From Bradyrhizobium sp. WBOS07 (GTDB taxonomy: Bacteria; Pseudomonadota; Alphaproteobacteria; Rhizobiales; Xanthobacteraceae), in contig NZ_CP029008.1 of assembly GCF_024585165.1 (NCBI RefSeq), forward strand, positions 2,046,001 to 2,110,000: a stretch of 64,000 bases of DNA. Reading direction: 5' to 3'. A program made the position numbers and the translations under genes. Below are positions 1 to 64,000 of the stretch, piece by piece. Positions within the stretch are counted from its first letter, which is position 1; each line of letters opens with the position of its first letter. The notes below the pieces were generated by a model. That model saw only the letters and a program-made list of their open reading frames with translations. It searched no databases and was not told the DNA's origin.

Positions 1-1245
1 CCAGATCACCTCGCGCAGCGGAATGTCCGGCGCGACGTTGCGGATGACGAAGATGTTGAGGCCGACCGGCGGATGGATCAGCCCCATCTCCATCACGATG
101 GTCATGACCACGCCGAACCAGATGATGTCGAAGTTGGCGGCGCGGAGCGGCGGCAGGATGATCGGCGCGGTCATCAGGATGATGGAGACCGGCGGCAGGA
201 AGAAGCCGAGCACAACGACCATGACCAGGATCGCGAACAGCAGCTCCCAGCGCGGCAGGTGCATCGCGACGATGGATTCGGCGACCGACTGCGAGATGTG
301 CAGATAGCTCATCACGTAGGAATAGAGCAGCGACATGCCGATGATCATCATCAGCATGGTCGATTCCCGGATCGTCGATCTCATGATCGGAGCGAGATCG
401 CTCGGCCGCCACACGCTGTAGATCGCCGCGATCAGCGCCAGCGCAAGCAGGCCGCCGAGGCCTGCGGTTTCCGACGGGGTGGCGTAGCCGCCATAGAGCG
501 CGATCATGACGCCGGTGAGCAGCAGCACGAAGGGAATCACGCGCGGCAGCACGCTGAAACGTTCGGCCAGCGTGTATTCGTCGCGGGCGAGGATCGGAGC
601 TTCCGGGCCGCCGTTCTTGTAGATCGCTTCGGCTGCCGCATATTCCCGACGGAAACGGAACACGGCATAGAGGCCGAACAGCAAGACCAGCAGCAACCCC
701 GGCCCGATGCCGGCGAGAAACAGCCGTCCGAGCGACTTTTCGGCTGCGACCGCGAACAGGATCATGGTGATCGACGGCGGCAGCAGGATGCCCAGCGTGC
801 CGCCTGCAGCGATGATCCCGGCCGCGAAGCCGCCGGAATAGCCGCGCTTGCGCATCTCCGGAATGCCGGCCGAGCCGATCGCCGAGCAGGTCGCGGGCGA
901 GGAGCCCGCCATCGCCGCGAACAACGCGCAGGCGAACACGTTGGCGACGCCGAGACCGCCGGGCACGCGGTGCAGCCAGGCGTGCAGGGCCGAATAGAGA
1001 TCCTGGCCGGCGCGCGACTTGCCGATCGCGGCGCCCTTCAGGATGAAGAGCGGGATCGACAAAAGCGTGATCGAGGCCATTTCCTCGTAGACGTTCTGCG
1101 TCACCGTATCGAGAGAGGCCGAGGGCATGTAAATGCCCATGAACACGACCGCGACCGCGCCGAGCGCGAACGCGATCGGCATTCCCGAGAACATCACCAG
1201 CAGCGTCGCAACGCCGTAAGCCACGCCGATACCGAACACGCTCAT
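1..1245 (-). CDS. dctM: TRAP transporter large permease DctM (3' end cut by window edge)
   Basis: Large membrane subunit of a tripartite ATP-independent periplasmic (TRAP) transporter; with DctQ it moves an organic acid delivered by DctP, driven by an ion gradient. 415 codons are visible from ATG at 1245 with no stop before the edge; the family is about 425-440 residues, so little is missing. The protein is almost wholly hydrophobic helices, with the DctM-type stretches MAGSSPATCSAIGSAGIPEM and GGTLGILLPPSITMI. Its ATG overlaps the dctQ stop as ATGA, indicating translational coupling. The substrate cannot be read from the permease; C4-dicarboxylates are only the family default. Confidence 0.93.
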   Translation of the reverse strand, partial: MSVFGIGVAYGVATLLVMFSGMPIAFALGAVAVVFMGIYMPSASLDTVTQNVYEEMASITLLSIPLFILKGAAIGKSRAGQDLYSALHAWLHRVPGGLGVANVFACALFAAMAGSSPATCSAIGSAGIPEMRKRGYSGGFAAGIIAAGGTLGILLPPSITMILFAVAAEKSLGRLFLAGIGPGLLLVLLFGLYAVFRFRREYAAAEAIYKNGGPEAPILARDEYTLAERFSVLPRVIPFVLLLTGVMIALYGGYATPSETAGLGGLLALALIAAIYSVWRPSDLAPIMRSTIRESTMLMMIIGMSLLYSYVMSYLHISQSVAESIVAMHLPRWELLFAILVMVVVLGFFLPPVSIILMTAPIILPPLRAANFDIIWFGVVMTIVMEMGLIHPPVGLNIFVIRNVAPDIPLREVIW

Positions 1246-1796
1246 GAACGCTTGGCTCCGGTGAAGGGCAGCGCAAGCTGCACGAGGATCTGGATGCAGA
1301 GCAGGCTCATTCCGAGCGCCATCAGCGTGTAGGGAATGGCGAGCGGCGGCGACCACATCGAGTTCGAGACCTGGCCGTCGACATAGGCCTCATGGGCCAG
1401 CGTCCAGGACTTCCAGGTGAAGAAGGCGCAGAACAGGAACGTGGCAGCGTCGACCAGCCAGAGCCGGATCCTGTTCGCCAGCGGCGACAACAGGCCGACG
1501 AAGGCCTCGATGCCGATGTGGCCGCGATGCTGCTGTACATAGGCGGCGGTCATGAAGGTCGCGCCGACCAAGAGGAACACCGCGGCTTCGTCCTGCCAAT
1601 AATTGGCGGCCTTGTACAGCGCGCGGCTGAGCACGCTGTAGCTCAGGATCGCGCAAGCGGCGACCAGCGCGATCGCCGCGAACACCACGATGACGGTATT
1701 GAGGATGGCAAGACCGCGATCGACCGCTGCCGCAAGGCCCGTCCTTGCGACAGCGTTGGCCGTGTCGTCACGATCCGGAAGCGGACCGTGGCTCAT
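1242..1796 (-). CDS. dctQ: TRAP transporter small permease DctQ
   Basis: Small membrane subunit of the TRAP transporter, 184 residues with four hydrophobic helices, as usual for DctQ. The start at 1796 is chosen because its ATG overlaps the dctP stop as ATGA, repeating the dctQ-dctM arrangement. The open frame extends 32 codons upstream inside dctP, but those codons are arginine-rich and not membrane-like. A tryptophan pair around AANYWQDEA and the segment EAFVGLLSP fit the DctQ family. Middle gene of dctP-dctQ-dctM. Confidence 0.88.
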   Translation of the reverse strand: MSHGPLPDRDDTANAVARTGLAAAVDRGLAILNTVIVVFAAIALVAACAILSYSVLSRALYKAANYWQDEAAVFLLVGATFMTAAYVQQHRGHIGIEAFVGLLSPLANRIRLWLVDAATFLFCAFFTWKSWTLAHEAYVDGQVSNSMWSPPLAIPYTLMALGMSLLCIQILVQLALPFTGAKRS

Positions 1797-2815
1797 GCAG
1801 CGACGTCGTTGGCAAGCTTGAGCAGGTTTGCACAGGTCGCGGTCTTGGCGCTGTAGTCCTTCCACGCGGTGTCGCGCGCGATGTCGCGCCACTTGCCGAC
1901 GGTCGCGGCATCGAGCGCCGAGACCTTGGCGCCGGCCTTTTCGTAGACCTTGGCGACCTCGATGTCGTCATCCTGCGCACCCTTGCGGCCGAAGGCTTCG
2001 AGTTCGGTGCCCACCGCGAGGAGGATGTCCTGATGGTTCTTGGGCAACTTGTCGAAGATCGCCTTCGACATCATCAAAGGCTCGAGCATGAACCAATAGG
2101 AGGCGCCAGCGCCCGATGTCAGGGATTTCGCCACTTCTTCGAGGCGGAAGGAGATCAGGCTGGTCGAGGAGGTGATGCCGGCATCGCAGGCGCCCGTCTG
2201 CATCGCCGCGTAGATTTCGTTCGACGGCACCGACAGCACCGAGGCGCCGGCGGTCTGGAGCACCATGTCCATCTCGCGCGAGCCGCCGCGCACCTTCAGG
2301 CCCTTGGCGTCTTCCGGCGCGACGATCGGCTTGGAACGGCTGGCGACGCCACCAGCCTGCCAGACCCAGGTGAGCAGGATGATGCCCTTGTCGGCGAGGA
2401 AGTCCGTCAGCGCCTTGCCGACCGGCTCCTTCTTCCAGCGCAGGCCCTGGTCGTAGGTGGTCACGAGGCCCGGCATCAGGCCGATATTGGTTTCAGGGAC
2501 TTCACCGCCGGCATAGGGCATCGGGTACAGGCTGATGTCGAGCGCGCCCTTGCGCATCGCCGAGAACTGCGCGTTGGTCTTGATCAGCGAGGAGTTCGGA
2601 TAGATCTCGGCCGCGATGTCGCCATTGCTGCGCTTGGCCACTTCGGCGGCGAACATGCGGCAGAGCCGGTCGCGGAAGTCGCCCTTGTCGATGGTGCCGC
2701 CCGGGAATTGGTGCGAGATCTTCAGCGTGGTCGCGGCCTGGGCGGTGCCGGTGCCGAAGCGGAGGATGGCGGGTGCGGCGACGGCGGTCGCAATCAGATG
2801 GCGGCGCGTGAGCAT
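1793..2815 (-). CDS. dctP: TRAP transporter substrate-binding protein DctP
   Basis: Periplasmic solute receptor of the TRAP system, 340 residues. The N-terminus starts MLTRRHLIATAVAAPAIL, a twin-arginine-type signal peptide ending near AQA-ATT, so export through Tat is likely. Family features include the conserved arginine segment GLKVRGGSREMDMVLQTAGA and the stretch MQTGACDAGITSSTS that lines the ligand site. The start at 2815 gives the signal peptide; the open frame runs much further upstream but without protein-like sequence. A GGGGA element lies about 8 bases before the ATG. First gene of the coupled dctPQM operon. Confidence 0.9.
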   Translation of the reverse strand: MLTRRHLIATAVAAPAILRFGTGTAQAATTLKISHQFPGGTIDKGDFRDRLCRMFAAEVAKRSNGDIAAEIYPNSSLIKTNAQFSAMRKGALDISLYPMPYAGGEVPETNIGLMPGLVTTYDQGLRWKKEPVGKALTDFLADKGIILLTWVWQAGGVASRSKPIVAPEDAKGLKVRGGSREMDMVLQTAGASVLSVPSNEIYAAMQTGACDAGITSSTSLISFRLEEVAKSLTSGAGASYWFMLEPLMMSKAIFDKLPKNHQDILLAVGTELEAFGRKGAQDDDIEVAKVYEKAGAKVSALDAATVGKWRDIARDTAWKDYSAKTATCANLLKLANDVAA

Positions 2816-3144
2816 GGTGTGATCCCCTGGAACGCTTCTTTGAATGATTCTTGTCTGAAGGTTTCTGGCTGGCGTGATTGGCGGGTCATGTGTGACCGGT
2901 GCGTAGGCCCATCCTAGCCGGTCTTCACCCCGATATCCCCTCAACTGATAGTTCGAGATGGAACGCCGCCGCAAGTGCCGGCTGTGCTGCGCTGCACACA
3001 TCCGGTTGCTCTGAAACGATGGATCGCAGATGCGCTCGCTGAAATTTATCGGCCGCCGCGTAACAACGCAGGCCTTCCATCCGTCGAGCTTGAATAGCGG
3101 CGTATGTGTCGCTGACAAACATGACCTCGAAGGGAAGATGATCC
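2816..3144. other. Intergenic region between dctP and the MXKDX-repeat gene
   Basis: Divergent spacer that must hold the promoters of dctPQM (leftward) and of the secreted repeat protein (rightward). A GAAGGGAAGATG stretch just before 3145 supplies the ribosome-binding site of the rightward gene. I see no convincing gene, RNA or repeat here. Confidence 0.5.
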
Positions 3145-3390
3145 ATGACCATTCGCACCCGCATCGCGCTCGGCGTCTCGGCTGCCGCTCTCTCGCTCGG
3201 CCTTGCGCTGTCGCCGGCCGCTTTTGCCCAGGACAAGATGGGCAAGGATGACGGCATGATGAAGAAGGACACGATGTCCAAGGACGGCATGATGAAAAAG
3301 GACACCATGTCCAAGGACGACGGCATGAAGAAGGATCACATGTCGAAGGACGGCATGAAGAAAGACGACGGGATGATGAAGAAGAACTGA
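3145..3390 (+). CDS. Secreted pentapeptide MXKDX repeat protein
   Basis: 81 residues. Residues 1-28 are a Sec signal peptide (hydrophobic core, cleavage near AFA-QDK). Everything after it is a Met/Lys/Asp-rich repeat built on MxKDx units (for example GMMKKDTMSKDGMMKKDTMS), which is the hallmark of the pentapeptide MXKDX repeat family. The mature part is highly charged and surely unstructured, and has no cysteine. The repeat is also visible at DNA level as near-tandem GATGAAGAAGGAC-like blocks, so copy number may vary by slippage. Function is unknown; metal binding through Met/Asp is only a guess. A perfect terminator follows. Confidence 0.85.
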   Translation: MTIRTRIALGVSAAALSLGLALSPAAFAQDKMGKDDGMMKKDTMSKDGMMKKDTMSKDDGMKKDHMSKDGMKKDDGMMKKN

Positions 3391-3444
3391 TCTTCGCCCG
3401 TTCGCAATCGAGGCGTTTGGCACAAGCAAACGCGCGCTCGAACG

Positions 3445-3482
3445 TTTGGGGCGGTCGGCTGGACCGCCCCAAATCATGTTTT
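3445..3482 (+). terminator. Rho-independent terminator of the MXKDX gene
   Basis: A perfect 12-bp stem, TTTGGGGCGGTC at 3445-3456 against 3462-3473, with a 5-base loop, followed by a T-containing stretch (TCATGTTTTGCTT). It lies 55 bases after the stop of the plus-strand gene. Confidence 0.85.
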
Positions 3483-3492
3483 GCTTCAATTT

Positions 3493-3520
3493 GAATTGAA
3501 CGCGACCTGCAAAGGTCGCG
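3493..3520 (-). terminator. Probable terminator of the DUF6481 gene
   Basis: An 8-bp perfect hairpin CGCGACCT-GCAA-AGGTCGCG at 3501-3520. Read on the minus strand it is followed by TTCAATTCAAATTG, moderately T-rich, and it lies 36 bases past the stop of the minus-strand gene. Together with the plus-strand terminator it separates two convergent genes. Confidence 0.65.
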
Positions 3521-3555
3521 CGTCAAATGACTCGCGCTTGGTTGCTTGCGCTAAA

Positions 3556-3903
3556 TTACTTGCGCTTGGCCTTGCGGGCGGCGTAACGCGCGTCGCGCTT
3601 GGCCTTCTGCTCGGCTTCGAGAGCCGCGGCCTTTTCTTCAGCTTCCTGGGCCTCGCGCGCGAGCCGCGCAGCTTCGGCGGCCTTGGCCTCTTCCTCCAGA
3701 CGCTTCTTCTCGGCCTTTTCGGCCTCGCGCGCAGCCTTCGCCTCGGCGCGCTTGGCCGCGAGTGCTTCACGCTCGGCACGCTTCGCCGCCACCGCGGGAT
3801 CATCAGGCCCCGGTTGGGATTTGAATTTGTTCAAAAGATTTTTGCGGGCTTCCTGCGCCGCCTTTTGCCGGTCTGTGAAGCCGGGTTCCCTGAATCCACT
3901 CAT
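3556..3903 (-). CDS. DUF6481 family Ala/Lys/Glu-rich coiled-coil protein
   Basis: 115 residues. The N-terminal 35 residues (MSGFREPGFTDRQKAAQEAR and the following LLNKFKSQ) form the conserved part of a small family I recognise as DUF6481. From about residue 36 to the end it is an uninterrupted charged helix of Ala, Lys, Glu and Arg (KRAEREALAAKRAEAKAARE), predicted coiled coil, ending in a basic tail. No signal peptide or membrane segment. Function is unknown; the basic helix could bind nucleic acid or ribosomes. Single gene, convergent with the MXKDX gene. Confidence 0.82.
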   Translation of the reverse strand: MSGFREPGFTDRQKAAQEARKNLLNKFKSQPGPDDPAVAAKRAEREALAAKRAEAKAAREAEKAEKKRLEEEAKAAEAARLAREAQEAEEKAAALEAEQKAKRDARYAARKAKRK

Positions 3904-4165
3904 CGACGAGCCTTGTCTTCCTCGCTTTCGATCCTACATCACTGCCTGTTGGTACGTCGGCTGGGCATAGCAGGCGCCGCGCGACACAGAAGCGTGTACA
4001 TCGCTGCGCGTCGCGAAGCCACCCATAATCGCAGCCGATCAGGTCGACGAAAATCGCCATCCCCCGACGATCCCTCGTAGCCCCGAAAAACTGCCGAATT
4101 GTGATGTTCCTCATAAGGGATCACGAGGGCGACGCCTAGCGTCCGCCGCGATACGGAGCACGGGT

Positions 4166-4393
4166 ATGCCGATCTCGAGATTAACCCCGAAGACGCTCTC
4201 AATTGCGTTCGTCGTGGCAGCCTTGGCCGCTGCCGCGCTGCTGCTCGCGCGGCCGCAGCCCATCGAGAGCGCCGTTCTGGGCACCGACTGGGAATGCACG
4301 CAGACCGCCTTCGTGCTCACGACTTGTGCACCGCGGGTGATCCCGGCGGTCGAAACCTTGCGCAAGGAGGCGGCCAGCGCGACCCGGGGCTGA
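4166..4393 (+). CDS. Small hypothetical membrane or secreted protein
   Basis: 75 residues. Basic N-terminus (MPISRLTPK), then a hydrophobic segment at about residues 10-29 (LSIAFVVAALAAAALLLARP), then a short hydrophilic tail with two cysteines (ECTQ and TTCAP) that could form a periplasmic disulfide. It looks like an inner-membrane-anchored small protein or an uncleaved signal anchor. No family recognised. It stands between divergent DUF6481 and the next small membrane gene on the same strand. Confidence 0.6.
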   Translation: MPISRLTPKTLSIAFVVAALAAAALLLARPQPIESAVLGTDWECTQTAFVLTTCAPRVIPAVETLRKEAASATRG

Positions 4394-4480
4394 GCCTCTG
4401 GAGCCGCGCGAGCGGCCCACCACGATGTGACGGGACGTCGCAGAGGTGATAAGCCGGCCTGCCTACGCGACCAGGTAGCC

Positions 4481-4711
4481 ATGTCCACCTCCAAGTCCAC
4501 CTCGAAGCCCGATCCGGGCGAGAAGCCGAAATCCAGACCGAAGCCGCCATCGGGCGACAACCGCCGCGGCGCGATCGCCGGCCTGGTCATTGCGATCGCG
4601 ATCCTCGCGATCGGCTGGTGGCTCGCCCGGGACCTCACCGCGGCCAGCAAGATGCAGGACTGCCTGATGTCCGGGCGGAGCAATTGCAACGTGATCGAGC
4701 CGGCCCGCTAG
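4481..4711 (+). CDS. Small single-pass membrane protein, hypothetical
   Basis: 76 residues from ATG at 4481. The first 33 residues are rich in Ser, Lys and Pro (STSKSTSKPDPGEKPKSRPK) and probably disordered in the cytoplasm. One transmembrane helix follows at about 34-53 (AIAGLVIAIAILAIGWWLA), then a short tail with two cysteines (QDCLMSGRSNCN). An upstream in-frame ATG at 4427 would add 18 residues, but the downstream start gives the more protein-like N-terminus. The two-cysteine tail resembles the preceding gene, so the two may be related in role. No family recognised. Confidence 0.6.
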   Translation: MSTSKSTSKPDPGEKPKSRPKPPSGDNRRGAIAGLVIAIAILAIGWWLARDLTAASKMQDCLMSGRSNCNVIEPAR

Positions 4712-4911
4712 AAGCTTGCCAGCGGGGCTGTTCGCAAGCCCGTCGGGGCCGAAAAATTGCCGCCATCTTAATGATTTGTAACGGGACTTCGCCGACCAAA
4801 GCAGGTCAGCTATATCAGCCGGCCTCAAGCCCGGCGCGCTCCGAATCGTCGATCGCGCCAGGCACCACGGCAATTGCGAGAGCAATCGAAAGAGCAGGGG
4901 GTCAAGCACGC

Positions 4912-5685
4912 ATGAGTGCGTCCAGCCGCATGAAGATCATTATTCCCTTGGTTTCGGCCATGTCGTTGCTCGCGCTGCCGGCGCAGGCCCAGGACGTCAG
5001 GCCATCGAGGGACGCCGGCCAGCCTCCGGCCGGCCCCGCCGCCGGGGCGCCGCCTCCGAACAAGTCGGACGCGCGCAAGGGCCCGCCGCAGCAGGCGGCG
5101 CGGCCCGCGCCGCAGTCCGGCGGTCAGCCCCATGCGATCCCGGGACCGCGCGCGGCCGGCGGCCCGCCGCCGGGACGCCATGTCGACCGCGGGCCGGCTC
5201 CGGCGCGTGACTGGGGCGGACATGCGTATCGCGGCCACCGCGCCTGGGAGGGGGGACGCTGGCGCCACGAGGTTCACAACGGCCGCTCCGGCTGGTGGTG
5301 GGACGTTGGCGGCGTCCGGTATTATTATCCGCAGCGCATGGCCGGTCCGCCCGCCTACATTTCCGAGGAGTACTACGATGACGTGCCGGTAGCCTATGCT
5401 CCGCCGCCGCCTCCGGTCGCCTATGCCCCGCCACCGCCGCCTCCGCCGCCGGCTGATCCCGGCGCCAGCGCGCTTGGCGGCGCCATCGTCGGCGGCTTGC
5501 TGGGCGGGCTGATCTCGGGCAACGCAACGGGCGCTGCTGCCGGCGCGGTCCTCGGCGGCGCAACCGGCGCCATTACCGGCGCGGCCGCTGCTTCCCAGCC
5601 CGGCTATTACTGGGCACAGGGCAATTGCTACTACCGCTATCCGAGCGGTCAATATGTTCAGGCCGATCCCCGCGCCTGCTATTGA
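4912..5685 (+). CDS. Secreted proline-rich protein with glycine-zipper segment
   Basis: 257 residues. Signal peptide at about 7-27 (IIIPLVSAMSLLALPAQAQ), then a Pro/Gly/Arg-rich low-complexity region, then an aromatic segment (WEGGRWRHEVHNGRSGWWWD) reminiscent of RcnB-like or YXWGXW-type periplasmic proteins. After a polyproline stretch (near 165-180) comes a glycine zipper (GGAIVGGLLGGLISGNATGA and onward), which can insert in a membrane, and a C-terminal Tyr/Cys motif (YYWAQGNCYYRYPSGQY). Probably envelope-located; exact role unknown. The start at 4912 gives a proper signal peptide. A strong terminator follows. Confidence 0.8.
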   Translation: MSASSRMKIIIPLVSAMSLLALPAQAQDVRPSRDAGQPPAGPAAGAPPPNKSDARKGPPQQAARPAPQSGGQPHAIPGPRAAGGPPPGRHVDRGPAPARDWGGHAYRGHRAWEGGRWRHEVHNGRSGWWWDVGGVRYYYPQRMAGPPAYISEEYYDDVPVAYAPPPPPVAYAPPPPPPPPADPGASALGGAIVGGLLGGLISGNATGAAAGAVLGGATGAITGAAAASQPGYYWAQGNCYYRYPSGQYVQADPRACY

Positions 5686-5711
5686 GCTGTCCTAACCGGA
5701 TCGAGGCAAAG

Positions 5712-5736
5712 AGGCGGGCCCACGGCCCGCCTTTTT
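5712..5736 (+). terminator. Rho-independent terminator of the glycine-zipper gene
   Basis: A 9-bp perfect stem AGGCGGGCC / GGCCCGCCT with a 3-base loop (CAC), immediately followed by a run of five T. It lies 27 bases after the stop at 5685. Confidence 0.9.
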
Positions 5737-5837
5737 CGTGCGCGCTCCGGCAATTGCATCCAATAGGCGCTGGCGCTCGTTGCCGCCTCACGCAAGTCTC
5801 GAAGAAAATTGTCGGGATGATTCGCGGGGACGGGGAC

Positions 5838-5930
5838 ATGCTGGATGCAATCCAGATCAGCTTGGCGCTTTGGGCCATGATCGTTTGCGGCGGGATCAAG
5901 CTTGGGCAGGCGCTGGACTGCCTGTTCTAG
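5838..5930 (+). CDS. Possible 30-residue single-helix membrane peptide
   Basis: ATG at 5838 to TAG at 5930. The product begins MLDAIQISLALWAMIV and is essentially one hydrophobic helix with two cysteines. A GGGGA-type ribosome-binding site lies about 3-7 bases upstream (GCGGGGACGGGGAC). Such tiny proteins are easily missed, but chance cannot be excluded at this length. Neighbours: the glycine-zipper gene upstream and a convergent small membrane protein downstream. Confidence 0.3.
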   Translation: MLDAIQISLALWAMIVCGGIKLGQALDCLF

Positions 5931-5951
5931 CAAGGGGCCGCTCGCGTTGCG

Positions 5952-6113
5952 TCAAGCGACGAGCCAGTTGAAGAACGCCATCGCGCCCCAGACCAAGCCG
6001 GCGATCCAGGCCAGCATCACGATGCCGATGGTCCCAAGATAGGCGATGCCAAGCAGGTCGCCCGTTTGTCGCCGCGTCCGGACGTTGGCTGGGGCTGCTG
6101 GGTCTTGTGTCAT
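5952..6113 (-). CDS. Small membrane protein (53 residues), hypothetical
   Basis: ATG at 6113, TGA at 5952-5954. The N-terminal 18 residues are hydrophilic (MTQDPAAPANVRTRRQTG), followed by one or two hydrophobic segments at about 20-52 with several tryptophans (MLAWIAGLVWGAMAFFNWL). The clear cytoplasmic-tail plus membrane layout and the clean start and stop make it credible as a real small inner-membrane protein. No family recognised. Confidence 0.5.
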   Translation of the reverse strand: MTQDPAAPANVRTRRQTGDLLGIAYLGTIGIVMLAWIAGLVWGAMAFFNWLVA

Positions 6114-6304
6114 GACGGAAAACACCATCGATGCCTTCGCGCTCCTGGAAGCGTCGAGACATAACTAGCCGAGACGCCGGGCCAAGACTGTGATGCCGTT
6201 CACAAATCGTCTGAATGAATCCCGGCCTCATGGCTGCGCAATCAGCGCTTGCAATGGCGCCGCGCGGACCGGCGTCACCCCGCAATCATACGGACGAAAT
6301 TGCC

Positions 6305-6490
6305 ATGCGCTGGTCCAGATGGCGAGCTAGGGTCCGCCGCATGTGTACCAAGTACGATCCACAGCGTGAGGCCGAGGCCGCAATGAAGCGGGCCGCGGCA
6401 TCGGAAGGCGCCGACCGGCAACGCCTGATCCAACTCGCTTTGGCCTGGCATGAACTCGCGCGCGAGCGGCGCGACGAGCGGGCGGACTGA
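6305..6490 (+). CDS. Small hydrophilic helical hypothetical protein
   Basis: 61 residues from ATG at 6305 (MRWSRWRARVRRMCTKYDPQ), with a very basic N-terminus and a charged helical C-terminal half containing AEAAMKRAAASEGADRQRLI. An alternative start is ATG 6341. No membrane segment, no signal peptide. The regular pattern of Ala/Glu/Arg suggests a folded helical hairpin. No function assigned. Confidence 0.5.
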   Translation: MRWSRWRARVRRMCTKYDPQREAEAAMKRAAASEGADRQRLIQLALAWHELARERRDERAD

Positions 6491-6859
6491 AGACATTTCC
6501 GTCGAAATTGGCAGGGCTGGACGAGGCCGGTCGGCGCTCGATCTGCATGAGAAAGCCCCGTGCTCGGGGGGACAAGCACGGGGCCCTTCAAAGCCGATCG
6601 GGGCTGGCAGATCGGCACCACTTGATTTCCTGCTGTCAACGCCCCGGCCGCGGTCTCGTTCCGCGCGCCACTTCAGATTTATTTGCTGTGCGCGGAGAGC
6701 GGCGCCGATTGCTGCTGTCGAATGCGGATCGACGCATGCCGGTGACGTTCAATGCGTGAACGAGCTGATCGGGTGAAACGCGGCATTAAGAAATGCGCCG
6801 CGCTGATTTCTCCGGTTGCGATTCGTGCTGCGGGAACGAAGCGGAGTCGGACCGTGAAC
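6491..6859. other. Gene-free interval with paired hairpins
   Basis: No convincing coding region on either strand. The left part holds two hairpins (6555-6584 and 6594-6615), listed separately. The right part (about 6640-6859) is featureless to my reading, with no tRNA or rRNA signature. Confidence 0.45.
6555..6615. ncRNA. Candidate small RNA or orphan terminator: two adjacent hairpins
   Basis: A perfect 10-bp stem GCCCCGTGCT (6555-6564) / AGCACGGGGC (6575-6584) and next to it a 6-bp stem CCGATC (6594-6599) / GATCGG (6610-6615). Read on the minus strand the strong hairpin comes last and is followed by TTTCTC, like an intrinsic terminator, yet no minus-strand gene ends here because the DUF2171 gene has its own terminator at 6860-6884. 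That makes a short minus-strand transcript starting between about 6616 and 6850 plausible. No known RNA family recognised. Confidence 0.3.
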
Positions 6860-6884
6860 AAACAAAAAGCCCCCGAAGGGGCTT
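6860..6884 (-). terminator. Rho-independent terminator of the DUF2171 gene
   Basis: On the minus strand AAGCCCC-TTCG-GGGGCTT followed by TTTGTTTGTT; stem arms at 6867-6873 and 6878-6884 with a UUCG-type loop. It begins 6 bases past the stop codon. Confidence 0.9.
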
Positions 6885-6889
6885 GAGGT

Positions 6890-7117
6890 TCAGGCGGCTT
6901 CCGATTTCGGGACCGCGTCGGCATTCACTGAAAGCTTGACGACATCGCCCTCGACGGCACCGACATATTTGGTGTCGATGTAATGGTGATGGTCCTTGTG
7001 ACCTTCCGGGCTGTCCTTTCGCGTCAGCTTGATCCGGTTGCCTTCGACGCGGTCGACGGTGCCGACATGGGCGCCGTCCTTGCCGATGATCTTCATGTGC
7101 TCTCTGATGTCAGCCAT
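6890..7117 (-). CDS. DUF2171 domain protein
   Basis: 75 residues. The whole protein is one DUF2171 domain: IREHMKIIGKDGAHVGTVD, then VEGNRIKLTRKD, then the His-rich HKDHHHYIDTKYV, and a final VVKLSVNADA strand. The domain is a small beta-rich fold related to PRC-barrel-like modules; its role is not known. A good ribosome-binding site (AAGGAGGA) sits about 5 bases before ATG at 7117, and a clean terminator follows, so it is a monocistronic unit. Confidence 0.88.
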   Translation of the reverse strand: MADIREHMKIIGKDGAHVGTVDRVEGNRIKLTRKDSPEGHKDHHHYIDTKYVGAVEGDVVKLSVNADAVPKSEAA

Positions 7118-7232
7118 GTGGTCCTCCTTGCTGAGGTCTCAACGGCGAACATCGACGTTCGTTGCACCGGCGCGCGTTGGACCCAATGCGGTTTCCGCAC
7201 GTTGAGATCCGATTGGATCCGCCAAGAGGCGC

Positions 7233-8513
7233 ATGGAGACCATTCAGGCCTATCTGGAACGCAAGCACAGGGAACTCGGGCTGTTGAACGACTGCCTGAG
7301 GCATCGGCTTGATTTGCCGCGTCCGCGATCGGTCGACGAGGTCATCAGCGCCAAATTCCAGCTCACGGCGGCGCTGAGGGCGGAGCACGAGCTGCACGAA
7401 TGGAAGGCGACGGAGACGGCCTGGTCGCACACGGCCGATCCCGTCAGCGGACCTTTCGAATTCAGCTACGATTACCAGCGGGCCGATCTGACGGTGCGCG
7501 GTCCTTCTTTCTATGAGCTCGATTGCAGCCGCGCGAGCACGGCGATCTACACTGCCTCGGGCATGGCCGCGATCTCCGCCGTGCTGCTGGCCTCCGCGCA
7601 GATCGTCGAGAAGGCCGATATTCTGGTGCTTCCGGGCTCGTACGGCGAGACGCTGGAGCTGATCCGGGGCTTTGTCCCTCATTTGCGGCTGGTGGCGCTA
7701 GAACTGCCACTGGGCGATGCGCTTGCTCGGACGAATTCGCCGCGGATTCTTCTGTTGGATTCCTGCTCAGTCGCGGGCGCTTTCGAGGCGGTGCAACGCT
7801 GTGACGGCTCCGGTCTCGATCTTCTGATCTGCGACACCACCTGCTTTGCGGGCAGGTCTGGCCGGATCCGGCGCGTCCGGAGGTGGGCCCAGCGCTACGG
7901 AATTCCGCTGGTGCTGGTGCGCAGCCATAACAAGCTCGATTCGCTCGGGGCGGAATATGGCCGCCTCGGCTCGGCGGTTTTCGTGGACGGCAATGAGCCA
8001 CGGACGGAGCATCCCTGGGCGCGTCTAGCCTGCGAAACGCGCAACGCGGTGCGACTTCTCGGCGGCGCGGCGTTGCCGGCGCACTTCCCGCCCTTTGTCG
8101 GCAGCGCGGCCTATTGGGATCTCACGCAGCGGCGTGTTGCGGCGATCCTGCGCAACGGCCGCAGCATGGCGCGCCATTTTGCTGCGGAGCTCCCGGAGTT
8201 CTCGGCCGAGCTTCATTTCGCCCACGGTCTCTACGTCACCCTCCGGGGCAGGCATCCCCTCGACGAGGCGAGCGCAAGGCAGGCCGCCGCGGACATGAGC
8301 AAGAACCTGCGCGCAGAAGGCTTCCCGATCCGCCATGCCGGCAGTTTCGGTTTCGATTTCGCGGCAACCGAGTGGTTTCACGACGCGACCACGGACCGGT
8401 ACAGCGTCCGGGTGGCGGTCTCGGATTTGCCGACGGAGGTGTGGGGCGATCTCACGGTGGCCATCGCGCGGTGGTGGCGGGACCATCAGTCGGCACGCGT
8501 CGGCGAGGAATGA
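7233..8513 (+). CDS. PLP-dependent aminotransferase-fold enzyme, function unassigned
   Basis: 426 residues. Fold-type I PLP enzyme features: a glycine-rich cofactor-binding stretch (STAIYTASGMAAISAVLLA, about residues 102-120), the acidic residue that pairs with the pyridine nitrogen (LLICDTTCF, Asp201), and a probable Schiff-base lysine in VRSHNKLDSLGAEYGRLGS (Lys234). The layout is closest to Cys/Met-metabolism or class V-like enzymes, but the lysine motif is not that of any standard member I know. The N-terminal 70 residues (start METIQAYLERKHRELGL) are an extra helical region. It has no pathway partners next to it, so the substrate cannot be inferred. It may be a low-abundance accessory enzyme. 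Confidence 0.75.
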   Translation: METIQAYLERKHRELGLLNDCLRHRLDLPRPRSVDEVISAKFQLTAALRAEHELHEWKATETAWSHTADPVSGPFEFSYDYQRADLTVRGPSFYELDCSRASTAIYTASGMAAISAVLLASAQIVEKADILVLPGSYGETLELIRGFVPHLRLVALELPLGDALARTNSPRILLLDSCSVAGAFEAVQRCDGSGLDLLICDTTCFAGRSGRIRRVRRWAQRYGIPLVLVRSHNKLDSLGAEYGRLGSAVFVDGNEPRTEHPWARLACETRNAVRLLGGAALPAHFPPFVGSAAYWDLTQRRVAAILRNGRSMARHFAAELPEFSAELHFAHGLYVTLRGRHPLDEASARQAAADMSKNLRAEGFPIRHAGSFGFDFAATEWFHDATTDRYSVRVAVSDLPTEVWGDLTVAIARWWRDHQSARVGEE

Positions 8514-8547
8514 ATGTCTAGCCGACACGCCCAGGAGGGCGCCTCGA

Positions 8548-8790
8548 TCAGTCGAGCGCCAGGCAATGCTCGAGTTGCGGCTTCTCGTGGCCGCGGCGCG
8601 ACCACTCCTGAACCGCGAAGGCCAGGTGATGATGGCCCATCCCGGTGCCAAAGATGGACGCCTGAGCCACCTTGATCGGCTTCGTAACCACGTTGGTGTT
8701 CACCAAGCCTGCGTCGACTGCCAGATACGACATCGCGGCGATTGCCACCGCAGATGCAATCGCCATTCTCGTTAATTCGGATTGCTGCAT
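8548..8790 (-). CDS. Small secreted or membrane-anchored hypothetical protein
   Basis: 80 residues from ATG at 8790. Basic/polar start MQQSELTR, hydrophobic segment at about 9-30 (MAIASAVAIAAMSYLAVDAG), then a hydrophilic tail with FGTGMGHHHLAFAVQEWSRR. It looks like a signal-anchor protein. Convergent with the PLP enzyme gene, leaving only 34 bases between them. No family recognised. Confidence 0.45.
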   Translation of the reverse strand: MQQSELTRMAIASAVAIAAMSYLAVDAGLVNTNVVTKPIKVAQASIFGTGMGHHHLAFAVQEWSRRGHEKPQLEHCLALD

Positions 8791-8909
8791 CAAGAAAACC
8801 TGTCGGGCGCATTCTTGCCCGGCGCATAGATAGGAGTGATCGGCGCGGTGCAAAGACCCGGGCATGGTCACCCACGCGTTCGTGAAGAGCGGTTGGTCTG
8901 GCCACGAGC

Positions 8910-8986
8910 TGGCGATCCCGGCAGGATTCGAACCTGCAACCCTCAGAGTAGAAATCTGATGCTCTATCCAGTTGAGCTACGGGACC
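8910..8986 (-). tRNA. tRNA-Arg (anticodon TCT)
   Basis: A complete cloverleaf on the minus strand: acceptor GGTCCCG (8986-8980) pairs with CGGGATC (with one G-T pair), D arm GCTC/GAGC, anticodon stem TCAGA/TCTGA with loop TTTCTAC giving anticodon TCT, T arm GCAGG-TTCGAAT-CCTGC, encoded CCA at 8912-8910. It reads AGA, a rare arginine codon in this GC-rich genome. Confidence 0.97.
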
Positions 8987-9390
8987 GTCTTCAGCCGCCC
9001 CGGTTTGGAGGCTGGCTGTTCATCTAGCATGCCATTATGAAAAATATCGTCTTTCGCCAAGCCTGAACCGAACCGTTTTCCTTAATGCCGCGACAAAGCG
9101 AGACGGTGGCATGTCAGGGTACCGGGTCGAGCGGCAGCGCAACGGACGATGGATCACATCGCCGGGAGTGCTGAAGAGCTTCCGGGATGTGGCCGCCGGA
9201 CGACGGGTCGGGTATTGCGGCGCCATCAGGACGGCGTGCGCGGCGGTATCTCGATCGGTCTCCTCTGGGCTTGCCCTATCATGGCGAATGCGACGATTTA
9301 CAGCTTTGGTTCCATCGCCTTGAGTCCGTCACCTTTCCGCGCATCTCATGCTGCCTGCGGGCAGCTGTCCGCGATTTCCGGGAGTCCATC
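8987..9390. other. Intergenic region between tRNA-Arg and the macroglobulin gene
   Basis: It must hold the tRNA promoter (leftward) and the promoter of the macroglobulin gene (rightward). A short open frame at 9111-9323 has a partly plausible first 30 residues but turns into Ser/Arg-rich shadow-like sequence; I do not call it. No repeat or RNA structure seen. Confidence 0.45.
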
Positions 9391-12300
9391 ATGATCGGTC
9401 TTGTTCGCGCCGTCACACTCTGCGCCACGCTGGCGCTCGGCCTTTGCGCGGCGCAAGCCGCGGACAAGGCGTTCAAGCGCGACGACCTCGCCGATTCCGC
9501 GATCAAGCTGGAGGCCCAGATCAAGAGCGAGGCGGGGCCGGTCGCCAAGACCAGCGCGACGCTGAAGACGGACGCCGACGCCGCTTTCCGGCGCAACGAT
9601 TATCGCAGCGGGCTGTCGGTGCTCGGCCAGATCGCGGCCACCACGCCGGAGGACACCGGCAACTGGCTGCGACTCGCCAAGGTCATCTTCCAGATCTCGC
9701 CGAAGAGCTCGAGCGAGCAGACCTTCCTGCTGGAGCGGGCCTCGACCGCGGCCTACATCGCCTACATGCGCGCCGGCAATCCGGGCGAGGAGGCCGACGC
9801 GCTCGCCGTGCTCGGCAAGTCGCTGGCCGAACGCAAGCTGTGGCGGCCGGCGCTGGATGCGCTGCGGCTGTCGCTCGACATGCGCGAGGTCGCCGACGTC
9901 CGCGGCCAATATGAGAAGATGCGCGACGAGCACGGCTTCCGGCTGCTCGACTATAGCGTGGACTCGGATTCGGCGAGCCCGCGCGCCTGCTTCCAGTTTT
10001 CCGAGGAGCTGGCCAAGCGTACCGACTTCGCACCGTTCCTGGCGCTGGCGGGGCAGGACAAGCCGGCGCTGTCGGCGGAGGGCAAGCAGCTCTGCGTCGA
10101 CGGGCTCAAGCACGGTGAGCGCTACAACATCAATCTGCGCGCCGGCCTGCCGTCCACGGTGAAGGAAGGCCTGCCGAAATCGGCCGAGTTCAACATCTAT
10201 GTGCGCGACCGCAAGCCGTTCGTGCGCTTCACCAGCCGGGCCTATGTGCTGCCGCGAACCGGGCAGCGCGGCATTCCCGTGGTCAGCGTCAACACGCCCG
10301 CGGTCAGCATCAGCGTATTCCGGATCGGTGACCGCAACCTGATCAACACGGTGATCGACAGCGACTTTCAGAGGATGCTGTCCAAGTATGAGCTCTCAGG
10401 TCTCGGCGACGAGCGCGGCGTCAAGGTCTGGTCCGGCGAGCTCGCGACCGCGACGACGCTGAACCAGGACGTCACCACGGCATTCCCGGTCGATCAGGCG
10501 CTCGGCGAGCTTCAGCCGGGCGTCTACGTGATGACGGCCGCGGCCAAGGGCCCCAGCTCGGAGGATTATCAGCTCGCCACGCAATGGTTCATCGTCTCCG
10601 ACCTCGGCGTGTCGGCCTATTCCGGCAATGACGGCATCCACGTCTTCGTCAACTCGCTGGCCTCGACCGATCCGGTCGGCAAGGCGGAGGTGCGGCTGGT
10701 CGCCCGCAACAACGAGATCCTGGCGACCCGCAAGACCGACGACAGCGGCCATGTGCTGTTCGAGGCCGGCCTTGCGCGCGGCGAGGGCGGCCTGTCGCCG
10801 GCGATGCTGACGGTCACCGGGGAGAAGGCCGATTATGCCTTCCTCAGCCTGAAGTCCTCCGCCTTCGACCTGTCCGATCGCGGCGTCTCCGGCCGCGCGG
10901 CGCCCGCTGGCGCCGATGCCTTCGTCTATGCCGAGCGCGGTGTCTACCGCTCCAGCGAGACCGTCTATCTTACCGCGCTGTTGCGCGACGGGCAGGGCAA
11001 TGCCGTCACCGGTGGGCCGATGACGCTGGTGATCGAACGCCCCGACGGTGTCGAATACCGCCGGGCCGCGTTGGCCGACCAGGGCGCCGGCGGCCGGACG
11101 CTGGCCGTGCCGCTCAATTCGGCCGTGCCGACCGGGACCTGGCGGGTGCGCGCCTTCACCGATCCGAAGGGCTCCGCGGTCGGCGAGACCACCTTCATGG
11201 TCGAGGATTACGTCCCCGACAGGATCGAATTCGACTTGTCCGCCAAGGACAAGCTGATCAAGGCTAACGCTCCAGTGGAGCTTAAGGCGGACGGCCATTT
11301 CCTCTATGGCGCGCCGGCCTCGGGGCTTGCGCTCGAAGGCGACATGCTGATCGCGCCCGCGGCCGAGCGCCCGGGCTTTGCCGGCTACCAGTTCGGCGTC
11401 GCCGACGAGGAGACCAATTCGAACGAGCGCACGCCGCTGGAGAACCTGCCCGAGGCCGACGCCAACGGCGTTGCGATCTTCCCGGTGACGCTGGACAAGC
11501 AGCCGGCCTCGACCCGGCCGCAGGAGGCCCAGATCTTCGTCCGCATGGTCGAGACCGGCGGCCGCGCCGTCGAGCGCAAGATCGTGCTGCCGGTCGCGCC
11601 CGGCGCGGCGCAGATCGGCGTCAAGCCGCTGTTCGGCGACAAGAACGTCACCGAGGGCGACAAGGCCGAGTTCGACGTGGTGTTCGTCTCGCCCGAGGGT
11701 GAGCGGCTGCGCCGCGACGGCCTGCGCTACGAGCTCCTGAAGATCGAGTCGCGCTACCAATGGTATCGCCAGAACAATTACTGGGAGTACGAACCGGTCA
11801 AGTCGACCTCGCGCGTTGCCGACGGTGACGTGACCATTGCGGCCGATAAGCCCGCGCGGATTTCCCTTACGCCCCAGCCCGGCCGCTACCGGCTCGACGT
11901 GAAGTCGAACGACGCCGACGGCCCGGTGACCTCGGTGCAGTTCGACGTCGGCTGGTATTCCGACGGCAGCGCCGACACGCCGGACCTGCTGGAGACCTCG
12001 ATCGACAAGCGGCAATATTCCTCCGGCGACACCATGACGGTGTCGGTCAATGTCCGCAGCGCCGGCAAGCTGACCGTCAACGTGGTCGGCGATCGCCTGC
12101 TGACGACGCAGACCATCGACGTCAAGGAAGGCACCGCCCAGGTGAAGCTCCCGGTCGGCAAGGACTGGGGCACCGGCGCCTATGTGGTGGCGACGCTGCG
12201 CCGTCCGCTTGATGTCGCGGCTCAGCGCATGCCGGGCCGTGCGATCGGGCTGAAATGGTTCGGCATCGACAAGCAGGCCCGCACCTTGCAGGTGAAGCTG

Positions 12301-14592
12301 TCGCCGCCGGCGCTGGTCCGGCCGAATTCGGCGTTGAAGATTCCGGTCAAGCTCGACGGGCTCAATCCGGGTGAGGACGCCAAGATCGTGATCGCCGCGG
12401 TCGACGTCGGCATCCTCAACCTCACCAATTACAAGCCGCCGGCTCCGGACGATTACTATCTCGGCCAGCGCCGCCTGAGCGCCGAGATCCGCGATCTCTA
12501 CGGTCAGCTGATCGACGGCATGTCCGGCACGCGCGGCCAGATCAAGTCCGGCGGCGATGCCGGTGCCGGAGAATTGCAGGGCTCGCCGCCCACGCAAAAG
12601 CCGCTCGCGCTCTATTCCGGCATCGTGACCGTCGCCGCTGACGGCACCGCGGAAGTCAGCTTCGACATTCCGGAGTTCGCCGGCACCGCCCGCGTGATGG
12701 CGGTGGCATGGACCGCCACCAAGCTCGGCCGCGCCAACACCGACGTCGTGATCCGCGACCCCGTCGTGCTGACCACGACCCTGCCGCGCTTCCTGCTCAG
12801 CGGTGACCACGGTACGGTCAACCTGGAGATCGACAATGTCGAGGGCCAGGCCGGCGACTACGTCATCAACGTCAAGACCGGCGGTCCGGTGAAGATGACG
12901 GGCAATCCAGCGACCACCGTCAAGCTCGCCGCCAAGCAGCGCAATGCGTTCTCGCTCGCGCTCGACGCCACCGCGGCCGGGCAGGCGACGCTCGACGTCG
13001 ACATCAAGGGGCCGAACGGCCTGACGCTGGCGCGGCACTACGCGTTCGACGTCAAGGCGGCGACGCAGGTACTGGCGCGGCGCTCGATCCGGACGCTTGC
13101 GAAGGGCGAGAGCCTGACGTTGACCTCGGACATGTTCTCCGACCTCGTGCCGGGCACCGGCAGCGTCTCGGTCTCGGCGAGCCTGTCGACCGCGCTCGAC
13201 GCCGCGACGATCCTCAAGGCGCTCGACCGGTACCCCCACGGCTGCTCGGAGCAGATCACCAGCCGCGCCATGCCGCTGCTCTATGTCAATGACCTTGCGG
13301 CCGGCGCGCATCTCGCCATGGACACCGAGGTCGACCAGCGCATCCGCGACGCGATCGAGCGGCTGCTGGCACGTCAGGGCTCCAACGGCTCGTTCGGCCT
13401 CTGGTTCGCCGGCGGCGACGACGCCTGGCTCGACGCTTATGTCACGGACTTCCTGACCCGCGCCCGCGAGAAGGGTTTTGCGGTGCCCGATGTGCCGTTC
13501 AAGAGCGCGCTCGACCGCATCCGCAACTCCGTCGTCAACGCGAACGAGCCGGAGAAGGACGGCGGGCGCGAGCTCGCCTACGGCCTCTATGTGCTCGCGC
13601 GCAACGGGGCCGCGCCGATCGGCGATCTGCGCTATCTCGCCGACACCAAGCTGGCCAACCTCGCAACGCCGATCGCGAAGTCGCAGCTCGCGGCGGCGCT
13701 CGCCCTGGTCGGCGACCGCAACCGCGCGGAACGGGTCTATGGCGCCGCGCTCGACAGCCTCGCGCCGAAGCCCGTCCTGGAGTTCGGACGCACCGATTAC
13801 GGCTCGCAGCTTCGCGATGCCGCAGCGTTGGTGTCGCTTGCCAGCGAAGGCAACGCGCCGAAGGCGACGCTGACGCAGGCGGTGTCGCGGGTCGAGACCG
13901 CGCGCGGGCTGACGCCCTACACCTCCACGCAGGAGAATGCGTGGCTGGTGCTGGCGGCGCGCGCGCTGGCCAAGGAGAACCTGTCCATGGAAGTGGACGG
14001 CCAGCCGGTCAAGACCGCGCTCTATCGCAGCTACAAGGCGGATGCGTTGAGCGGCAAGCCGCTGAAGATTACCAACACCGGCGATGCGCCGGTGCAGGCC
14101 GTGGTCTCGGTGTCGGGCTCGCCGGTCACGCCGGAGCCGGCGGCGTCGAACGGCTTCAAGATCGAGCGCAATTACTTCACGCTCGACGGCAAGCCGGCCG
14201 ACATCAGCAAGGTCAAGCAGAACCAGCGCTTTGCGGTGGTGCTGAAGATCACCGAGGCCAAGCCGGAGTACGGCCACATCATGGTCTCGGACTATCTGCC
14301 GGCTGGCCTGGAAATCGACAATCCGAAGCTGGTCTCGTCCGGCGACAGCGGCACGCTGGACTGGATCGAGGACGGCGAGGAGCCCGAAAACACCGAGTTC
14401 CGCGACGACCGCTTTACCGCGGCGGTCGACCGGGCCTCGGACTCCAAGTCGGTCTTCACCGTCGCCTATGTCGTGCGCGCGGTCTCGCCGGGCAAATATG
14501 TGCTGCCGCAGGCCTATGTCGAGGACATGTACAATCCCTCGCGCTATGGTCGGACGGGCACGGGCAACGTCGAGGTGCGGGCGGCGAAGTGA
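9391..14592 (+). CDS. Bacterial alpha-2-macroglobulin (YfhM-like protease trap)
   Basis: 1733 residues, close to the length of E. coli YfhM. Signal peptide at 1-23 (MIGLVRAVTLCATLALGLCA, cleavage near AQA-ADK); the lipobox of YfhM is not evident, so it may be a soluble periplasmic protein. An N-terminal helical extension (about 30-250) precedes repeated macroglobulin beta domains; AYVLPRTGQRGIPVVSVNTP and VYAERGVYRSSETVYLTALL are typical MG stretches. The thioester motif is intact: GCSEQ with Cys1285 and Gln1288, followed by a complement-like helical domain. Known role of the family: covalent trapping of invading proteases in the periplasm. It sits directly before pbpC, the conserved pairing of macroglobulin with PBP1C that protects and repairs the envelope. 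Confidence 0.95.
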   Translation: MIGLVRAVTLCATLALGLCAAQAADKAFKRDDLADSAIKLEAQIKSEAGPVAKTSATLKTDADAAFRRNDYRSGLSVLGQIAATTPEDTGNWLRLAKVIFQISPKSSSEQTFLLERASTAAYIAYMRAGNPGEEADALAVLGKSLAERKLWRPALDALRLSLDMREVADVRGQYEKMRDEHGFRLLDYSVDSDSASPRACFQFSEELAKRTDFAPFLALAGQDKPALSAEGKQLCVDGLKHGERYNINLRAGLPSTVKEGLPKSAEFNIYVRDRKPFVRFTSRAYVLPRTGQRGIPVVSVNTPAVSISVFRIGDRNLINTVIDSDFQRMLSKYELSGLGDERGVKVWSGELATATTLNQDVTTAFPVDQALGELQPGVYVMTAAAKGPSSEDYQLATQWFIVSDLGVSAYSGNDGIHVFVNSLASTDPVGKAEVRLVARNNEILATRKTDDSGHVLFEAGLARGEGGLSPAMLTVTGEKADYAFLSLKSSAFDLSDRGVSGRAAPAGADAFVYAERGVYRSSETVYLTALLRDGQGNAVTGGPMTLVIERPDGVEYRRAALADQGAGGRTLAVPLNSAVPTGTWRVRAFTDPKGSAVGETTFMVEDYVPDRIEFDLSAKDKLIKANAPVELKADGHFLYGAPASGLALEGDMLIAPAAERPGFAGYQFGVADEETNSNERTPLENLPEADANGVAIFPVTLDKQPASTRPQEAQIFVRMVETGGRAVERKIVLPVAPGAAQIGVKPLFGDKNVTEGDKAEFDVVFVSPEGERLRRDGLRYELLKIESRYQWYRQNNYWEYEPVKSTSRVADGDVTIAADKPARISLTPQPGRYRLDVKSNDADGPVTSVQFDVGWYSDGSADTPDLLETSIDKRQYSSGDTMTVSVNVRSAGKLTVNVVGDRLLTTQTIDVKEGTAQVKLPVGKDWGTGAYVVATLRRPLDVAAQRMPGRAIGLKWFGIDKQARTLQVKLSPPALVRPNSALKIPVKLDGLNPGEDAKIVIAAVDVGILNLTNYKPPAPDDYYLGQRRLSAEIRDLYGQLIDGMSGTRGQIKSGGDAGAGELQGSPPTQKPLALYSGIVTVAADGTAEVSFDIPEFAGTARVMAVAWTATKLGRANTDVVIRDPVVLTTTLPRFLLSGDHGTVNLEIDNVEGQAGDYVINVKTGGPVKMTGNPATTVKLAAKQRNAFSLALDATAAGQATLDVDIKGPNGLTLARHYAFDVKAATQVLARRSIRTLAKGESLTLTSDMFSDLVPGTGSVSVSASLSTALDAATILKALDRYPHGCSEQITSRAMPLLYVNDLAAGAHLAMDTEVDQRIRDAIERLLARQGSNGSFGLWFAGGDDAWLDAYVTDFLTRAREKGFAVPDVPFKSALDRIRNSVVNANEPEKDGGRELAYGLYVLARNGAAPIGDLRYLADTKLANLATPIAKSQLAAALALVGDRNRAERVYGAALDSLAPKPVLEFGRTDYGSQLRDAAALVSLASEGNAPKATLTQAVSRVETARGLTPYTSTQENAWLVLAARALAKENLSMEVDGQPVKTALYRSYKADALSGKPLKITNTGDAPVQAVVSVSGSPVTPEPAASNGFKIERNYFTLDGKPADISKVKQNQRFAVVLKITEAKPEYGHIMVSDYLPAGLEIDNPKLVSSGDSGTLDWIEDGEEPENTEFRDDRFTAAVDRASDSKSVFTVAYVVRAVSPGKYVLPQAYVEDMYNPSRYGRTGTGNVEVRAAK

Positions 14593-14597
14593 GTGAG

Positions 14598-16790
14598 ATG
14601 AGCGAGGTGACGCCCCAAACTCTGTCGTCATGCCCGGGCTTGTCCCGGGCATCCACGAACTTTGGTGCGGCTGGCGAGAACGTGGATGGCCGGGACAGGC
14701 CCGGCCATGACGGAGTGCGGGGCTGGGGCCATCGTGTCCTTTCCGTCCTCGCGTTCACCTTCATCCTCGCCATCATTGGCTTCGTCGGCTGGGTTTACTC
14801 GCTCGGTCCGCTCCCGCTCGACGAGGCCCGGCAGGTCTCCACCACCATCGTCGACCGCAACGGCAAGCTGCTGCGCGCCTATGCGATGGCGGATGGCCGC
14901 TGGAGGCTGCCGGTCGATGCCAGGTCCAACGTCGATCCGACCTATCTCAAGCTGCTGCTCGCCTACGAAGACCAGCGCTTTTACGCCCATGACGGCGTCG
15001 ATCCGTTGGCGCTGGGGCGCGCTGCGCTCCAGCTCGCAACGCGCGGCCACATCGTCTCTGGCGGCTCGACCATCAGCATGCAGCTGGCCCGGCTGATGGA
15101 GCCGCGCCGGCAGCGCTCGCTCTATGCCAAGCTGCGGCAGATGGTGCGCGCGATCGAGATCGAGCGAACCCTGAGCAAGGAGCAGATCCTCGACCTCTAT
15201 CTGGCGTTGGCGCCTTACGGCGGCAATCTCGAAGGCATCCGCGCCGCCTCGATCGGCTATCTCGGCAAGGAGCCGAAGCGGCTGTCGCTGGCGGAAGCCG
15301 CGCTGCTGGTGGCGCTGCCGCAATCGCCGGAGACGCGCCGGCTCGACCGGCATCCCGAGGCCGCGCGCAGGGCGCGCGACCGCGTGCTCGACCGCATGGT
15401 CGAGGAGCAAGTGGTCAGCGCAGAGGACGCCCGCCAGGCCAAGGCCGTGCCCGTGCCAAGACTGCGCAAGCCGATGCCGATCCTGGCGCCGCACGCCTCC
15501 GACACCGCGCTGTCGACGGTCAAGGACACCTCGGTCGTCAAGCTCACGCTCGATGCGAATTTGCAGAAGGTGCTGGAGCCGCTGGCGCGCGACCGCGCCA
15601 TCGCGCTCGGGCCGAACATTTCGGTCGGCATCATCGTGGTCGACAACGAGAGCGGGGACGTGCTCGCCCGCGTCGGTTCGGCCGATTATTTCGACGAGAG
15701 CCGGGCAGGGCAGGTCGACATGACCCGTGCGATCCGCTCGCCGGGCTCGACGCTGAAACCCTTCATCTACGGGCTCGCCTTCGAGGACGGCTTCATTCAT
15801 CCGGACAGCCTGATCGACGATCGTCCGGTTCGCTTCGGCTCCTATGCGCCGGAGAATTTCGACATGACCTTCCAGGGCACGGTGCCGGTGCGGAAGGCGC
15901 TGCAATTGTCCTTGAACGTGCCTGCGATCGTGCTGCTCGACCGGGTCGGCTCCAGCCGGCTCGCCTCGCGGCTGCGGCAGGCCGGCGGCAATCTGGTTCT
16001 GCCCAAGGACGAAGCGCCGGGGCTCGCCATGGGTCTCGGCGGCGTCGGCGTGACGCTGCAGGATCTGGCCCAGCTCTATGCGGGCTTCGCCCGTCTCGGC
16101 ACCACCAGGCCGCTGCGCGAGATCGTCGCGGACAAGGACGACCGTGAGCCGCTCCGGCTGCTGGATCAGGTCGCGGCCTGGCAGGTCGGCAATGTGCTTC
16201 TGGGAACGCCGCCGCCGGAGAATGCCGCTCACAACCGCATCGCCTTCAAGACCGGGACCTCCTACGGCTATCGCGACGCGTGGTCGGTCGGGTTCGACGG
16301 CCGGATGACCATCGGCGTCTGGGTCGGCCGGCCCGACGGCGCGCCGGTTCCGGGCCTGATCGGGCGCGTCGCCGCCGCACCGATCCTGTTCGATGCGTTC
16401 GCGCGCAGCGGCAGGACGCTGGCTCCGCTGCCGAAGCCGCCCAGGGGAACCCTGGTTGCCAGCAATGCCAAGCTGCCGTTGCCGTTGAAGCGGTTCCGCC
16501 CCGTCGGGGAGCTGGTGCGGACCGGCCGCGAGCAGGCCCTGCACATCCAGTTTCCGCTGAACGGCTCGCGGATCGATGTCGATCGCTCCGGCGGGCAGGA
16601 CAGCGCGGCGATGCCGGTCAAGGTCGCCGGCGGCGTTCTGCCGATGACCGTGATGGTTAACGGCACCGTGCGTGGCGAGATCGACGGCCGCCGCCAACGC
16701 CTGATCGATCCGCCCGGTCCGGGCTTTGCACGGCTCACCGTGATCGATGCCACGGGCGCCGCGGACACAGTCGTCATTCGAATTCAATGA
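14598..16790 (+). CDS. pbpC: Penicillin-binding protein 1C (glycosyltransferase/transpeptidase)
   Basis: 730 residues from ATG at 14598. One transmembrane helix at about 50-70 (VLAFTFILAIIGFVGWVYSL), a GT51 glycosyltransferase domain with catalytic Glu124 in AYEDQRFYAHDGVD and GGSTISMQLARL, then a transpeptidase domain with SPGSTLK (Ser384, Lys387), SLN (438-440) and KTG (551-553). A BiPBP_C domain occupies about 640-730, which is diagnostic for PBP1C. The start is uncertain: residues 10-39 are encoded by a palindromic repeat (see 14626-14712), so translation may instead begin at GTG 14715, directly before the membrane helix. It follows the macroglobulin gene by 5 bases, a conserved pair. Confidence 0.93.
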   Translation: MSEVTPQTLSSCPGLSRASTNFGAAGENVDGRDRPGHDGVRGWGHRVLSVLAFTFILAIIGFVGWVYSLGPLPLDEARQVSTTIVDRNGKLLRAYAMADGRWRLPVDARSNVDPTYLKLLLAYEDQRFYAHDGVDPLALGRAALQLATRGHIVSGGSTISMQLARLMEPRRQRSLYAKLRQMVRAIEIERTLSKEQILDLYLALAPYGGNLEGIRAASIGYLGKEPKRLSLAEAALLVALPQSPETRRLDRHPEAARRARDRVLDRMVEEQVVSAEDARQAKAVPVPRLRKPMPILAPHASDTALSTVKDTSVVKLTLDANLQKVLEPLARDRAIALGPNISVGIIVVDNESGDVLARVGSADYFDESRAGQVDMTRAIRSPGSTLKPFIYGLAFEDGFIHPDSLIDDRPVRFGSYAPENFDMTFQGTVPVRKALQLSLNVPAIVLLDRVGSSRLASRLRQAGGNLVLPKDEAPGLAMGLGGVGVTLQDLAQLYAGFARLGTTRPLREIVADKDDREPLRLLDQVAAWQVGNVLLGTPPPENAAHNRIAFKTGTSYGYRDAWSVGFDGRMTIGVWVGRPDGAPVPGLIGRVAAAPILFDAFARSGRTLAPLPKPPRGTLVASNAKLPLPLKRFRPVGELVRTGREQALHIQFPLNGSRIDVDRSGGQDSAAMPVKVAGGVLPMTVMVNGTVRGEIDGRRQRLIDPPGPGFARLTVIDATGAADTVVIRIQ
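14626..14712. repeat. 87-bp palindromic dispersed element overlapping the pbpC 5' end
   Basis: Two 32-base inverted arms: 14626-14657 (begins CGTCATGCCCGGGCTTGTCC) and 14681-14712 (ends GGCCCGGCCATGACG), differing at three positions, around a 23-base centre. The hairpin would be very stable. From memory, this sequence type (CGTCATGCCCGGG...CCCGGCCATGACG) is scattered between genes in Bradyrhizobium and relatives; no second copy was seen in this window. Here it lies in frame with pbpC and is translated as SCPGLSRAST...DGRDRPGHDG if the ATG at 14598 is used. Confidence 0.8.
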
Positions 16791-16840
16791 GCCTGCCTTA
16801 AGCGGTTGTGGCGATGGCGGTTTCAGCGTAAGCGGAACCA

Positions 16841-18583
16841 ATGGCCGAGACCTACCCAGCCCCCCGTTTTGGAGCCCCCCGCGAACCGAAATCGCCTGCA
16901 AATCCGGGCAGCGGACTCGTGCGCATGCTCGATGTCGTCACGGCCAGCCATGCCCGCGCCGTCGCCTTCCTGCTGCTATGCGCGCTGCTGTTGTTCCTGC
17001 CGGGCTTCTTCACGATCCCCCCGATCGATCGCGACGAGGCGCGGTTCGCCCAGGCCACCAAGCAGATGGTCGAGAGCGGCGACTATGTCGATATCCGCTT
17101 CCAGGAGGACGTCCGCTACAAGAAGCCGATCGGCATCTACTGGTTGCAATCGGCGACGGTGGAAGCCGCCCAGATGCTCAAGCTGCCGAAGGCCGAGTTG
17201 CGGATCTGGGTCTACCGGCTGCCGTCGCTGTTCGGGGCGATCGGCGCCGTGCTCATGACCTATTGGGCCGCGCTCGGCTTCGTCACGCGGCGCGCCGCGG
17301 TGCTGGCGGCGTTGATGATGTGCGCCTCGGTGCTGCTCGGGGTCGAGGCGCGCCTCGCCAAGACCGATGCGATGCTGCTGCTCTGCGTGGTCGCCGCGAT
17401 GGGGGCGATGGCGCGGGCCTATCTGTCGTGGCAGCGCGCCGAGGACGAGACGCATCCGCCCTGGAGCTGGCCCGCGATCTTTTGGACCGCGCTTGCGGTC
17501 GGCATCCTGATCAAGGGCCCGCTGATCCTGATGTTCGCCGGGCTGACCATCGTTGCGCTGGCGATCCAGGACCGCGATGCCTCCTGGCTGTGGAAGCTGC
17601 GCCCGGTCTGGGGCCTGATGTGGATGCTGGTACTGGTGCTGCCCTGGTTCGTCGCGATCTTCTGGCGCGCGGGCGAGGCCTTCTTTGCGGACTCCGTCGG
17701 CGGCGACATGCTGAGCAAGTTGGGCGCCCAGGAATCCCATGGCGCGCCGCCCGGACTTTACCTGGCGCTGTTCTGGATCACGTTCTGGCCCGGCGCACCG
17801 CTCGCGGCGATGGCGGCGCCCGCGGTGTGGCGGGCGCGGCGGGAGCCCGGCGCGCAGTTTCTGCTGGCCTGGCTAATCCCGTCCTGGATCGTGTTCGAGG
17901 CGGTGCTGACCAAGCTGCCGCATTACGTGCTGCCGCTCTATCCGGCGATCGCCATTCTCACCGCCGGTGCGGTGGAGCGGCGCGTGCTGTCGCGCTCCTG
18001 GCTGATGCGCGGTTCGGCCTGGTGGTTCGCGATCCCTGCGGCCACCTCGATCATCGCGGTGGTCGGCGCGGTGATCCTGACGCGGCAGCCCGCCTTCGTG
18101 GCCTGGCCGTTCATCGCGGCGTCGCTGATCTTCGGCCTGTTCGCCTGGTGGCTCTACGACAACAACCGCGCCGAACGCTCGCTGCTCAACGCGCTGGTCG
18201 CGGCCCTGATGCTGGCTGTGATCGTGTATGGCATCGTGTTGCCGTCGCTGACGCCGCTGTTTCCGAGCATCGAGGTCGCGCGCGCGCTCCGCAACGTCAC
18301 CTGCGTCGGGCCGAAGGCGGCTGCGGCCGGCTATCATGAGCCCAGCCTCGTGTTCCTGACGGGCACCCAGACCGTGCTCACCGACGGCTCGGGCGCGGCG
18401 GATTTCCTGCGGCAAGGCAGCTGCCGTTTTGCGCTGATCGAGCAGCGCTCGGAGCGCAGCTTCGTGCAGCGCGCCGAGGCGATCGGGCTGCGCTACAAGG
18501 TCGGGACCCGCATCGACGGCTACAATTTCTCGCAAGGCCGCGCGATCTCGATTTCGATCTTCCGGTCGGAAGGCACCGAGTAG
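16841..18583 (+). CDS. GT39 family lipid-linked sugar transferase (ArnT-like)
   Basis: 580 residues with about a dozen transmembrane helices and the GT39/GT83 signature: the first periplasmic loop carries IDRDEARFAQATKQM, whose Asp-Glu pair (65-66) is the catalytic acidic site in ArnT and protein mannosyltransferases. The following YKKPIGIYWLQSATV is also typical. Such enzymes take a sugar from a polyprenyl phosphate in the periplasm and put it on lipid A or protein. It starts an apparent operon with a PAP2 phosphatase (1 base apart), a polyprenyl-phosphate sugar synthase-like GT2 and an LABN protein, which favours lipid A or another envelope glycolipid as acceptor. The donor sugar cannot be read from sequence. 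The name ArnT would be too specific. Confidence 0.9.
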   Translation: MAETYPAPRFGAPREPKSPANPGSGLVRMLDVVTASHARAVAFLLLCALLLFLPGFFTIPPIDRDEARFAQATKQMVESGDYVDIRFQEDVRYKKPIGIYWLQSATVEAAQMLKLPKAELRIWVYRLPSLFGAIGAVLMTYWAALGFVTRRAAVLAALMMCASVLLGVEARLAKTDAMLLLCVVAAMGAMARAYLSWQRAEDETHPPWSWPAIFWTALAVGILIKGPLILMFAGLTIVALAIQDRDASWLWKLRPVWGLMWMLVLVLPWFVAIFWRAGEAFFADSVGGDMLSKLGAQESHGAPPGLYLALFWITFWPGAPLAAMAAPAVWRARREPGAQFLLAWLIPSWIVFEAVLTKLPHYVLPLYPAIAILTAGAVERRVLSRSWLMRGSAWWFAIPAATSIIAVVGAVILTRQPAFVAWPFIAASLIFGLFAWWLYDNNRAERSLLNALVAALMLAVIVYGIVLPSLTPLFPSIEVARALRNVTCVGPKAAAAGYHEPSLVFLTGTQTVLTDGSGAADFLRQGSCRFALIEQRSERSFVQRAEAIGLRYKVGTRIDGYNFSQGRAISISIFRSEGTE

Positions 18584-18584
18584 G

Positions 18585-19430
18585 ATGCCTGTTACGACCA
18601 GCCCCGCGCCGCGTCCGGGCTACCCCGCGCAATTGCTCGCCGTGTCGAGGCGCGCGCTGGCGCAGCTCGTCCGCACGCCCTCGCATTCACGCCGCGCCGA
18701 GGCCGCGCGCAAGCTGGCGCGGCATTCGCTGTGGCTCAGCGCGGCGGGCGCGGCCCTCGCGATCGTGCTGATGGTCGCGTTCGACCAGACCGAGATCCAG
18801 CTGATGCCTCCTCGCGGCACGCCCAGCCTGTGGCCGATCCGCATCCTGACCGATTTCGGCAAGGACGAGTATCTGCTCTCGGTGCTCGGGGCCGCGCTGG
18901 TGGTGTTGGCGTTCGTCGCGGCAGGGCTTCACGGAACGCGCCGCGCGCTGCTGCTCGGTCTCGGTACGCGGCTGCAGTTCGTGTTTCTGTCGATTGCCGT
19001 GTCGGCATTCGTCGCCGAGATCCTGAAATATTGCATCGGCCGCGGACGTCCGTTTGTCGGCGGCAAGGCCAATCCGTTCAACTTCGTTCCGTTCGAGGGG
19101 ACGGGGGCGTATGCCAGCCTGCCGTCAGGCCATGCCGTGGCCGCGTTCGCCCTGGCGTTTGCGGTATCGGCATTGTGGCCGCGCCTGCGCGTCTTCATGT
19201 TCACTTACGCAATCGTGATCCTGCTGACGCGGCTGGTGCTGGTCGCCCATCACCCGAGCGACGTCGTGGCCGGCGCCCTGGTCGGCACGATCGGCGCCAT
19301 GGCGGTCCGCTACTGGTTCGCGGCCCGAAGGCTGGGCTTCGCCATCCGCGCCGACGGCTCCATCGTGCCGCTTGCGGGGGCTGTCTCGGGCCGCCTCAAA
19401 AGGGTTGCCCACGAGGCATCCGCCCCATAA
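18585..19430 (+). CDS. PAP2-superfamily membrane phosphatase
   Basis: 281 residues. All three catalytic motifs of the lipid phosphatase superfamily are present: KYCIGRGRP (Lys148 to Pro156), PSGH (Ser181-His183) and R-x5-H-x3-D (Arg216, His222, Asp226). The helices are arranged as in LpxE/LpxF or undecaprenyl-diphosphatase (PgpB/BcrC) enzymes. A 50-residue basic N-terminal region precedes the first helix. In this operon it is most likely a lipid A phosphatase, or one that recycles the polyprenyl-phosphate carrier; the two cannot be told apart by motif. Starts one base after the GT39 stop. Confidence 0.9.
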   Translation: MPVTTSPAPRPGYPAQLLAVSRRALAQLVRTPSHSRRAEAARKLARHSLWLSAAGAALAIVLMVAFDQTEIQLMPPRGTPSLWPIRILTDFGKDEYLLSVLGAALVVLAFVAAGLHGTRRALLLGLGTRLQFVFLSIAVSAFVAEILKYCIGRGRPFVGGKANPFNFVPFEGTGAYASLPSGHAVAAFALAFAVSALWPRLRVFMFTYAIVILLTRLVLVAHHPSDVVAGALVGTIGAMAVRYWFAARRLGFAIRADGSIVPLAGAVSGRLKRVAHEASAP

Positions 19431-19492
19431 AAGCGGCTGCCTGCCGGGACCGCCGGTTCCAATGGCAGGCCAATTCCAACCACGAGCCTCAC

Positions 19493-20245
19493 TTGTCGAC
19501 GTCCCAGCCTTCGGTTTCCCAGCCTTCGGTTTCCATCGTCGTTCCCGTGCGCAACGAAGCCGACAACATCGCGCCGCTGATCGCGGAGATCGGCGCGGCG
19601 CTCGACGGCCGCTGGGACTACGAGATCATCTACGTCAACGACGGCTCGACCGATGCGACCGGCGAACGGATCACGACGCTGATGACGCAGCGGGACAATC
19701 TGCGCCAGCTCCGCCACGCCAGATCGGGCGGTCAATCCGCGGCTGTGCGCAGCGGGGTGCGCGCGGCGCGTGGCGTGATCGTGGCGACGCTCGACGGCGA
19801 CGGCCAGAACAATCCGGCCTTCCTGCCCGACCTGATCGCGGCGGTCGAGAAGGGATCAGGGCGCGTCGGCCTCGCTGCGGGGCAGCGCGTCGGACGCAAG
19901 GATACCGGCTTCAAGAAATTCCAGTCGCGCGTGGCCAACGGCGTCCGCAACGCCATCCTCAAGGACGGCACGCGGGATACCGGCTGCGGATTGAAGGCGT
20001 TCCGGCGCGAGGTCTTCCTGATGATGCCCTATTTCGACGGGCTGCATCGCTTCCTGCCGGCGCTGGTCCGCCGCGAGGGCTACGACATCGCCTATGTCGA
20101 CGTGATCGACCGGCCGCGCCATTCCGGCGTGTCGAATTACGGTTTCTTTGACCGGCTCTGGATCGGCATCATGGATCTCGCCGGCGTGTGGTGGCTGATC
20201 CGCCGCAAGAAGCCGACACCAGACGTGACTGAGGTGACCGCATGA
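19493..20245 (+). CDS. GT2 family glycosyltransferase (polyprenyl-phosphate sugar synthase-like)
   Basis: 250 residues starting from TTG at 19493; no in-frame ATG precedes the conserved domain (SIVVPVRNEADNIAPLI). A GAG lies 6 bases upstream. GT2 features: the first beta-alpha-beta with RNEADN, YVNDGSTDAT, and the metal-binding TLDGDGQNNP. Length and sequence resemble dolichol-phosphate mannosyltransferase, which makes the lipid-linked sugar that a GT39 enzyme then uses; that matches the neighbour at 16841. There is no C-terminal membrane domain. The first ten residues contain a perfect 5-residue duplication (SQPSV twice). Its stop overlaps the next gene by ATGA. Confidence 0.88.
   Translation: MSTSQPSVSQPSVSIVVPVRNEADNIAPLIAEIGAALDGRWDYEIIYVNDGSTDATGERITTLMTQRDNLRQLRHARSGGQSAAVRSGVRAARGVIVATLDGDGQNNPAFLPDLIAAVEKGSGRVGLAAGQRVGRKDTGFKKFQSRVANGVRNAILKDGTRDTGCGLKAFRREVFLMMPYFDGLHRFLPALVRREGYDIAYVDVIDRPRHSGVSNYGFFDRLWIGIMDLAGVWWLIRRKKPTPDVTEVTA
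19503..19532 (+). repeat. 15-bp tandem duplication at the start of the GT2 gene
   Basis: CCCAGCCTTCGGTTT occurs twice head to tail at 19503-19517 and 19518-19532, in frame, giving SQPSV-SQPSV. Identical copies imply a recent slippage event. A third or lost copy would keep the frame. Confidence 0.9.
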
Positions 20246-20580
20246 TCATCCAATACGGTCAGGCGCTGAGCAATTATCTCTACGACGTCTTCGTCGCCAA
20301 ATTCGATTTCTGGCTGGCATTCGGCCTGGTCGCGCAGCTGTTCTTCACCGCGCGCTTCCTGGTGCAATGGATCGCGAGCGAGCGCGCCGGCAACAGCGTG
20401 GTGCCGATGGCGTTCTGGTTCTGCTCGATGGGCGGCGGCCTGATGACCCTGGTCTACGGCGTGGTGAAGCGCGAGCCGATCATCATCCTCGGACAATCGC
20501 TCGCGACCATTATCTACATTCGCAACATCATGCTGATCTGGAAGAACCGCGGCAGCGCCTCGAAGACGCTGGAGCGCTGA
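20242..20580 (+). CDS. Lipid A biosynthesis N-terminal domain (LABN) protein
   Basis: 112 residues forming three or four membrane helices; the sequence FLVQWIASERAGNSVVPMAF followed by FWFCSMGGGLMTLVYG is the LABN domain (also called the PQ-loop-like lipid A biosynthesis domain). Small LABN proteins are regularly encoded beside GT2/GT39 lipid-glycosylation genes. They are proposed to move a lipid-linked sugar or to assist its transfer; no enzymatic activity is proven for the short form. The ATG overlaps the GT2 stop by 4 bases, so the two are translationally coupled. Last gene of the operon. Confidence 0.88.
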   Translation: MIIQYGQALSNYLYDVFVAKFDFWLAFGLVAQLFFTARFLVQWIASERAGNSVVPMAFWFCSMGGGLMTLVYGVVKREPIIILGQSLATIIYIRNIMLIWKNRGSASKTLER

Positions 20581-20583
20581 TCG

Positions 20584-21516
20584 TCACCGGTCGCCGATAG
20601 GAGCAACCGCGTCACCGCCCGCCCTGCCTTCCAGCAATGCCCGCCGCTTGATGAAGGCTTCGCTCACAAACTCGGTGAACGCCCGGACGCGGGCGGTTTC
20701 GCGCAGATCCTCATGCGTTAGCACCCAGAGTGCCGACGTCATCGCCGCGATCGGCTCTCCGAGCCGTGTGAGTCCGGGCGAGAGGTCGCCGAGATAGCAG
20801 GGTAGTGCGGTCACACCGATGCCTTCGCGTGCCAGATCGCGGAGCGCAACAAGGGAATTTGCACGTGCCACGACTTCGGCCTCTCCGTTGACACCATGCA
20901 TCCATCGGGCAATGGTGGACGCCGAAAGGCTGTCATCGGGAGCGAGCCAGCGATGGGGGGCCGAAAGACTCGGTGAAATGCCCGTGCGATCCAAGTAGCG
21001 TGGGCTGGCATAGACGGCAAAGGCCAGCGACGCGATGCGTCGCCCGACCAAATGCGACGGCGGATTGGTCGCCGGCCTGACCGCAACGTCGGCGTCGCGC
21101 CGCGTCAAACTGTACATGGCATTGGCTATGGCGATCTCGATCGTGATGCCGGAGTGCTGATCGGCGAACTCGCCGAGTGCGGCCGGAAGGACGGATACCA
21201 TGAGAGTGTCGGTCGTCGTGATGCGCAACTGTCCGGACAGCTCGAGATCGCGGCCCGCGAGTCGGCGCTCCAGCGCGGCAATCGTGTCATCGACGTTCCG
21301 CGCCGCGACGATCATTTCCTTGCCGCCCGCGGTCAAGAGATAGCCGCTCGGCAGGCGCTCGAACAGGCGCAGGCCGAGCCGCTTCTCGATCACTCCAATC
21401 CGCCGCAAGACAGTGGTGTGGTTGACGCCGAGGGATCGGGCGCCGCCTGCCAGTGAACCTTCGTCGGCGACCGCGAGAACGTATCGAAGATCATCCCAAT
21501 CCAGGCGCTGGACCAT
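20584..21516 (-). CDS. LysR family transcriptional regulator
   Basis: 310 residues from ATG at 21516. Winged helix-turn-helix at about 3-62 (DWDDLRYVLAVADEGSLAGG then RSLGVNHTTVLRRIGVIEKR), linker helix, and a periplasmic-binding-protein-like effector domain from about 90 (LRITTTDTLMVSVLPAALGE). The open frame extends 16 codons upstream, but MVQRLDWDDLRY is the natural LysR start. It is divergent to the SnoaL-like gene at 21662, the usual layout for a LysR protein that controls its neighbour. The effector is unknown. Confidence 0.9.
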   Translation of the reverse strand: MVQRLDWDDLRYVLAVADEGSLAGGARSLGVNHTTVLRRIGVIEKRLGLRLFERLPSGYLLTAGGKEMIVAARNVDDTIAALERRLAGRDLELSGQLRITTTDTLMVSVLPAALGEFADQHSGITIEIAIANAMYSLTRRDADVAVRPATNPPSHLVGRRIASLAFAVYASPRYLDRTGISPSLSAPHRWLAPDDSLSASTIARWMHGVNGEAEVVARANSLVALRDLAREGIGVTALPCYLGDLSPGLTRLGEPIAAMTSALWVLTHEDLRETARVRAFTEFVSEAFIKRRALLEGRAGGDAVAPIGDR

Positions 21517-21551
21517 CAACGGACTCCGGTTCCCTGCCACGGTCGCCGCTG

Positions 21552-21563
21552 TGCGATTGCGCA
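21552..21563. promoter_or_regulatory. Possible LysR operator in the divergent spacer
   Basis: TGCG-ATTG-CGCA, a short interrupted palindrome in the 145-base gap between the LysR and SnoaL-like genes. LysR proteins often bind T-N11-A dyads in such gaps; this one has T-N10-A spacing, so the match is loose. Confidence 0.3.
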
Positions 21564-21661
21564 AGATCGAACGGCAAAAGAACAGATCGCGCCCGTCAGT
21601 CTCTCGATCTACATCAACGCCACGAACAACGTGCCGTTGCCGTCAAGAAGGAGAGTCCAAC

Positions 21662-22087
21662 ATGGGCGCACCATCTCCGGAACTTTGCAATCTCTGGCTT
21701 GCCCGAGCATTCAACAGCCACAATGTAGAAGCGGCCGCCGCAATGTACCACCGCGATGCGTCGATCGTGCAAGTCGATGACGTCCACGGTGGAACCAGGG
21801 TCGCCCGTGGGGCCGACGCCATCCGCGAGACGATGGCCGCCTATATCGGATTACGGCCGCATATGGATGTCGTCACGCATCACACGACCATTGCGGGCGA
21901 TTTCGCCATGACGCGCTCCCAATGGCTGATCAAAGGCATCGGGCCAGACGGCAGGCCGATCCAGGTTCATCATCATGGCATGGAGGTTCATCGCAAGCTG
22001 CCCGACGGAACATGGGTGTTCTTCATAGACCATCCATTTGGCGCTGACGCGAGCTGGAGCGTCGAGGCCCCCGATCACACAGAGTAG
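21662..22087 (+). CDS. SnoaL/NTF2-like (DUF4440-type) protein
   Basis: 141 residues. The pattern LWLARAFNSHNVEAAAAMYH, then a conserved hydrophobic core ending WVFFIDHPF, matches the cone-shaped NTF2-like fold of the SnoaL superfamily. The family includes small isomerases, hydratases and non-catalytic ligand binders; the sequence does not settle which. A strong ribosome-binding site (AAGGAGAG) precedes ATG at 21662. Divergent to the LysR gene that likely controls it. Confidence 0.8.
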   Translation: MGAPSPELCNLWLARAFNSHNVEAAAAMYHRDASIVQVDDVHGGTRVARGADAIRETMAAYIGLRPHMDVVTHHTTIAGDFAMTRSQWLIKGIGPDGRPIQVHHHGMEVHRKLPDGTWVFFIDHPFGADASWSVEAPDHTE

Positions 22088-22223
22088 CGCCGGCGCGTCA
22101 TGTTGCAGGGTTCGACTCCAGCCGCGAACCCAGCGGAGATAGAGGAATGGCTGCAAATTTGTCAGCGCTCGCAACGCAGCAGTCGGGTGGGCCGACGGCC
22201 TCCCGGAGCGCGTCGCGCCCGAA

Positions 22224-23915
22224 CTAGCGCGGTATCGCCGACGCGGCATCCGAGGCGGGCAGGGCGGCTTGGTTGGCCTCGGTCCTGCGGTAGGGTTCGC
22301 CGGCCGCATCGAGCACGGGATAGGCGACCGAGCAGATGTGCGAGTGGATACGGCGCAGGTCGCGCAGCACGTCGAGATGCAGTGACGTCGTTTCGATGGT
22401 TTCGGGACGGCCCTCGCGCAGGCGATCGAGATGCCGCTCGACCGCGGCAAGCTCGGTGTTGCGCAGCGCGGTTTTCTCCACCAGCAGCTTGCGGGCCTCG
22501 TTGGCGTCGCCCGACATGAAGACGCCGAACGCGATCCGCAGCGAGTCCATCGTGCGCTTGTGGAACGCGGCGAGCTCGTCTGCCCCTTCCGCCGAGAACT
22601 GGAAACGCCGCTTGATCTTCTTTGTGGCGAGCTCGCTCAGGCTCTTGTCGATGATGTCGCCGATGTGTTCGAGGTTGATGGCGAAGGAGATGATCTCCAT
22701 CGCGCGCCGTCCTTCGCTCTCGTCGAGGCTGCCCCGCATCAGCTTGGTCACGTAGAGCTTGATGGCCTCGTCGAGACCGTCGACGAGATTGTCCATCTTG
22801 GAGACCTGGTCGACCAGCATACGATCGCCCGTCATCATCGCGGCCATCACCTTGCGCAGCATGACCTCGACGAGATCGCCCATGCGCAACGTCTCGCGCG
22901 CGGCATCAGCGAGCGCCAGCGACGGCGTCTCCAGCGCGGTCTCGTCGAGATAGCGCGGCCGGGCCGGGTCGGCCTCCTGAACGCGATCCGGGAAAAGACG
23001 AGTGAGCAGGCGCGACATGGCGTCGAGCAGGCCGATGAAGACGATTGCCGTGCCGACATTGAAGGCGATGTGGAAGGCCGCCGTCATCTTGGCGAGATCC
23101 GGCTGCCAGGCGTGCATGTGCTCGGCGATCCCGCCCAGGAAGGGCAGGACCAGGGCAATGCCGATCACGCGGTTGACGAGATTGCCGACCGGCAGGCGAT
23201 AGCTCGCAGGATTGTCACGCCTGGCGCCCTCGAACACGGGATTGATGGCGCTGCCGAGATTGGCCCCGAGCACGAGCGCCAGCGCCGCGTAGGGCGTGAT
23301 GAACTGCGAATAGGCCAGCGACATGATCAGGAGCACGCTGGCGACGCTCGAATGCACCGCCCAAGTGACGAGGGCGGCGATCACGATGCACAGGATGGGA
23401 TCGCCGGTGATGGCCGACATCACGACGCGGACGCCGGGGGCGTTCTCGGCCGGCGCCAGCGTGTCGAGCAGGATGTGCAGCGAGAGCAGCATGAGGCCAA
23501 GGCCGATGCAGACGCGGCCGATGTCCTTGATCCGCGAACGCGGGCCGGAGCGGAACGCGACGAGCCCGAGCACGAACAGGACCGGCGCAATTGCTGCGAT
23601 GTTGAACGACAGCACCTGCACGATCAGCGTCGTGCCGACATTGGCGCCCAACATGATGGCAAGCGCGGCGGCGAGGCTGACAAGGCCTTCGGCCGCGAAC
23701 GAGCTCGTGATCAAGGCGGTCGCCGTGCTGCTCTGGAGCAGGGCGGTGAGCCCGAGGCCGGCGGCAAAGGCGTTGACGCGGCTGCCCAGCGCCTTGCCCA
23801 GCAGGCGCCTGAGGTCCGGACCGAAGGCGCGCAGAATCCCGCTGTGGACCATGTGCAGGCCCCACAGCAACAGCGCCACGCCGCCCATGAGGTCGAGCAG
23901 AACCAACGTTCCCAT
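22224..23915 (-). CDS. Na/Pi cotransporter family protein with PhoU domain
   Basis: 563 residues. Two inverted Na/Pi-cotransport repeats in the first 320 residues: the QSSTAT motif (LLQSSTATALITSSF) in the first and HSSVASVLLIMSLAY in the second, each followed by GANVGTT or GANLGSA. A PhoU-like helical domain covers about 340-540 (acidic and heptad-patterned). Function: sodium-driven phosphate movement, in bacteria often export of excess phosphate, with the PhoU part sensing or gating. Single gene on the minus strand. The tail after about 540 is low complexity. Confidence 0.92.
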   Translation of the reverse strand: MGTLVLLDLMGGVALLLWGLHMVHSGILRAFGPDLRRLLGKALGSRVNAFAAGLGLTALLQSSTATALITSSFAAEGLVSLAAALAIMLGANVGTTLIVQVLSFNIAAIAPVLFVLGLVAFRSGPRSRIKDIGRVCIGLGLMLLSLHILLDTLAPAENAPGVRVVMSAITGDPILCIVIAALVTWAVHSSVASVLLIMSLAYSQFITPYAALALVLGANLGSAINPVFEGARRDNPASYRLPVGNLVNRVIGIALVLPFLGGIAEHMHAWQPDLAKMTAAFHIAFNVGTAIVFIGLLDAMSRLLTRLFPDRVQEADPARPRYLDETALETPSLALADAARETLRMGDLVEVMLRKVMAAMMTGDRMLVDQVSKMDNLVDGLDEAIKLYVTKLMRGSLDESEGRRAMEIISFAINLEHIGDIIDKSLSELATKKIKRRFQFSAEGADELAAFHKRTMDSLRIAFGVFMSGDANEARKLLVEKTALRNTELAAVERHLDRLREGRPETIETTSLHLDVLRDLRRIHSHICSVAYPVLDAAGEPYRRTEANQAALPASDAASAIPR

Positions 23916-24110
23916 TCTCCGTGTCCGGATTGGAGTCGATTGGTGAGGCTAGCGCTAAACGGCAGTGGATCAAATCATTTGTTGGCGCGTCGTCGTTAAC
24001 GTTTACGACACTTGCACGTTCCCGCACGTCGTGCGTCCGCCGCGGCGCACGTTGCGCGTCGACCGCGTCGCGCCTGACGCGTCAGCAGGCGCAATGCCCT
24101 GTGAGCGGGC

Positions 24111-25295
24111 TCACATTGCCGCTTTGAGGGCAGCAAAGCCGCGATCGAGATCGGCCTTGAGATCGTCGGTGCTTTCGAGCCCGATGTGCAGGCGCAGAGT
24201 TGGCCCGCCGGGCGCCCATTTGGTCGCGGTGCGATAGGCATCGCAATCGAAGGGAATCGCAAGGCTCTCGAAGCCGCCCCAGGAAAAACCCATGCCGAAC
24301 AGCTTGAGCGTGTTGAGCATGGCGTCGACGGCCTGCTGCGGCGCCGGCTTCAGCACGATGCTGAACAGGCCGGATGCGCCGGTGAAGTCGCGCTTCCAGA
24401 TGGCGTGACCGGGATCGGTCTCCAGGCCCGGATGCAGCACGCGAGCAACCTCCGGCCTGGCAGCGAGCCAGCGCGCCATGTCGAGACCGGAGCGATGATG
24501 CTGCGCCAGCCGGACCGACAGCGTGCGCAGGCCGCGCAGCGCGAGGAACACGTCGTCGGGACCGGCGCAGACCCCGAGCAGGCGGATGCCTTCGGCAACG
24601 ATCGGCCAGGCCTTGGCATTGGCCGAGATCGTGCCGAACATGATGTCGGAATGGCCGCCGATATATTTGGTGGCGGCCTGCATGCTGACGTCGACGCCCT
24701 GTTCGAGCGAGCGGTGATAGAGCGGCGTTGCCCAGGTGTTGTCGTCGATGACGAGCGCGCCCTTCGCATGCGCGACCTCGGCGATGGCGCGGATGTCCGG
24801 CATCTCGAACGATTGCGAGCCCGGCGCCTCCACCAGCACCGCGCGGGTGTTCGGCTTGAACAGCTTGTCGATGCCGGCACCGATCAGCGGATCAAAGTAC
24901 GTGGTCTCGACGCCGTAGCGGGCGAGCATGCCGTTGCAGAAATTGCGCGAGGGGCGGTAGACGTTGTCGACTACCAGAATGTGGTCGCCGGCCTTCAGCA
25001 GCGCGAGCAGGGTGGTGGAGATCGCCGACAATCCCGACGGCACGATGCCGACGCCGGCGCATTGCGGCCCCTCCAACGCCATCAGCGTCTCCTGGAACGC
25101 CTTGGTGGTGGGGGAACCGTGGCGGCCATAGGTGAACTCGCCGCGATGGGCGTGCAGGTCCTCGGCGGTCGGATAGAGCACGGTCGAGCCGTGGAAAACC
25201 GGCGGATTGACGAACCCCTTCTGCGCCTTGGTGTCGCGGCCGGAGGTGACCAGCCGGGTCTCGGCCTTCTGCTCTTGGGGGTGCGAGGAATCCAT
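24111..25295 (-). CDS. metC: Cystathionine beta-lyase
   Basis: 394 residues from ATG at 25295. A Cys/Met-metabolism PLP enzyme: NPPVFHGSTVLYPTAED near the N-terminus, GIVPSGLSAISTTLLAL for cofactor phosphate binding, DDNTWATPLYHRSLEQG, and the Schiff-base lysine in QAATKYIGGHSDIMFG (Lys210). The C-terminal GFSWGGFESLAIPFD is typical of MetC rather than cystathionine gamma-synthase. The reaction is cystathionine to homocysteine, pyruvate and ammonia in methionine synthesis. Divergent from the amino-acid importer aapJQMP. Confidence 0.9.
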   Translation of the reverse strand: MDSSHPQEQKAETRLVTSGRDTKAQKGFVNPPVFHGSTVLYPTAEDLHAHRGEFTYGRHGSPTTKAFQETLMALEGPQCAGVGIVPSGLSAISTTLLALLKAGDHILVVDNVYRPSRNFCNGMLARYGVETTYFDPLIGAGIDKLFKPNTRAVLVEAPGSQSFEMPDIRAIAEVAHAKGALVIDDNTWATPLYHRSLEQGVDVSMQAATKYIGGHSDIMFGTISANAKAWPIVAEGIRLLGVCAGPDDVFLALRGLRTLSVRLAQHHRSGLDMARWLAARPEVARVLHPGLETDPGHAIWKRDFTGASGLFSIVLKPAPQQAVDAMLNTLKLFGMGFSWGGFESLAIPFDCDAYRTATKWAPGGPTLRLHIGLESTDDLKADLDRGFAALKAAM

Positions 25296-25684
25296 GCGTC
25301 TGCTTTCAAAACCGCGTTTCCGGTCGGGGCTGGGCGCCCGACGGGCCGGCCGAAAGGCCGCTGTCGTTAATAACAGAACACAGAAGAGTCCCGTCAACCC
25401 CTTGACCCGGCACGCCAGTCGTTCTGTGATGCGCAGGTGCTATTCAGTCGCCGCATGTTGAGGGGCCTGCCGCGACCTTCGATCCATCGTCTGACCGAAC
25501 TTTGCGCACAGCCCATAGCGGCGGGCGCCAGCGGCGGGGATTAAGGTATGGCCTCCCGGGATCGGCGAGTGTTCGGCAAGGTTTTCCAGCATGACTCTTG
25601 CAAGGCTGGTCTTGATATGCCCGGCCCGGCAGGGATGATCCTGAGACAACGTTCCTTGAGACGACTTTGAAAGGCCCAAAGCCC
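25296..25684. other. Divergent metC / aapJ intergenic region
   Basis: 389 bases holding the control regions of both units. Apart from the metC promoter-like sequence and hairpin I see no clear regulatory motif on the aapJ side; no small gene stands out on either strand. Confidence 0.45.
25343..25397 (-). promoter_or_regulatory. metC: Possible metC promoter and leader hairpin
   Basis: On the minus strand TTGACG (25397-25392) is followed after 18 bases by TTATTA (25373-25368), a plausible housekeeping promoter. Just downstream the leader can form a hairpin CGGCC-TTTC-GGCCG (25360-25347). I checked for a SAM-II riboswitch, common before alphaproteobacterial met genes, and did not see its pseudoknot sequence. 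Confidence 0.35.
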
Positions 25685-26701
25685 ATGAAACGCGTAACCC
25701 TGGCTCTCACTCTTGCTCTCGCCGCCGGTCTCTCCGTCCAAGCCGCCGATGCGCAAACGCTCAAGACGGTCAAGGACCGGGGCATGCTGTCCTGCGGCGT
25801 CAGCCAGGGCCTGCCCGGTTTCTCCTCGCCCGACGACAAGGGCAACTGGACCGGCATCGACGTCGACGTCTGCCGCGCCATCGCCGGCGCGATCTTCAAC
25901 GACCCGACCAAGGTCAAGTTCGTGCCGCTGTCCGCCAAGGACCGCTTCACCGCGCTCCAGTCCGGCGAGATCGACGTGCTCTCGCGCAACACCACCTGGA
26001 CCATCTCGCGCGACACCTCGCTCGGCGCCAATTTTACCGGCGTGACCTATTATGACGGGCAGGGCTTCATGGTGAAGAAGTCGCTCAAGGTGAACTCGGC
26101 GCTCGAGCTCAACAGCGCCTCGGTCTGCGTGCAGACCGGCACGACGACTGAGCAAAATCTCGCCGACTACTTCAAGGCGAACAACATGAAGTACGAGGTG
26201 ATCGCGTTCGCCACCAACGACGAAACGGTCAAGGCCTATGAAGCCGGGCGCTGCGACGTCTTCACCACGGACCAGTCTGGCCTCTACGCCAACCGCCTCA
26301 AGCTCGCCAGTCCCAACGACCACATGGTGCTGCCCGAGATCATCTCCAAGGAGCCGCTCGGCCCGATGGTGCGCCACGGCGACGACCAGTGGTTCGACAT
26401 CGTGAAGTGGACGTTGTTCGCGATGATCACCGCCGAGGAGCTCGGGGTGACCTCGAAGAACGTCGACGAGAAGGCGAAGCTGGATAATCCGGAGATGAAG
26501 CGGGTTGTCGGCAGCGACGGCAATTTCGGCGAACAGCTCGGCCTGACCAAGGATTGGGTGGTGCGGATCGTGAAGACGGTCGGCAATTACGGCGAGGTGT
26601 TCGACCGCAACGTCGGCGCGGGCTCGCCGCTCGCCATCAACCGCGGCCTCAACAATCTCTGGAACAAGGGCGGTCTTCAGTACGCGCCGCCGATCCGCTG
26701 A
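25685..26701 (+). CDS. aapJ: General L-amino acid ABC transporter substrate-binding protein
   Basis: 338 residues. Signal peptide at 1-23 (MKRVTLALTLALAAGLSVQA), then a periplasmic type II binding protein: TLKTVKDRGMLSCGVSQGL, GIDVDVCRAIAGAIFND, RFTALQSGEIDVLSRNTTWT (arginine and aspartate for the ligand alpha-amino and carboxyl groups) and CDVFTTDQSGLYANR. These are features of the AapJ/BztA family, which binds many L-amino acids. First gene of aapJQMP, with the expected order and spacing. Confidence 0.95.
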   Translation: MKRVTLALTLALAAGLSVQAADAQTLKTVKDRGMLSCGVSQGLPGFSSPDDKGNWTGIDVDVCRAIAGAIFNDPTKVKFVPLSAKDRFTALQSGEIDVLSRNTTWTISRDTSLGANFTGVTYYDGQGFMVKKSLKVNSALELNSASVCVQTGTTTEQNLADYFKANNMKYEVIAFATNDETVKAYEAGRCDVFTTDQSGLYANRLKLASPNDHMVLPEIISKEPLGPMVRHGDDQWFDIVKWTLFAMITAEELGVTSKNVDEKAKLDNPEMKRVVGSDGNFGEQLGLTKDWVVRIVKTVGNYGEVFDRNVGAGSPLAINRGLNNLWNKGGLQYAPPIR

Positions 26702-26726
26702 CCGCTCCTGACCCGCTGACAGCGGC

Positions 26727-27932
26727 ATGAGCACCGAGGCCCGAAAACCGCCGCCCCAGATCGCGCTGAAGATCAGGCGCCTTCTGGGCGGCAAGGCAGG
26801 CTGGAACGGCGTTGCCGTCCAGTTTGCCTTCGCGGCGGTCCTGGGCTGGATCGGCTACGAGATCGTCTCCAATGCTCGCGCCAACCTGGAGAACCAGCAC
26901 ATTGCCGCCGGCTTCGGTTTCCTGCGCAACAACGCCGGTTTCGACGTCAACCAGACCCTGATCTCCTATACCGGCTCGGATACGTTCCTGCGCGTGTTCG
27001 TGGTCGGTCTCCTGAACACGCTCGTGGTCTCGGTGGTGGGCATCGTCTTCGCCACCGTGTTCGGCTTCGTCGTCGCGCTGTGCCGGCTGTCGCCGAACTG
27101 GCTGCTGTCGCGCATCGGCGAGATCTATGTCGAGGTCATCCGCAACCTGCCACTCCTGTTCCAGATCCTGTTCTGGTATCTGGCGGTGCTGGCGGCCTTG
27201 CCCAATCCGCGGCAGAGCATCTCGCTGTTCGGCATCGCCTTCATCAGCAATCGCGGCCTCGTCATCCCCAGTCCGATCGGCCAGAGCGGTCTCGCGCCGT
27301 TCCTGGTGGTGTTGGCGTTCGGCATCGTCGCCTCGCTGGCCCTGCGCTTCTACGCAAGGCGAGCGCTGTTTCAGCGTGGCCACGTTATCCGCATCTGGCC
27401 TTACGTGCTGGCCCTGCTGTTCGGGTTTCCGCTGGCCACGACGCTGGCATTCGGTTTGCCCTTCACGTTCGAGCTGCCGCAGCTGAGGGGATTCAATTTC
27501 GCAGGCGGCTCGCGCATCATCCCGGAATTCGTGGCACTGGTGGTGGCGCTGTCGACCTACACGGCCGCGTTCATCGCCGAGATCGTGCGCGCCGGTATCC
27601 TGTCCGTTCACAAGGGGCAGATGGAGGCGGGGTCCTCGCTGGGCCTCAGCCGCGGCGCTACGCTCCGCCTGATCGTCGTGCCGCAGGCCATGCGCGTCAT
27701 CGTGCCGCCGCTGACCAACCAGTATCTCAATCTCACCAAGAACTCGTCGCTGGCGGTCGCGATCGGCTATCCGGACCTCGTCTCGGTATTTGCCGGCACA
27801 TCGCTGAGCCAGACCGGGCAGGCGATCGAGATCATCGCCATGACGATGGGCATCTACCTTCTGATCTCGCTCGTCACCAGCGCCATCATGAGCCTCTATG
27901 GTTGGCGGGTCAGCCGGAGTCTGGGCGCATGA
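26727..27932 (+). CDS. aapQ: General L-amino acid ABC transporter permease AapQ
   Basis: 401 residues, the long form typical of AapQ/BztB (ordinary amino-acid permeases are about 220). An N-terminal helix and a large insertion precede the conserved permease core. The EAA-like loop lies near the C-terminus (EAGSSLGLSRGATLRLIVVP), where the ATPase docks. It pairs with AapM in a heterodimer. Its stop overlaps the aapM start as ATGA. Confidence 0.94.
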   Translation: MSTEARKPPPQIALKIRRLLGGKAGWNGVAVQFAFAAVLGWIGYEIVSNARANLENQHIAAGFGFLRNNAGFDVNQTLISYTGSDTFLRVFVVGLLNTLVVSVVGIVFATVFGFVVALCRLSPNWLLSRIGEIYVEVIRNLPLLFQILFWYLAVLAALPNPRQSISLFGIAFISNRGLVIPSPIGQSGLAPFLVVLAFGIVASLALRFYARRALFQRGHVIRIWPYVLALLFGFPLATTLAFGLPFTFELPQLRGFNFAGGSRIIPEFVALVVALSTYTAAFIAEIVRAGILSVHKGQMEAGSSLGLSRGATLRLIVVPQAMRVIVPPLTNQYLNLTKNSSLAVAIGYPDLVSVFAGTSLSQTGQAIEIIAMTMGIYLLISLVTSAIMSLYGWRVSRSLGA

Positions 27933-29449
27933 GCGATGTCGTCTCGTCCCGCTTCGTCCGCCGTGACCTGCTCGCCGAGCGACCCGCGCCGGTGAAGACC
28001 ACCGGCTTCATCGGCCTGATGCGCACGCGCCTGTTCAACTCGCCGACCAACATCCTGCTGACGATCCTGGGCGCCTTGCTGCTCTGGTACACGATCGTTC
28101 CCTCCGTCAAGTTCCTGGTCGTCGATGCGGTCTGGAGCGGCAAGGACCGCACCGCCTGCCTCGCCGAGAACGCCGGTTTCGCGGTCGGCGCCTGCTGGCC
28201 CTACATCCAGGCGAAGCTCCCGCAGCTGATCTACGGCTTCTATCCCGAGGCCGAACGCTGGCGGGTCGATCTCACATTCATCCTGGCCGCGGTCCTATTG
28301 GTGCCGCTGCTCGTACCGCGGCTGCCGGCGAAGAGCCTGAACGCCGGCATGTTCTTCGTCGCGTTTCCGGTGGTCGCATTCTTCCTGCTGCACGGAGGCG
28401 GCATCAAGGGCTTCGGCCTGAGCTGGACGGCCGGTCTCCTGGAGTTGTTCGACGAGAGCATCATTGGCGCCGGACAGGCGCTGCTCGGTCTCAGCAAGAA
28501 TTCGGCGATCGGACCGCTGCTGTGGGGCGTCGGAAGCCTCATCGTGCTATTCGGTACGGCGGTCCATTGGCTGATCTTTCCGCTCACCTGGTTGCGCGAC
28601 TATATCCAGGAGACAGGCCAGCCGGTCTGGGCCGATTTCGCGGCGACGGCCGCGATCGCGTGCCTGGTCGCCTTCGTTCTCGGCGGCGGCGTTCGCACCG
28701 GCGGGCGGGCTCTGGCATCGAGCATCGCCACCTTCATTGCCATCGCCATCGTCATCAGGCTCATGGATCTCGATCACGGCGGATTGCCGGTCGTGGCGAC
28801 CAATCTTTGGGGCGGCCTGCTGGTGACGCTGGTGGTCTCCGTCACCGGCATCGTCACCTCGCTGCCGATCGGCATCGCGCTCGCGCTGGGCCGCCGCTCC
28901 ACCATTCCGCTGATCCGGATCTTCTCGATCGCCTTCATCGAGTTCTGGCGCGGCGTGCCCCTGATCACCGTGCTGTTCTTCGCCACCTACATGCTGCCGC
29001 TGTTCCTGCCCGGCAATTTCACCGTCGACGGCCTCGTTCGCGCATTGATCGGCATTGCGCTGTTCACCGGCGCCTACCAGGCCGAGAACGTCCGCGGCGG
29101 GCTCGCCGCGATCCCGCGCGGGCAAACCGAGGCGGCGGCCGCCCTCGGGCTCTCCTGGTGGAAGACGACCTCGTTGATCGTGCTGCCGCAGGGGTTGCGC
29201 CACGTCATTCCAAACCTCGTCAACAGCTTCATCTCGCTGTTCAAGGACACCTCGCTGGTCTCGATCGTGGCTCTGTTCGATCTGCTGGGCTCGCTCAGGG
29301 CATCGTTCTCGGATCCGAAATGGTCGACGCCGTCGACCGCGTTCACCGGCTTCGCCTTCGCCGGCATCATCTACTTCATCTTCTGCTTTGGAATGTCGCG
29401 CTACTCGCTGTTCGTCGAGCATCGTCTCAACGCCCACCGCCGCAGCTGA
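27929..29449 (+). CDS. aapM: General L-amino acid ABC transporter permease AapM
   Basis: 506 residues, considerably longer than AapQ because of an extra N-terminal membrane region (about 1-270) before the permease core. The core has [18 protein letters not shown] and the EAA loop [20 protein letters not shown]. AapM proteins of other rhizobia are usually nearer 385-400 residues, so this one carries roughly 100 additional residues of membrane segments. ATG overlaps the aapQ stop by 4 bases. Confidence 0.92.
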
Positions 29450-29460
29450 TCGAGGTCCCC

Positions 29461-30198
29461 ATGTCAGACCCCATCGTCAAGATTTCCGGCCTCAACAAAT
29501 GGTACGGCGACTTTCACGTGCTGCGCGACATCGACCTCGAAGTGCGCAAGGGCGAGCGCATCGTGATCTGCGGGCCCTCCGGTTCCGGCAAGTCGACGCT
29601 GATCCGCTGCATCAACGCGCTCGAGGAATTCCAGGAGGGCGAGATCGTCGTCGACGGCATCGAGCTCGGACCCAACCTCAAGCATGTCGATGCCGTGCGC
29701 CGCGAAGTCGGCATGGTGTTTCAGAGCTTCAATCTGTTCCCGCACCTCACGGTGCTCGACAATTGCACGCTGGCGCCGATCTGGGTCCGCAACATCCCGA
29801 AGAAGGACGCGGAGGCGACCGCGATGAAGTTCCTGGAACGGGTCAAGATCCCGCATCAGGCCAACAAGTTTCCGGGCCAGATGTCCGGCGGCCAGCAGCA
29901 GCGCGTCGCCATCGCCCGCGCCCTGACGATGAATCCGAAGGTGATGCTGTTCGACGAGCCGACCTCGGCGCTCGACCCGGAGATGGTCAAGGAGGTACTG
30001 GACACCATGGTGGACCTCGCCGGGGAGGGCATGACCATGATGGTGGTGACCCACGAGATGGGTTTTGCCCGCGAGGTCGCCAACCGCGTGGTGTTCATGG
30101 ACGCCGGCCAGATCATCGAGGCCAACACCCCGAACGAGTTCTTCGCGGCGCCTCAGCACGCCCGCACGAAGCTGTTCCTCAGCCAGATCTTGCGCTGA
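29461..30198 (+). CDS. aapP: General L-amino acid ABC transporter ATP-binding protein
   Basis: 245 residues, a complete amino-acid-type ABC ATPase: Walker [10 protein letters not shown] (38-46), Q-loop [15 protein letters not shown], signature [15 protein letters not shown], Walker [16 protein letters not shown] and switch histidine in [13 protein letters not shown]. It energises AapQM. It starts 11 bases after aapM and ends the operon; a GC hairpin lies right after the stop. Confidence 0.96.
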
Positions 30199-30199
30199 T

Positions 30200-30217
30200 C
30201 CCCGGGAAACCCCGGGG
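30200..30217 (+). terminator. GC hairpin after aapP
   Basis: A 7-bp perfect stem CCCCGGG-AAAC-CCCGGGG starting two bases after the aapP stop. There is no T run after it, so it may act as a 3'-end stabiliser or a Rho-assisted stop rather than an intrinsic terminator. Confidence 0.45.
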
Positions 30218-30253
30218 GCGATGCTGGTCCGGCGACCGGGCGGTCATCGCTCG

Positions 30254-30269
30254 CGAATCAGTTAGACTC
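30254..30269 (+). repeat. Conserved leader element, copy 1
   Basis: CGAATCAGTTAGACTC, identical to 32600-32615. It sits 28 bases before the TTG start of the first GT41-like gene; the ribosome-binding site (CCGGAGA) and the bases CACC-TTG-CAG are also shared by both leaders. Duplicated together with the gene; may contain promoter or translation signals. Confidence 0.8.
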
Positions 30270-30297
30270 GGCTTCGGGCATTCTCCGGAGAGACACC

Positions 30298-32571
30298 TTG
30301 CAGAACGGCGGCGGCGGCGCGCGCGCATTCCAGAACGCGCGATTGCAGAAGAAATTGATGAAGCAGGCCGACGCCGTCATTGCCGCTGCGGCAAACGCCT
30401 ATGGCCAGGGCCGGTATGCCGAGACCGAGGCGCTGTGCCGCGAAATCCTGAAAGCCCTTCCGGATCATGTCGACGCCATGCATCTGCTCGGCATGTGCGC
30501 CCATGACGGCCGGCGCCTCGAGGAGGCGAAAGAGCTAATCGAGCGCGTGATTGCGCTCGATCCGCGCCTGCACGATGCCCACAACAACCTCGCGACCGTG
30601 CATTTCGACCTCGGTAATTACGAGGAGGCGCGGAAGTGCCAGGAGAGGGCGATCGCGCTGAAGCCGAATTTCGCGGTCGCGATCACCAATCTCGGCAACA
30701 CGCTGATGCATATGGGGCAGTACGAGCAGGCGCTCGAGATGCACGAGCGCGCCATCAAGCTGAAACCGGATTACGCCGATGCGCTCTGCAACCGTGGCAT
30801 GGTCGAGATCGTGCTCGGGCAGGTGATGCGCGCCAAGGAGAGTTTCGAGCGCGCCTTGCTGTTTCAGCCGCGTCATGCCGAAGCCATCGTCGGCAGCGGC
30901 ATGGTGAGCATGGAGCTCCGGCACCACGACGAGGCGGCCGCCAAGTTTGCCGCGGCGCTGGCGATCAAGCCGGGCGCGCCGAGGATCCTGGCCCAGCGCG
31001 GGCGGCTCAGTTACGAACTGCAGCGCCTGGAGCCCGCGCTTGCGGATTTCGAGGCGGCGCTTGCGATCTCGCCCAAGCTCGAGCTGGCGCTCCGGGGCAA
31101 GGCCCAGGCCTGCCTCGTCATGGGAAAGACCGCGCAGGCAATGGCAGCCGCGACGACCTTGATCGAGCGAAACCCGCGTTCCGAGATGGGAATGGCGCTG
31201 ATGGGATTCGCCTATTCGAACCAGGGCGACATGGACACCGCGATCGAATATCTCGATCGCGCGCTGGCGCTTCGCCCGGACTACGGGGACGCGATCCGGG
31301 GAAAGATCTTCCTGCAGGACTACCGCGCCGAGGCCGATTTCGTGGTGCAGCAGGCGGTGCGGAAATCCTGGTGGGATGCGATCGGCTCGAGGATTCCGCA
31401 AAGGACGCTGCCGAAGCGGCCGCTCGATCCGGACAAGCGGATCGTGGTCGGCTATGTCGCGGCCGAGTTCCGCCAGCATTCGGCGGGGCTCACCTTGCTG
31501 CCGGTGCTGCGCCATCATGATCACACCAGGTTCAAGATCATCTGCTACTATTCCTGGCCGGGGGCGGACGAGTACACCGCCAAATTCAAATCATTGGCGG
31601 ACGTCTGGGTCGATGCCTGGGGGCTTTCGGACGACGAACTCGCCGATCGCATTCAGGCCGACGATGTCGACATCCTGATCGACGTGTCAGGCCACACCAC
31701 CGGCAACCGGCTGCAATGCTTCGCGCGGAAGCCGGCTCCGATCCAGGCGACCGGGTTCGGACACGCGACGGGCACGGGCATGCCGACCATGGACTATGTG
31801 CTCGCCGATCCCATCTTCATTCCGCCGTCGGTCCGGCACTTGTTTCCCGAGAAGATCCACGATCTGCCGTGCCTGATCACGATGGAGCCGGTCACCAATC
31901 TGCAGCCCTCCGAGCTGCCGATGCTCCGCAACGGCTACGTCACTTTCGGCGTGTTCAACCGCATCTACAAGATCTCGGACGATGCGATCCGCGTGTGGTC
32001 GCGCATCATGCGGGAGGTGCCGGGATCGAAGATCATCCTCAAGCATGGTCTGCTCGACGATGCACTGCTGCGCGATAGCCTGATCGCGCGCTTCGTCGCG
32101 CAGGGCATTGCGGAGGAGAACATCACGTGCCTCGGCACCACCTCGCGCGACGACCACCTGATGGCGTTCGACAAGGTCGACATCTCGCTCGACACGTTCC
32201 CGCAAAATGGCGGCATCAGCACCTGGGAATCTCTCTACAAGGGCGTTCCCGTCGTCGCCAAGCTCGGGATCGGCGCCTCCTCGCGTGCCGGCGCCTCCAT
32301 CGTGGCCGCGGTCGGGCTCGGTGACTGGGTCGCCGAGGACGACGATGGCTATGTCGAGATCGCCCGCAAGTTTGCCGCGCAGCCCGAGCATCTGGCGAAG
32401 TTGCGCGCAGGGCTACCGGCCCAGATCGCAGCCTCGCCCGCCGGCAATGTCGAGATCTACACCCGGGAGCTCGAAGCGGGCTACCGCAAGTTCTGGCACG
32501 ACTATTGTGCCGCGGCTTCGGAACGCGGTGACACCGCGCAGGGCGAGGCGGGCACGCTGGCCGGTTCCTGA
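30298..32571 (+). CDS. TPR protein with O-GlcNAc transferase-like (GT41) domain, copy 1
   Basis: 757 residues. The first 330 residues are tetratricopeptide repeats (for example NLATVHFDLGNYEEARKCQE and ALKPNFAVAITNLGNTLMHM, with the 34-residue Leu/Gly/Tyr/Pro pattern). The rest is a GT41/SPINDLY-type catalytic region: LIDVSGHTTGNRLQCFARKP, FGHATGTGMPTMDYVLADPI, MLRNGYVTFGVFNRIYKISD and FPQNGGISTWESLYKGVPVV (UDP-sugar site). In eukaryotes such enzymes add GlcNAc to Ser/Thr; bacterial acceptors are mostly unknown. It starts at TTG 30298 because the tandem paralog uses the same TTG with the same leader; the next in-frame ATG is 30358. No signal peptide: cytoplasmic. Confidence 0.9.
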   Translation: MQNGGGGARAFQNARLQKKLMKQADAVIAAAANAYGQGRYAETEALCREILKALPDHVDAMHLLGMCAHDGRRLEEAKELIERVIALDPRLHDAHNNLATVHFDLGNYEEARKCQERAIALKPNFAVAITNLGNTLMHMGQYEQALEMHERAIKLKPDYADALCNRGMVEIVLGQVMRAKESFERALLFQPRHAEAIVGSGMVSMELRHHDEAAAKFAAALAIKPGAPRILAQRGRLSYELQRLEPALADFEAALAISPKLELALRGKAQACLVMGKTAQAMAAATTLIERNPRSEMGMALMGFAYSNQGDMDTAIEYLDRALALRPDYGDAIRGKIFLQDYRAEADFVVQQAVRKSWWDAIGSRIPQRTLPKRPLDPDKRIVVGYVAAEFRQHSAGLTLLPVLRHHDHTRFKIICYYSWPGADEYTAKFKSLADVWVDAWGLSDDELADRIQADDVDILIDVSGHTTGNRLQCFARKPAPIQATGFGHATGTGMPTMDYVLADPIFIPPSVRHLFPEKIHDLPCLITMEPVTNLQPSELPMLRNGYVTFGVFNRIYKISDDAIRVWSRIMREVPGSKIILKHGLLDDALLRDSLIARFVAQGIAEENITCLGTTSRDDHLMAFDKVDISLDTFPQNGGISTWESLYKGVPVVAKLGIGASSRAGASIVAAVGLGDWVAEDDDGYVEIARKFAAQPEHLAKLRAGLPAQIAASPAGNVEIYTRELEAGYRKFWHDYCAAASERGDTAQGEAGTLAGS

Positions 32572-32599
32572 GCCGCACACGTCTCGCCGACTGGCCGTA

Positions 32600-32615
32600 C
32601 GAATCAGTTAGACTC
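32600..32615 (+). repeat. Conserved leader element, copy 2
   Basis: CGAATCAGTTAGACTC, identical to 30254-30269, again 28 bases before the TTG start of the second GT41-like gene. The sequence between this element and the start has diverged, which suggests the 16-mer itself is under selection. Confidence 0.8.
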
Positions 32616-32643
32616 ACCTCGGGCCCTTTTCCGGAGAAACACC

Positions 32644-34881
32644 TTGCAGAGCAGCGCCGGCGCGCGCGCATTCCAGAATGCGCGGTTGCAGAAGAAGTTG
32701 AAGAAGCAGGCCGATGCGATCATCTCTGCCGCGGCGAGCGCCTATGGCCAGAGCAGGTATGCCGAGAGCGAGGCACTCTGCCGCCAGATCGTGCAGGCCG
32801 TTCCGGATCATTTCGACGCCATGCATGTCCTCGGCCTGAGCGTGCAACAGCTCGGGCGTCTCGATGAGGCGCAACAATTGCTCGAGCGCGCGGTCGCGAT
32901 CGAGCCGCGTTCGCACGAGGCGCAGAACAATCTCGGCTCCGTGTATCTCGCCCTCCAGAAATTTGAGGCCGCGCGCGCATGTCTGGAGAAGGCGATCGCG
33001 CTGAAGCCGAATTTTCCGCCGGCGCTGGCCGGCCTCGGCAACACCCTGCTTCAGATGAGCCTGCCCGAGCGGGCCATCGAAGCGTACGAGCGCGCGATCA
33101 AGCTGAAGCCCGACTATGCCGACGCGCTCTGCAATCGTGGCGTCGCGGAGCTGGCGCTGTTTCGGTTTGACCGCGCCCGGGAGAGCTTTGATCGCGCGCT
33201 GTTGTTTCAGCCGCGCCACGTCGAGGCGCTGATCGGCAAAGGCATGGTCAGTATCGAGCTCAGGCGCTACGACGAGGCGGAAGCGGCGCTCGCAGCGGCG
33301 CTCGCGATCAAGCCGGATTCGGCGAAGATTCTGGCGCAACGCGGGCGACTTAACGCGGCACTGTCGCGGCCGGAACAGGCCGCTGCGGATTTCGATGCGG
33401 CACTTGCACTTTCGCCGCGGTTTGAAGTGGCCTTGCGCGGAAAGGCAGAAGCCTCGCTCAGCATCGGAAACACCGCACAGGCGATCGTGGCCTGCACGAC
33501 CTTGCTCGAGCAGAATCCGCACTCCACGATCGCATTGGCGTTGCTGAGCTCCTGTTTTGCAAACCAGGGAGAAATCGCATCCGCGATCGAACATCTCGAC
33601 AGGGCGCTGGCGATCGCGCCGGACCCGGATTTGATGGCGCGGAAGATCTACTTTCTGGACTTTCTCCCGGACGCTGATTTCACGGTCCAGCAGGCGGCGC
33701 GCAAGTCCTGGGGGGAAGCAATCGGGGCCAGAGTGCCGCAAAGGAAGCTCGCGCCCCGGCAGCTCGACCCCGACAGGCGGATCGTGATTGGCTATGTCTC
33801 TTCCGAATTCTGGTACCACTCGGCGGCGTTCGGGCTATTGCCCGTGCTGCGCCATCACGACCATGCGAACTTCGAGATCGTCTGTTATTCGTGTTCGCCG
33901 ACCCGCGATGAGGTGACGGCCCAATTCAGGTCGGCCGCCGACGTCTGGGTCGACGCCTGGCAGATGTTCGACGATCAGCTGGCGGATCGCATTCAGGCCG
34001 ACAAGGTCGACATCCTCATCGACGTGTCCGGACATTCGTCGGGCAACAGGCTCCAGGTGTTCGCCCGCAAGCCGGCTCCCATCCAGGTCACTGGCTTCGG
34101 ACACGCGACCGGTACGGGCCTTCAGGCCATGGACTACGTGCTTGCGGACCCGGTCTTTATTCCGCAATCGGCCCGGCACCTGCTGACCGAAAAGGTCTTT
34201 GATCTGCCGTGCCTGATCACGATCGATCCGATCCTGGATGTGCCGCCTTCCCAGCTTCCCATGCTCCGCAACGGCTACGTCACCTTCGGGGTGTTCAACC
34301 GCGTCAACAAGATCTCGGACGAGGCCATCCGCGTATGGTCGAAAGTGATGCGCGAGCTGGCTGGGTCGAAGATCATCATCAAGCACACGCTGCTTGACGA
34401 TCGGCTGGTGCGCGACGGCCTCCTTGCGCGATTTGTGGCGCAGGGAATTGCGGAAGAAGCCATCACCTGCCTCGGCTCGTCCGATCGTGCCGAGCATCTG
34501 CGCGCCTTTGCGCAGGTCGATATCTCGCTCGATCCATTCCCGCAAAACGGTGGCGTTAGCACCTGGGAATCCCTCTATGCGGGCGTTCCGGTCGTGGCCA
34601 AGCTCGGCCACGGCGCGTCCTCGCGCGCCGGCGGTTCCATCGTTTCGGCTGTCGGCCTCGATGACTGGGTTGCGGAGGACGACGAGGGCTATGCCGCGAT
34701 CGCTTGCAAGTTTGCCTCGCAGCCCGAGCAACTGGCGAAGCTGCGAGCGGACTTGCCGGCGAGGATCGCAGCCTCGGCCGCGGGCAATGTCGAGGTCTAC
34801 ACCCGCAGGGTCGAGGACGGATACCGCCAGTTCTGGCGCGATTATTGCGCCGCGGCCTCGGAACGCGGCGAGCCCGCGTAG
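32644..34881 (+). CDS. TPR protein with O-GlcNAc transferase-like (GT41) domain, copy 2
   Basis: 745 residues, a clear tandem paralog of the preceding gene over its full length. TPR array in the first 330 residues (ALKPNFPPALAGLGNTLLQM), then the same GT41 blocks: LIDVSGHSSGNRLQVFARKP, GHATGTGLQAMDYVLADPVF, MLRNGYVTFGVFNRVNKISD and FPQNGGVSTWESLYAGVPVV. The TPR half has drifted more than the catalytic half, which fits different protein acceptors recognised by the repeats. TTG start at 32644 with the ribosome-binding site CCGGAGA 5 bases upstream. Ends against convergent cysK with a shared terminator. Confidence 0.9.
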   Translation: MQSSAGARAFQNARLQKKLKKQADAIISAAASAYGQSRYAESEALCRQIVQAVPDHFDAMHVLGLSVQQLGRLDEAQQLLERAVAIEPRSHEAQNNLGSVYLALQKFEAARACLEKAIALKPNFPPALAGLGNTLLQMSLPERAIEAYERAIKLKPDYADALCNRGVAELALFRFDRARESFDRALLFQPRHVEALIGKGMVSIELRRYDEAEAALAAALAIKPDSAKILAQRGRLNAALSRPEQAAADFDAALALSPRFEVALRGKAEASLSIGNTAQAIVACTTLLEQNPHSTIALALLSSCFANQGEIASAIEHLDRALAIAPDPDLMARKIYFLDFLPDADFTVQQAARKSWGEAIGARVPQRKLAPRQLDPDRRIVIGYVSSEFWYHSAAFGLLPVLRHHDHANFEIVCYSCSPTRDEVTAQFRSAADVWVDAWQMFDDQLADRIQADKVDILIDVSGHSSGNRLQVFARKPAPIQVTGFGHATGTGLQAMDYVLADPVFIPQSARHLLTEKVFDLPCLITIDPILDVPPSQLPMLRNGYVTFGVFNRVNKISDEAIRVWSKVMRELAGSKIIIKHTLLDDRLVRDGLLARFVAQGIAEEAITCLGSSDRAEHLRAFAQVDISLDPFPQNGGVSTWESLYAGVPVVAKLGHGASSRAGGSIVSAVGLDDWVAEDDEGYAAIACKFASQPEQLAKLRADLPARIAASAAGNVEVYTRRVEDGYRQFWRDYCAAASERGEPA

Positions 34882-34910
34882 CCGCCGGACACCCTGCGCA
34901 GAGCTCGTGA

Positions 34911-34937
34911 CGCGCTCCCCGGCTCAACGGGGGCGCG
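34911..34937. terminator. Shared terminator between convergent GT41 and cysK genes
   Basis: A GC-rich stem CGCGCTCCCC / GGGGGCGCG with one bulged base and a short loop (GGCTCAAC region), in a 62-base gap between two convergent stops. No clear T run on either side, so efficiency is uncertain. Confidence 0.45.
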
Positions 34938-34943
34938 CAACGG

Positions 34944-35978
34944 TCACACGAACGGCGGCTTGATGTTGCTGCGCTTCTCCAGCCACTCGGGCACGGGCAG
35001 GTTCTTGGCGCGCATGAAATCGGCGTTGAACAGTTTCGACTGATACCGGCTGCCGGAATCGCACAGCACGGTCACGATCGTCTTGCCCGGCCCAAGCTGT
35101 TTGGCGAGGCGCATCGCCCCGACGACGTTGATGCCGGTCGAGCCGCCAAGGCACAGGCCTTCGTGCTGGAGCAATTCGTAGATCGCCGTGACGGCTTCGG
35201 CGTCGGGAACGAGATAGGCATCATCCACCTTCGCGGTCTCGACGATCGCGGTCGCCCGGTTGAGGCCGATGCCTTCGGTGATCGAGCCGCCCGACGTCGC
35301 CTTGGCCTCGCCGGTCCTGAAATATTCGTACATGCCCGCGCCGTGCGGATCGGCGCAGGCGATGCGGATGGTCTTGCTCTTCTCTTTCAGATAACGGCTG
35401 ACGCCGGACAGCGTGCCGCCGCTGCCGACCGAGCAGACGAAGCCGTCGACCTTGCCGCCGGTCTGCTCCCAGATCTCGGGTCCAGTCGATTCATAATGCG
35501 CCTTGGCGTTGTCGAGATTGTTCCACTGGTCTGCGAACAGGACGCCGTTCGGCTCGGTCTTGCGCAACTCATCCGCGAGCCGCCGGCCGACGTGTTGATA
35601 ATTGTTGGGGTTGGCATAGGGCAGGGCGGGCACCTCGATCAGCTCGGCGCCGCACAGCTTCAGGAAGTCCTTCTTCTCCTGGCTCTGCGTCTCCGGGATC
35701 ACGATCAGGGTGCGATAGCCGCGCGCGCTGGCGACGACGGCAAGCCCGATGCCGGTATTGCCGGCGGTCGCTTCCACCACGAGACCACCGGGCTTGAGCT
35801 CGCCGCGCTTCTCGGCCTCCAAGATCATCCATTTGCCGGCGCGGTCCTTGACCGACTGGCCGGGATTCATGAATTCGGCCTTGCCCAGAATGGTGCAGCC
35901 GGTCAGTTCCGAGGCGCGCTTCAGCTTGATCAGCGGGGTGTTGCCGATGGCTTCGACAACGTCGTTTCGAATGCTCAT
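34944..35978 (-). CDS. cysK: Cysteine synthase A (O-acetylserine sulfhydrylase)
   Basis: 344 residues from ATG at 35978 (MSIRNDVVEAIGNTPLIKLK). PLP lysine is Lys44 in NPGQSVKDRAG; phosphate-binding loops are EATAGNTGIGLA and VGSGGTLSGVSRYL. The reaction is O-acetylserine plus sulfide to cysteine. The C-terminus (LFNADFMRAKNLPVPEWLEK) is about 25 residues longer than the classic CysK, as often seen in alphaproteobacteria. The open frame runs upstream, but this start gives the conserved N-terminus. No linked cys genes nearby. Confidence 0.92.
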   Translation of the reverse strand: MSIRNDVVEAIGNTPLIKLKRASELTGCTILGKAEFMNPGQSVKDRAGKWMILEAEKRGELKPGGLVVEATAGNTGIGLAVVASARGYRTLIVIPETQSQEKKDFLKLCGAELIEVPALPYANPNNYQHVGRRLADELRKTEPNGVLFADQWNNLDNAKAHYESTGPEIWEQTGGKVDGFVCSVGSGGTLSGVSRYLKEKSKTIRIACADPHGAGMYEYFRTGEAKATSGGSITEGIGLNRATAIVETAKVDDAYLVPDAEAVTAIYELLQHEGLCLGGSTGINVVGAMRLAKQLGPGKTIVTVLCDSGSRYQSKLFNADFMRAKNLPVPEWLEKRSNIKPPFV

Positions 35979-36673
35979 GTCAGGAAAATCGCCACCAAGA
36001 GGGGTTGATCTGGTTGGCCAGAAGCTAGTGCTTGGGGGGCCAAAGGGGAAGGCTTTTGCGTTGCGGCGAAACCCGTCGAAACGCCTGTCCCGACTGCAAT
36101 ATTCTCGCGCGGCAATGTGCGCGGCCGCGAGGCGGGATATCAGGAGGAGGAAATGTCCGAACATTGCCGGAGGATGGAAGATGACCGTCGTCCGACGTCG
36201 ATCCGCGAACGCTTCTTTCCAACGCCCGGACGGTCCGGCATTGAGCGCCGTTGACGGCTTTGTGAGATGGCGCCGACGAGAGAGCGGCTTGATGCGAGCC
36301 GCAGAAGGCTCTTGTGGCTGGGTGGAGCGCTGCGAACGCAGGTGTGGCAGCAATATCACATGAAATCTTGGTAAGCTTGATCGCGCCTACCGGTGTTTTC
36401 AGAATAAGAGAAGTCGCTGCCAGACAAGCACCTTTGGCATTTTCATCGATTCGTTTCAGGCGCGTCGGCAGGACCGTCCCGCGACTGCGGCCCTGTCCCC
36501 AAGTTCAGCGCCCGGCTAGTATCGTCTCGAGGTTCCGCAGAAAGCATCACCGCTGTGAACGAGTTGTCCAAGGCCCCGCGATCGTCCCGCCGCGAATCGG
36601 TTAATCCGGTTGTGCGGCGGCTTGATCTGCCCGGCGGGGGGTGGATGTGACACAGGGTGTTCCGGGGATCGCC
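35979..36673. other. Long intergenic region upstream of the RND efflux operon
   Basis: 695 bases between divergent cysK and the outer membrane factor gene. Several short open frames on the plus strand are Arg/Ser-rich and lack good start sites; I call none of them. No tRNA, palindromic element or local regulator gene is visible, so the efflux operon has no adjacent repressor. Confidence 0.5.
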
Positions 36674-38125
36674 ATGCGGCGGTCCGAAGGTTCAGCGGCC
36701 CGGACGCTGCGCGCGGCGCGCTGGCTTGCGGTGGTGTGCCTCGCCGCCACCTCGGGCGCGTGCGTGCTGACCCAGGACCTTCCCGATCCCGCCCTCGACG
36801 TTCCCACGCAGTACAAATACGCCGGCAAGGGCGATGCGCCGCCGTCATTGGATTGGTGGCGCGGCTTCCGCTCTGCGGAGCTGACGCAGCTGATGGAAGA
36901 GGCGCAGACCGTCAATCTCGACATCGCCGCCGCCGTTTCCCGCATCGTCCAGGCTGACGCCCAGGCACGGCAGGCGGGCGCGGCGCTGCTGCCGAGCTTA
37001 TCGACCGGCGGATCGGAAACCTATTCGCGCACCTCGGGTGCAAGCTCCTCGGGCCTCTCCATCGGCGGCCGCGAAGTCGTCAACTATTCGGCTTCGCTCA
37101 GCGCCAGCTATCAGCTCGACTTCTGGGGCCAGAACCGGGCTGCGCTGCAGACCGCGGAGGAAACCGCCAACGCCAACCGCTTCGATCGCGACACCGTCGC
37201 GCTGACGACGCTCGCTGCCGTCGCCAACGCCTATTTCCAGGTGCTGGCCTCGCAGGACCGCATCCGCACCTCCCAGCGCAACATCGCGAGCGCGCAGCGC
37301 ATCCTCGATGCGGTCAGAGAGCGGCGCAGGGCCGGCACCGGCACGGATCTCGATGTCGCCCAGCAGGAGAGCGTGCTCGCCAACCAGAAGGCCCTGGTGC
37401 CGCCGCTGCGCCAGACGCTGGACCAGAACGTCAACGCGCTCGCCGTGCTGGTCTCGCGCCCGCCCGAGAGCGTGCGCGTGCATGGCGGCTCGCTCGACCG
37501 GATCGCGATCCCGCGCGTGACGCCCGGCCTGCCGTCGGAGCTTCTGACACAGCGGCCTGACATCCGCCGCCAGGAGGCGCAGCTCGCCTCCGCGACCGCC
37601 AACATCGGCAATGCCCGCGCCCAGTTCTTTCCGACCATCCAGCTCACCGGCAATGGCGGTTATCAGAGCGCGGCTTTGGTCTCGCTGTTCCAGCCGCATG
37701 CGGCGTTCTTCCAGCTCGTCGGCAGCGCCACGCAGCCGATCTTCGATGGCGGCAGGATTCTCGGCAATTTCGAGCTCGCCAAGGCACGGCAGGACGAGCT
37801 GCTCCAGACCTACCGCAAGACCATCGTGCAGGCCTTTGCGGACGTCGACAACGCGCTGTTCTCGATCAAGCAGACCACGATCCGGCTGCAATTGCAGCGC
37901 GATGTCGTTGCCGCCTCGCGCCGTGCCTTCGATCTCTCCGAGCAGCAATTGCGCGCTGGTACCGCCGACATCGTGACCGTGCTCAACACCCAACTGACCC
38001 TGTTCCAGGCGGAAGACGCGCTGTGGCAGGCCCAACTCGCGCGGCTCCTCGCCATCGTCAGCCTGTACCAGGCGCTCGGCGGCGGCTGGGAGCCGAGGAT
38101 GGAGAAACCGGTCAATGCTCTTTAA
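36674..38125 (+). CDS. RND efflux outer membrane factor (NodT/OprM family lipoprotein)
   Basis: 483 residues from ATG at 36674, preceded by GGGGA; a GTG at 36641 is an alternative. The N-terminus has a signal sequence ending in SGAC, a weak lipobox, so it may be lipidated. Two OEP repeats follow with typical motifs LDWWRGFRSAELTQLMEEA, SYQLDFWGQNRAAL and QRPDIRRQEAQLASATANIG. It forms the trimeric outer membrane duct of the pump encoded by the next three genes. Its last 11 bases overlap the adaptor gene. Confidence 0.92.
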   Translation: MRRSEGSAARTLRAARWLAVVCLAATSGACVLTQDLPDPALDVPTQYKYAGKGDAPPSLDWWRGFRSAELTQLMEEAQTVNLDIAAAVSRIVQADAQARQAGAALLPSLSTGGSETYSRTSGASSSGLSIGGREVVNYSASLSASYQLDFWGQNRAALQTAEETANANRFDRDTVALTTLAAVANAYFQVLASQDRIRTSQRNIASAQRILDAVRERRRAGTGTDLDVAQQESVLANQKALVPPLRQTLDQNVNALAVLVSRPPESVRVHGGSLDRIAIPRVTPGLPSELLTQRPDIRRQEAQLASATANIGNARAQFFPTIQLTGNGGYQSAALVSLFQPHAAFFQLVGSATQPIFDGGRILGNFELAKARQDELLQTYRKTIVQAFADVDNALFSIKQTTIRLQLQRDVVAASRRAFDLSEQQLRAGTADIVTVLNTQLTLFQAEDALWQAQLARLLAIVSLYQALGGGWEPRMEKPVNAL

Positions 38126-39518
38126 GCCGGACGGCAAGCCAGGCGTAGAGGAGGGGACGGCGAGGAAATCGCGCGGTCGCGGTTTCGTAGTGACCCTGAT
38201 CACGCTGGCGATCCTCGGAGGGCTCGGTTATCTCGGCTGGATCGCGATGCATCAGCAGCAAGCCAACAACCGCAATCAACGCCCTGATCTGCCGGTGCCC
38301 GTGCTGGCGGCGACCCCGAGGGTGCAGGACGTTCCGGTCTATCTCGACGGCGTCGGCGCGATCCGCGCGCTCAACACCGTGACGGTGCGCTCGCAGGTCG
38401 ACGGCAAGCTGATCGCGGTGAACTTCACCGAAGGCCAGGACGTCAAGAAGGGCGACGTGCTCGGCGAGATCGATCCGGCGATCTACCAGGCGCAGTACGA
38501 CCAAGCCGTCGCCAAGAAGGCGCAGGATGAGGCCCAGCTCGCCAACCAGCGCATCGACCTGACCCGATACGAGCAGCTCGCCGCCTCCAATGCCGGCTCC
38601 AAGCAGCAGGCCGACACCCAGCGCGCGCTGGTCGCGCAGACCGAGGCGCTGGTCAAGGCCGACCAGGCCGCGATCGACAATGCGGCGGCAACGCTCAGCT
38701 ACACCAAGATCGTGGCCCCGATCTCCGGCCGTGCCGGCCTGCGCCAGGTCGACCAGGGCAACATCATCCATGCCTCCGACACCACGGGTCTGGTGGTAAT
38801 TGCGCAATTGCAGCCGATCGCGGTGTGGTTCAGCCTGCCGCAGCAACAGATCATGCGCGTCAATGCGGCCGCCGCGAAAGGCACGCTCACGGTCGACGTG
38901 TTCGGCAATGACGGCACCACCGTGATCGACACCGGCAAGCTGACCGGCATCGACAATCAGGTCGACCAGACCACCGGCACGCTCAAGCTCAAGGCGGAAT
39001 TTCCCAACTCCAATTACCAGCTCTGGCCGGGCCAGTTCGTCAATGTCCGCCTCAAGGTCGAGACCTTGACGCAGGCACTGGTGGTGCCGACATCGGCCGT
39101 GCAGCGCGGCCCGATCGGGACGTTCAGCTATGTCATCGGCGAGGACAATGTGGCCTCGGCCAAGCCAGTGACGGTGACGCAGCAGAACGAGCACGATGCC
39201 GTTATCGCCACCGGCCTGTCGCCGAACGATCGCGTGGTGACCACCGGCTTTGCCAACCTGTCCGACGGCTCCAAGGTGATCGTCGGCCGCGACGACCAGA
39301 CCCCGTCGGCCGATCTCGCCCCGCGCAAGCGCTCGCGCGGGCCTGAGGCCCAGAAGAAGGATGGCGCCAAGGAAGGCCAGAAGGACGGTCAGAAGGACGT
39401 GCAAGGCAAGGACGGCGAGTTCCGGGCTAAGCGCAAGAGCAGCGAAGGCGACCAGAAGGGACAGACCGGGCCGGCTCCGGGCCCGGGGGCAGCGGGAAGT
39501 GGAGCCAAGCAGCCATGA
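38115..39518 (+). CDS. RND efflux periplasmic adaptor (MdtA-like)
   Basis: 467 residues. N-terminal membrane anchor at about 24-44 (VVTLITLAILGGLGYLGWIA), biotinyl-lipoyl half motifs (TVRSQVDGKLIAVNFTEGQD and AAATLSYTKIVAPISGRAGL), a helical hairpin between them, then beta-barrel and membrane-proximal domains (PGQFVNVRLKVETL). The C-terminal 70 residues are Lys/Asp/Gly-rich and low complexity (KKDGAKEGQKDGQKDVQGKD), unusual for MdtA and probably disordered. Overlaps the outer membrane factor gene upstream. Confidence 0.93.
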   Translation: MLFKPDGKPGVEEGTARKSRGRGFVVTLITLAILGGLGYLGWIAMHQQQANNRNQRPDLPVPVLAATPRVQDVPVYLDGVGAIRALNTVTVRSQVDGKLIAVNFTEGQDVKKGDVLGEIDPAIYQAQYDQAVAKKAQDEAQLANQRIDLTRYEQLAASNAGSKQQADTQRALVAQTEALVKADQAAIDNAAATLSYTKIVAPISGRAGLRQVDQGNIIHASDTTGLVVIAQLQPIAVWFSLPQQQIMRVNAAAAKGTLTVDVFGNDGTTVIDTGKLTGIDNQVDQTTGTLKLKAEFPNSNYQLWPGQFVNVRLKVETLTQALVVPTSAVQRGPIGTFSYVIGEDNVASAKPVTVTQQNEHDAVIATGLSPNDRVVTTGFANLSDGSKVIVGRDDQTPSADLAPRKRSRGPEAQKKDGAKEGQKDGQKDVQGKDGEFRAKRKSSEGDQKGQTGPAPGPGAAGSGAKQP

Positions 39519-39555
39519 TCCCGACAACAGCCGCCTGACGCGGCAGGCAGATCCC

Positions 39556-42500
39556 ATGGGTGTCTCCGAACCTTTCATCCGCCGGCCGATCGCGACCTCG
39601 CTGCTCGGCATCGCGCTCATGATCGGCGGACTGCTGGGCTATTTCGCGCTGCCGGTCTCGGCGCTGCCGCAGGTCGATTTCCCGACCGTGCAGGTGACGA
39701 CGCAGCTGCCGGGCGCGAGCCCGGACGTGATCGCCTCGCTGATCACGGCGCCGCTGGAGCGGCAGCTCGGCCAGATCCCGTCGCTGTCGGCGATGAACTC
39801 GACCAGCTCGTTCGGCGTCAGCCAGATCTCTCTGCAGTTCGATCTCAACCGCGACATCGATGGCGCGACCCAGGACGTGCAGGCGGCGATCAACGCCGCG
39901 GCGGGCGTGCTGCCGAAGACGCTGCCTTATCCGCCGACCTATGCCAAGGTGAACCCGGCGGACGCGCCCGTCATGACGCTGGCGCTGCGCTCGGACACGA
40001 TCTCGCTGCGGGCGATGAGCGACATCGCCGACACCATTCTGGCTCAGCGGCTGAGCCAGATTTCCGGCGTCGGACGAGTCTCGGTGCTCGGCGGGCTGAA
40101 ACCGGCCGTGCGCATCCAGGCCGATCTGGCGCGGCTCGCCGCCTACGGCATCGCCATGGAGGATCTGCGCACCGCGATCGCCAGTGCCAATGTCTCGGGG
40201 CCGAAAGGCTCGCTCGACGGCGCGCAGCAATCCTACATTATTGCGGCCAACGACCAGATCGCCGCGGCTGACGCTTACAAGCCCGTCATCATCGCTTATC
40301 GCAACGGCTCGCCGGTCACCATCGCCGACGTCGCGCAGATCGTCGACGGCCTCGAGAACGACCGCACCGGCGGCTGGTACCAGGGCACGCCGGCCGTCAT
40401 CATCGACATCCAGCGCCAGCCCGGCGCCAACGTGATCGACGTCGTCAGCCAGATCCGCGCCGAAATCCCCAAGGTGCAGCGCGCGATTCCGGCCGGGGTG
40501 AACCTCACCATCGTGTCCGATCGCACCGTCACCATCCGCGCCTCGGTGCGCGACGTGCAGTTCACGCTGGTCCTTGCCGTCGTGCTGGTGACCCTGGTGG
40601 TGCTGCTGTTCCTGCGTTCGCTGCGCGCAACATTGATCGCAGGCGTCGCGCTGCCGCTGTCGCTGATCACGAGCTTCGGCATCATGTATTTCGCCGGGTT
40701 CAGCCTCGACAATCTGTCGCTGATGGCGCTCACGATCGGCACCGGCTTCGTCGTCGACGACGCCATCGTCATGATCGAGAACATCGTGCGCCACATGGAG
40801 AACGGCGACGGCGCGATGGAGGCGTCGCTGAAGGGCGCCAGCGAGATCGGCTTCACCGTGATCTCGCTGACGGTGTCGCTGATCGCGGTGTTCATCCCGC
40901 TGCTGTTCATGTCGGGCCTCGTCGGACGCATGTTCCGCGAATTCGCGCTGACCTTGACGATCGCGGTGGTGACCTCGGCCGTGGTCTCGCTGACGCTGAC
41001 GCCGATGATGTGCTCGCGCCTGCTCAAGCACGCCCATGAGGAGCTGGCGGTGCCGGGATTGGCCGCGATCAGCCGCTTCATCGACCGCACCGTCGAATTC
41101 TACCATTGGACGCTGCTTTGGGTGCTGGAACGCCAGCGTGCCACGCTGATCGTGACCTTCGCCACGCTGATCGCGACCCTGGTCCTCTACGTCGTCGCGC
41201 CGAAGGGCTTCCTGCCGCTGCAGGATACCGCCGCGATCACGGCGGTGACGGAGGCCGGACCCGACGTGTCGTTCGCCGAGATGCAGAAGCGGCAGGCCGA
41301 GGCGGCCGACGCCATCAGGGCGGATCCCGACGTGGTCGGCGTGGTCTCGGTGATCGGGGCGGGCTCGGTCAATCCGACCACCAATGTCGGCCGGCTCGTC
41401 ATGAGCCTGAGGCCGCGTGGCGAGCGGCGTGACGATGTCGCGGCCGTCATCACCCGGCTGAAGCAGCGGGTTTCTGGTATCCCCGGCATGACCGTGTACT
41501 TCCAGCCGGTGCAGGACGTTCAGATATCGACCCAGTCGAGCCGCTCGCAATACCAGTACACGCTGACCGGCACCGATGCGGCGCTGGTGTCGGAATGGGC
41601 GCGCAAGCTGGTGACGGAGATGCGGCGCGATCCCTTGTTCCGCGACGTCTCTTCCGAGGCGCAGGAGGGCGGCCTGCGGGCGCAGCTCGACGTCGATCGC
41701 ACCCGCGCCGGCCAGCTCGGCGTCAGCCTCCAGGCCATCACCGACACGCTGAACGATGCGTTCGCGCAGCGGCAGATCTCGACCATCTACGGGCAGGCCA
41801 ATCAGTACCGCGTGGTGCTGGAGGCGCTGCCGATGTACCAGCGTGATCCCTCGATCCTGTCGAAGCTCTATCTGCCGGGCGCCGCCAGCGCCACCGCCGG
41901 GGCGCCGAGCGCGCAGGTGCCGCTGTCGGCCGTGGCGACGCTGAAGCGCACCACCGCGCCGCTCGCGATCTCGCACCAGGCCCAGTTCCCGTCGGTGTCG
42001 CTCAGCTTCAACCTCGCGCCGGGCGCAGCTCTCGGCGACGCGGTCGAGGCCGTGAAGACGATCGAGACGCGGATCGGCATGCCCAACAGCATCGTCGGCG
42101 TCTATGCCGGGGATGCCGCCGAATTCGCCAAGGCGCTCGCCGGCCAGCCCTGGCTGCTGCTCGCCGCCGTGATCACGATCTACATCGTGCTGGGAGTGCT
42201 CTACGAGAGCTACATCCACCCGATCACGATCCTGTCGACGCTGCCCTCGGCCGGCGTCGGCGCGATCCTGGCGCTGGTGCTTTGCGGGCAGGACCTGTCG
42301 GTGATCGGCCTGATCGGCATCATTCTCCTGATGGGCATCGTCAAGAAGAACGCGATCATGATGATCGACTTCGCGCTCGATGCCGAGCGCGGGCAGGGCA
42401 TGTCGCCGAACGAGGCGATCGTGCAGGCCTGCCTGTTGCGCTTCCGCCCGATCATGATGACGACGCTGGCGGCGCTGTTCGGCGCGCTGCCGCTGGCGAT

Positions 42501-42705
42501 CGAGAGCGGCACTGGCGCCGAGCTGCGCTTCCCGCTCGGCGTCTCCATCATCGGCGGCCTGCTGCTGAGCCAGCTGCTGACGCTTTACACGACGCCCGTG
42601 ATCTACCTGGCGCTCGACCGCATCAACCGCCGCCTCGAGCAGGTGCTGCCGCCGGCCGAATCCGGCGGCCCGCCGGTCGCGGGGGCGACCGAGGGGATGC
42701 AGTGA
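39556..42705 (+). CDS. RND multidrug efflux permease (MdtB-like)
   Basis: 1049 residues; start MGVSEPFIRRPIATSLLGIA is the classical RND N-terminus. Twelve membrane helices with two large periplasmic loops. Proton-relay acidic pair in TM4: GTGFVVDDAIVMIENIV. The first periplasmic loop has DVQAAINAAAGVLPKTLPYP as in MdtB/MdtC. It is followed directly by a second RND gene, so pump trimers are likely mixed as in MdtB2-MdtC. Driven by the proton gradient; substrates cannot be read from sequence. Confidence 0.94.
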   Translation: MGVSEPFIRRPIATSLLGIALMIGGLLGYFALPVSALPQVDFPTVQVTTQLPGASPDVIASLITAPLERQLGQIPSLSAMNSTSSFGVSQISLQFDLNRDIDGATQDVQAAINAAAGVLPKTLPYPPTYAKVNPADAPVMTLALRSDTISLRAMSDIADTILAQRLSQISGVGRVSVLGGLKPAVRIQADLARLAAYGIAMEDLRTAIASANVSGPKGSLDGAQQSYIIAANDQIAAADAYKPVIIAYRNGSPVTIADVAQIVDGLENDRTGGWYQGTPAVIIDIQRQPGANVIDVVSQIRAEIPKVQRAIPAGVNLTIVSDRTVTIRASVRDVQFTLVLAVVLVTLVVLLFLRSLRATLIAGVALPLSLITSFGIMYFAGFSLDNLSLMALTIGTGFVVDDAIVMIENIVRHMENGDGAMEASLKGASEIGFTVISLTVSLIAVFIPLLFMSGLVGRMFREFALTLTIAVVTSAVVSLTLTPMMCSRLLKHAHEELAVPGLAAISRFIDRTVEFYHWTLLWVLERQRATLIVTFATLIATLVLYVVAPKGFLPLQDTAAITAVTEAGPDVSFAEMQKRQAEAADAIRADPDVVGVVSVIGAGSVNPTTNVGRLVMSLRPRGERRDDVAAVITRLKQRVSGIPGMTVYFQPVQDVQISTQSSRSQYQYTLTGTDAALVSEWARKLVTEMRRDPLFRDVSSEAQEGGLRAQLDVDRTRAGQLGVSLQAITDTLNDAFAQRQISTIYGQANQYRVVLEALPMYQRDPSILSKLYLPGAASATAGAPSAQVPLSAVATLKRTTAPLAISHQAQFPSVSLSFNLAPGAALGDAVEAVKTIETRIGMPNSIVGVYAGDAAEFAKALAGQPWLLLAAVITIYIVLGVLYESYIHPITILSTLPSAGVGAILALVLCGQDLSVIGLIGIILLMGIVKKNAIMMIDFALDAERGQGMSPNEAIVQACLLRFRPIMMTTLAALFGALPLAIESGTGAELRFPLGVSIIGGLLLSQLLTLYTTPVIYLALDRINRRLEQVLPPAESGGPPVAGATEGMQ

Positions 42706-45700
42706 TGGCATCGATCTCGGAGCCCTTCATCCGCCGCCCGGTCGGGACCACGCTGCTGTCGATCGGGCTGTTCCTGCTGGGTGTGGTCGCCTACCATTTC
42801 CTTCCCGTCGCCTCGGTTCCGAACGTCGACTTCCCCGCCATCTTCGTCTCGGCCAGCCGGCCGGGAGCCGACCCGTCCGTGATGGCGGCGACGGTGGCTT
42901 CTCCGTTGGAGCGGCGGCTGGGTGAGATCGCCGGCATCAACCAGATCACCTCGACCTCGACGCTCGGCACCACCACCATCCAGCTCCAGTTCGACATCGG
43001 CCGCAGCATCGACAAGGCCGCCCGCGACGTGCAGGCGGCGATCAACGCCTCGATGGTCGACCTGCCCAGCGACCTGCCGACGCTGCCGCGCTTCCGCAAG
43101 GCCAATACGGCCGGCGCGCCCGTCTTCGTGCTGGCGCTGACCTCGACGACGCTGTCCCCCAGCGCAATTTACGACGTCGCCGACACGGTCCTGGCGCAGC
43201 GCATCTCGCAGGTCCCGGGCGTCGGCGATGTCAGCGTGTCCGGCGCCGACCAGCCGGCCGTGCGGGTCCAGCTCAACCCCGTCGCGCTGTCGAACGCCGG
43301 CATCGCCACCGACGACGTGCGCACCGCGATCGTCAACGCCAACCCGCTCGGTCCCGTCGGCATCTTCAACGGCGAACGCCAGAGCGAGACGCTGGCGCTC
43401 AACCGGCAGATGCGAACCGCCAAGGAATTCCGCGACATCGTCATCAAGAGCGCCAACGGCAACTTCGTGCGGCTCTCCGACGTCGCCGACATCGAGGATT
43501 CCGTCCGCAACGCCCGCTCCATCGCATGGTTCAACAAGCAGCCGGCGGTGCTGATCCAGATCACCAAGCAGGGCGATGCCAACGTCATCGACACCGTCGA
43601 CCGGGTGAAGGCGCTGGTCCCGCAGCTGAAGCAATGGATTCCGGCCGGTGTCGAGATTTCGACCCTGGTCGATCGCACCGGCACCATCCGCGCCAGCGTG
43701 CTCGACATGCAATGGACATTGCTGGCCACCGCGATCCTGGTGATGGTCGTGGTGTTCGTGTTCCTGCGGCGGCTGACGCCGACGATCGCCGCCGGCATCT
43801 CGGTGCCGCTGGCGCTGGCCGGCACCTGCGCCGGCATGTGGATCGCGGGCTTCTCGATCGACAATCTGTCGCTGATGGCGCTCGCGATCTCCGTCGGCTT
43901 CGTGGTCGACGACGCCATCGTCATGATCGAGAACATGTATCGCAATCTCGAGCACGGCATGACCCCGTTCCGGGCGGCGCAGGAGGGCGCGAGGCAGATC
44001 GGCTTCACGGTGGTCTCGATCAGCCTGTCGCTGATCGCAGCGTTCACGCCGCTGATCTTCATGGACGGCATCGTCGGCCGCCTCTTGCGCGAGTTCTCGC
44101 TGACGCTGACCTTCGCCATCCTGGTCTCGACGCTGGTCTCGCTCACGGTGACGCCGATGATCTGCGCCCATTACATCCGGCAGACCCCGTCCGGCACCGC
44201 GACCCTGTTCGACCGCATCATCGAGGGCTCGCTGTCGCGCATCGTCGCCTTCTATGCCCGGACCCTGCGCACCGTGCTGGACTACCCGCTGGCGACGCTG
44301 CTGGTGTTCTTCGCCACCATCGGCCTCACCGTGACGCTCTACATCAAGGTGCCCAAGGGCTATTTCCCGACCGACGATTCCGGCTTCGTCATCGGGGCGA
44401 CGCGCGCCTCCGCCGACATCTCGTTTCAGTCGATGCTCGGTCTCCAGCAGCGGCTCGCCGACATCGTGATGAAGGATCCGGCCGTGGCCGGCGTCGGCTC
44501 GACGGTCGGTGCGGGAGGCGGGCCCGGGGGAGCGACCTCGAACCGTGGCATCATGTACATCAGCCTGAAGCCGCCTGAGGAGCGCGGCCACGTCTCGACG
44601 GAGGCCGTGATCGACCGCCTGAGGCGCGCGCTGTACCCGGTGCCCGGCATCCGCCTCTTCATGTTCGCCGCCCAGGATGTCCGTGCCGGCGGGCGGCGGA
44701 GCGATTCCGACTACCAGTACACGCTGACCAGCACCGACCTCGGTCTGCTGCAGAAGTGGGCGCCGATCGTGGCCAAGCGCATGGAGAGTGTCGAGGGCAT
44801 CACCGACATCTCCAGCGACCGCGACCCCGGCGGCCTTCAGCTCACGCTCGCGATCGATCGCCAGAAGGCCTCAGCGCTCGGCGTCAGGGTTCAGGACATC
44901 GACAACGCACTGAACAACGCCTTCTCGCAGCGGCAAATCTCGATCATCTACACCCAGCGCAACCAGTACATGACCGTGCTGGAGATCGATCCGAAATTCC
45001 AGGTCGATCCCTCCAACCTCGATCGCATCTACGTCGCCGGCGCGGGCGACGCGCAGGTGCCGCTGTCGGCCGTGGTGCACGCCACGCGCAGCCTCGCCGC
45101 GCTCGCGGTCTATCACTCGCAGTCGTTCCCCTCGACCACGGTGTCGTTCAACCTGCTGCCGGACGTGCAGCTCCAGACGGCGACGCAGAGCATCCAGCGC
45201 GCGGTGGAAGAGCTGCACATGCCCGAAGGCATCCGCGGCAGCTTCGACGGCAATGCCGGCGACTTCGCCAAGACCAGCAGCCGCCAGCCGCTTCTGATCC
45301 TCGGCGCGCTGGTGGCGATGTACATCGTGCTCGGGGTGCTCTACGAGAGCCTCGCCCATCCGCTCACGATCATCTCGACGCTGCCCTCGGCCGGGCTCGG
45401 CGCACTCCTCGCCTTGCAGCTCACCAACACGCCGCTCACGGTGATCGCCTTCGTCGGCATCATCCTCCTGATCGGCATCGTCAAGAAGAACGGCATCATG
45501 ATGGTGGATTTCGCGCTCGACGCCGAACGCCAGCGCGGCCTGTCGTCGGCGGAGGCGATCTTCGAGGCCTGCCAGGCGCGCTTCCGCCCGATCGTGATGA
45601 CGACCATGGCGGCGCTGTTTGCCGGCATCCCGCTCGTGGTGGCGACCGGCCCCGGCACGGAGCTGCGTCGTCCGCTCGGCATCACCATTATCGGCGGCCT

Positions 45701-45809
45701 GTTCGTCTCGCAGATCCTGACGCTCTACACCACGCCCGTGATCTACCTGCTGATCGACCGCCTGCGGCGACGGTCCGCACCGCGCCCGCTGCCTGCGCCT
45801 GCGGAATAG
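42705..45809 (+). CDS. RND multidrug efflux permease (MdtC-like)
   Basis: 1034 residues, start MASISEPFIRRPVGTTLLSI; its ATG shares one base with the stop of the preceding RND gene (TGATG), so the two are translationally coupled. The TM4 proton-relay pair is intact (VGFVVDDAIVMIENMYR). It diverges clearly from its neighbour in the periplasmic loops but keeps IDRQKASALGVRVQDIDNAL and the TM11 FVGIILLIGIVKKNGIMMVD. Last gene of the four-gene operon. Which of the two pumps corresponds to MdtB or MdtC cannot be settled here. Confidence 0.94.
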   Translation: MASISEPFIRRPVGTTLLSIGLFLLGVVAYHFLPVASVPNVDFPAIFVSASRPGADPSVMAATVASPLERRLGEIAGINQITSTSTLGTTTIQLQFDIGRSIDKAARDVQAAINASMVDLPSDLPTLPRFRKANTAGAPVFVLALTSTTLSPSAIYDVADTVLAQRISQVPGVGDVSVSGADQPAVRVQLNPVALSNAGIATDDVRTAIVNANPLGPVGIFNGERQSETLALNRQMRTAKEFRDIVIKSANGNFVRLSDVADIEDSVRNARSIAWFNKQPAVLIQITKQGDANVIDTVDRVKALVPQLKQWIPAGVEISTLVDRTGTIRASVLDMQWTLLATAILVMVVVFVFLRRLTPTIAAGISVPLALAGTCAGMWIAGFSIDNLSLMALAISVGFVVDDAIVMIENMYRNLEHGMTPFRAAQEGARQIGFTVVSISLSLIAAFTPLIFMDGIVGRLLREFSLTLTFAILVSTLVSLTVTPMICAHYIRQTPSGTATLFDRIIEGSLSRIVAFYARTLRTVLDYPLATLLVFFATIGLTVTLYIKVPKGYFPTDDSGFVIGATRASADISFQSMLGLQQRLADIVMKDPAVAGVGSTVGAGGGPGGATSNRGIMYISLKPPEERGHVSTEAVIDRLRRALYPVPGIRLFMFAAQDVRAGGRRSDSDYQYTLTSTDLGLLQKWAPIVAKRMESVEGITDISSDRDPGGLQLTLAIDRQKASALGVRVQDIDNALNNAFSQRQISIIYTQRNQYMTVLEIDPKFQVDPSNLDRIYVAGAGDAQVPLSAVVHATRSLAALAVYHSQSFPSTTVSFNLLPDVQLQTATQSIQRAVEELHMPEGIRGSFDGNAGDFAKTSSRQPLLILGALVAMYIVLGVLYESLAHPLTIISTLPSAGLGALLALQLTNTPLTVIAFVGIILLIGIVKKNGIMMVDFALDAERQRGLSSAEAIFEACQARFRPIVMTTMAALFAGIPLVVATGPGTELRRPLGITIIGGLFVSQILTLYTTPVIYLLIDRLRRRSAPRPLPAPAE

Positions 45810-45846
45810 GTTGTTGAAGCCCCGCATGGAGCGTATAGCGGCGCCC

Positions 45847-46578
45847 ATGTCGAACCCACCAGATACGGCCATCGCCGAGCCGATCCCCGAATGCCCGCAT
45901 TGCCAGAAGCCGATGCCGCTGTGCATCTGCGACAGCGTCACGCCGATTGAAAATCGGCTGGCGCTGCTGATCCTGCAACATCCGCAGGAGCAGGACAGGG
46001 CGCTCGGCACCGCGCGTCTGCTTGCGCGGCATTTCGCCGACGCGACGTTGCGGGTCGGCCTGTCCTGGCCGAGCCTGTCCAAGGCGCTGGGTCGGCCGGT
46101 CGAGAACGCCGCGCGCTGGGCCGTGCTCTATCTCGGCTCGGCTCGCGCCGCCGATCTCGAGGCGGAAGGCGAGATCGTCGCGCTCGACCGCAAGGGGGGG
46201 ATCGCGGAGAACCAGCGCGCGATCCTCAGCAAGCTCGAGGGAATCGTGTTGCTCGACGGCACGTGGAGCCAGGCCAAGGCGCTGTGGTGGCGCAATCCCT
46301 GGATGCTCAAGTGCCAGCGCGTGATCCTCAACCCGGCGCATCCCTCGCGCTATGGGCGCCTGCGCAAGGAGCCGCGCAAGGACGGGCTCTCGACCATCGA
46401 GGCCGCGGCAACGATCCTCGCGGGCCTCGAGCGGCGTCCCGACATCGCCGACACGCTGCGTGCGAGCTTCGAACGATTGTTGACCCGCTACCGCGAGGTC
46501 CAGGCCGAGATGCCGGAACTGGCGCCCAAGCCTGCACCGAAGGGGCGGCGCGACTTCCGACGGCGCAAACGCGGCTAA
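45847..46578 (+). CDS. tRNA-uridine aminocarboxypropyltransferase (DTW domain, TapT-like)
   Basis: 243 residues from ATG at 45847; ATG 45826 and TTG 45811 are in-frame alternatives. A zinc-binding-like cluster CPHCQKPMPLCICD is near the N-terminus. The diagnostic motif is GTW in LLDGTWSQAKALWWRNP (the DTW motif reads DGTW here), followed by LNPAHPSRYGRLRKEP and LSTIEAAA. Family members transfer an aminocarboxypropyl group from SAM to uridine 47 (acp3U) of tRNA. It stands just before tRNA-Cys, by chance or otherwise. Separate from the efflux operon, 37 bases after its last stop. Confidence 0.85.
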   Translation: MSNPPDTAIAEPIPECPHCQKPMPLCICDSVTPIENRLALLILQHPQEQDRALGTARLLARHFADATLRVGLSWPSLSKALGRPVENAARWAVLYLGSARAADLEAEGEIVALDRKGGIAENQRAILSKLEGIVLLDGTWSQAKALWWRNPWMLKCQRVILNPAHPSRYGRLRKEPRKDGLSTIEAAATILAGLERRPDIADTLRASFERLLTRYREVQAEMPELAPKPAPKGRRDFRRRKRG

Positions 46579-46635
46579 GCCGGATGAAGGCAGTTGCCTA
46601 AGCCATTGATCCCCTATATTGGTCCGGCCTTACGG

Positions 46636-46709
46636 GGCCACGTGGCGGAGTGGTTACGCAACGGTCTGCAAAACCGTGTACACCAGTTCAATTCTGGTCG
46701 TGGCCTCCA
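46636..46709 (+). tRNA. tRNA-Cys (anticodon GCA)
   Basis: Acceptor GGCCACG pairs with CGTGGCC; D arm, anticodon stem ACGGT/ACCGT around loop CTGCAAA (anticodon GCA); T arm CCAG-TTCAATT-CTGG; discriminator T; encoded CCA at 46707-46709. 74 bases. Confidence 0.97.
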
Positions 46710-46908
46710 TAACAACCCTCTGATCTTCCATTGTAATTTGATTTCGGATTGGTTCGTCCGATCCTGCGCGCGGCGCTCCGCTTAGGAGCTTGCCGGCGTG
46801 ATCACCGGGTTCGCCCGGTGTCTCGTGGAAACCCCCGATTCAAGCCGCTGGCATAGAGTTCGCATCTGCGAAGTGATGCATCTCGTCACCCGAGCACTGG
46901 AGCCCACA

Positions 46909-47055
46909 ATGGGCGACATCGTCCGATTTGTCCCGAAATCCGAGTTGGAGCGGGCCCGCCTCATCCGCGAGGCCCGCGCGATCTATGACAGCGTCTTTCC
47001 ATCGGCCACGCCCGACCGGGCGCCGCAGGATGGCGAGGATCCCGTCAAGACCTGA
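46909..47055 (+). CDS. Small hypothetical protein (48 residues)
   Basis: ATG at 46909 with GGAG seven bases upstream. The product starts MGDIVRFVPKSELERARLIR and continues as a charged helix, ending acidic. The open frame extends to 46798, but that part is not protein-like. It belongs to a type of very short cytoplasmic protein common in Bradyrhizobium genomes; function unknown. Confidence 0.5.
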   Translation: MGDIVRFVPKSELERARLIREARAIYDSVFPSATPDRAPQDGEDPVKT

Positions 47056-47140
47056 TCGTTGCCCGGGTCGGATTTCCGGCGCCAACGCCATGGCAAAGCG
47101 CCCGCGAGGCGGGCGGTCCGGTTCACGCTGAACGCGGCTC

Positions 47141-47338
47141 TCAGCAGGCCGCGTACCAGTCCTCGGGGAACGGCAGGAGCGGCCAGGCGCCCTCATTGTC
47201 ATTGGCGGCTTTGGGTGTCGCGTCGAAGCTCCACGAGCGCGGCACGAATTCCTCCTCCGGCGCGAGAGCGAAATCTTCAATGACCATGGCGTCCCGGACA
47301 GCATCCAGCAGCAAGTTGAATTCGGCTTCGCTTCTCAT
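47141..47338 (-). CDS. Small acidic hypothetical protein (65 residues)
   Basis: ATG at 47338 with GAGGG six bases upstream. Product MRSEAEFNLLLDAVRDAMVI and onward is acidic, with conserved-looking AANDNEGAWPLLPFPEDWY near the C-terminus. No membrane segment. The distal ATG at 47389 is less well placed. Function unknown. Confidence 0.5.
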   Translation of the reverse strand: MRSEAEFNLLLDAVRDAMVIEDFALAPEEEFVPRSWSFDATPKAANDNEGAWPLLPFPEDWYAAC

Positions 47339-47598
47339 CGCACCCTCGCAGAACGCGGATGGCGCAATGTCGCAAAGCCGGTTTGTCACCCGATTGAGCC
47401 GATCGTTCGCATTTTAACGATCCGGCGATCGAGGTTTGATTGGTTAGCGATTTCTTAAAGTCCCGGCGGAAATCTACGTTCCGCTCCGGCGCGCGCAGTG
47501 TGAAGGAAATCACATCCTGCGCGATTTTTTTCTCCTACCCGTTCGCAGGATACCGGCCAGGAAAGGCCGGGAGGCGGCAGGGCGACAGGAGACTGGTC

Positions 47599-47859
47599 AT
47601 GAAGGCGAGGTTCTTGCGGTTTGCGGGTGTGAAGAGCCGGGCGCGCGGCGCGTCCACGGTCGGGCTGTTCCTGACGCTGTTCGCCTCCGCTGCCCACGCG
47701 CAAGGGACGGCGGAACAGCGCCGGGCCTGCACCCCCGACGTCTACCGGCTCTGCGCCGGCGAGATTCCCAATGTCCGCGCCATCACGGCCTGCCTGCGCC
47801 GTAACCGCTCCAGCCTGAGCGAGGCTTGCCGCAGCGTGTTCGACCAGGCCGGCGGGTGA
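47599..47859 (+). CDS. Secreted cysteine-rich repeat protein
   Basis: 86 residues from ATG at 47599. Signal peptide to about residue 35 (cleavage near AHA-QGT), then one unit of the cysteine-rich (GLG1-like) repeat: CTPDVYRLCAGEIPNVRAIT followed by CLRRNRSSLSEACRSVF, four cysteines spaced as in that repeat. Probably a disulfide-bonded periplasmic protein. No operon partner. Confidence 0.75.
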   Translation: MKARFLRFAGVKSRARGASTVGLFLTLFASAAHAQGTAEQRRACTPDVYRLCAGEIPNVRAITACLRRNRSSLSEACRSVFDQAGG

Positions 47860-48195
47860 GCCCGCCTGTGGATTGTTGCGCAGCAAGTGGCTATGCGGAC
47901 GCCCCAATTCCCAGCACCCGCCCTGTGGATATGCTGCGGATAGGTTGTTGAAGGGCGGTCAGTTGCGGCATCGCCGCTGCACCGAGCAACACCTATCGTC
48001 GCGCACGAACTGGGAAGCTCAAATCGCGTCGCCCTGGCATGCGACCAGTTTTTGTGCAGCGCCTTGCCCAAACCGCGGGCCTGCTCGATCCAATTTTTTG
48101 TACGCCCGCGGACAAGCTTTTCGAGCGGGATCCCACCTAGCTTCGCGTTCGACCTGGAACATGGCAGGCGCCATGACAACGCGAAGGAGCTGGAG
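47860..48195. other. Intergenic region before the amide-uptake locus
   Basis: 336 bases. No credible gene on either strand. The end contains the strong ribosome-binding site (GAAGGAGC) of the solute-binding protein. Promoter or operator sites of the following operon should lie here, but I see no clear dyad. Confidence 0.45.
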
Positions 48196-49116
48196 ATGGA
48201 GAGACGGGTTTTGCCGCAGGCGCGGCGGGGATTGGTGCGCGCATCATTGCCACCGCGCAAGCTCATGCTCGGCGCCGCCGCAGCTTTTGGACTCCTTGTT
48301 GCAGCACCGCTGAGCGCGCAGGCCGCAGCGCCCGCCGCCTGCGCCGCGCTCCAGGAAAAATATCCGGACTGGAAGGGCAAGACGCTGGTCAACGCCATCA
48401 ATCCGCATACGCCGGGCTATGAGACCATCGATACCAAGGATCCCAGCAAGTATATCGGCTTCGACATCGATCTCGGCGAAGCCATCGGCGAATGCCTCGG
48501 TTTCAAGCTGACCTACAAGGCGGTGACGTTCGCGGCGCTCCTGACCACGCTCGCCGCGGGGCAAGCCGACATCGTGATCTCCGACATCTACGCCACCAAG
48601 GAGCGTGCCAAGGCCGCCGACTTCATCACCTACTCGAAGGTGTTCGACGGCGTCCTCGTCGCCAAGGGCAATCCGAAGGGCATCAACGGCATCAACTTGT
48701 CGCTGTGTGGCGCCGCTGCGGCCGAAAACACCGGCTATGTCGAGGTGCCCTTGATCCAGGCGCTGATCCCGGAATGCAAGAAGGCCGGCAAGCCCGAGCC
48801 GACCATCCAGCTCTACGACAACAACGCCAACTGCATCCAGGCGATCCTCGCCGGCCGCGCCGACACCTACATCAACGACGTCAACACCGTCGACAGTGCC
48901 GTCAAGGCCTATCCGGACAAGCTGGAGAAGGCGATCGCCGTGACGATCCCGTATTCCGTCGGCATCGCCGTGCCCAAGAACAAGCCGAAATTCCGCGACG
49001 CCGTGCTCGCCGCGTTGATCGAAGTGCAGAAGGCCGGAACCCATATGGAGCTTCTGAAGAAGCACGGGCTCGATGTGAACAATTTCATGGAGCCGGAAAT
49101 TCTCACGGCCGACTGA
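48196..49116 (+). CDS. ABC transporter solute-binding protein (amino-acid type)
   Basis: 306 residues. Long signal peptide (about 1-42; hydrophobic core LMLGAAAAFGLLVAAPLSAQ). Type II periplasmic binding protein: KYIGFDIDLGEAIGECLGFK, TTLAAGQADIVISDIYATKE, and CIQAILAGRADTYINDVNTV. The HisJ/ArtJ-like fold is clear, but the amino-acid-binding arginine motif of classical members is not evident, so another small polar ligand such as an amide is possible. The stop overlaps the transporter fusion gene by one base (TGATG). First gene of the amide locus. Confidence 0.88.
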   Translation: MERRVLPQARRGLVRASLPPRKLMLGAAAAFGLLVAAPLSAQAAAPAACAALQEKYPDWKGKTLVNAINPHTPGYETIDTKDPSKYIGFDIDLGEAIGECLGFKLTYKAVTFAALLTTLAAGQADIVISDIYATKERAKAADFITYSKVFDGVLVAKGNPKGINGINLSLCGAAAAENTGYVEVPLIQALIPECKKAGKPEPTIQLYDNNANCIQAILAGRADTYINDVNTVDSAVKAYPDKLEKAIAVTIPYSVGIAVPKNKPKFRDAVLAALIEVQKAGTHMELLKKHGLDVNNFMEPEILTAD

Positions 49117-50738
49117 TGTCGCTGTTCCTCCACTACCTGAGCATGCCGTATCTGCTCGCGGGCATCGAGCTCACCCTCGAGGTGACTGCCCTCGGGCTCG
49201 GCGGTGGATTGATCCTCGGATTGATCCTCGCCGGCATGCAGCTCTCCCGCTTCTGGCTCCTGGCGGCGATCGCCAGGGCCTACACCGTGATCTTCCGCGG
49301 CACCCCGCTGATCCTGCAGATGGTGTTCGCCTACGACGCGTTGCCGCATATCGGCATCAAGCTGCCGGCGGTGCTGGCGGCCGGACTCGCACTGGCCTGC
49401 AACGAAGCGCCGTTCATCGCGGAGATGCTGCGCGCCGGCGTGCTCGGCGTCGACCGCGGACAACTGACGGCCGGACAGGCGCTGGGCATGACGCCGTCGG
49501 TGCTGATGCGCAGGATCATCGCGCCGCAGGCCATCCGCACCATGATCCCGGCCTTCGGCAACGAGGCGGTGAGTGCGCTGAAGAATTCCTCGCTCGCCTC
49601 CGTCGTCGCGGTGCAGGAGCTGACCTTGCGCTCGACGCAGCTGGCGTCCTCGACCTTCGATTTCTTCTCGATCTTTTTCGCCTCGGGTCTGCTCTATCTC
49701 GTTCTAACCACGGCCATCAGCGTCATCCAGCTCTTCGTCGAATGGTGGCTCGATCTCGACCGCACCACGCGCCGCGAGCGTAGGCTCGCCGATTATCTGC
49801 CCTGGCGCCGCGTCGATCTGGCTGCCAAGCTCGAACTGGCCGATGCGACCGCCGCCGATCCCGAGCCCGCGCCGGCAGAGCTCGCGGTCACGCCGCCGCT
49901 GGCCCTGACCCGCGAGGAGCGGGCCCGCCGCGCCGCGACGATCGCGCGCAACAATATCGCGGTCGAAGTGAAGGACCTGACCAAGAGCTACGGGTCACAG
50001 ACGGTGCTCGATGGCCTCGACCTCACGGTGCGCATCGGCGAGGTGGTCGCGCTGCTCGGCCCGAGCGGCTCCGGAAAGAGCACGCTGCTTCGCTGCATCA
50101 ATCACCTCGAAAACTGGGATGCCGGCACCGTGCGCGTCGGCGGCCGGCGCCTCGGCTTCGGCGAGAACGGCAAGCCGTTGTCGCCGCGGGCGATCGCCAA
50201 TGAGCGCGCCAGTGTCGGCGTCGGCATGGTGTTCCAGCAGTTCAATCTGTTCGCGCATCTTTCGGCCAAGGAGAACATCGCCGGCCCCTTGCGCTGGGTT
50301 CATGGCATGACCCGCATCGATGCCGATCGCCGCGCCGCCGAGCTGCTCGATCGTGTCGGGCTTTCGCATCGCGCCCATGCGCTGCCGCGGCATCTTTCCG
50401 GCGGCCAGCAGCAGCGCGTTGCCATTGCCCGTGCGCTGGCGCCGAACCCGAGCGTGCTGCTGCTGGACGAGCCGACCTCGGCACTCGATCCGGAGCTGGT
50501 CAACGAGGTGCTGGAGGTGATCCGGCGCCTGGCCATCGACGACGGCCTCACCATGATCATCTCGACGCACCAGATCCGCTTCGCAGACGAGGTCGCCGAT
50601 CGCGTCGCCTTCCTGAGCGGCGGCGCGATCATCGAGGAGGGGCCCGCGCACGATGTGCTCACCAATCCCCACCATCCGCTGACGGCACGATTCCTCAGCG
50701 TGATGGAAGCCGACAAGACCCCGGAGACGGTGCGATGA
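49116..50738 (+). CDS. Fused ABC transporter permease-ATPase (amino-acid type)
   Basis: 540 residues joining two proteins that are normally separate. Residues 1-220 are a HisM/GlnP-type permease with about five helices (RAYTVIFRGTPLILQMVFAY; EAA loop GQALGMTPSVLMRRIIAPQA). A Pro/Ala/Glu-rich linker follows (about 235-285). Residues 285-540 are a complete ABC ATPase: Walker [10 protein letters not shown] (315-323), signature [10 protein letters not shown] (427-436), Walker [16 protein letters not shown] and switch His in ISTHQIRFADEVA. No stop or frameshift separates the parts, so permease and ATPase are made 1:1 in one chain. Next gene starts 47 bases later. Confidence 0.93.
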   Translation: MSLFLHYLSMPYLLAGIELTLEVTALGLGGGLILGLILAGMQLSRFWLLAAIARAYTVIFRGTPLILQMVFAYDALPHIGIKLPAVLAAGLALACNEAPFIAEMLRAGVLGVDRGQLTAGQALGMTPSVLMRRIIAPQAIRTMIPAFGNEAVSALKNSSLASVVAVQELTLRSTQLASSTFDFFSIFFASGLLYLVLTTAISVIQLFVEWWLDLDRTTRRERRLADYLPWRRVDLAAKLELADATAADPEPAPAELAVTPPLALTREERARRAATIARNNIAVEVKDLTKSYGSQTVLDGLDLTVRIGEVVALLGPSGSGKSTLLRCINHLENWDAGTVRVGGRRLGFGENGKPLSPRAIANERASVGVGMVFQQFNLFAHLSAKENIAGPLRWVHGMTRIDADRRAAELLDRVGLSHRAHALPRHLSGGQQQRVAIARALAPNPSVLLLDEPTSALDPELVNEVLEVIRRLAIDDGLTMIISTHQIRFADEVADRVAFLSGGAIIEEGPAHDVLTNPHHPLTARFLSVMEADKTPETVR

Positions 50739-50785
50739 CCATCGTCACGACACTCCAAGACCGCGTTCCCTGAAGAGGCTACCTC

Positions 50786-52027
50786 ATGAAGCATGTCACG
50801 TTGTCGGTTTCGCCGAAGACCGTCCACTGGGGTTATTTTTCCAAGACAGTGGCGCCGGCCCTGACGCTGCGCTCCGGAGATCGCGCCACGATCGAGACGC
50901 TGACCCATCACGCCAATGACGATTACGAGCGAATGATCCAGGGCGATCCGGGCGCCGAGAGCGTGTTCCAGTGGACGCGCGAGTACAAGGCCGTCGCGCG
51001 CCGCGGCTCAGGTCCGACGGAAGGCCCGTTCATCCGCGGTGCGGGCGAGGGAATCGGCGTGCATCTGCTCACCGGTCCGGTCGCGATCGAAGGTGCCGAG
51101 CCCGGCGACATTCTGGAGGTACGCATCCTCGATGTCCGGCCGCGGCCGAGTTGCAGCGCGTGCCATGCCGGCCGCTGCTTCGGCTCCAACGTCGCTGCGA
51201 ACTGGGGCTTTCACTATCACGACCTGATCGAGGAGCCGAAGCCGCGCGAGGTCATCACCATCTTCGAACTCGATACCGCGGGCGAGCCCTACGCGAAGGC
51301 GCTCTACAACTATGTCTGGACGCCGCAGACTGATCCCGACGGCATCGTGCATCCGACCATCGACTATCCCGGCGTCCGCGTCGATCACGCCACCATCAGG
51401 AAGCGCGAGAACATTCTGTCCAGCGTCAAGGTGCCGGCGCGGCTGCATTTCGGCACGATGGGCCTTGCGCCGTCGGAAGCCGATTTCGTCAGCTCGATTC
51501 CGCCCGGCTATACCGGCGGCAACATCGACGACTGGCGCATCGGCAAGGGCGCGCGGATGTTCTATCCGGTCGCCGTCCCCGGCGCCTATTTCTCGGTCGG
51601 CGATCCTCACGCTGCGCAAGGTGACAGCGAGCTCGGCGGCACCGCGATCGAGACCTCGCTGACCGGCGATTTCGAATTTATCCTGCATAAGAAGGCCGAC
51701 CTTGCCGGCACCAGCCTCGAAGGCCTCGACCACCCGATGCTCGAGACCGACCAGGCCTGGTCCTTCTACGGCTTCACCTATCCGAACTATCTCGCCACGC
51801 TCGGCGCCGATGCACAAACCGAGATTGCCAATCACTCCAGCCTCGACCGTGCGATGCGCGACGCGTTCCGAAAACTCCGCCGTTTCCTGATGACGGTGCA
51901 CCGTCTCAGCGAGGACGAGGCGATCTCGCTGCTGTCGGTCGCGGCGGATTTCGGCGTCACCCAGGTGGTCGACGCCAATTGGGGCGTCCATGGCACGATC
52001 CGCAAGAACGTCTTCCGATGCGACTAA
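50786..52027 (+). CDS. Acetamidase/formamidase family amidase
   Basis: 413 residues, one FmdA_AmdA domain. Motifs: VHWGYFSKTVAP and SGDRATIETLTHHANDD near the N-terminus, the conserved GDPHAAQGDSELGGTAIE (about residues 272-289), which holds metal-binding and active-site residues, and GVTQVVDANWGVHGTI near the end. The reaction is hydrolysis of formamide or a short aliphatic amide to ammonia and the acid. An unusual Cys cluster RPSCSACHAGRC lies near residue 130. The AraC-fused paralog follows, so two amidases are made here. Confidence 0.9.
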   Translation: MKHVTLSVSPKTVHWGYFSKTVAPALTLRSGDRATIETLTHHANDDYERMIQGDPGAESVFQWTREYKAVARRGSGPTEGPFIRGAGEGIGVHLLTGPVAIEGAEPGDILEVRILDVRPRPSCSACHAGRCFGSNVAANWGFHYHDLIEEPKPREVITIFELDTAGEPYAKALYNYVWTPQTDPDGIVHPTIDYPGVRVDHATIRKRENILSSVKVPARLHFGTMGLAPSEADFVSSIPPGYTGGNIDDWRIGKGARMFYPVAVPGAYFSVGDPHAAQGDSELGGTAIETSLTGDFEFILHKKADLAGTSLEGLDHPMLETDQAWSFYGFTYPNYLATLGADAQTEIANHSSLDRAMRDAFRKLRRFLMTVHRLSEDEAISLLSVAADFGVTQVVDANWGVHGTIRKNVFRCD

Positions 52028-52161
52028 TACATTGAGACCAAGTCTGTTTTTGGGATGAGCACGTGACAGGCAGAGACCATTTGCGGCCTGTTGCGGCGAC
52101 GGACGACCGCGCGCGTCTGGCACAGAGGTTGCTTCGATCGACGGCAACCTGGGTCGATCCG

Positions 52162-54492
52162 ATGAGCTTCCGTCCGTTCACGAGCGAGTCCTACGCGCGA
52201 GACGACCGTCCGGAAGCCTGGCGGGACGTGCTGGCTGCTGTCGGCCTGAAGCCTTCGGGTGGCCACAGCAGCTTCGACGGACACGCAAGTGCGTCGCACC
52301 GGCACGCTGCAGGCGTCGCGCTGACACGCGTGGCCGCGGGCACGCAGAGCGTCGGACCGCTGCCGCGCGCAAACGAGGACCTTCCCATCGCACTCATGCC
52401 GGTGGAGGACGGCATGGTGCTGGAATGCGCCGGCGGCCACCGCATCGTCCCCGTCGGGCACCTCGTGCTGCTGCCGCGAAGCGGCGGCTGGCGGATCGTG
52501 TTCCAGCGCGACATGCGGGCGATCGTGCTCTCGGTGACGTCGGAGGCTTTGCATGGGCGCCTGTCGGGCAGGCCCCGGTTCGGCGAGCCCCGGGTCGTTC
52601 CGCCGAGCGGCTTTGCCGACCTGTTCTCGCGCATGCTGGATGCAACCGCGCGCACGCTCGACACGCTGAGCGACACCGAATGGAATCTGGTCGCGCGTTC
52701 GCTGGTGGACCTGCTGCTGACGCTCGCGCATCAGCAGGCATCCTCGGCCGCAGATGCGGGATCGAGCGCGACGCAATCCGCGCTTCTGCACAGGATCTGC
52801 CAGACGATCGAGCATCGCCTCGACGATCCCGGTCTCGGGCCCGCGCGTGTCGCCGAGGCCGAGGGGATATCCGAGCGCTATTTGCAGAAGCTGTTCGAGA
52901 CGGTCGGGGACAATTTCACCCATTACGTTCGCGAACGCCGGCTTCAGCGTGCCTGGGCCGACCTTTCCAATCCGGCCGAGGCGCACCGGTCGATCTCGGA
53001 GATCGCCTACGCCTATGGCTTCGGCGATTCCGCGCATTTCAGCCGAGCCTTCCGCCACCGCTTCGGCCTGCCGCCGCGCGAGTTTCGCCAGCAGGAGGCG
53101 GAGCGCGCGACGGCGCATCACGGCGTTCCAGGCCAGCGCGGCTGGCCCCAGGAGGCGCTGGCACAGCTTCGCGCGCATCAGAGCGTTGAGGCGCGCAGCA
53201 GCGTCGCCTGCGCCGGTGCCGAGAAACCGGCCGCGTCGGAGCGCCGGCATCACCATCTTCCCGTCGAAGCCAGCCGCGTCCATTGGGGTTATTTCAGCCG
53301 CTCTCTACCGCCGCAGATCGAGATCGCCTCGGGCGACACCATCACCATCGAGACGCTGACGCAGCACGCCTCCGACGATCCCGAGTTGATGATCGAGGGC
53401 GATGCCGCCGCCGAAAGCGTGTTCGGCTGGACGCGGCAGCGGAAGAACGTCGACCGCCGCGGGGCAGGGCCGATGGACGCCAGCGTGTTCGGCCGTGGTG
53501 CAGGCGAGGGATTTGGCGTGCACATCTGCACCGGTCCGGTGGCTGTGAAGGACGCTCAACCCGGCGACGTGCTCGAGGTGCGCATCCTCGACATCGTGCC
53601 GCGGGCGAGCCGTCATCCCGATCATGCGGGCCGCGTGTTCGGTTCCTCGGTCGCGGCGTGGTGGGGCTATCATTACAACGAGTTTCTCGGCGGTCTTAAG
53701 CCACGCGAAGCCGTCACCATCTACGAGATATTCGACAACGCCGACGAGGCCCATGCCCGCGCCCTCTATTCCTACCGATGGGAGCCGCAGACCGATCCTT
53801 TCGGCGTCGTTCACACGACCTACGACTATCCCGGCGTTCCCGTCGCATCCGCCACGATCAAGCGTCGCCATGCCGTGCTCGACGGCATCAAGATTCCCCT
53901 GCGTCCCCATTTCGGCGTGATCGCGGTGGCACCGCGCGAGGTCGATTTCGTCGATTCCGTGCCGCCATCCTATTTCGGCGGCAATCTGGACAATTGGCGG
54001 CTGGGGAAGGGGGCAACCGTCTATCTGCCGGTTTCCGTGCCCGGCGCGCTTCTGTCGGTCGGCGATCCCCACGCCGCCCAGGGCGATGGCGAGCTCAGCG
54101 GCACGGCGATCGAATGCTCGATGACCGGCACCTTCGAGGTGATCCTGCACAAGAAGGCGGATCTTGCCGGCCGGCCTTTCGCCGATCTCTCTTATCCCCT
54201 GATCGAGACCGCCACCGATTGGGTGCTGACCGGCTTCAGTCATCCGAACTACCTCGCGGAGTTCGGCGCCCAGGGACAAAGCGAGGTCTACGCCAAGTCT
54301 TCGCTCGATCTCGCCATGAAGGATGCGTTTCGCAAGATGCGGCGCTTCCTGATGAACGTCAAAGGCCTCAGCGAGGACGAGGCCATCGCGCTGATGTCGG
54401 CCGCCGTCGATTTCGGCGTGACGCAGGTGGTCGACGGCAATTGGGGCGTGCACGCCATCCTCAGCAAGCGCCTGTTTCAAGACGCATCCTAA
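52162..54492 (+). CDS. AraC-type regulator fused to an acetamidase/formamidase
   Basis: 776 residues from ATG at 52162; GTG 52063 would add 33 residues of doubtful value. Residues 1-200 form an AraC ligand-binding-like half (SFRPFTSESYARDDRPEAWR opens it). Residues 212-311 are the AraC DNA-binding domain: two helix-turn-helix motifs, VAEAEGISERYLQKLFETVG and ISEIAYAYGFGDSAHFSRAF, then the FRHRFGLPPREFR end. A 50-residue linker leads to a full FmdA_AmdA domain (about 366-776): VHWGYFSRSLPP (His374), GDPHAAQGDGELSGTAIE (634-651), GVTQVVDGNWGVHAIL. The frame is unbroken. Both parts keep their key residues, so one protein probably regulates and hydrolyses. It lies 34 bp after the free amidase reading frame ends. 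Confidence 0.88.
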   Translation: MSFRPFTSESYARDDRPEAWRDVLAAVGLKPSGGHSSFDGHASASHRHAAGVALTRVAAGTQSVGPLPRANEDLPIALMPVEDGMVLECAGGHRIVPVGHLVLLPRSGGWRIVFQRDMRAIVLSVTSEALHGRLSGRPRFGEPRVVPPSGFADLFSRMLDATARTLDTLSDTEWNLVARSLVDLLLTLAHQQASSAADAGSSATQSALLHRICQTIEHRLDDPGLGPARVAEAEGISERYLQKLFETVGDNFTHYVRERRLQRAWADLSNPAEAHRSISEIAYAYGFGDSAHFSRAFRHRFGLPPREFRQQEAERATAHHGVPGQRGWPQEALAQLRAHQSVEARSSVACAGAEKPAASERRHHHLPVEASRVHWGYFSRSLPPQIEIASGDTITIETLTQHASDDPELMIEGDAAAESVFGWTRQRKNVDRRGAGPMDASVFGRGAGEGFGVHICTGPVAVKDAQPGDVLEVRILDIVPRASRHPDHAGRVFGSSVAAWWGYHYNEFLGGLKPREAVTIYEIFDNADEAHARALYSYRWEPQTDPFGVVHTTYDYPGVPVASATIKRRHAVLDGIKIPLRPHFGVIAVAPREVDFVDSVPPSYFGGNLDNWRLGKGATVYLPVSVPGALLSVGDPHAAQGDGELSGTAIECSMTGTFEVILHKKADLAGRPFADLSYPLIETATDWVLTGFSHPNYLAEFGAQGQSEVYAKSSLDLAMKDAFRKMRRFLMNVKGLSEDEAIALMSAAVDFGVTQVVDGNWGVHAILSKRLFQDAS

Positions 54493-54505
54493 CAAGGACA
54501 CCCAA

Positions 54506-54889
54506 GTGAAATTCCACATGATCAGCGGCGGACCGAAGCCGGTCGCGCCTTTCAGCCATGCGGTGGAAACCGATGGCTTCGTCTTCGTCACGGGCCAGAT
54601 GCCGGACACGCCGCAGGCGCCGGGCGTGCTGCCCGAGGGCATCGTCGCGCAGACCCGCGCGGTGATGGCGAATTTGAAGATCGTCTTGGCCGGTCTCGAT
54701 CTCGGCCTCGAGCATGTCGTGATGACGCGAGTTTATCTCACGCGCTTCCGGGACGACTACACGGCCATGAACGAGACCTACCGCACGTTCTTTCCGCCGG
54801 ACCGGCTCCCCGCGCGCACCTGTGTCGGGGTCACCGGGCTCGCCTATGACGCGTTGATCGAGATTGATCTGGTGTGCCGTCGGCCGTGA
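54506..54889 (+). CDS. RidA family protein
   Basis: 127 residues from GTG at 54506; AAGGA lies 7 bases upstream. YjgF/RidA fold: FSHAVETDGFVFVTGQMPDT, VMANLKIVLAGLDLGLEHVV and the catalytic-loop arginine in RLPARTCVGVTGLAYDALIE. RidA proteins hydrolyse reactive enamines/imines to keto acids and ammonia. Placed 13 bases after the AraC-amidase gene, so it is part of the same locus, possibly clearing a reactive nitrogen intermediate. Confidence 0.88.
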   Translation: MKFHMISGGPKPVAPFSHAVETDGFVFVTGQMPDTPQAPGVLPEGIVAQTRAVMANLKIVLAGLDLGLEHVVMTRVYLTRFRDDYTAMNETYRTFFPPDRLPARTCVGVTGLAYDALIEIDLVCRRP

Positions 54890-55097
54890 CGGTCGGAAGG
54901 GTGGGCCGAGAGCGTGCCCATTTGTCTCAAATTGCAATCTCTGCGGGCAGAAGATCTTGATCGGTTGTGAGTAGAGGTATCGGGGGCTTGAACGTGGGCG
55001 GCGACCGGCGCGACTAACCGGCAGAGTGCCGAGGGATCAGAGGAATGTGAACAACCGCCTCTTCCTAAAGTACTAAAATGGTGCTTTAGTGCTTTTC

Positions 55098-56252
55098 ATG
55101 AGCCAATCCTCTCGAAACGCGCCGTCCGCGCTGCGTTACCGGCTCGCCCCTGACCCGGCCGCCAAGGCCGCTCTGGAGGCGACGTTCCAGGCCTATGACC
55201 GCATGATGGAGATCCTCGACGAGGTGGCGCGGACGCATAATGTCGGCTCCAACGTCGTGCTGCTGCATGCCCACGCCTATGACCCGATCCGCAAGGCAAC
55301 CGCATTGCCGTCGCGCCTCGTGACGCTCGGCCTGCGCGACCGCAGCGACTATCGCGCGGCGCAGGGCCGCCGCCTGCCGCTCGACGACAAGCTCGCCAAG
55401 ATCAAAGGCCCGGCCACCATCTCGATTGCGACCGTGCAAGGCCGCTTCAGCGTGCCATTCGACTATGCCGGCTATGCCGAGGGCTGGGGGCAAAGCGTGC
55501 CCGCGTGCCTGGTTCGCACCGAGGACGGTTTCGAAGTCCACTACGGCGTCACGCCGAACATTCTGCCAGAGGAGGAGAACGCTATGGATAACATCGCTGC
55601 CGCTCCCGACAATTTCCTGTCCCGGGTCGGGCGCCTGATCGCCGGGATCGCTTACGACGCGATTGAGCAGGCGGAAGGCAAGAACAAGCTTGGAGTGGTC
55701 GGACAGGCCATCCGCGAGATCGAGCGCGCCGAGATCGAAGCGCGCGACGCGCTCGCTGCCGCGCGTGCCGAGGAATACCGCCTCAACGCGCGCCGCACCG
55801 AAATCGAGCGCGAGATGGCCAATCTCGCCCCCAAGATCGAAACCGCGATCGCCGATGGCCGCGACGACCTCGCGCGCGCCGGCATCGCGCGGCAGATGGA
55901 TCTGGAGGCCCAGTTCGACGTGCTCTCCCGCGCCATCGACGAGAACAACGAGAAGATCGAGCAATCTGTCACCTCGCTGCGTGCGGTGCTGTCGGCCCTC
56001 CAGGACGCCGAGCAGCGCCGCGCCGAGCTCGAAAAGAGCGAGGCGGCCGCAAGCCAGCAGGGCTCGACGTCGTCCCGCAAGCAGGGCGGCACTTCCGCCG
56101 CAGCCAAGGCCTTGCGTGCGGGCAGGGCGGTGGCCCGCGCCACCGGCGTGCCCCAGGCCATTCCGTATTCGAGCGACATCGACGAGCTCAGCACGCTCCA
56201 TCGCGACAAGGAAATTGCGGCGAGGCTGGCGCGTCTCAAGTCACGCACCTGA
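55098..56252 (+). CDS. PspA/IM30 protein with an OrfB-like N-terminal domain
   Basis: 384 residues from ATG at 55098. Residues 163-384 are a typical PspA/IM30 protein: amphipathic start (MDNIAAAPDNFLSRVGRLIA), long coiled coil (IEQAEGKNKLGVVGQAIREI onward), total 222 residues as in E. coli PspA. Residues 1-162 are not PspA. They resemble the N-terminal part of IS200/IS605 OrfB/TnpB proteins: YRLAPDPAAKAALEATF at the front and TISIATVQGRFSVPFDYAGY followed by ACLVRTEDGFEVHYGVTP, the usual beta-strand pattern before the RuvC domain. No RuvC or zinc region is present. Neither a stop nor a frameshift separates the parts. A strong internal ribosome-binding site precedes Met163. Neighbours are a YqiJ-like protein and a flotillin. 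Confidence 0.85.
   Translation: MSQSSRNAPSALRYRLAPDPAAKAALEATFQAYDRMMEILDEVARTHNVGSNVVLLHAHAYDPIRKATALPSRLVTLGLRDRSDYRAAQGRRLPLDDKLAKIKGPATISIATVQGRFSVPFDYAGYAEGWGQSVPACLVRTEDGFEVHYGVTPNILPEEENAMDNIAAAPDNFLSRVGRLIAGIAYDAIEQAEGKNKLGVVGQAIREIERAEIEARDALAAARAEEYRLNARRTEIEREMANLAPKIETAIADGRDDLARAGIARQMDLEAQFDVLSRAIDENNEKIEQSVTSLRAVLSALQDAEQRRAELEKSEAAASQQGSTSSRKQGGTSAAAKALRAGRAVARATGVPQAIPYSSDIDELSTLHRDKEIAARLARLKSRT
55570..55586 (+). promoter_or_regulatory. Internal Shine-Dalgarno and ATG at the PspA domain boundary
   Basis: AGGAGGAG at 55570-55577, six bases before the in-frame ATG at 55584. It is a near-perfect ribosome-binding site, better than that of the upstream start. Translation from it would give a 222-residue PspA of normal length, from 55584 to 56252. 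Confidence 0.7.
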
Positions 56253-56262
56253 GTGCCGTGTC

Positions 56263-56925
56263 ATGAGCGCTCTGCTCGAACACGTCATGTCGCCGGAGGT
56301 GAGGCCGTTCGCGATTGCGGCGGCCATGATCGTCATCGTCGGCTCGATCGAGGTGGTCTCGATGCTGGTCGGGGCCTCCCTGAGCGAGATGCTCGGCACC
56401 CACTTCGATTTTGGTCATCCCAGCGACAACGGCGTGATCAACGCCATCTCCTGGATCAACGTCGGCGGCGTGCCGCTCCTCATCTTCTTGCTGCTCCTGC
56501 TCGGCGCCTTCTCCATCACCGGCTTCCTGATCCAGGACGTCGCGCGGATGGTGGCCGGTCCCTTGCCGGCGACGGTCGCCTCGGTCGGGGCGGTCGTGGT
56601 CTCGGTTCCACTGGTCCGCGCCGCCAGCCGTGCCATCGCGCGGGTCATTCCCAGGGATGAAAGCTACGCCGTCGGCCTCGGCGACCTCGTCGGCCGTATC
56701 GGTGAGGTCGTTATCGGCCCGCTGGACCAGGGACCGCCCGGCCGCGTCAGCGTCACCGATGTCCATGGCAACCGCCATTTCGTTTCGGCGGTCGCGGCGC
56801 CGTCATCGGCACCTTTGCCGCAGGGAACCGCGGTCCTGCTCGTCGATCGGGCCGGCACGCGCTTCGTGGCGGTCAAGGCCGACGATGAACTCAAACCTTC
56901 CAAGCCCAGTCTAAGCAGCAGCTAG
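56263..56925 (+). CDS. YqiJ-like NfeD-type membrane protein
   Basis: 220 residues. Three transmembrane helices at about 13-35, 65-90 and 95-125 (FAIAAAMIVIVGSIEVVSML; GVPLLIFLLLLLGAFSITGF), then a soluble domain with an OB-like beta pattern (GDLVGRIGEVVIGPLDQGPP and GTAVLLVDRAGTRFVAVK). This is the YqiJ/YuaF type that is encoded beside a flotillin and anchors or regulates it. It starts 10 bases after the PspA stop; the flotillin starts 19 bases later, so all three are one operon. Confidence 0.85.
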   Translation: MSALLEHVMSPEVRPFAIAAAMIVIVGSIEVVSMLVGASLSEMLGTHFDFGHPSDNGVINAISWINVGGVPLLIFLLLLLGAFSITGFLIQDVARMVAGPLPATVASVGAVVVSVPLVRAASRAIARVIPRDESYAVGLGDLVGRIGEVVIGPLDQGPPGRVSVTDVHGNRHFVSAVAAPSSAPLPQGTAVLLVDRAGTRFVAVKADDELKPSKPSLSSS

Positions 56926-56944
56926 GTCATTATCGGAGAAAGTC

Positions 56945-58645
56945 ATGTTCGACATCGCAGTCCCGGCCTTGATCGGCGTCGCGCTGATCGTCGTCCTGGG
57001 TATCGTCTTCACCATCCTCTACAAGCGTGCCACCCGCGACGAAGCCTTCGTGCGCACCGGCCTCGGCGGCAAGAAGGTCGTGCTCGACGGCGGCGCCATG
57101 ATCCTGCCGATCTTCCACTCCTATGCCAGCGTCAACCTGAAGACGCTGCGGCTTACTGTGGAACGCAAGGAACGGGAATCCCTGATCACCAAGGACCGCC
57201 TGCGGGTCGACATCGTCGCGGAGTTCTACGTCCGCGTCCGCCCGGACGAAGAGAGCATCGCGCTGGCAAGCCAGACGCTGGGCGCGCTGACCAACGACGC
57301 CGAGGCGCTGCGCAACCAGGTCGAGGCGAAATTCGTCGACGGCCTGCGCTCGGTGGCCGCGACCATGACCATCCTGGAGCTTCAGGAGAAGCGCTCGGAC
57401 TTCGTCAAGCACGTGCAGTCCACGGTCGAATCCGACGTGAAATCGAACGGCCTCGAGCTTGAATCGGTGTCGCTGACCAAGCTGGACCAGACCGACGTCA
57501 AGTTCTTCAATCCCGAGAACTTCTTCGACGCCGAAGGCCTCACCCAGCTCAAGACAGTCACCGAAACCCGCCGCCGCGACCGCAACGCCATCGTGCGGGA
57601 CAACGAGGTGGCGATCGCGCAAAAGGACCTCGAGGCGCGGCAGCAGACCCTCGGCATCGAGCGGACCAAGAAGGAAGCCGAGCTTTCGCAGGAGCGCGAC
57701 ATCGCCAACAAGACCGCGAGCACCCGCGCCGAGGTCGCAACCGCAACCCAGACCGCGCGCCTGACCGAGGAGAACGCCCGTATCGATACCGACAGGGCGG
57801 TCGCCGAGAAGGAGGCCGGTGCCAAGCAGGTCAAGGAAACCGCGGTGATCGAATCGGATCTGGCGATCAACAAGCGCAAGACCGACGCCCAGCGCGAGAT
57901 CCAGATCGCCACGCAGGAGAACGAGATCCAGATCGCCGCCAAGAGCAAGGAGACCTCGGAAGCCGTCGCCGAAGCCAAGACCGCCGAAGCACTCGCCGTC
58001 TCCGCGGAGGAGAAGGTCGTGACGGCGCGTGCGGTCGAGGTGGCCGATCGCGCCCGTCTCACCCAGGTGCTGGCCGCGCGGACCGAGGCCGAACGCAAGT
58101 CGACCGAGCTGATCGTCGCGGCCGAGGCGGAGAAGAAGGCTTCGCTCGATCGCGCCGAGGCCGTGAAGACGCTGGCCACCGCCGAAGCCGAGTCCAACAA
58201 GATCAAGGCCGTCGGCGTCCGCGACATCGGTGAGGCCGAGGCCGCCGTCATCACCATGAAGAATGAGGCGCAGAACAAGCTCGGCAGCAACATCATCGAC
58301 TTCGAGATCGCCAAGAGGCGGATCGAGACGATGCCGTCGGCGCTGGCCGAGATGGTCAAGCCGATCGCCAACCTCAAGGACGTCCGCATCCTGCACACCG
58401 GCGGCGCGTTCGGCGGCAACGGCGCCGGCGGAGGCAATGTCGGCTTCGGCGAAGGTCTCGCCGGCGAGCTGCTCAAGGTGCACGCGCTGCGTCCGATGAT
58501 CGACGAGATCCTGCGCCAGGGCGGCTTTGCGCCCGGCGACGATCCCGTGCAGGCGCTGGTCGGCGCCGTGACCGGGAAGAGCAACGGCGCTGCCGTGCCG
58601 GTCGCTGCGCCGGCACCGGCGAAGACAAACTCCGCCGATCTATGA
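56945..58645 (+). CDS. Flotillin-family (YqiK/FloA-type) band 7 protein
   Basis: 566 residues. N-terminal membrane helix at 7-27 (ALIGVALIVVLGIVFTILYK), SPFH/band 7 domain about 30-200 (RLRVDIVAEFYVRVRPDEES), then a long Ala/Glu-rich coiled coil (about 205-460, with EIQIAAKSKETSEAVAEAKT) and the flotillin C-terminal motif ALRPMIDEILRQGGFAP. Flotillins assemble membrane microdomains; with YqiJ and PspA it probably forms a membrane-stress complex. A ribosome-binding site (CGGAGAAAG) precedes ATG. Confidence 0.92.
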   Translation: MFDIAVPALIGVALIVVLGIVFTILYKRATRDEAFVRTGLGGKKVVLDGGAMILPIFHSYASVNLKTLRLTVERKERESLITKDRLRVDIVAEFYVRVRPDEESIALASQTLGALTNDAEALRNQVEAKFVDGLRSVAATMTILELQEKRSDFVKHVQSTVESDVKSNGLELESVSLTKLDQTDVKFFNPENFFDAEGLTQLKTVTETRRRDRNAIVRDNEVAIAQKDLEARQQTLGIERTKKEAELSQERDIANKTASTRAEVATATQTARLTEENARIDTDRAVAEKEAGAKQVKETAVIESDLAINKRKTDAQREIQIATQENEIQIAAKSKETSEAVAEAKTAEALAVSAEEKVVTARAVEVADRARLTQVLAARTEAERKSTELIVAAEAEKKASLDRAEAVKTLATAEAESNKIKAVGVRDIGEAEAAVITMKNEAQNKLGSNIIDFEIAKRRIETMPSALAEMVKPIANLKDVRILHTGGAFGGNGAGGGNVGFGEGLAGELLKVHALRPMIDEILRQGGFAPGDDPVQALVGAVTGKSNGAAVPVAAPAPAKTNSADL

Positions 58646-58714
58646 ATGCCCGTTCATTGCTGCTGAGAATTCGAAACGATAGAAACAGTCCCGCGCGTCT
58701 CGCGTCGCGCAACG

Positions 58715-58765
58715 GTCCGGAGCGCAGCTCGACGGCGTATTGAACCCTTCGATCGCGCTCCGGAC
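58715..58765. repeat. 11-bp inverted repeat upstream of a secreted protein gene
   Basis: GTCCGGAGCGC at 58715-58725 and its exact complement GCGCTCCGGAC at 58755-58765, separated by 29 bases. Without a T run it is not a standard terminator; it could be an operator or a leader structure of the gene at 58841. Confidence 0.6.
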
Positions 58766-58840
58766 GTCTCGTCAGGCAACGCTTTTTGTTGCCGCGGCGC
58801 CTGCCGAGCGACCGAGACCTGTTTCGATCGGAGGATTTTC

Positions 58841-59209
58841 ATGAAGTATTTTCTGTCTGGATTGATCGCGATCGGTCTGTCGATCGCGGCCATGCCGTCG
58901 CTGGCGGCCGACGCCCGCAACGTCACCGTCGTCAACGAGACCGGCTATGCCATCAAATTCCTGGGCTTCAACGCGCCCGATGATGGCCTGGACGAGTGGG
59001 ACAACGAGCTCGAGAAGGTGTTGCAGAACCAGGCCAGCACCTATGTCGAGTTCGACGAGGACGACGAGGGCTGCATCTGGAACATCCGCGTCGATTGGCA
59101 GAGCTACGACGAGGCGGTGCTGTGGAAGAACGTCAACCTCTGCAAGATGACAGCGCTTCGGCTGCGCTACGATTCCGGCACCAGGACCACCTCGTTTCTC
59201 GCGGAATAG
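58841..59209 (+). CDS. Secreted hypothetical protein (122 residues)
   Basis: Signal peptide at 1-23 (MKYFLSGLIAIGLSIAAMPS, cleavage near LAA-DAR). The mature domain opens RNVTVVNETGYAIKFLGFNA, a beta-rich pattern, and is acidic (TYVEFDEDDEGCIWNIRVDW) with two cysteines. It resembles small Tecpr/FbpC-like or aegerolysin-like secreted beta proteins only in general shape; no family is assigned. A good ribosome-binding site (GGAGG) lies 8 bases before ATG. Single gene. Confidence 0.75.
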   Translation: MKYFLSGLIAIGLSIAAMPSLAADARNVTVVNETGYAIKFLGFNAPDDGLDEWDNELEKVLQNQASTYVEFDEDDEGCIWNIRVDWQSYDEAVLWKNVNLCKMTALRLRYDSGTRTTSFLAE

Positions 59210-59345
59210 CGGCTGCCGCTGACGGCCGGAGGAGGGGCCATCCAGACCCTTCCTCAAGGACGTTTCGGAGGACGACGAATTCGTCCTTTGCAAGCGCAAG
59301 CGGCTTTGTTATACGCAGCCGCGCGCGAGCCACTGGTTCGCCTTT

Positions 59346-59420
59346 TCCTCGGTAGCTCAGCGGTAGAGCATCCGACTGTTAATCGGATGGTCGCTGGTTC
59401 GAATCCAGCCCGGGGAGCCA
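59346..59420 (+). tRNA. tRNA-Asn (anticodon GTT)
   Basis: Acceptor TCCTCGG pairs with CCGGGGA (one G-T pair); D arm GCTC/GAGC; anticodon stem CCGA/TCGG with loop CTGTTAA, anticodon GTT; T arm GCTGG-TTCGAAT-CCAGC; encoded CCA at 59418-59420. 75 bases. Confidence 0.97.
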
Positions 59421-59637
59421 AATTTTTCCGCAAGTTCAATGAGTTGTCGTCGCGTCCTCGCGCGTTGCGCGATTTCGTTGCATTGATCTCTGAACCCTGT
59501 GCCCCCACGATTCCGGCCGGGAATTCGCGTTCAAGCAGATGTGTGGACGGGCGTCGTCGCGTCATGCGGACGGCGCCAAATCGACTCAATTGAAATCGAG
59601 CATCGACAGCTGCCGGATTTTGACGGAGCTGATTCCC

Positions 59638-59817
59638 ATGCCAGACATCCAGGTCGACCGTTCCCGAATGGCCCCCTCGATCCTGCCGGCCGACATCCCG
59701 GAGCTGAGCGACGACGAATGCCTCGCGTGTCTGGCGCGCGCGGTCGAGACGCCCGATTCGGCACGGCTGGATGAGGTCGCAGCTCTGATCGGCCGCCTCG
59801 CGGTGGCGATCGAATAA
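59638..59817 (+). CDS. Small acidic hypothetical protein (59 residues)
   Basis: ATG at 59638; GGAG lies ten bases upstream. Begins MPDIQVDRSRMAPSILPADI and continues as acidic helices (PELSDDECLACLARAVETPD) with one CLAC pair. No membrane segment. Located between tRNA-Asn and the pcm-like gene; function unknown. Confidence 0.55.
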   Translation: MPDIQVDRSRMAPSILPADIPELSDDECLACLARAVETPDSARLDEVAALIGRLAVAIE

Positions 59818-59955
59818 CCCGCTCCGGCGGCCGATGCGGTAAGATGCGGAAGCCTTGGTCCCGCGGGCGAACGGCCGTGTTGCGTTTTGGCCGTGCATGC
59901 TCCAAAGATGCCGCGAATTTCGTCCGCGGCATCGTCCGCATTGCAGGGTCCGCAA

Positions 59956-60618
59956 ATGTCCGGTTTCTCGACCGCGCGCCTCAAAATGGTCGATGGCCAG
60001 GTGCGCACCAATGACGTCACCGACCGTCGTGTTCTCGATGCCATGCTTACGGTTCCGCGCGAGGCCTTCGTGCCGGCCGCCCGGCAGGCCCTGGCCTATC
60101 TCGATCTCGACCTCGACGTCAGCGAAGGCACAGCCAAGCGCTTCCTCATCAAGCCGCAGCTGACCGGCAAGCTGCTTCAGGCCGCCGAGATCGACGAGGG
60201 CGACAGCGTGCTGGTGGTCGGCTGCGCCACCGGATACCTCGCGGCGCTGGCCGCCAGGCTGGCCCGCCAGGTCACCGCGACGGAATGCGATTCGGCGCTC
60301 GCCGCGAAGGCCAGGGATGCCTTTGCGTCTCAGGGGCTTGCCAATGTCACCTGCAAGGCCGCGTCCTGCAGCGAAGGCGATCCGTCCGCCGCGCCCTATG
60401 ACGTGATCATCCTCAATGGCGCTGCCGAGGTGATGCCGGAGGCGCTGCTCGGACAGCTGAAGGAGGGCGGGCGCCTGGTCGGGGTGTCCGCCGAATCCAG
60501 GCCGCCGCGGGCCATGATCGTGACCCGGACCCACGGTGAATTCGGCCATCGAACCCTGTTCGACGCCACCGCTCCGGTCCTTCCCGGGCTCGAACGGGCG
60601 GCCGCTTTCGTCTTCTGA
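59956..60618 (+). CDS. Protein-L-isoaspartate O-methyltransferase-like protein
   Basis: 220 residues. The Pcm family start DGQVRTNDVTDRRVLDAMLT and VPREAFVPAARQALAYLD is followed by the SAM-binding motif VLVVGCATGYLAALAARLAR. The glycine-rich loop reads VGCATGYLA rather than the canonical GTGSGY, and the tail is short, so it may be a Pcm homologue with changed activity. It precedes the TolC-family gene by 187 bases, an arrangement common in alphaproteobacteria. Confidence 0.85.
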   Translation: MSGFSTARLKMVDGQVRTNDVTDRRVLDAMLTVPREAFVPAARQALAYLDLDLDVSEGTAKRFLIKPQLTGKLLQAAEIDEGDSVLVVGCATGYLAALAARLARQVTATECDSALAAKARDAFASQGLANVTCKAASCSEGDPSAAPYDVIILNGAAEVMPEALLGQLKEGGRLVGVSAESRPPRAMIVTRTHGEFGHRTLFDATAPVLPGLERAAAFVF

Positions 60619-60805
60619 CGACCCAAAGCCCGTTAAAATCCCGTTCTGAATCAGAAGTGTGGCCGGGATGCTGCACGTGAAGAGTTTCCACCGAGAACTC
60701 GCCTGAGGTAGTTCCGTCGCGCTAATCCGCATCCTATGTTGCGGCGGGGCAACGACTCCACTCGTAGACGGTAACCCAGCTCGCGGGCACGAGCCGGGCG
60801 TTAGA

Positions 60806-62209
60806 ATGAACGGAATTTCAGGGATGCATGGGGTGAAGCTCTTCACCGGAGCTGCGGTTTCGGTCCTGCTGCTGGCGCTTGCCGGGCCGGTGCCTGCCTT
60901 GGCGGATACGATCGAGTCCGCGCTGGTGCGCGCCTATCAGAACAATCCGCAGCTCAACGCACAGCGTGCCCAGGTGCGCTCGACTGACGAAAACGTGCCG
61001 CAGGCCTTGTCCGGCTATCGCCCCAGGGTCTCGCTGACGGCGAGCGGCGGCTATCAGTATTCGGACTTCCAAAGCCAGCGCGGCGGCGCGCCAAGCAGCG
61101 GGCCCGGCATTCCGCGAAGCGTCGGACTGACTGCTTCCCAGACCTTGTACAACGGCAACCAGACCGCCAACAGGACGCGCGCCGCGGAGAGCCAGGTGTC
61201 CGGCTCCCGCGAAGCGCTGCGCAGTCTCGATCAGACCGTGCTGCTCCAGGCTGCCACGACCTACATGGACTATCTGCGCGATGCCGCGACGCTCGAAGTC
61301 CAGCGCAGCAACGTGCGGGTGCTCGAGCAGACGCTGAAGCAGACCCGCGACCGCTTCAATGTCGGCGAGGTGACCCGCACCGACGTTGCGCAATCGGAAG
61401 CACAGCTGGCGGCCGGCAGGACGCAGGCTCTGACCGCCGAATCGAATCTCAACACAACCCGTGCGAACTTCCGCCGCATCATCGGCAACGAGCCGACGAA
61501 CCTGGCGCCCGGCTCGCCGGTCGACCGTTTCCTGCCCGCAACGCTCGCTGCCGCAGTCGAGCTCGGCCTCGTCGAGCATCCGAATGTCACGGCCGCGATG
61601 TTCGGCATCGACGTCAATTTTCTGCAGGTCAAGGTTGCCGAGGGCGCGCTGCTGCCGACCGTCACCCTGCAGACCAGCGTGACCCAGGCCTACGAACAAT
61701 CCCTGATCCAGTACCGCGCGTTCAACGCGTCCGCGCTCGCGCAGATCTCGGTGCCGATCTATCAGGGCGGCAGCGAATATTCGCTAATCCGCCAATCCAA
61801 GGAAAATCTGGCGCAGCAGCGTCTCAACCTCGAGAACACGCGGGACCAGACCCGCGCGACCATCGTACAATGGTGGGGGTCGTTGCAAGCCGGCAAGGCG
61901 CAGGTGCAGTCGGCGCAGGCGCAGGTGACGGCGTCCGAGATCGCGCTGAACGGCGTGCGCGAGGAAGCCAAGGCCGGTCAGCGCACCACCCTCGACGTGC
62001 TCAACGCGCAGCAGGCGCTGGTCAATGCGCGCGTCGCGCTCGTGACCGCGCAGCACGACCGGGTCGTCGCGTCCTACAACGTCCTCGCCGCCGTCGGCCG
62101 TCTGGCGCCGCAGGTGCTTGGCCTGTCGACCAATGTCTACGATCCCAGCGTTCACTACCATCAGGTCCGCGACAGCTGGGCCGGCGTGCGCACGCCTGAC
62201 GGGCGCTGA
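60806..62209 (+). CDS. tolC: TolC family outer membrane protein
   Basis: 467 residues. Signal peptide at about 12-34 (FTGAAVSVLLLALAGPVPAL), then two TolC-type repeats: TIESALVRAYQNNPQLNAQR, SLTASQTLYNGNQTANRT, RFNVGEVTRTDVAQSEAQLA and FNASALAQISVPIYQGGSEY. Forms the outer membrane duct for type I secretion and efflux. No lipobox, unlike the NodT-type protein at 36674, so the two serve different machines. A hairpin follows the stop. Confidence 0.92.
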   Translation: MNGISGMHGVKLFTGAAVSVLLLALAGPVPALADTIESALVRAYQNNPQLNAQRAQVRSTDENVPQALSGYRPRVSLTASGGYQYSDFQSQRGGAPSSGPGIPRSVGLTASQTLYNGNQTANRTRAAESQVSGSREALRSLDQTVLLQAATTYMDYLRDAATLEVQRSNVRVLEQTLKQTRDRFNVGEVTRTDVAQSEAQLAAGRTQALTAESNLNTTRANFRRIIGNEPTNLAPGSPVDRFLPATLAAAVELGLVEHPNVTAAMFGIDVNFLQVKVAEGALLPTVTLQTSVTQAYEQSLIQYRAFNASALAQISVPIYQGGSEYSLIRQSKENLAQQRLNLENTRDQTRATIVQWWGSLQAGKAQVQSAQAQVTASEIALNGVREEAKAGQRTTLDVLNAQQALVNARVALVTAQHDRVVASYNVLAAVGRLAPQVLGLSTNVYDPSVHYHQVRDSWAGVRTPDGR

Positions 62210-62222
62210 TCCCCGTAATCGT

Positions 62223-62262
62223 CCGGTCGGCCTCGCGAACAGGCGAAGCCGACCGGCACTTT
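62223..62262 (+). terminator. Probable terminator after tolC
   Basis: A 14-bp stem CCGGTCGGCCTCGC (62223-62236) / GCGAAGCCGACCGG (62243-62256) with one mismatch and a 6-base loop, followed by CACTTTGCTT. It starts 14 bases after the stop at 62209. Confidence 0.7.
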
Positions 62263-62513
62263 GCTTGCAATCATCAAAATCCCTGACATAGCCTTGCCGA
62301 GACAATGCGGGTCGATTCGCCTCGTATTGATGCCGTATGCGTAAAGCTTGAGTGCCGGGGGCAGGGGCGCACCGCCGCACGTTGAGCCGTGATCTGGGGA
62401 CAAGTCGGGCTGCCGCGACGAAAATGGCAGGCCGCACGCCCGGAACCGGGCCAATCCTGCCTTGCTTGGTGTAAAACAACGCATGCGAGGGCGTTGATGA
62501 TGTGGAGTCGGAG
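62257..62513. other. Intergenic region before popZ
   Basis: About 250 bases with no convincing gene on either strand; the promoter of popZ should lie here. Nothing further is recognised. Confidence 0.4.
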
Positions 62514-63284
62514 ATGACGCAGCCTGCAAAGGTCACAGAACCCTCGATGGAGGAGATTCTGGCCTCGATCCGGCGCATCATTGCCGACGACGAGGCCAAG
62601 CCGCCGGCGGCCGAGGCCGCTAAGCCTGAGAAAGCCGCGGCCCCCGCAGCGCCGCCGAAGCCGCAGGCGATGAACGACATTCCACCCTCCAAGGTGGCAC
62701 CGGCCAAACCGGCCGCCGAGAAGTCCGCTCCACCTCCAGCCCCAGCCCCGGCTCCCGCGCCTGCCGCCGATGCATCGCCAAACAGCCAGGACGATATCGA
62801 CGCGCTGCTGGCGGGGCTCGACGCGGCCACGCCAGCGCCCGAGGTTCGCGCGCCCGAACCGGAGCCTGAGCCCGAGCCTGAACCCGACGTGCTCGAATTG
62901 ACCGACGAGATGGCGATGGATCCGACGCCGGCTCCGCCGCCGCCGAGCTTCCGCAAGGTCGAGCCGCGGGACGATCTCGAATTCGCCGAATCGCCGCCGC
63001 CGCGCCCGACGCCACCGCCGCCGTCCTACGCGCCGGTAGACTTCGATGCGCCGCCGCTGCCGCCGCAGCAGCCCATGCTGGCGCAATCGACGGTCTCGGC
63101 GGTGGAATCCGCCTTCAACTCGCTGGCCCATACGGTGCTCAGCAGCAATGCACGGACACTGGAGGATCTGGTCAAGGAGATGCTGCGGCCGATGCTGAAA
63201 TCCTGGCTCGACGACAATTTGCCGGGCCTCGTCGAACGTATCGTGAAGGCCGAAATCGAGCGGGTCTCGCGCGGCGGCCGCTGA
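62514..63284 (+). CDS. popZ: PopZ family polar organising protein (DUF2497)
   Basis: 256 residues from ATG at 62514, preceded by GGAG six bases upstream; a GTG at 62502 would add four residues. Short conserved N-terminal helix (EPSMEEILASIRRIIADDE) that recruits partners, then a long Pro/Ala/Glu-rich disordered linker (about 25-195), then the conserved assembly domain (ARTLEDLVKEMLRPMLKSWL and DDNLPGLVERIVKAEIERVS). PopZ condenses at the cell pole and anchors the chromosome centromere through ParB. Located just before valS, as in many alphaproteobacteria. Confidence 0.93.
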   Translation: MTQPAKVTEPSMEEILASIRRIIADDEAKPPAAEAAKPEKAAAPAAPPKPQAMNDIPPSKVAPAKPAAEKSAPPPAPAPAPAPAADASPNSQDDIDALLAGLDAATPAPEVRAPEPEPEPEPEPDVLELTDEMAMDPTPAPPPPSFRKVEPRDDLEFAESPPPRPTPPPPSYAPVDFDAPPLPPQQPMLAQSTVSAVESAFNSLAHTVLSSNARTLEDLVKEMLRPMLKSWLDDNLPGLVERIVKAEIERVSRGGR

Positions 63285-63413
63285 GAGGGGCGCTGCGGCC
63301 CCGATAAAGCCCTGCTCCCAGGGCATGTTGGGCCTGCGGACCGGGCTGGAAGGCCCTTTTGCCGCTGAGCTTTCCGTTGACTTGACCCGCGCACGCGGCT
63401 TTCTAGCAGCCCC

Positions 63414-64000
63414 ATGATCGAGAAAAATTACCAGCCCGCCGATATCGAAGCCCGCATGTCCGTGGTGTGGGAGGACAGCCTTGCCTTCAAGGCGGGTCGT
63501 CCCGACCGCCGCGACGCCGTGCCCTTCACCATCGTGATCCCGCCGCCGAACGTGACGGGCTCGCTGCACATGGGCCACGCCCTCAACAACACGCTGCAGG
63601 ACATCCTGTGCCGGTTCGAGCGCATGCGCGGCCGCGACGTGCTGTGGCAGCCCGGCACCGACCATGCCGGCATCGCCACCCAGATGGTGGTCGAGCGCCA
63701 GTTGATGGAGCGTCAGCAGCCCGGCCGCCGCGAGATGGGCCGCGCCAAATTTCTCGAGCGGGTCTGGCAGTGGAAGGCCGAGAGCGGCGACACCATCATC
63801 AACCAGCTCAAGCGCCTCGGCGCGTCCTGCGACTGGTCGCGCGAACGCTTCACCATGGACGAGGGCCTGTCGAAGGCCGTCGTCAAGGTGTTCGTCGAGC
63901 TGCATCGCGAAGGGCTGATCTACAAGGACAAGCGGCTGGTGAACTGGGACACCAAGCTGCTCACCGCGATCTCGGATCTCGAGGTGCAGCAGACCGAGGT
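63414..64000 (+). CDS. valS: Valyl-tRNA synthetase, N-terminal part (cut by window edge)
   Basis: 195 complete codons from ATG at 63414 to the window end. Class I synthetase: HIGH motif as HMGH (residues 52-55) in [20 protein letters not shown], then [20 protein letters not shown], the hallmark of ValS, and [20 protein letters not shown]. It charges tRNA-Val; the KMSKS motif and anticodon-binding domain lie beyond the window. 129 bases after popZ. Confidence 0.96.

What the first reader, a model, noticed from the sequence alone, without database searches (positions are those of the whole stretch)
52162..54492. A transcription factor and an amidase in one chain: AraC-acetamidase fusion
Seen: one unbroken frame holds a full AraC-type DNA-binding region (residues 212-311) and a full acetamidase/formamidase domain (about 366-776) with the conserved GDPHAAQGDGELSGTAIE motif intact. 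Known: AraC proteins normally sense ligands with a small cupin-like domain and are separate from the enzymes they control. Inferred: the protein may act as a regulator that destroys its own inducer, or whose DNA binding is set by occupancy of the enzyme site, directly coupling amide level to expression of the uptake/hydrolysis locus.
Basis: partly seen in the sequence, partly recalled or inferred. Interest (0 to 1): 0.82.

Follow-up and report, generated by a model that had tools for sequence, protein, structure and literature searches.

The report
Gene switch fused to an amidase
A bacterial gene-control protein has been welded to an amide-cutting enzyme, and it travels with a matching DNA site in front of amide uptake and breakdown genes, which suggests that an enzyme has become part of the switch for its own pathway.

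Summary
Window 52162-54492 is one unbroken 776-codon frame: an AraC regulator followed by an acetamidase/formamidase (FmdA_AmdA) domain. It is no artefact: the frame is open in 78 of 80 related loci, and the fused amidases form one clade.

Two corrections. The regulator half keeps its own cupin-type domain besides the HTH. The gene is fourth in an operon of binding protein, permease-ATPase, unfused amidase, fusion, RidA.

New: a candidate operator at 48090-48117 (CAA repeated 22 bp apart). A matrix trained only on this operon type reaches 15 bits in 13 of 22 loci with distant fusions (mean 0.285 for permuted matrices; 9 of the 13 are one genus). A stricter pattern hits 296 genomes 20 times, always 49-66 bp before a fusion.

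The fused amidase keeps the family's invariant polar residues but lost a histidine (401, Q in 91 of 92) and a tyrosine (622, L in 92 of 92) that its nearest unfused relatives keep. All 108 distinct linkers carry RGxP.

Best reading: an enzyme-derived sensor, GabR/MocR-like in design, built from other parts. Binding, activity and effector are untested.

The parts
52162..54492 (+). AraC-amidase fusion protein, 776 aa
   Evidence: open frame, Pfam, conserved in 78 of 80 loci without a stop
52222..52722 (+). AraC-type cupin sensor/dimerisation domain, residues 21-187
   Evidence: PF14525 44.7 bits, cut-off 27; Foldseek matches to AraC arm and full-length AraC proteins
52852..53094 (+). AraC-type double helix-turn-helix, residues 231-311
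   Evidence: PF12833 79.1 bits, cut-off 33.6
53137..53148 (+). RGWP motif (residues 326-329) in the otherwise variable linker
   Evidence: RGxP in 108 of 108 distinct linkers
53242..54480 (+). amidase domain (FmdA_AmdA, 3b9t type), residues 361-773
48090..48117 (+). candidate operator CCAATTTTTTGTACGCCCGCGGACAAGC, CAA direct repeat 22 bp apart
   Evidence: conserved in 75 type-I promoters and found near distant fusions
48045..48072 (+). second, weaker operator-like stretch
   Evidence: by eye in the alignment; not among the six best matrix sites
48196..49116 (+). ABC importer binding protein (SBP_bac_3)
49116..50738 (+). ABC importer permease and ATPase in one chain
50786..52027 (+). unfused amidase paralogue, 413 aa
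   Evidence: PF03069 107 bits; about 60% identical to the fused domain
54506..54889 (+). RidA-family protein (GTG start)
   Evidence: PF01042 97 bits

Best explanation
The protein is an AraC-family transcription activator with an amidase-derived effector domain. Its HTH binds a 22-bp-spaced direct repeat next to the -35 position of the importer-amidase operon; as the fusion is the fourth gene of that operon, it also drives its own synthesis. The amide that the importer brings in is bound, and perhaps slowly cleaved, by the C-terminal amidase domain; occupancy of that domain, perhaps together with the cupin, sets whether the AraC half activates. Shown: the fusion, its conservation and one-clade origin, the operon, a conserved DNA site that travels with fusions, and two replaced residues in an otherwise intact amidase core. 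Inferred: that the protein binds this site, that it activates, that the amidase domain is the sensor, and what the effector is.
For: 1) A matrix from 75 promoters of this operon type reaches 15 bits or more in 13 of 22 loci with distant fusions; 200 column-permuted matrices gave 0.285 on average, 4 at most. Two loci scanned later, L154 (24.5 bits) and L155 (26.3 bits), have it before the binding-protein gene; in L154 the fusion lies at the far end of the operon, so the site follows the target operon. 2) A stricter pattern hits 296 genomes 20 times, 20 of 20 lying 49-66 bp before the extrapolated start of a fusion, same orientation; reversed control 0. A degenerate form hits the own 6.73-Mb genome once, at window 48091. 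3) Fusions stand beside an ABC operon, a secreted-type amidase (L117, L118, L132, L144) or a short amidase (L115, L133, L134, L135). 4) Fused copies carry Q401 (91 of 92) and L622 (92 of 92) where nearest unfused relatives have H and Y, at dN/dS 0.06-0.16 for the amidase part against 0.12-0.52 for the cupin. 5) In G351 an unfused AraC of this kind directly follows an unfused amidase.
Against: No binding, expression or enzyme data. A cupin sensor domain is present, so the amidase need not be the sensor. Distances of 401 and 622 to the active site could not be measured, and a distant free amidase of the own genome (L085) also has L at 622 and G at 401. The matrix misses 8 of 22 loci (L116, L118, L119, L133, L134, L135, L140, L150) and gives L114 only 11.9 bits; 9 of the 13 strong hits are one genus, and by lineage 5 of 14 reach 15 bits. 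The pattern was written after the sites had been seen. In the nine loci of that genus no second amidase matched in the stretches fetched, which weakens the division into sensor and bulk enzyme there.
Confidence: 0.52

Rival explanations
1. Convenience fusion: the cupin domain senses, the AraC half regulates, and the amidase part is an ordinary working enzyme joined so that both are made together.
For: Complete AraC_binding_2 domain; invariant polar residues of the amidase kept in at least 89 of 92; low dN/dS as in the unfused partner; no second amidase matched in nine loci of one genus.
Against: In the window's operon a separate amidase is already made from the same transcript; H401 and Y622 are replaced in nearly every fused copy; the cupin is the faster-evolving half.
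Confidence: 0.25
2. Docking model: the fused amidase domain assembles with the unfused amidase (or with itself) and so reports enzyme amount or occupancy to the promoter.
For: An unfused amidase lies next to the fusion in 79 of 80 loci of this operon type and near it in most other arrangements read; the two are about 60% identical.
Against: No interface evidence; nine loci of one genus have no second amidase in the stretch fetched; in L064 the partner is of a different lineage than the fusion beside it.
Confidence: 0.12
3. The DNA site is bound by another regulator or is a promoter element, and the AraC half acts elsewhere or has decayed.
For: Binding untested; 8 of 22 loci lack a clear site.
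Against: HTH dN/dS 0.03-0.27; site found 20 of 20 times before a fusion and nowhere else in 296 genomes; secreted-type amidase loci without a fusion (L095, L097, L120) have no site above 8.4 bits.
Confidence: 0.08

Closest known systems
GabR/MocR-type regulators (GntR HTH plus aminotransferase-like domain)
   Same: A transcription factor whose effector domain derives from a metabolic enzyme (recalled; PMC5924519 seen only as a listing).
   Different: Other HTH family and other enzyme fold; here a cupin sensor domain is kept as well.
FeaR-like AraC/XylS activators
   Same: Cupin plus HTH; FeaR is the best NCBIfam match of the N-terminal part (118 bits, cut-off 199).
   Different: Ordinary members end after the HTH (recalled); here an RGxP linker and a whole amidase domain follow.
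3b9t, predicted acetamidase/formamidase of Methylobacillus flagellatus
   Same: 60-62% identical over the C-terminal domain.
   Different: Free-standing and named as a Tat-signal protein; the fused copies differ at 401 and 622 from the unfused groups compared.
PutA and other trigger enzymes
   Same: DNA binding and an enzyme of the regulated pathway in one chain (recalled; listing only).
   Different: PutA is a repressor with another DNA-binding fold (recalled); here a complete AraC protein precedes a hydrolase.
Ada and DJ-1/PfpI-type AraC proteins (FtrA, GlxA)
   Same: AraC HTH joined to an enzyme-like domain (recalled; FtrA is a weak match).
   Different: There the enzyme-like domain stands before the HTH in place of the cupin (recalled); here cupin, HTH and a C-terminal amidase are all present.

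Membership tests
AraC/XylS regulators | double helix-turn-helix domain (PF12833) | tested here: met
   79.1 bits, cut-off 33.6
AraC/XylS regulators | cupin-like sensor/dimerisation domain | tested here: met
   PF14525 44.7 bits, cut-off 27; Foldseek matches to CuxR, Rns, ToxT and AraC arm
AraC/XylS regulators | binding to a promoter-proximal direct repeat | tested here: inconclusive
   conserved 22-bp-spaced site by comparison; binding itself not tested
FmdA_AmdA amidases (PF03069) | family profile and fold | tested here: met
   101.3 bits, cut-off 27; 3b9t top match
FmdA_AmdA amidases (PF03069) | invariant residues | tested here: met
   48 columns by my thresholds; one (588) is consistently changed, G to A in 90 of 92; polar ones kept in at least 89 of 92
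FmdA_AmdA amidases (PF03069) | amide hydrolysis | not testable with these tools
   no assay possible
FeaR equivalog NF007243 | score over curated cut-off | tested here: not met
   118.4 against 199 bits
FormamaseFmdA equivalog NF045496 | score over curated cut-off | tested here: not met
   60.8 against 500 bits
GabR/MocR regulators | GntR-type HTH plus aminotransferase-like domain | tested here: not met
   neither is among the Pfam matches; analogy of design only

The most novel reading that the evidence does not exclude
An amidase was captured once by an AraC activator and turned into its allosteric sensor: two residues kept in the free relatives were swapped, an RGxP (AT-hook-like) linker was added, and the one-chain switch, together with a 22-bp-spaced operator holding a T-tract, spread through alpha- and betaproteobacteria and was re-wired to ABC importers, TRAP transporters, secreted amidases and nitrile hydratase while largely keeping its DNA code.
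Probability: 0.42. Interest if true: 0.78.

Novelty: new variant of a known kind. Interest (0 to 1): 0.62.

Why it matters
Well-studied enzyme-derived transcription factors are few (GabR/MocR and PutA, recalled). This would be one in the AraC family with the cupin kept, one inferred fusion event, unfused relatives for comparison and a predicted operator that can be tested at once. It offers a direct system to ask how an enzyme pocket becomes a sensor, and a possible amide-responsive biosensor part. It also shows that public records name these proteins either 'acetamidase/formamidase family protein' or 'AraC family transcriptional regulator', each hiding one half.

Tried and rejected
Frameshift or assembly artefact: rejected, frame open in 78 of 80 loci. 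Enzyme domain in place of the AraC sensor: rejected, cupin present. Decayed amidase: rejected, dN/dS 0.06-0.16 over 11 relatives, several with saturated dS. Separate amidase from an internal start: not supported, 24 of 108 distinct linkers hold any Met; GTG/TTG starts were not examined. A longer frame from GTG 52063 exists; I kept ATG 52162, where relatives align and where the Rhizobium tumorigenes record starts its gene. The first own-genome pattern was written one base off and found nothing; the corrected one found one site. ORF picks sometimes chose antisense frames (two of those scanned gave no family). In L145 (G351, unfused pair) the best site, 13.6 bits, lies before a Rieske dioxygenase gene upstream of the amidase and AraC genes; 2.6% of permuted-matrix scans reach 13.5 in a locus, so it is suggestive only. 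In L134 and L135 a similar sequence (9.2 and 7.3 bits) lies far from the amidase genes with unclear target. In L118 a site-like stretch can be seen by eye but the matrix gives no hit there. Model: mean pLDDT 68.7, pTM 0.49, good for fold matches, not for domain arrangement. Ten paper searches showed no title or abstract start that describes an AraC-acetamidase fusion; this covers only an open-licence library. Of PMC12421990, PMC5882156 and PMC10781810 I saw found passages, of all others only the listing. PMC5882156 gives 106 companion domains for AraC/XylS and does not hold the word amidase in its main text.

Full report
WHAT IS THERE. Window 52162-54492 (+) reads as 776 codons without a stop. 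Pfam finds, over curated cut-offs, AraC_binding_2 at 21-187, HTH_18 at 231-311 and FmdA_AmdA at 453-758. Residues 361-773 align to the solved amidase 3b9t at E 4.1e-180. Foldseek on an AlphaFold2 model (36-row alignment; mean pLDDT 68.7, pTM 0.49) puts 3b9t first (60-62% identity) and also finds the AraC proteins CuxR, Rns and ToxT and the AraC arm/dimerisation domain.

THE OPERON. The gene is fourth of five: binding protein (ATG 48196), permease plus ATPase in one chain (49116-50738), unfused amidase (50786-52027), fusion, RidA (54506-54889). Of the 80 loci kept (112 relatives found), the unfused amidase is upstream in 79 (L049 is cut by its contig end); the binding protein is found in 75 (L037, L045, L049, L054, L065 begin too late in the contig); RidA follows in 77 (L037 is cut, L053 and L054 show none). 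Record titles name mostly Bradyrhizobium, with Rhodopseudomonas, Tardiphaga, Afipia, Rhizobium and MAGs.

SPREAD AND ORIGIN. In a sample of 398 genomes of the phylum, 17 have a strong match to the amidase domain, fused or not. Plasmid records add Caballeronia, Paraburkholderia, Variovorax, Novosphingobium, Sinorhizobium and Neorhizobium; 16 records cover at least 80% of the query in one place. In a quick tree of 50 thinned amidase domains (48 different) the 23 fused rows need one change and are one side of a branch (SH-aLRT 95), next to the secreted-type group (signal called by an RRxF motif); there is no bootstrap, and three long branches are flagged. A likely unfused counterpart exists: in G351 an amidase gene (41% to the fused domain) is directly followed by a separate AraC gene (35% to our N-terminal part, with cupin and HTH).

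ARRANGEMENTS. Besides the operon above: divergent from the same importer operon (Caballeronia) or convergent with it (Paraburkholderia FT54); divergent from a secreted-type amidase (L117, L118, L132, L144); downstream of a short amidase (L115, L133, L134, L135). In one genus it stands beside a DctP-type TRAP binding protein (L138, L142, divergent), with DctQ and DctM (L138) and gamma-glutamyltranspeptidase (L138, L139, L142) nearby. In Caballeronia zhejiangensis the importer operon continues into a GTP-binding protein, nitrile hydratase beta and alpha, an accessory protein and CbtB/CbtA, that is nitrile to amide to acid.

THE DNA SITE. Upstream of the binding-protein gene two stretches are conserved. 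The proximal one, 48090-48117, is CCAATTTTTTGTACGCCCGCGGACAAGC, with CAA repeated 22 bp on, close to the spacing of AraC half-sites (recalled). If the conserved TAGCTT at 48138 is the -10 box, the site reaches the -35 position (inference). A matrix from 75 such promoters (effective number about 8) was run over 22 loci with distant fusions that had not trained it: 13 reach 15 bits or more, near the fusion or its neighbour gene. Two hundred column-permuted matrices reached 15 bits in 0.285 loci on average, 4 at most; at 11.5 bits the figures are 14 of 22 against a mean of 1.35 and a maximum of 10. Nine of the 13 are one genus; by lineage it is 5 of 14 at 15 bits and 6 of 14 at 11.5. Misses: L116, L118, L119, L133, L134, L135, L140, L150. 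Loci scanned later: L154 24.5 and L155 26.3 bits, both before the binding-protein gene; L113 30.4 bits, a near relative of trained loci; L153 repeats L114's 11.9 bits. Three secreted-type amidase loci without a fusion (L095, L097, L120) reach at most 8.4 bits, two of them in only 4.2 kb. In the own genome a degenerate pattern hits once in 6.73 Mb, at window 48091. A stricter pattern hits 296 genomes 20 times; all 20 lie 49-66 bp upstream of the extrapolated start of a fusion of that one genus, same orientation, and 3 of the 23 fusions of that kind lack it (G407, G639, G658). That pattern was written after such sites had been seen; its value is specificity, not discovery. It does not match the window's own site.

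THE AMIDASE HALF. Across 92 fused, 83 unfused-partner, 12 secreted-type and 6 distant sequences, 48 columns are family-invariant by my thresholds. The fused copies change one of them consistently (588, G to A in 90 of 92) and keep the polar ones in at least 89 of 92. Position 401, H in the partner and secreted groups, is Q in 91 of 92; 622, mostly Y there, is L in 92 of 92. In the thinned set the exception at 401 is L116; secreted-type L106 has F at 622; the distant own amidase L085 has G at 401 and L at 622, so neither is a family-wide rule. dN/dS against the window for 11 relatives: amidase 0.06-0.16, HTH 0.03-0.27, cupin 0.12-0.52, linker 0.20-1.02; unfused partner 0.04-0.22. The fused enzyme part is kept nearly as strictly as its free partner, yet changed at marked places.

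THE LINKER. Variable except for RGxP soon after the HTH: 108 of 108 distinct linkers (RGWP 87, RGRP 16, RGLP 3, RGKP 2), against 1.9% of shuffled first-40-residue stretches. RGRP is the core of AT-hooks (recalled) and the operator holds a T-tract; that one grips the other is only a suggestion.

HOW IT MOST LIKELY WORKS. The importer brings in an amide or its precursor; the fused protein at 48090-48117 senses it through the amidase-derived domain, alone or with the cupin, and activates the operon that includes itself; the unfused amidase does most of the hydrolysis and so ends the signal. I hold the regulator-operator part at about 0.85 and the amidase-as-sensor part at about 0.5. The strongest rival is a convenience fusion in which the cupin senses and the amidase simply works; the nine loci of one genus in which no second amidase matched speak for it.

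WHAT IS KNOWN. Public records name these proteins 'acetamidase/formamidase family protein' or 'AraC family transcriptional regulator'. Ten searches of an open-licence library showed no title or abstract start that describes the fusion. Domain databases may list the architecture; I could not query them. By design it belongs with enzyme-derived regulators such as GabR/MocR; its parts differ; hence 'new variant of a known kind'.

Noticed in passing
L152 (Caballeronia zhejiangensis plasmid p2) 1423-9893: The importer-amidase operon beside the fusion continues into nitrile hydratase genes and a CbtA/CbtB pair, suggesting that the amide comes from a nitrile.
   Followed up: partly
own genome G000:C1:2143847-2144392 (-), about 34 kb beyond the window end: The window's own genome holds one nitrile hydratase alpha gene; the only operator-pattern hit of the genome is the one in the window.
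   Followed up: partly
   Followed up: partly
L064 6646 (Rhodopseudomonas palustris XCP): The unfused amidase is only 73% identical to ours and groups with Rhizobium copies, while the fused amidase part next to it is 84%: the partner seems to have been exchanged.
   Followed up: no
L027 (record titled Frankia sp. RB7): The operon is 86-96% identical to the window's, so the record is probably mislabelled or contaminated.
   Followed up: no
window 49116-50738: Permease and ATPase of the importer are one chain, so the operon holds two gene fusions.
   Followed up: no
window 48045-48072: A second, weaker operator-like stretch 45 bp upstream of the main one, perhaps for a second dimer.
   Followed up: no
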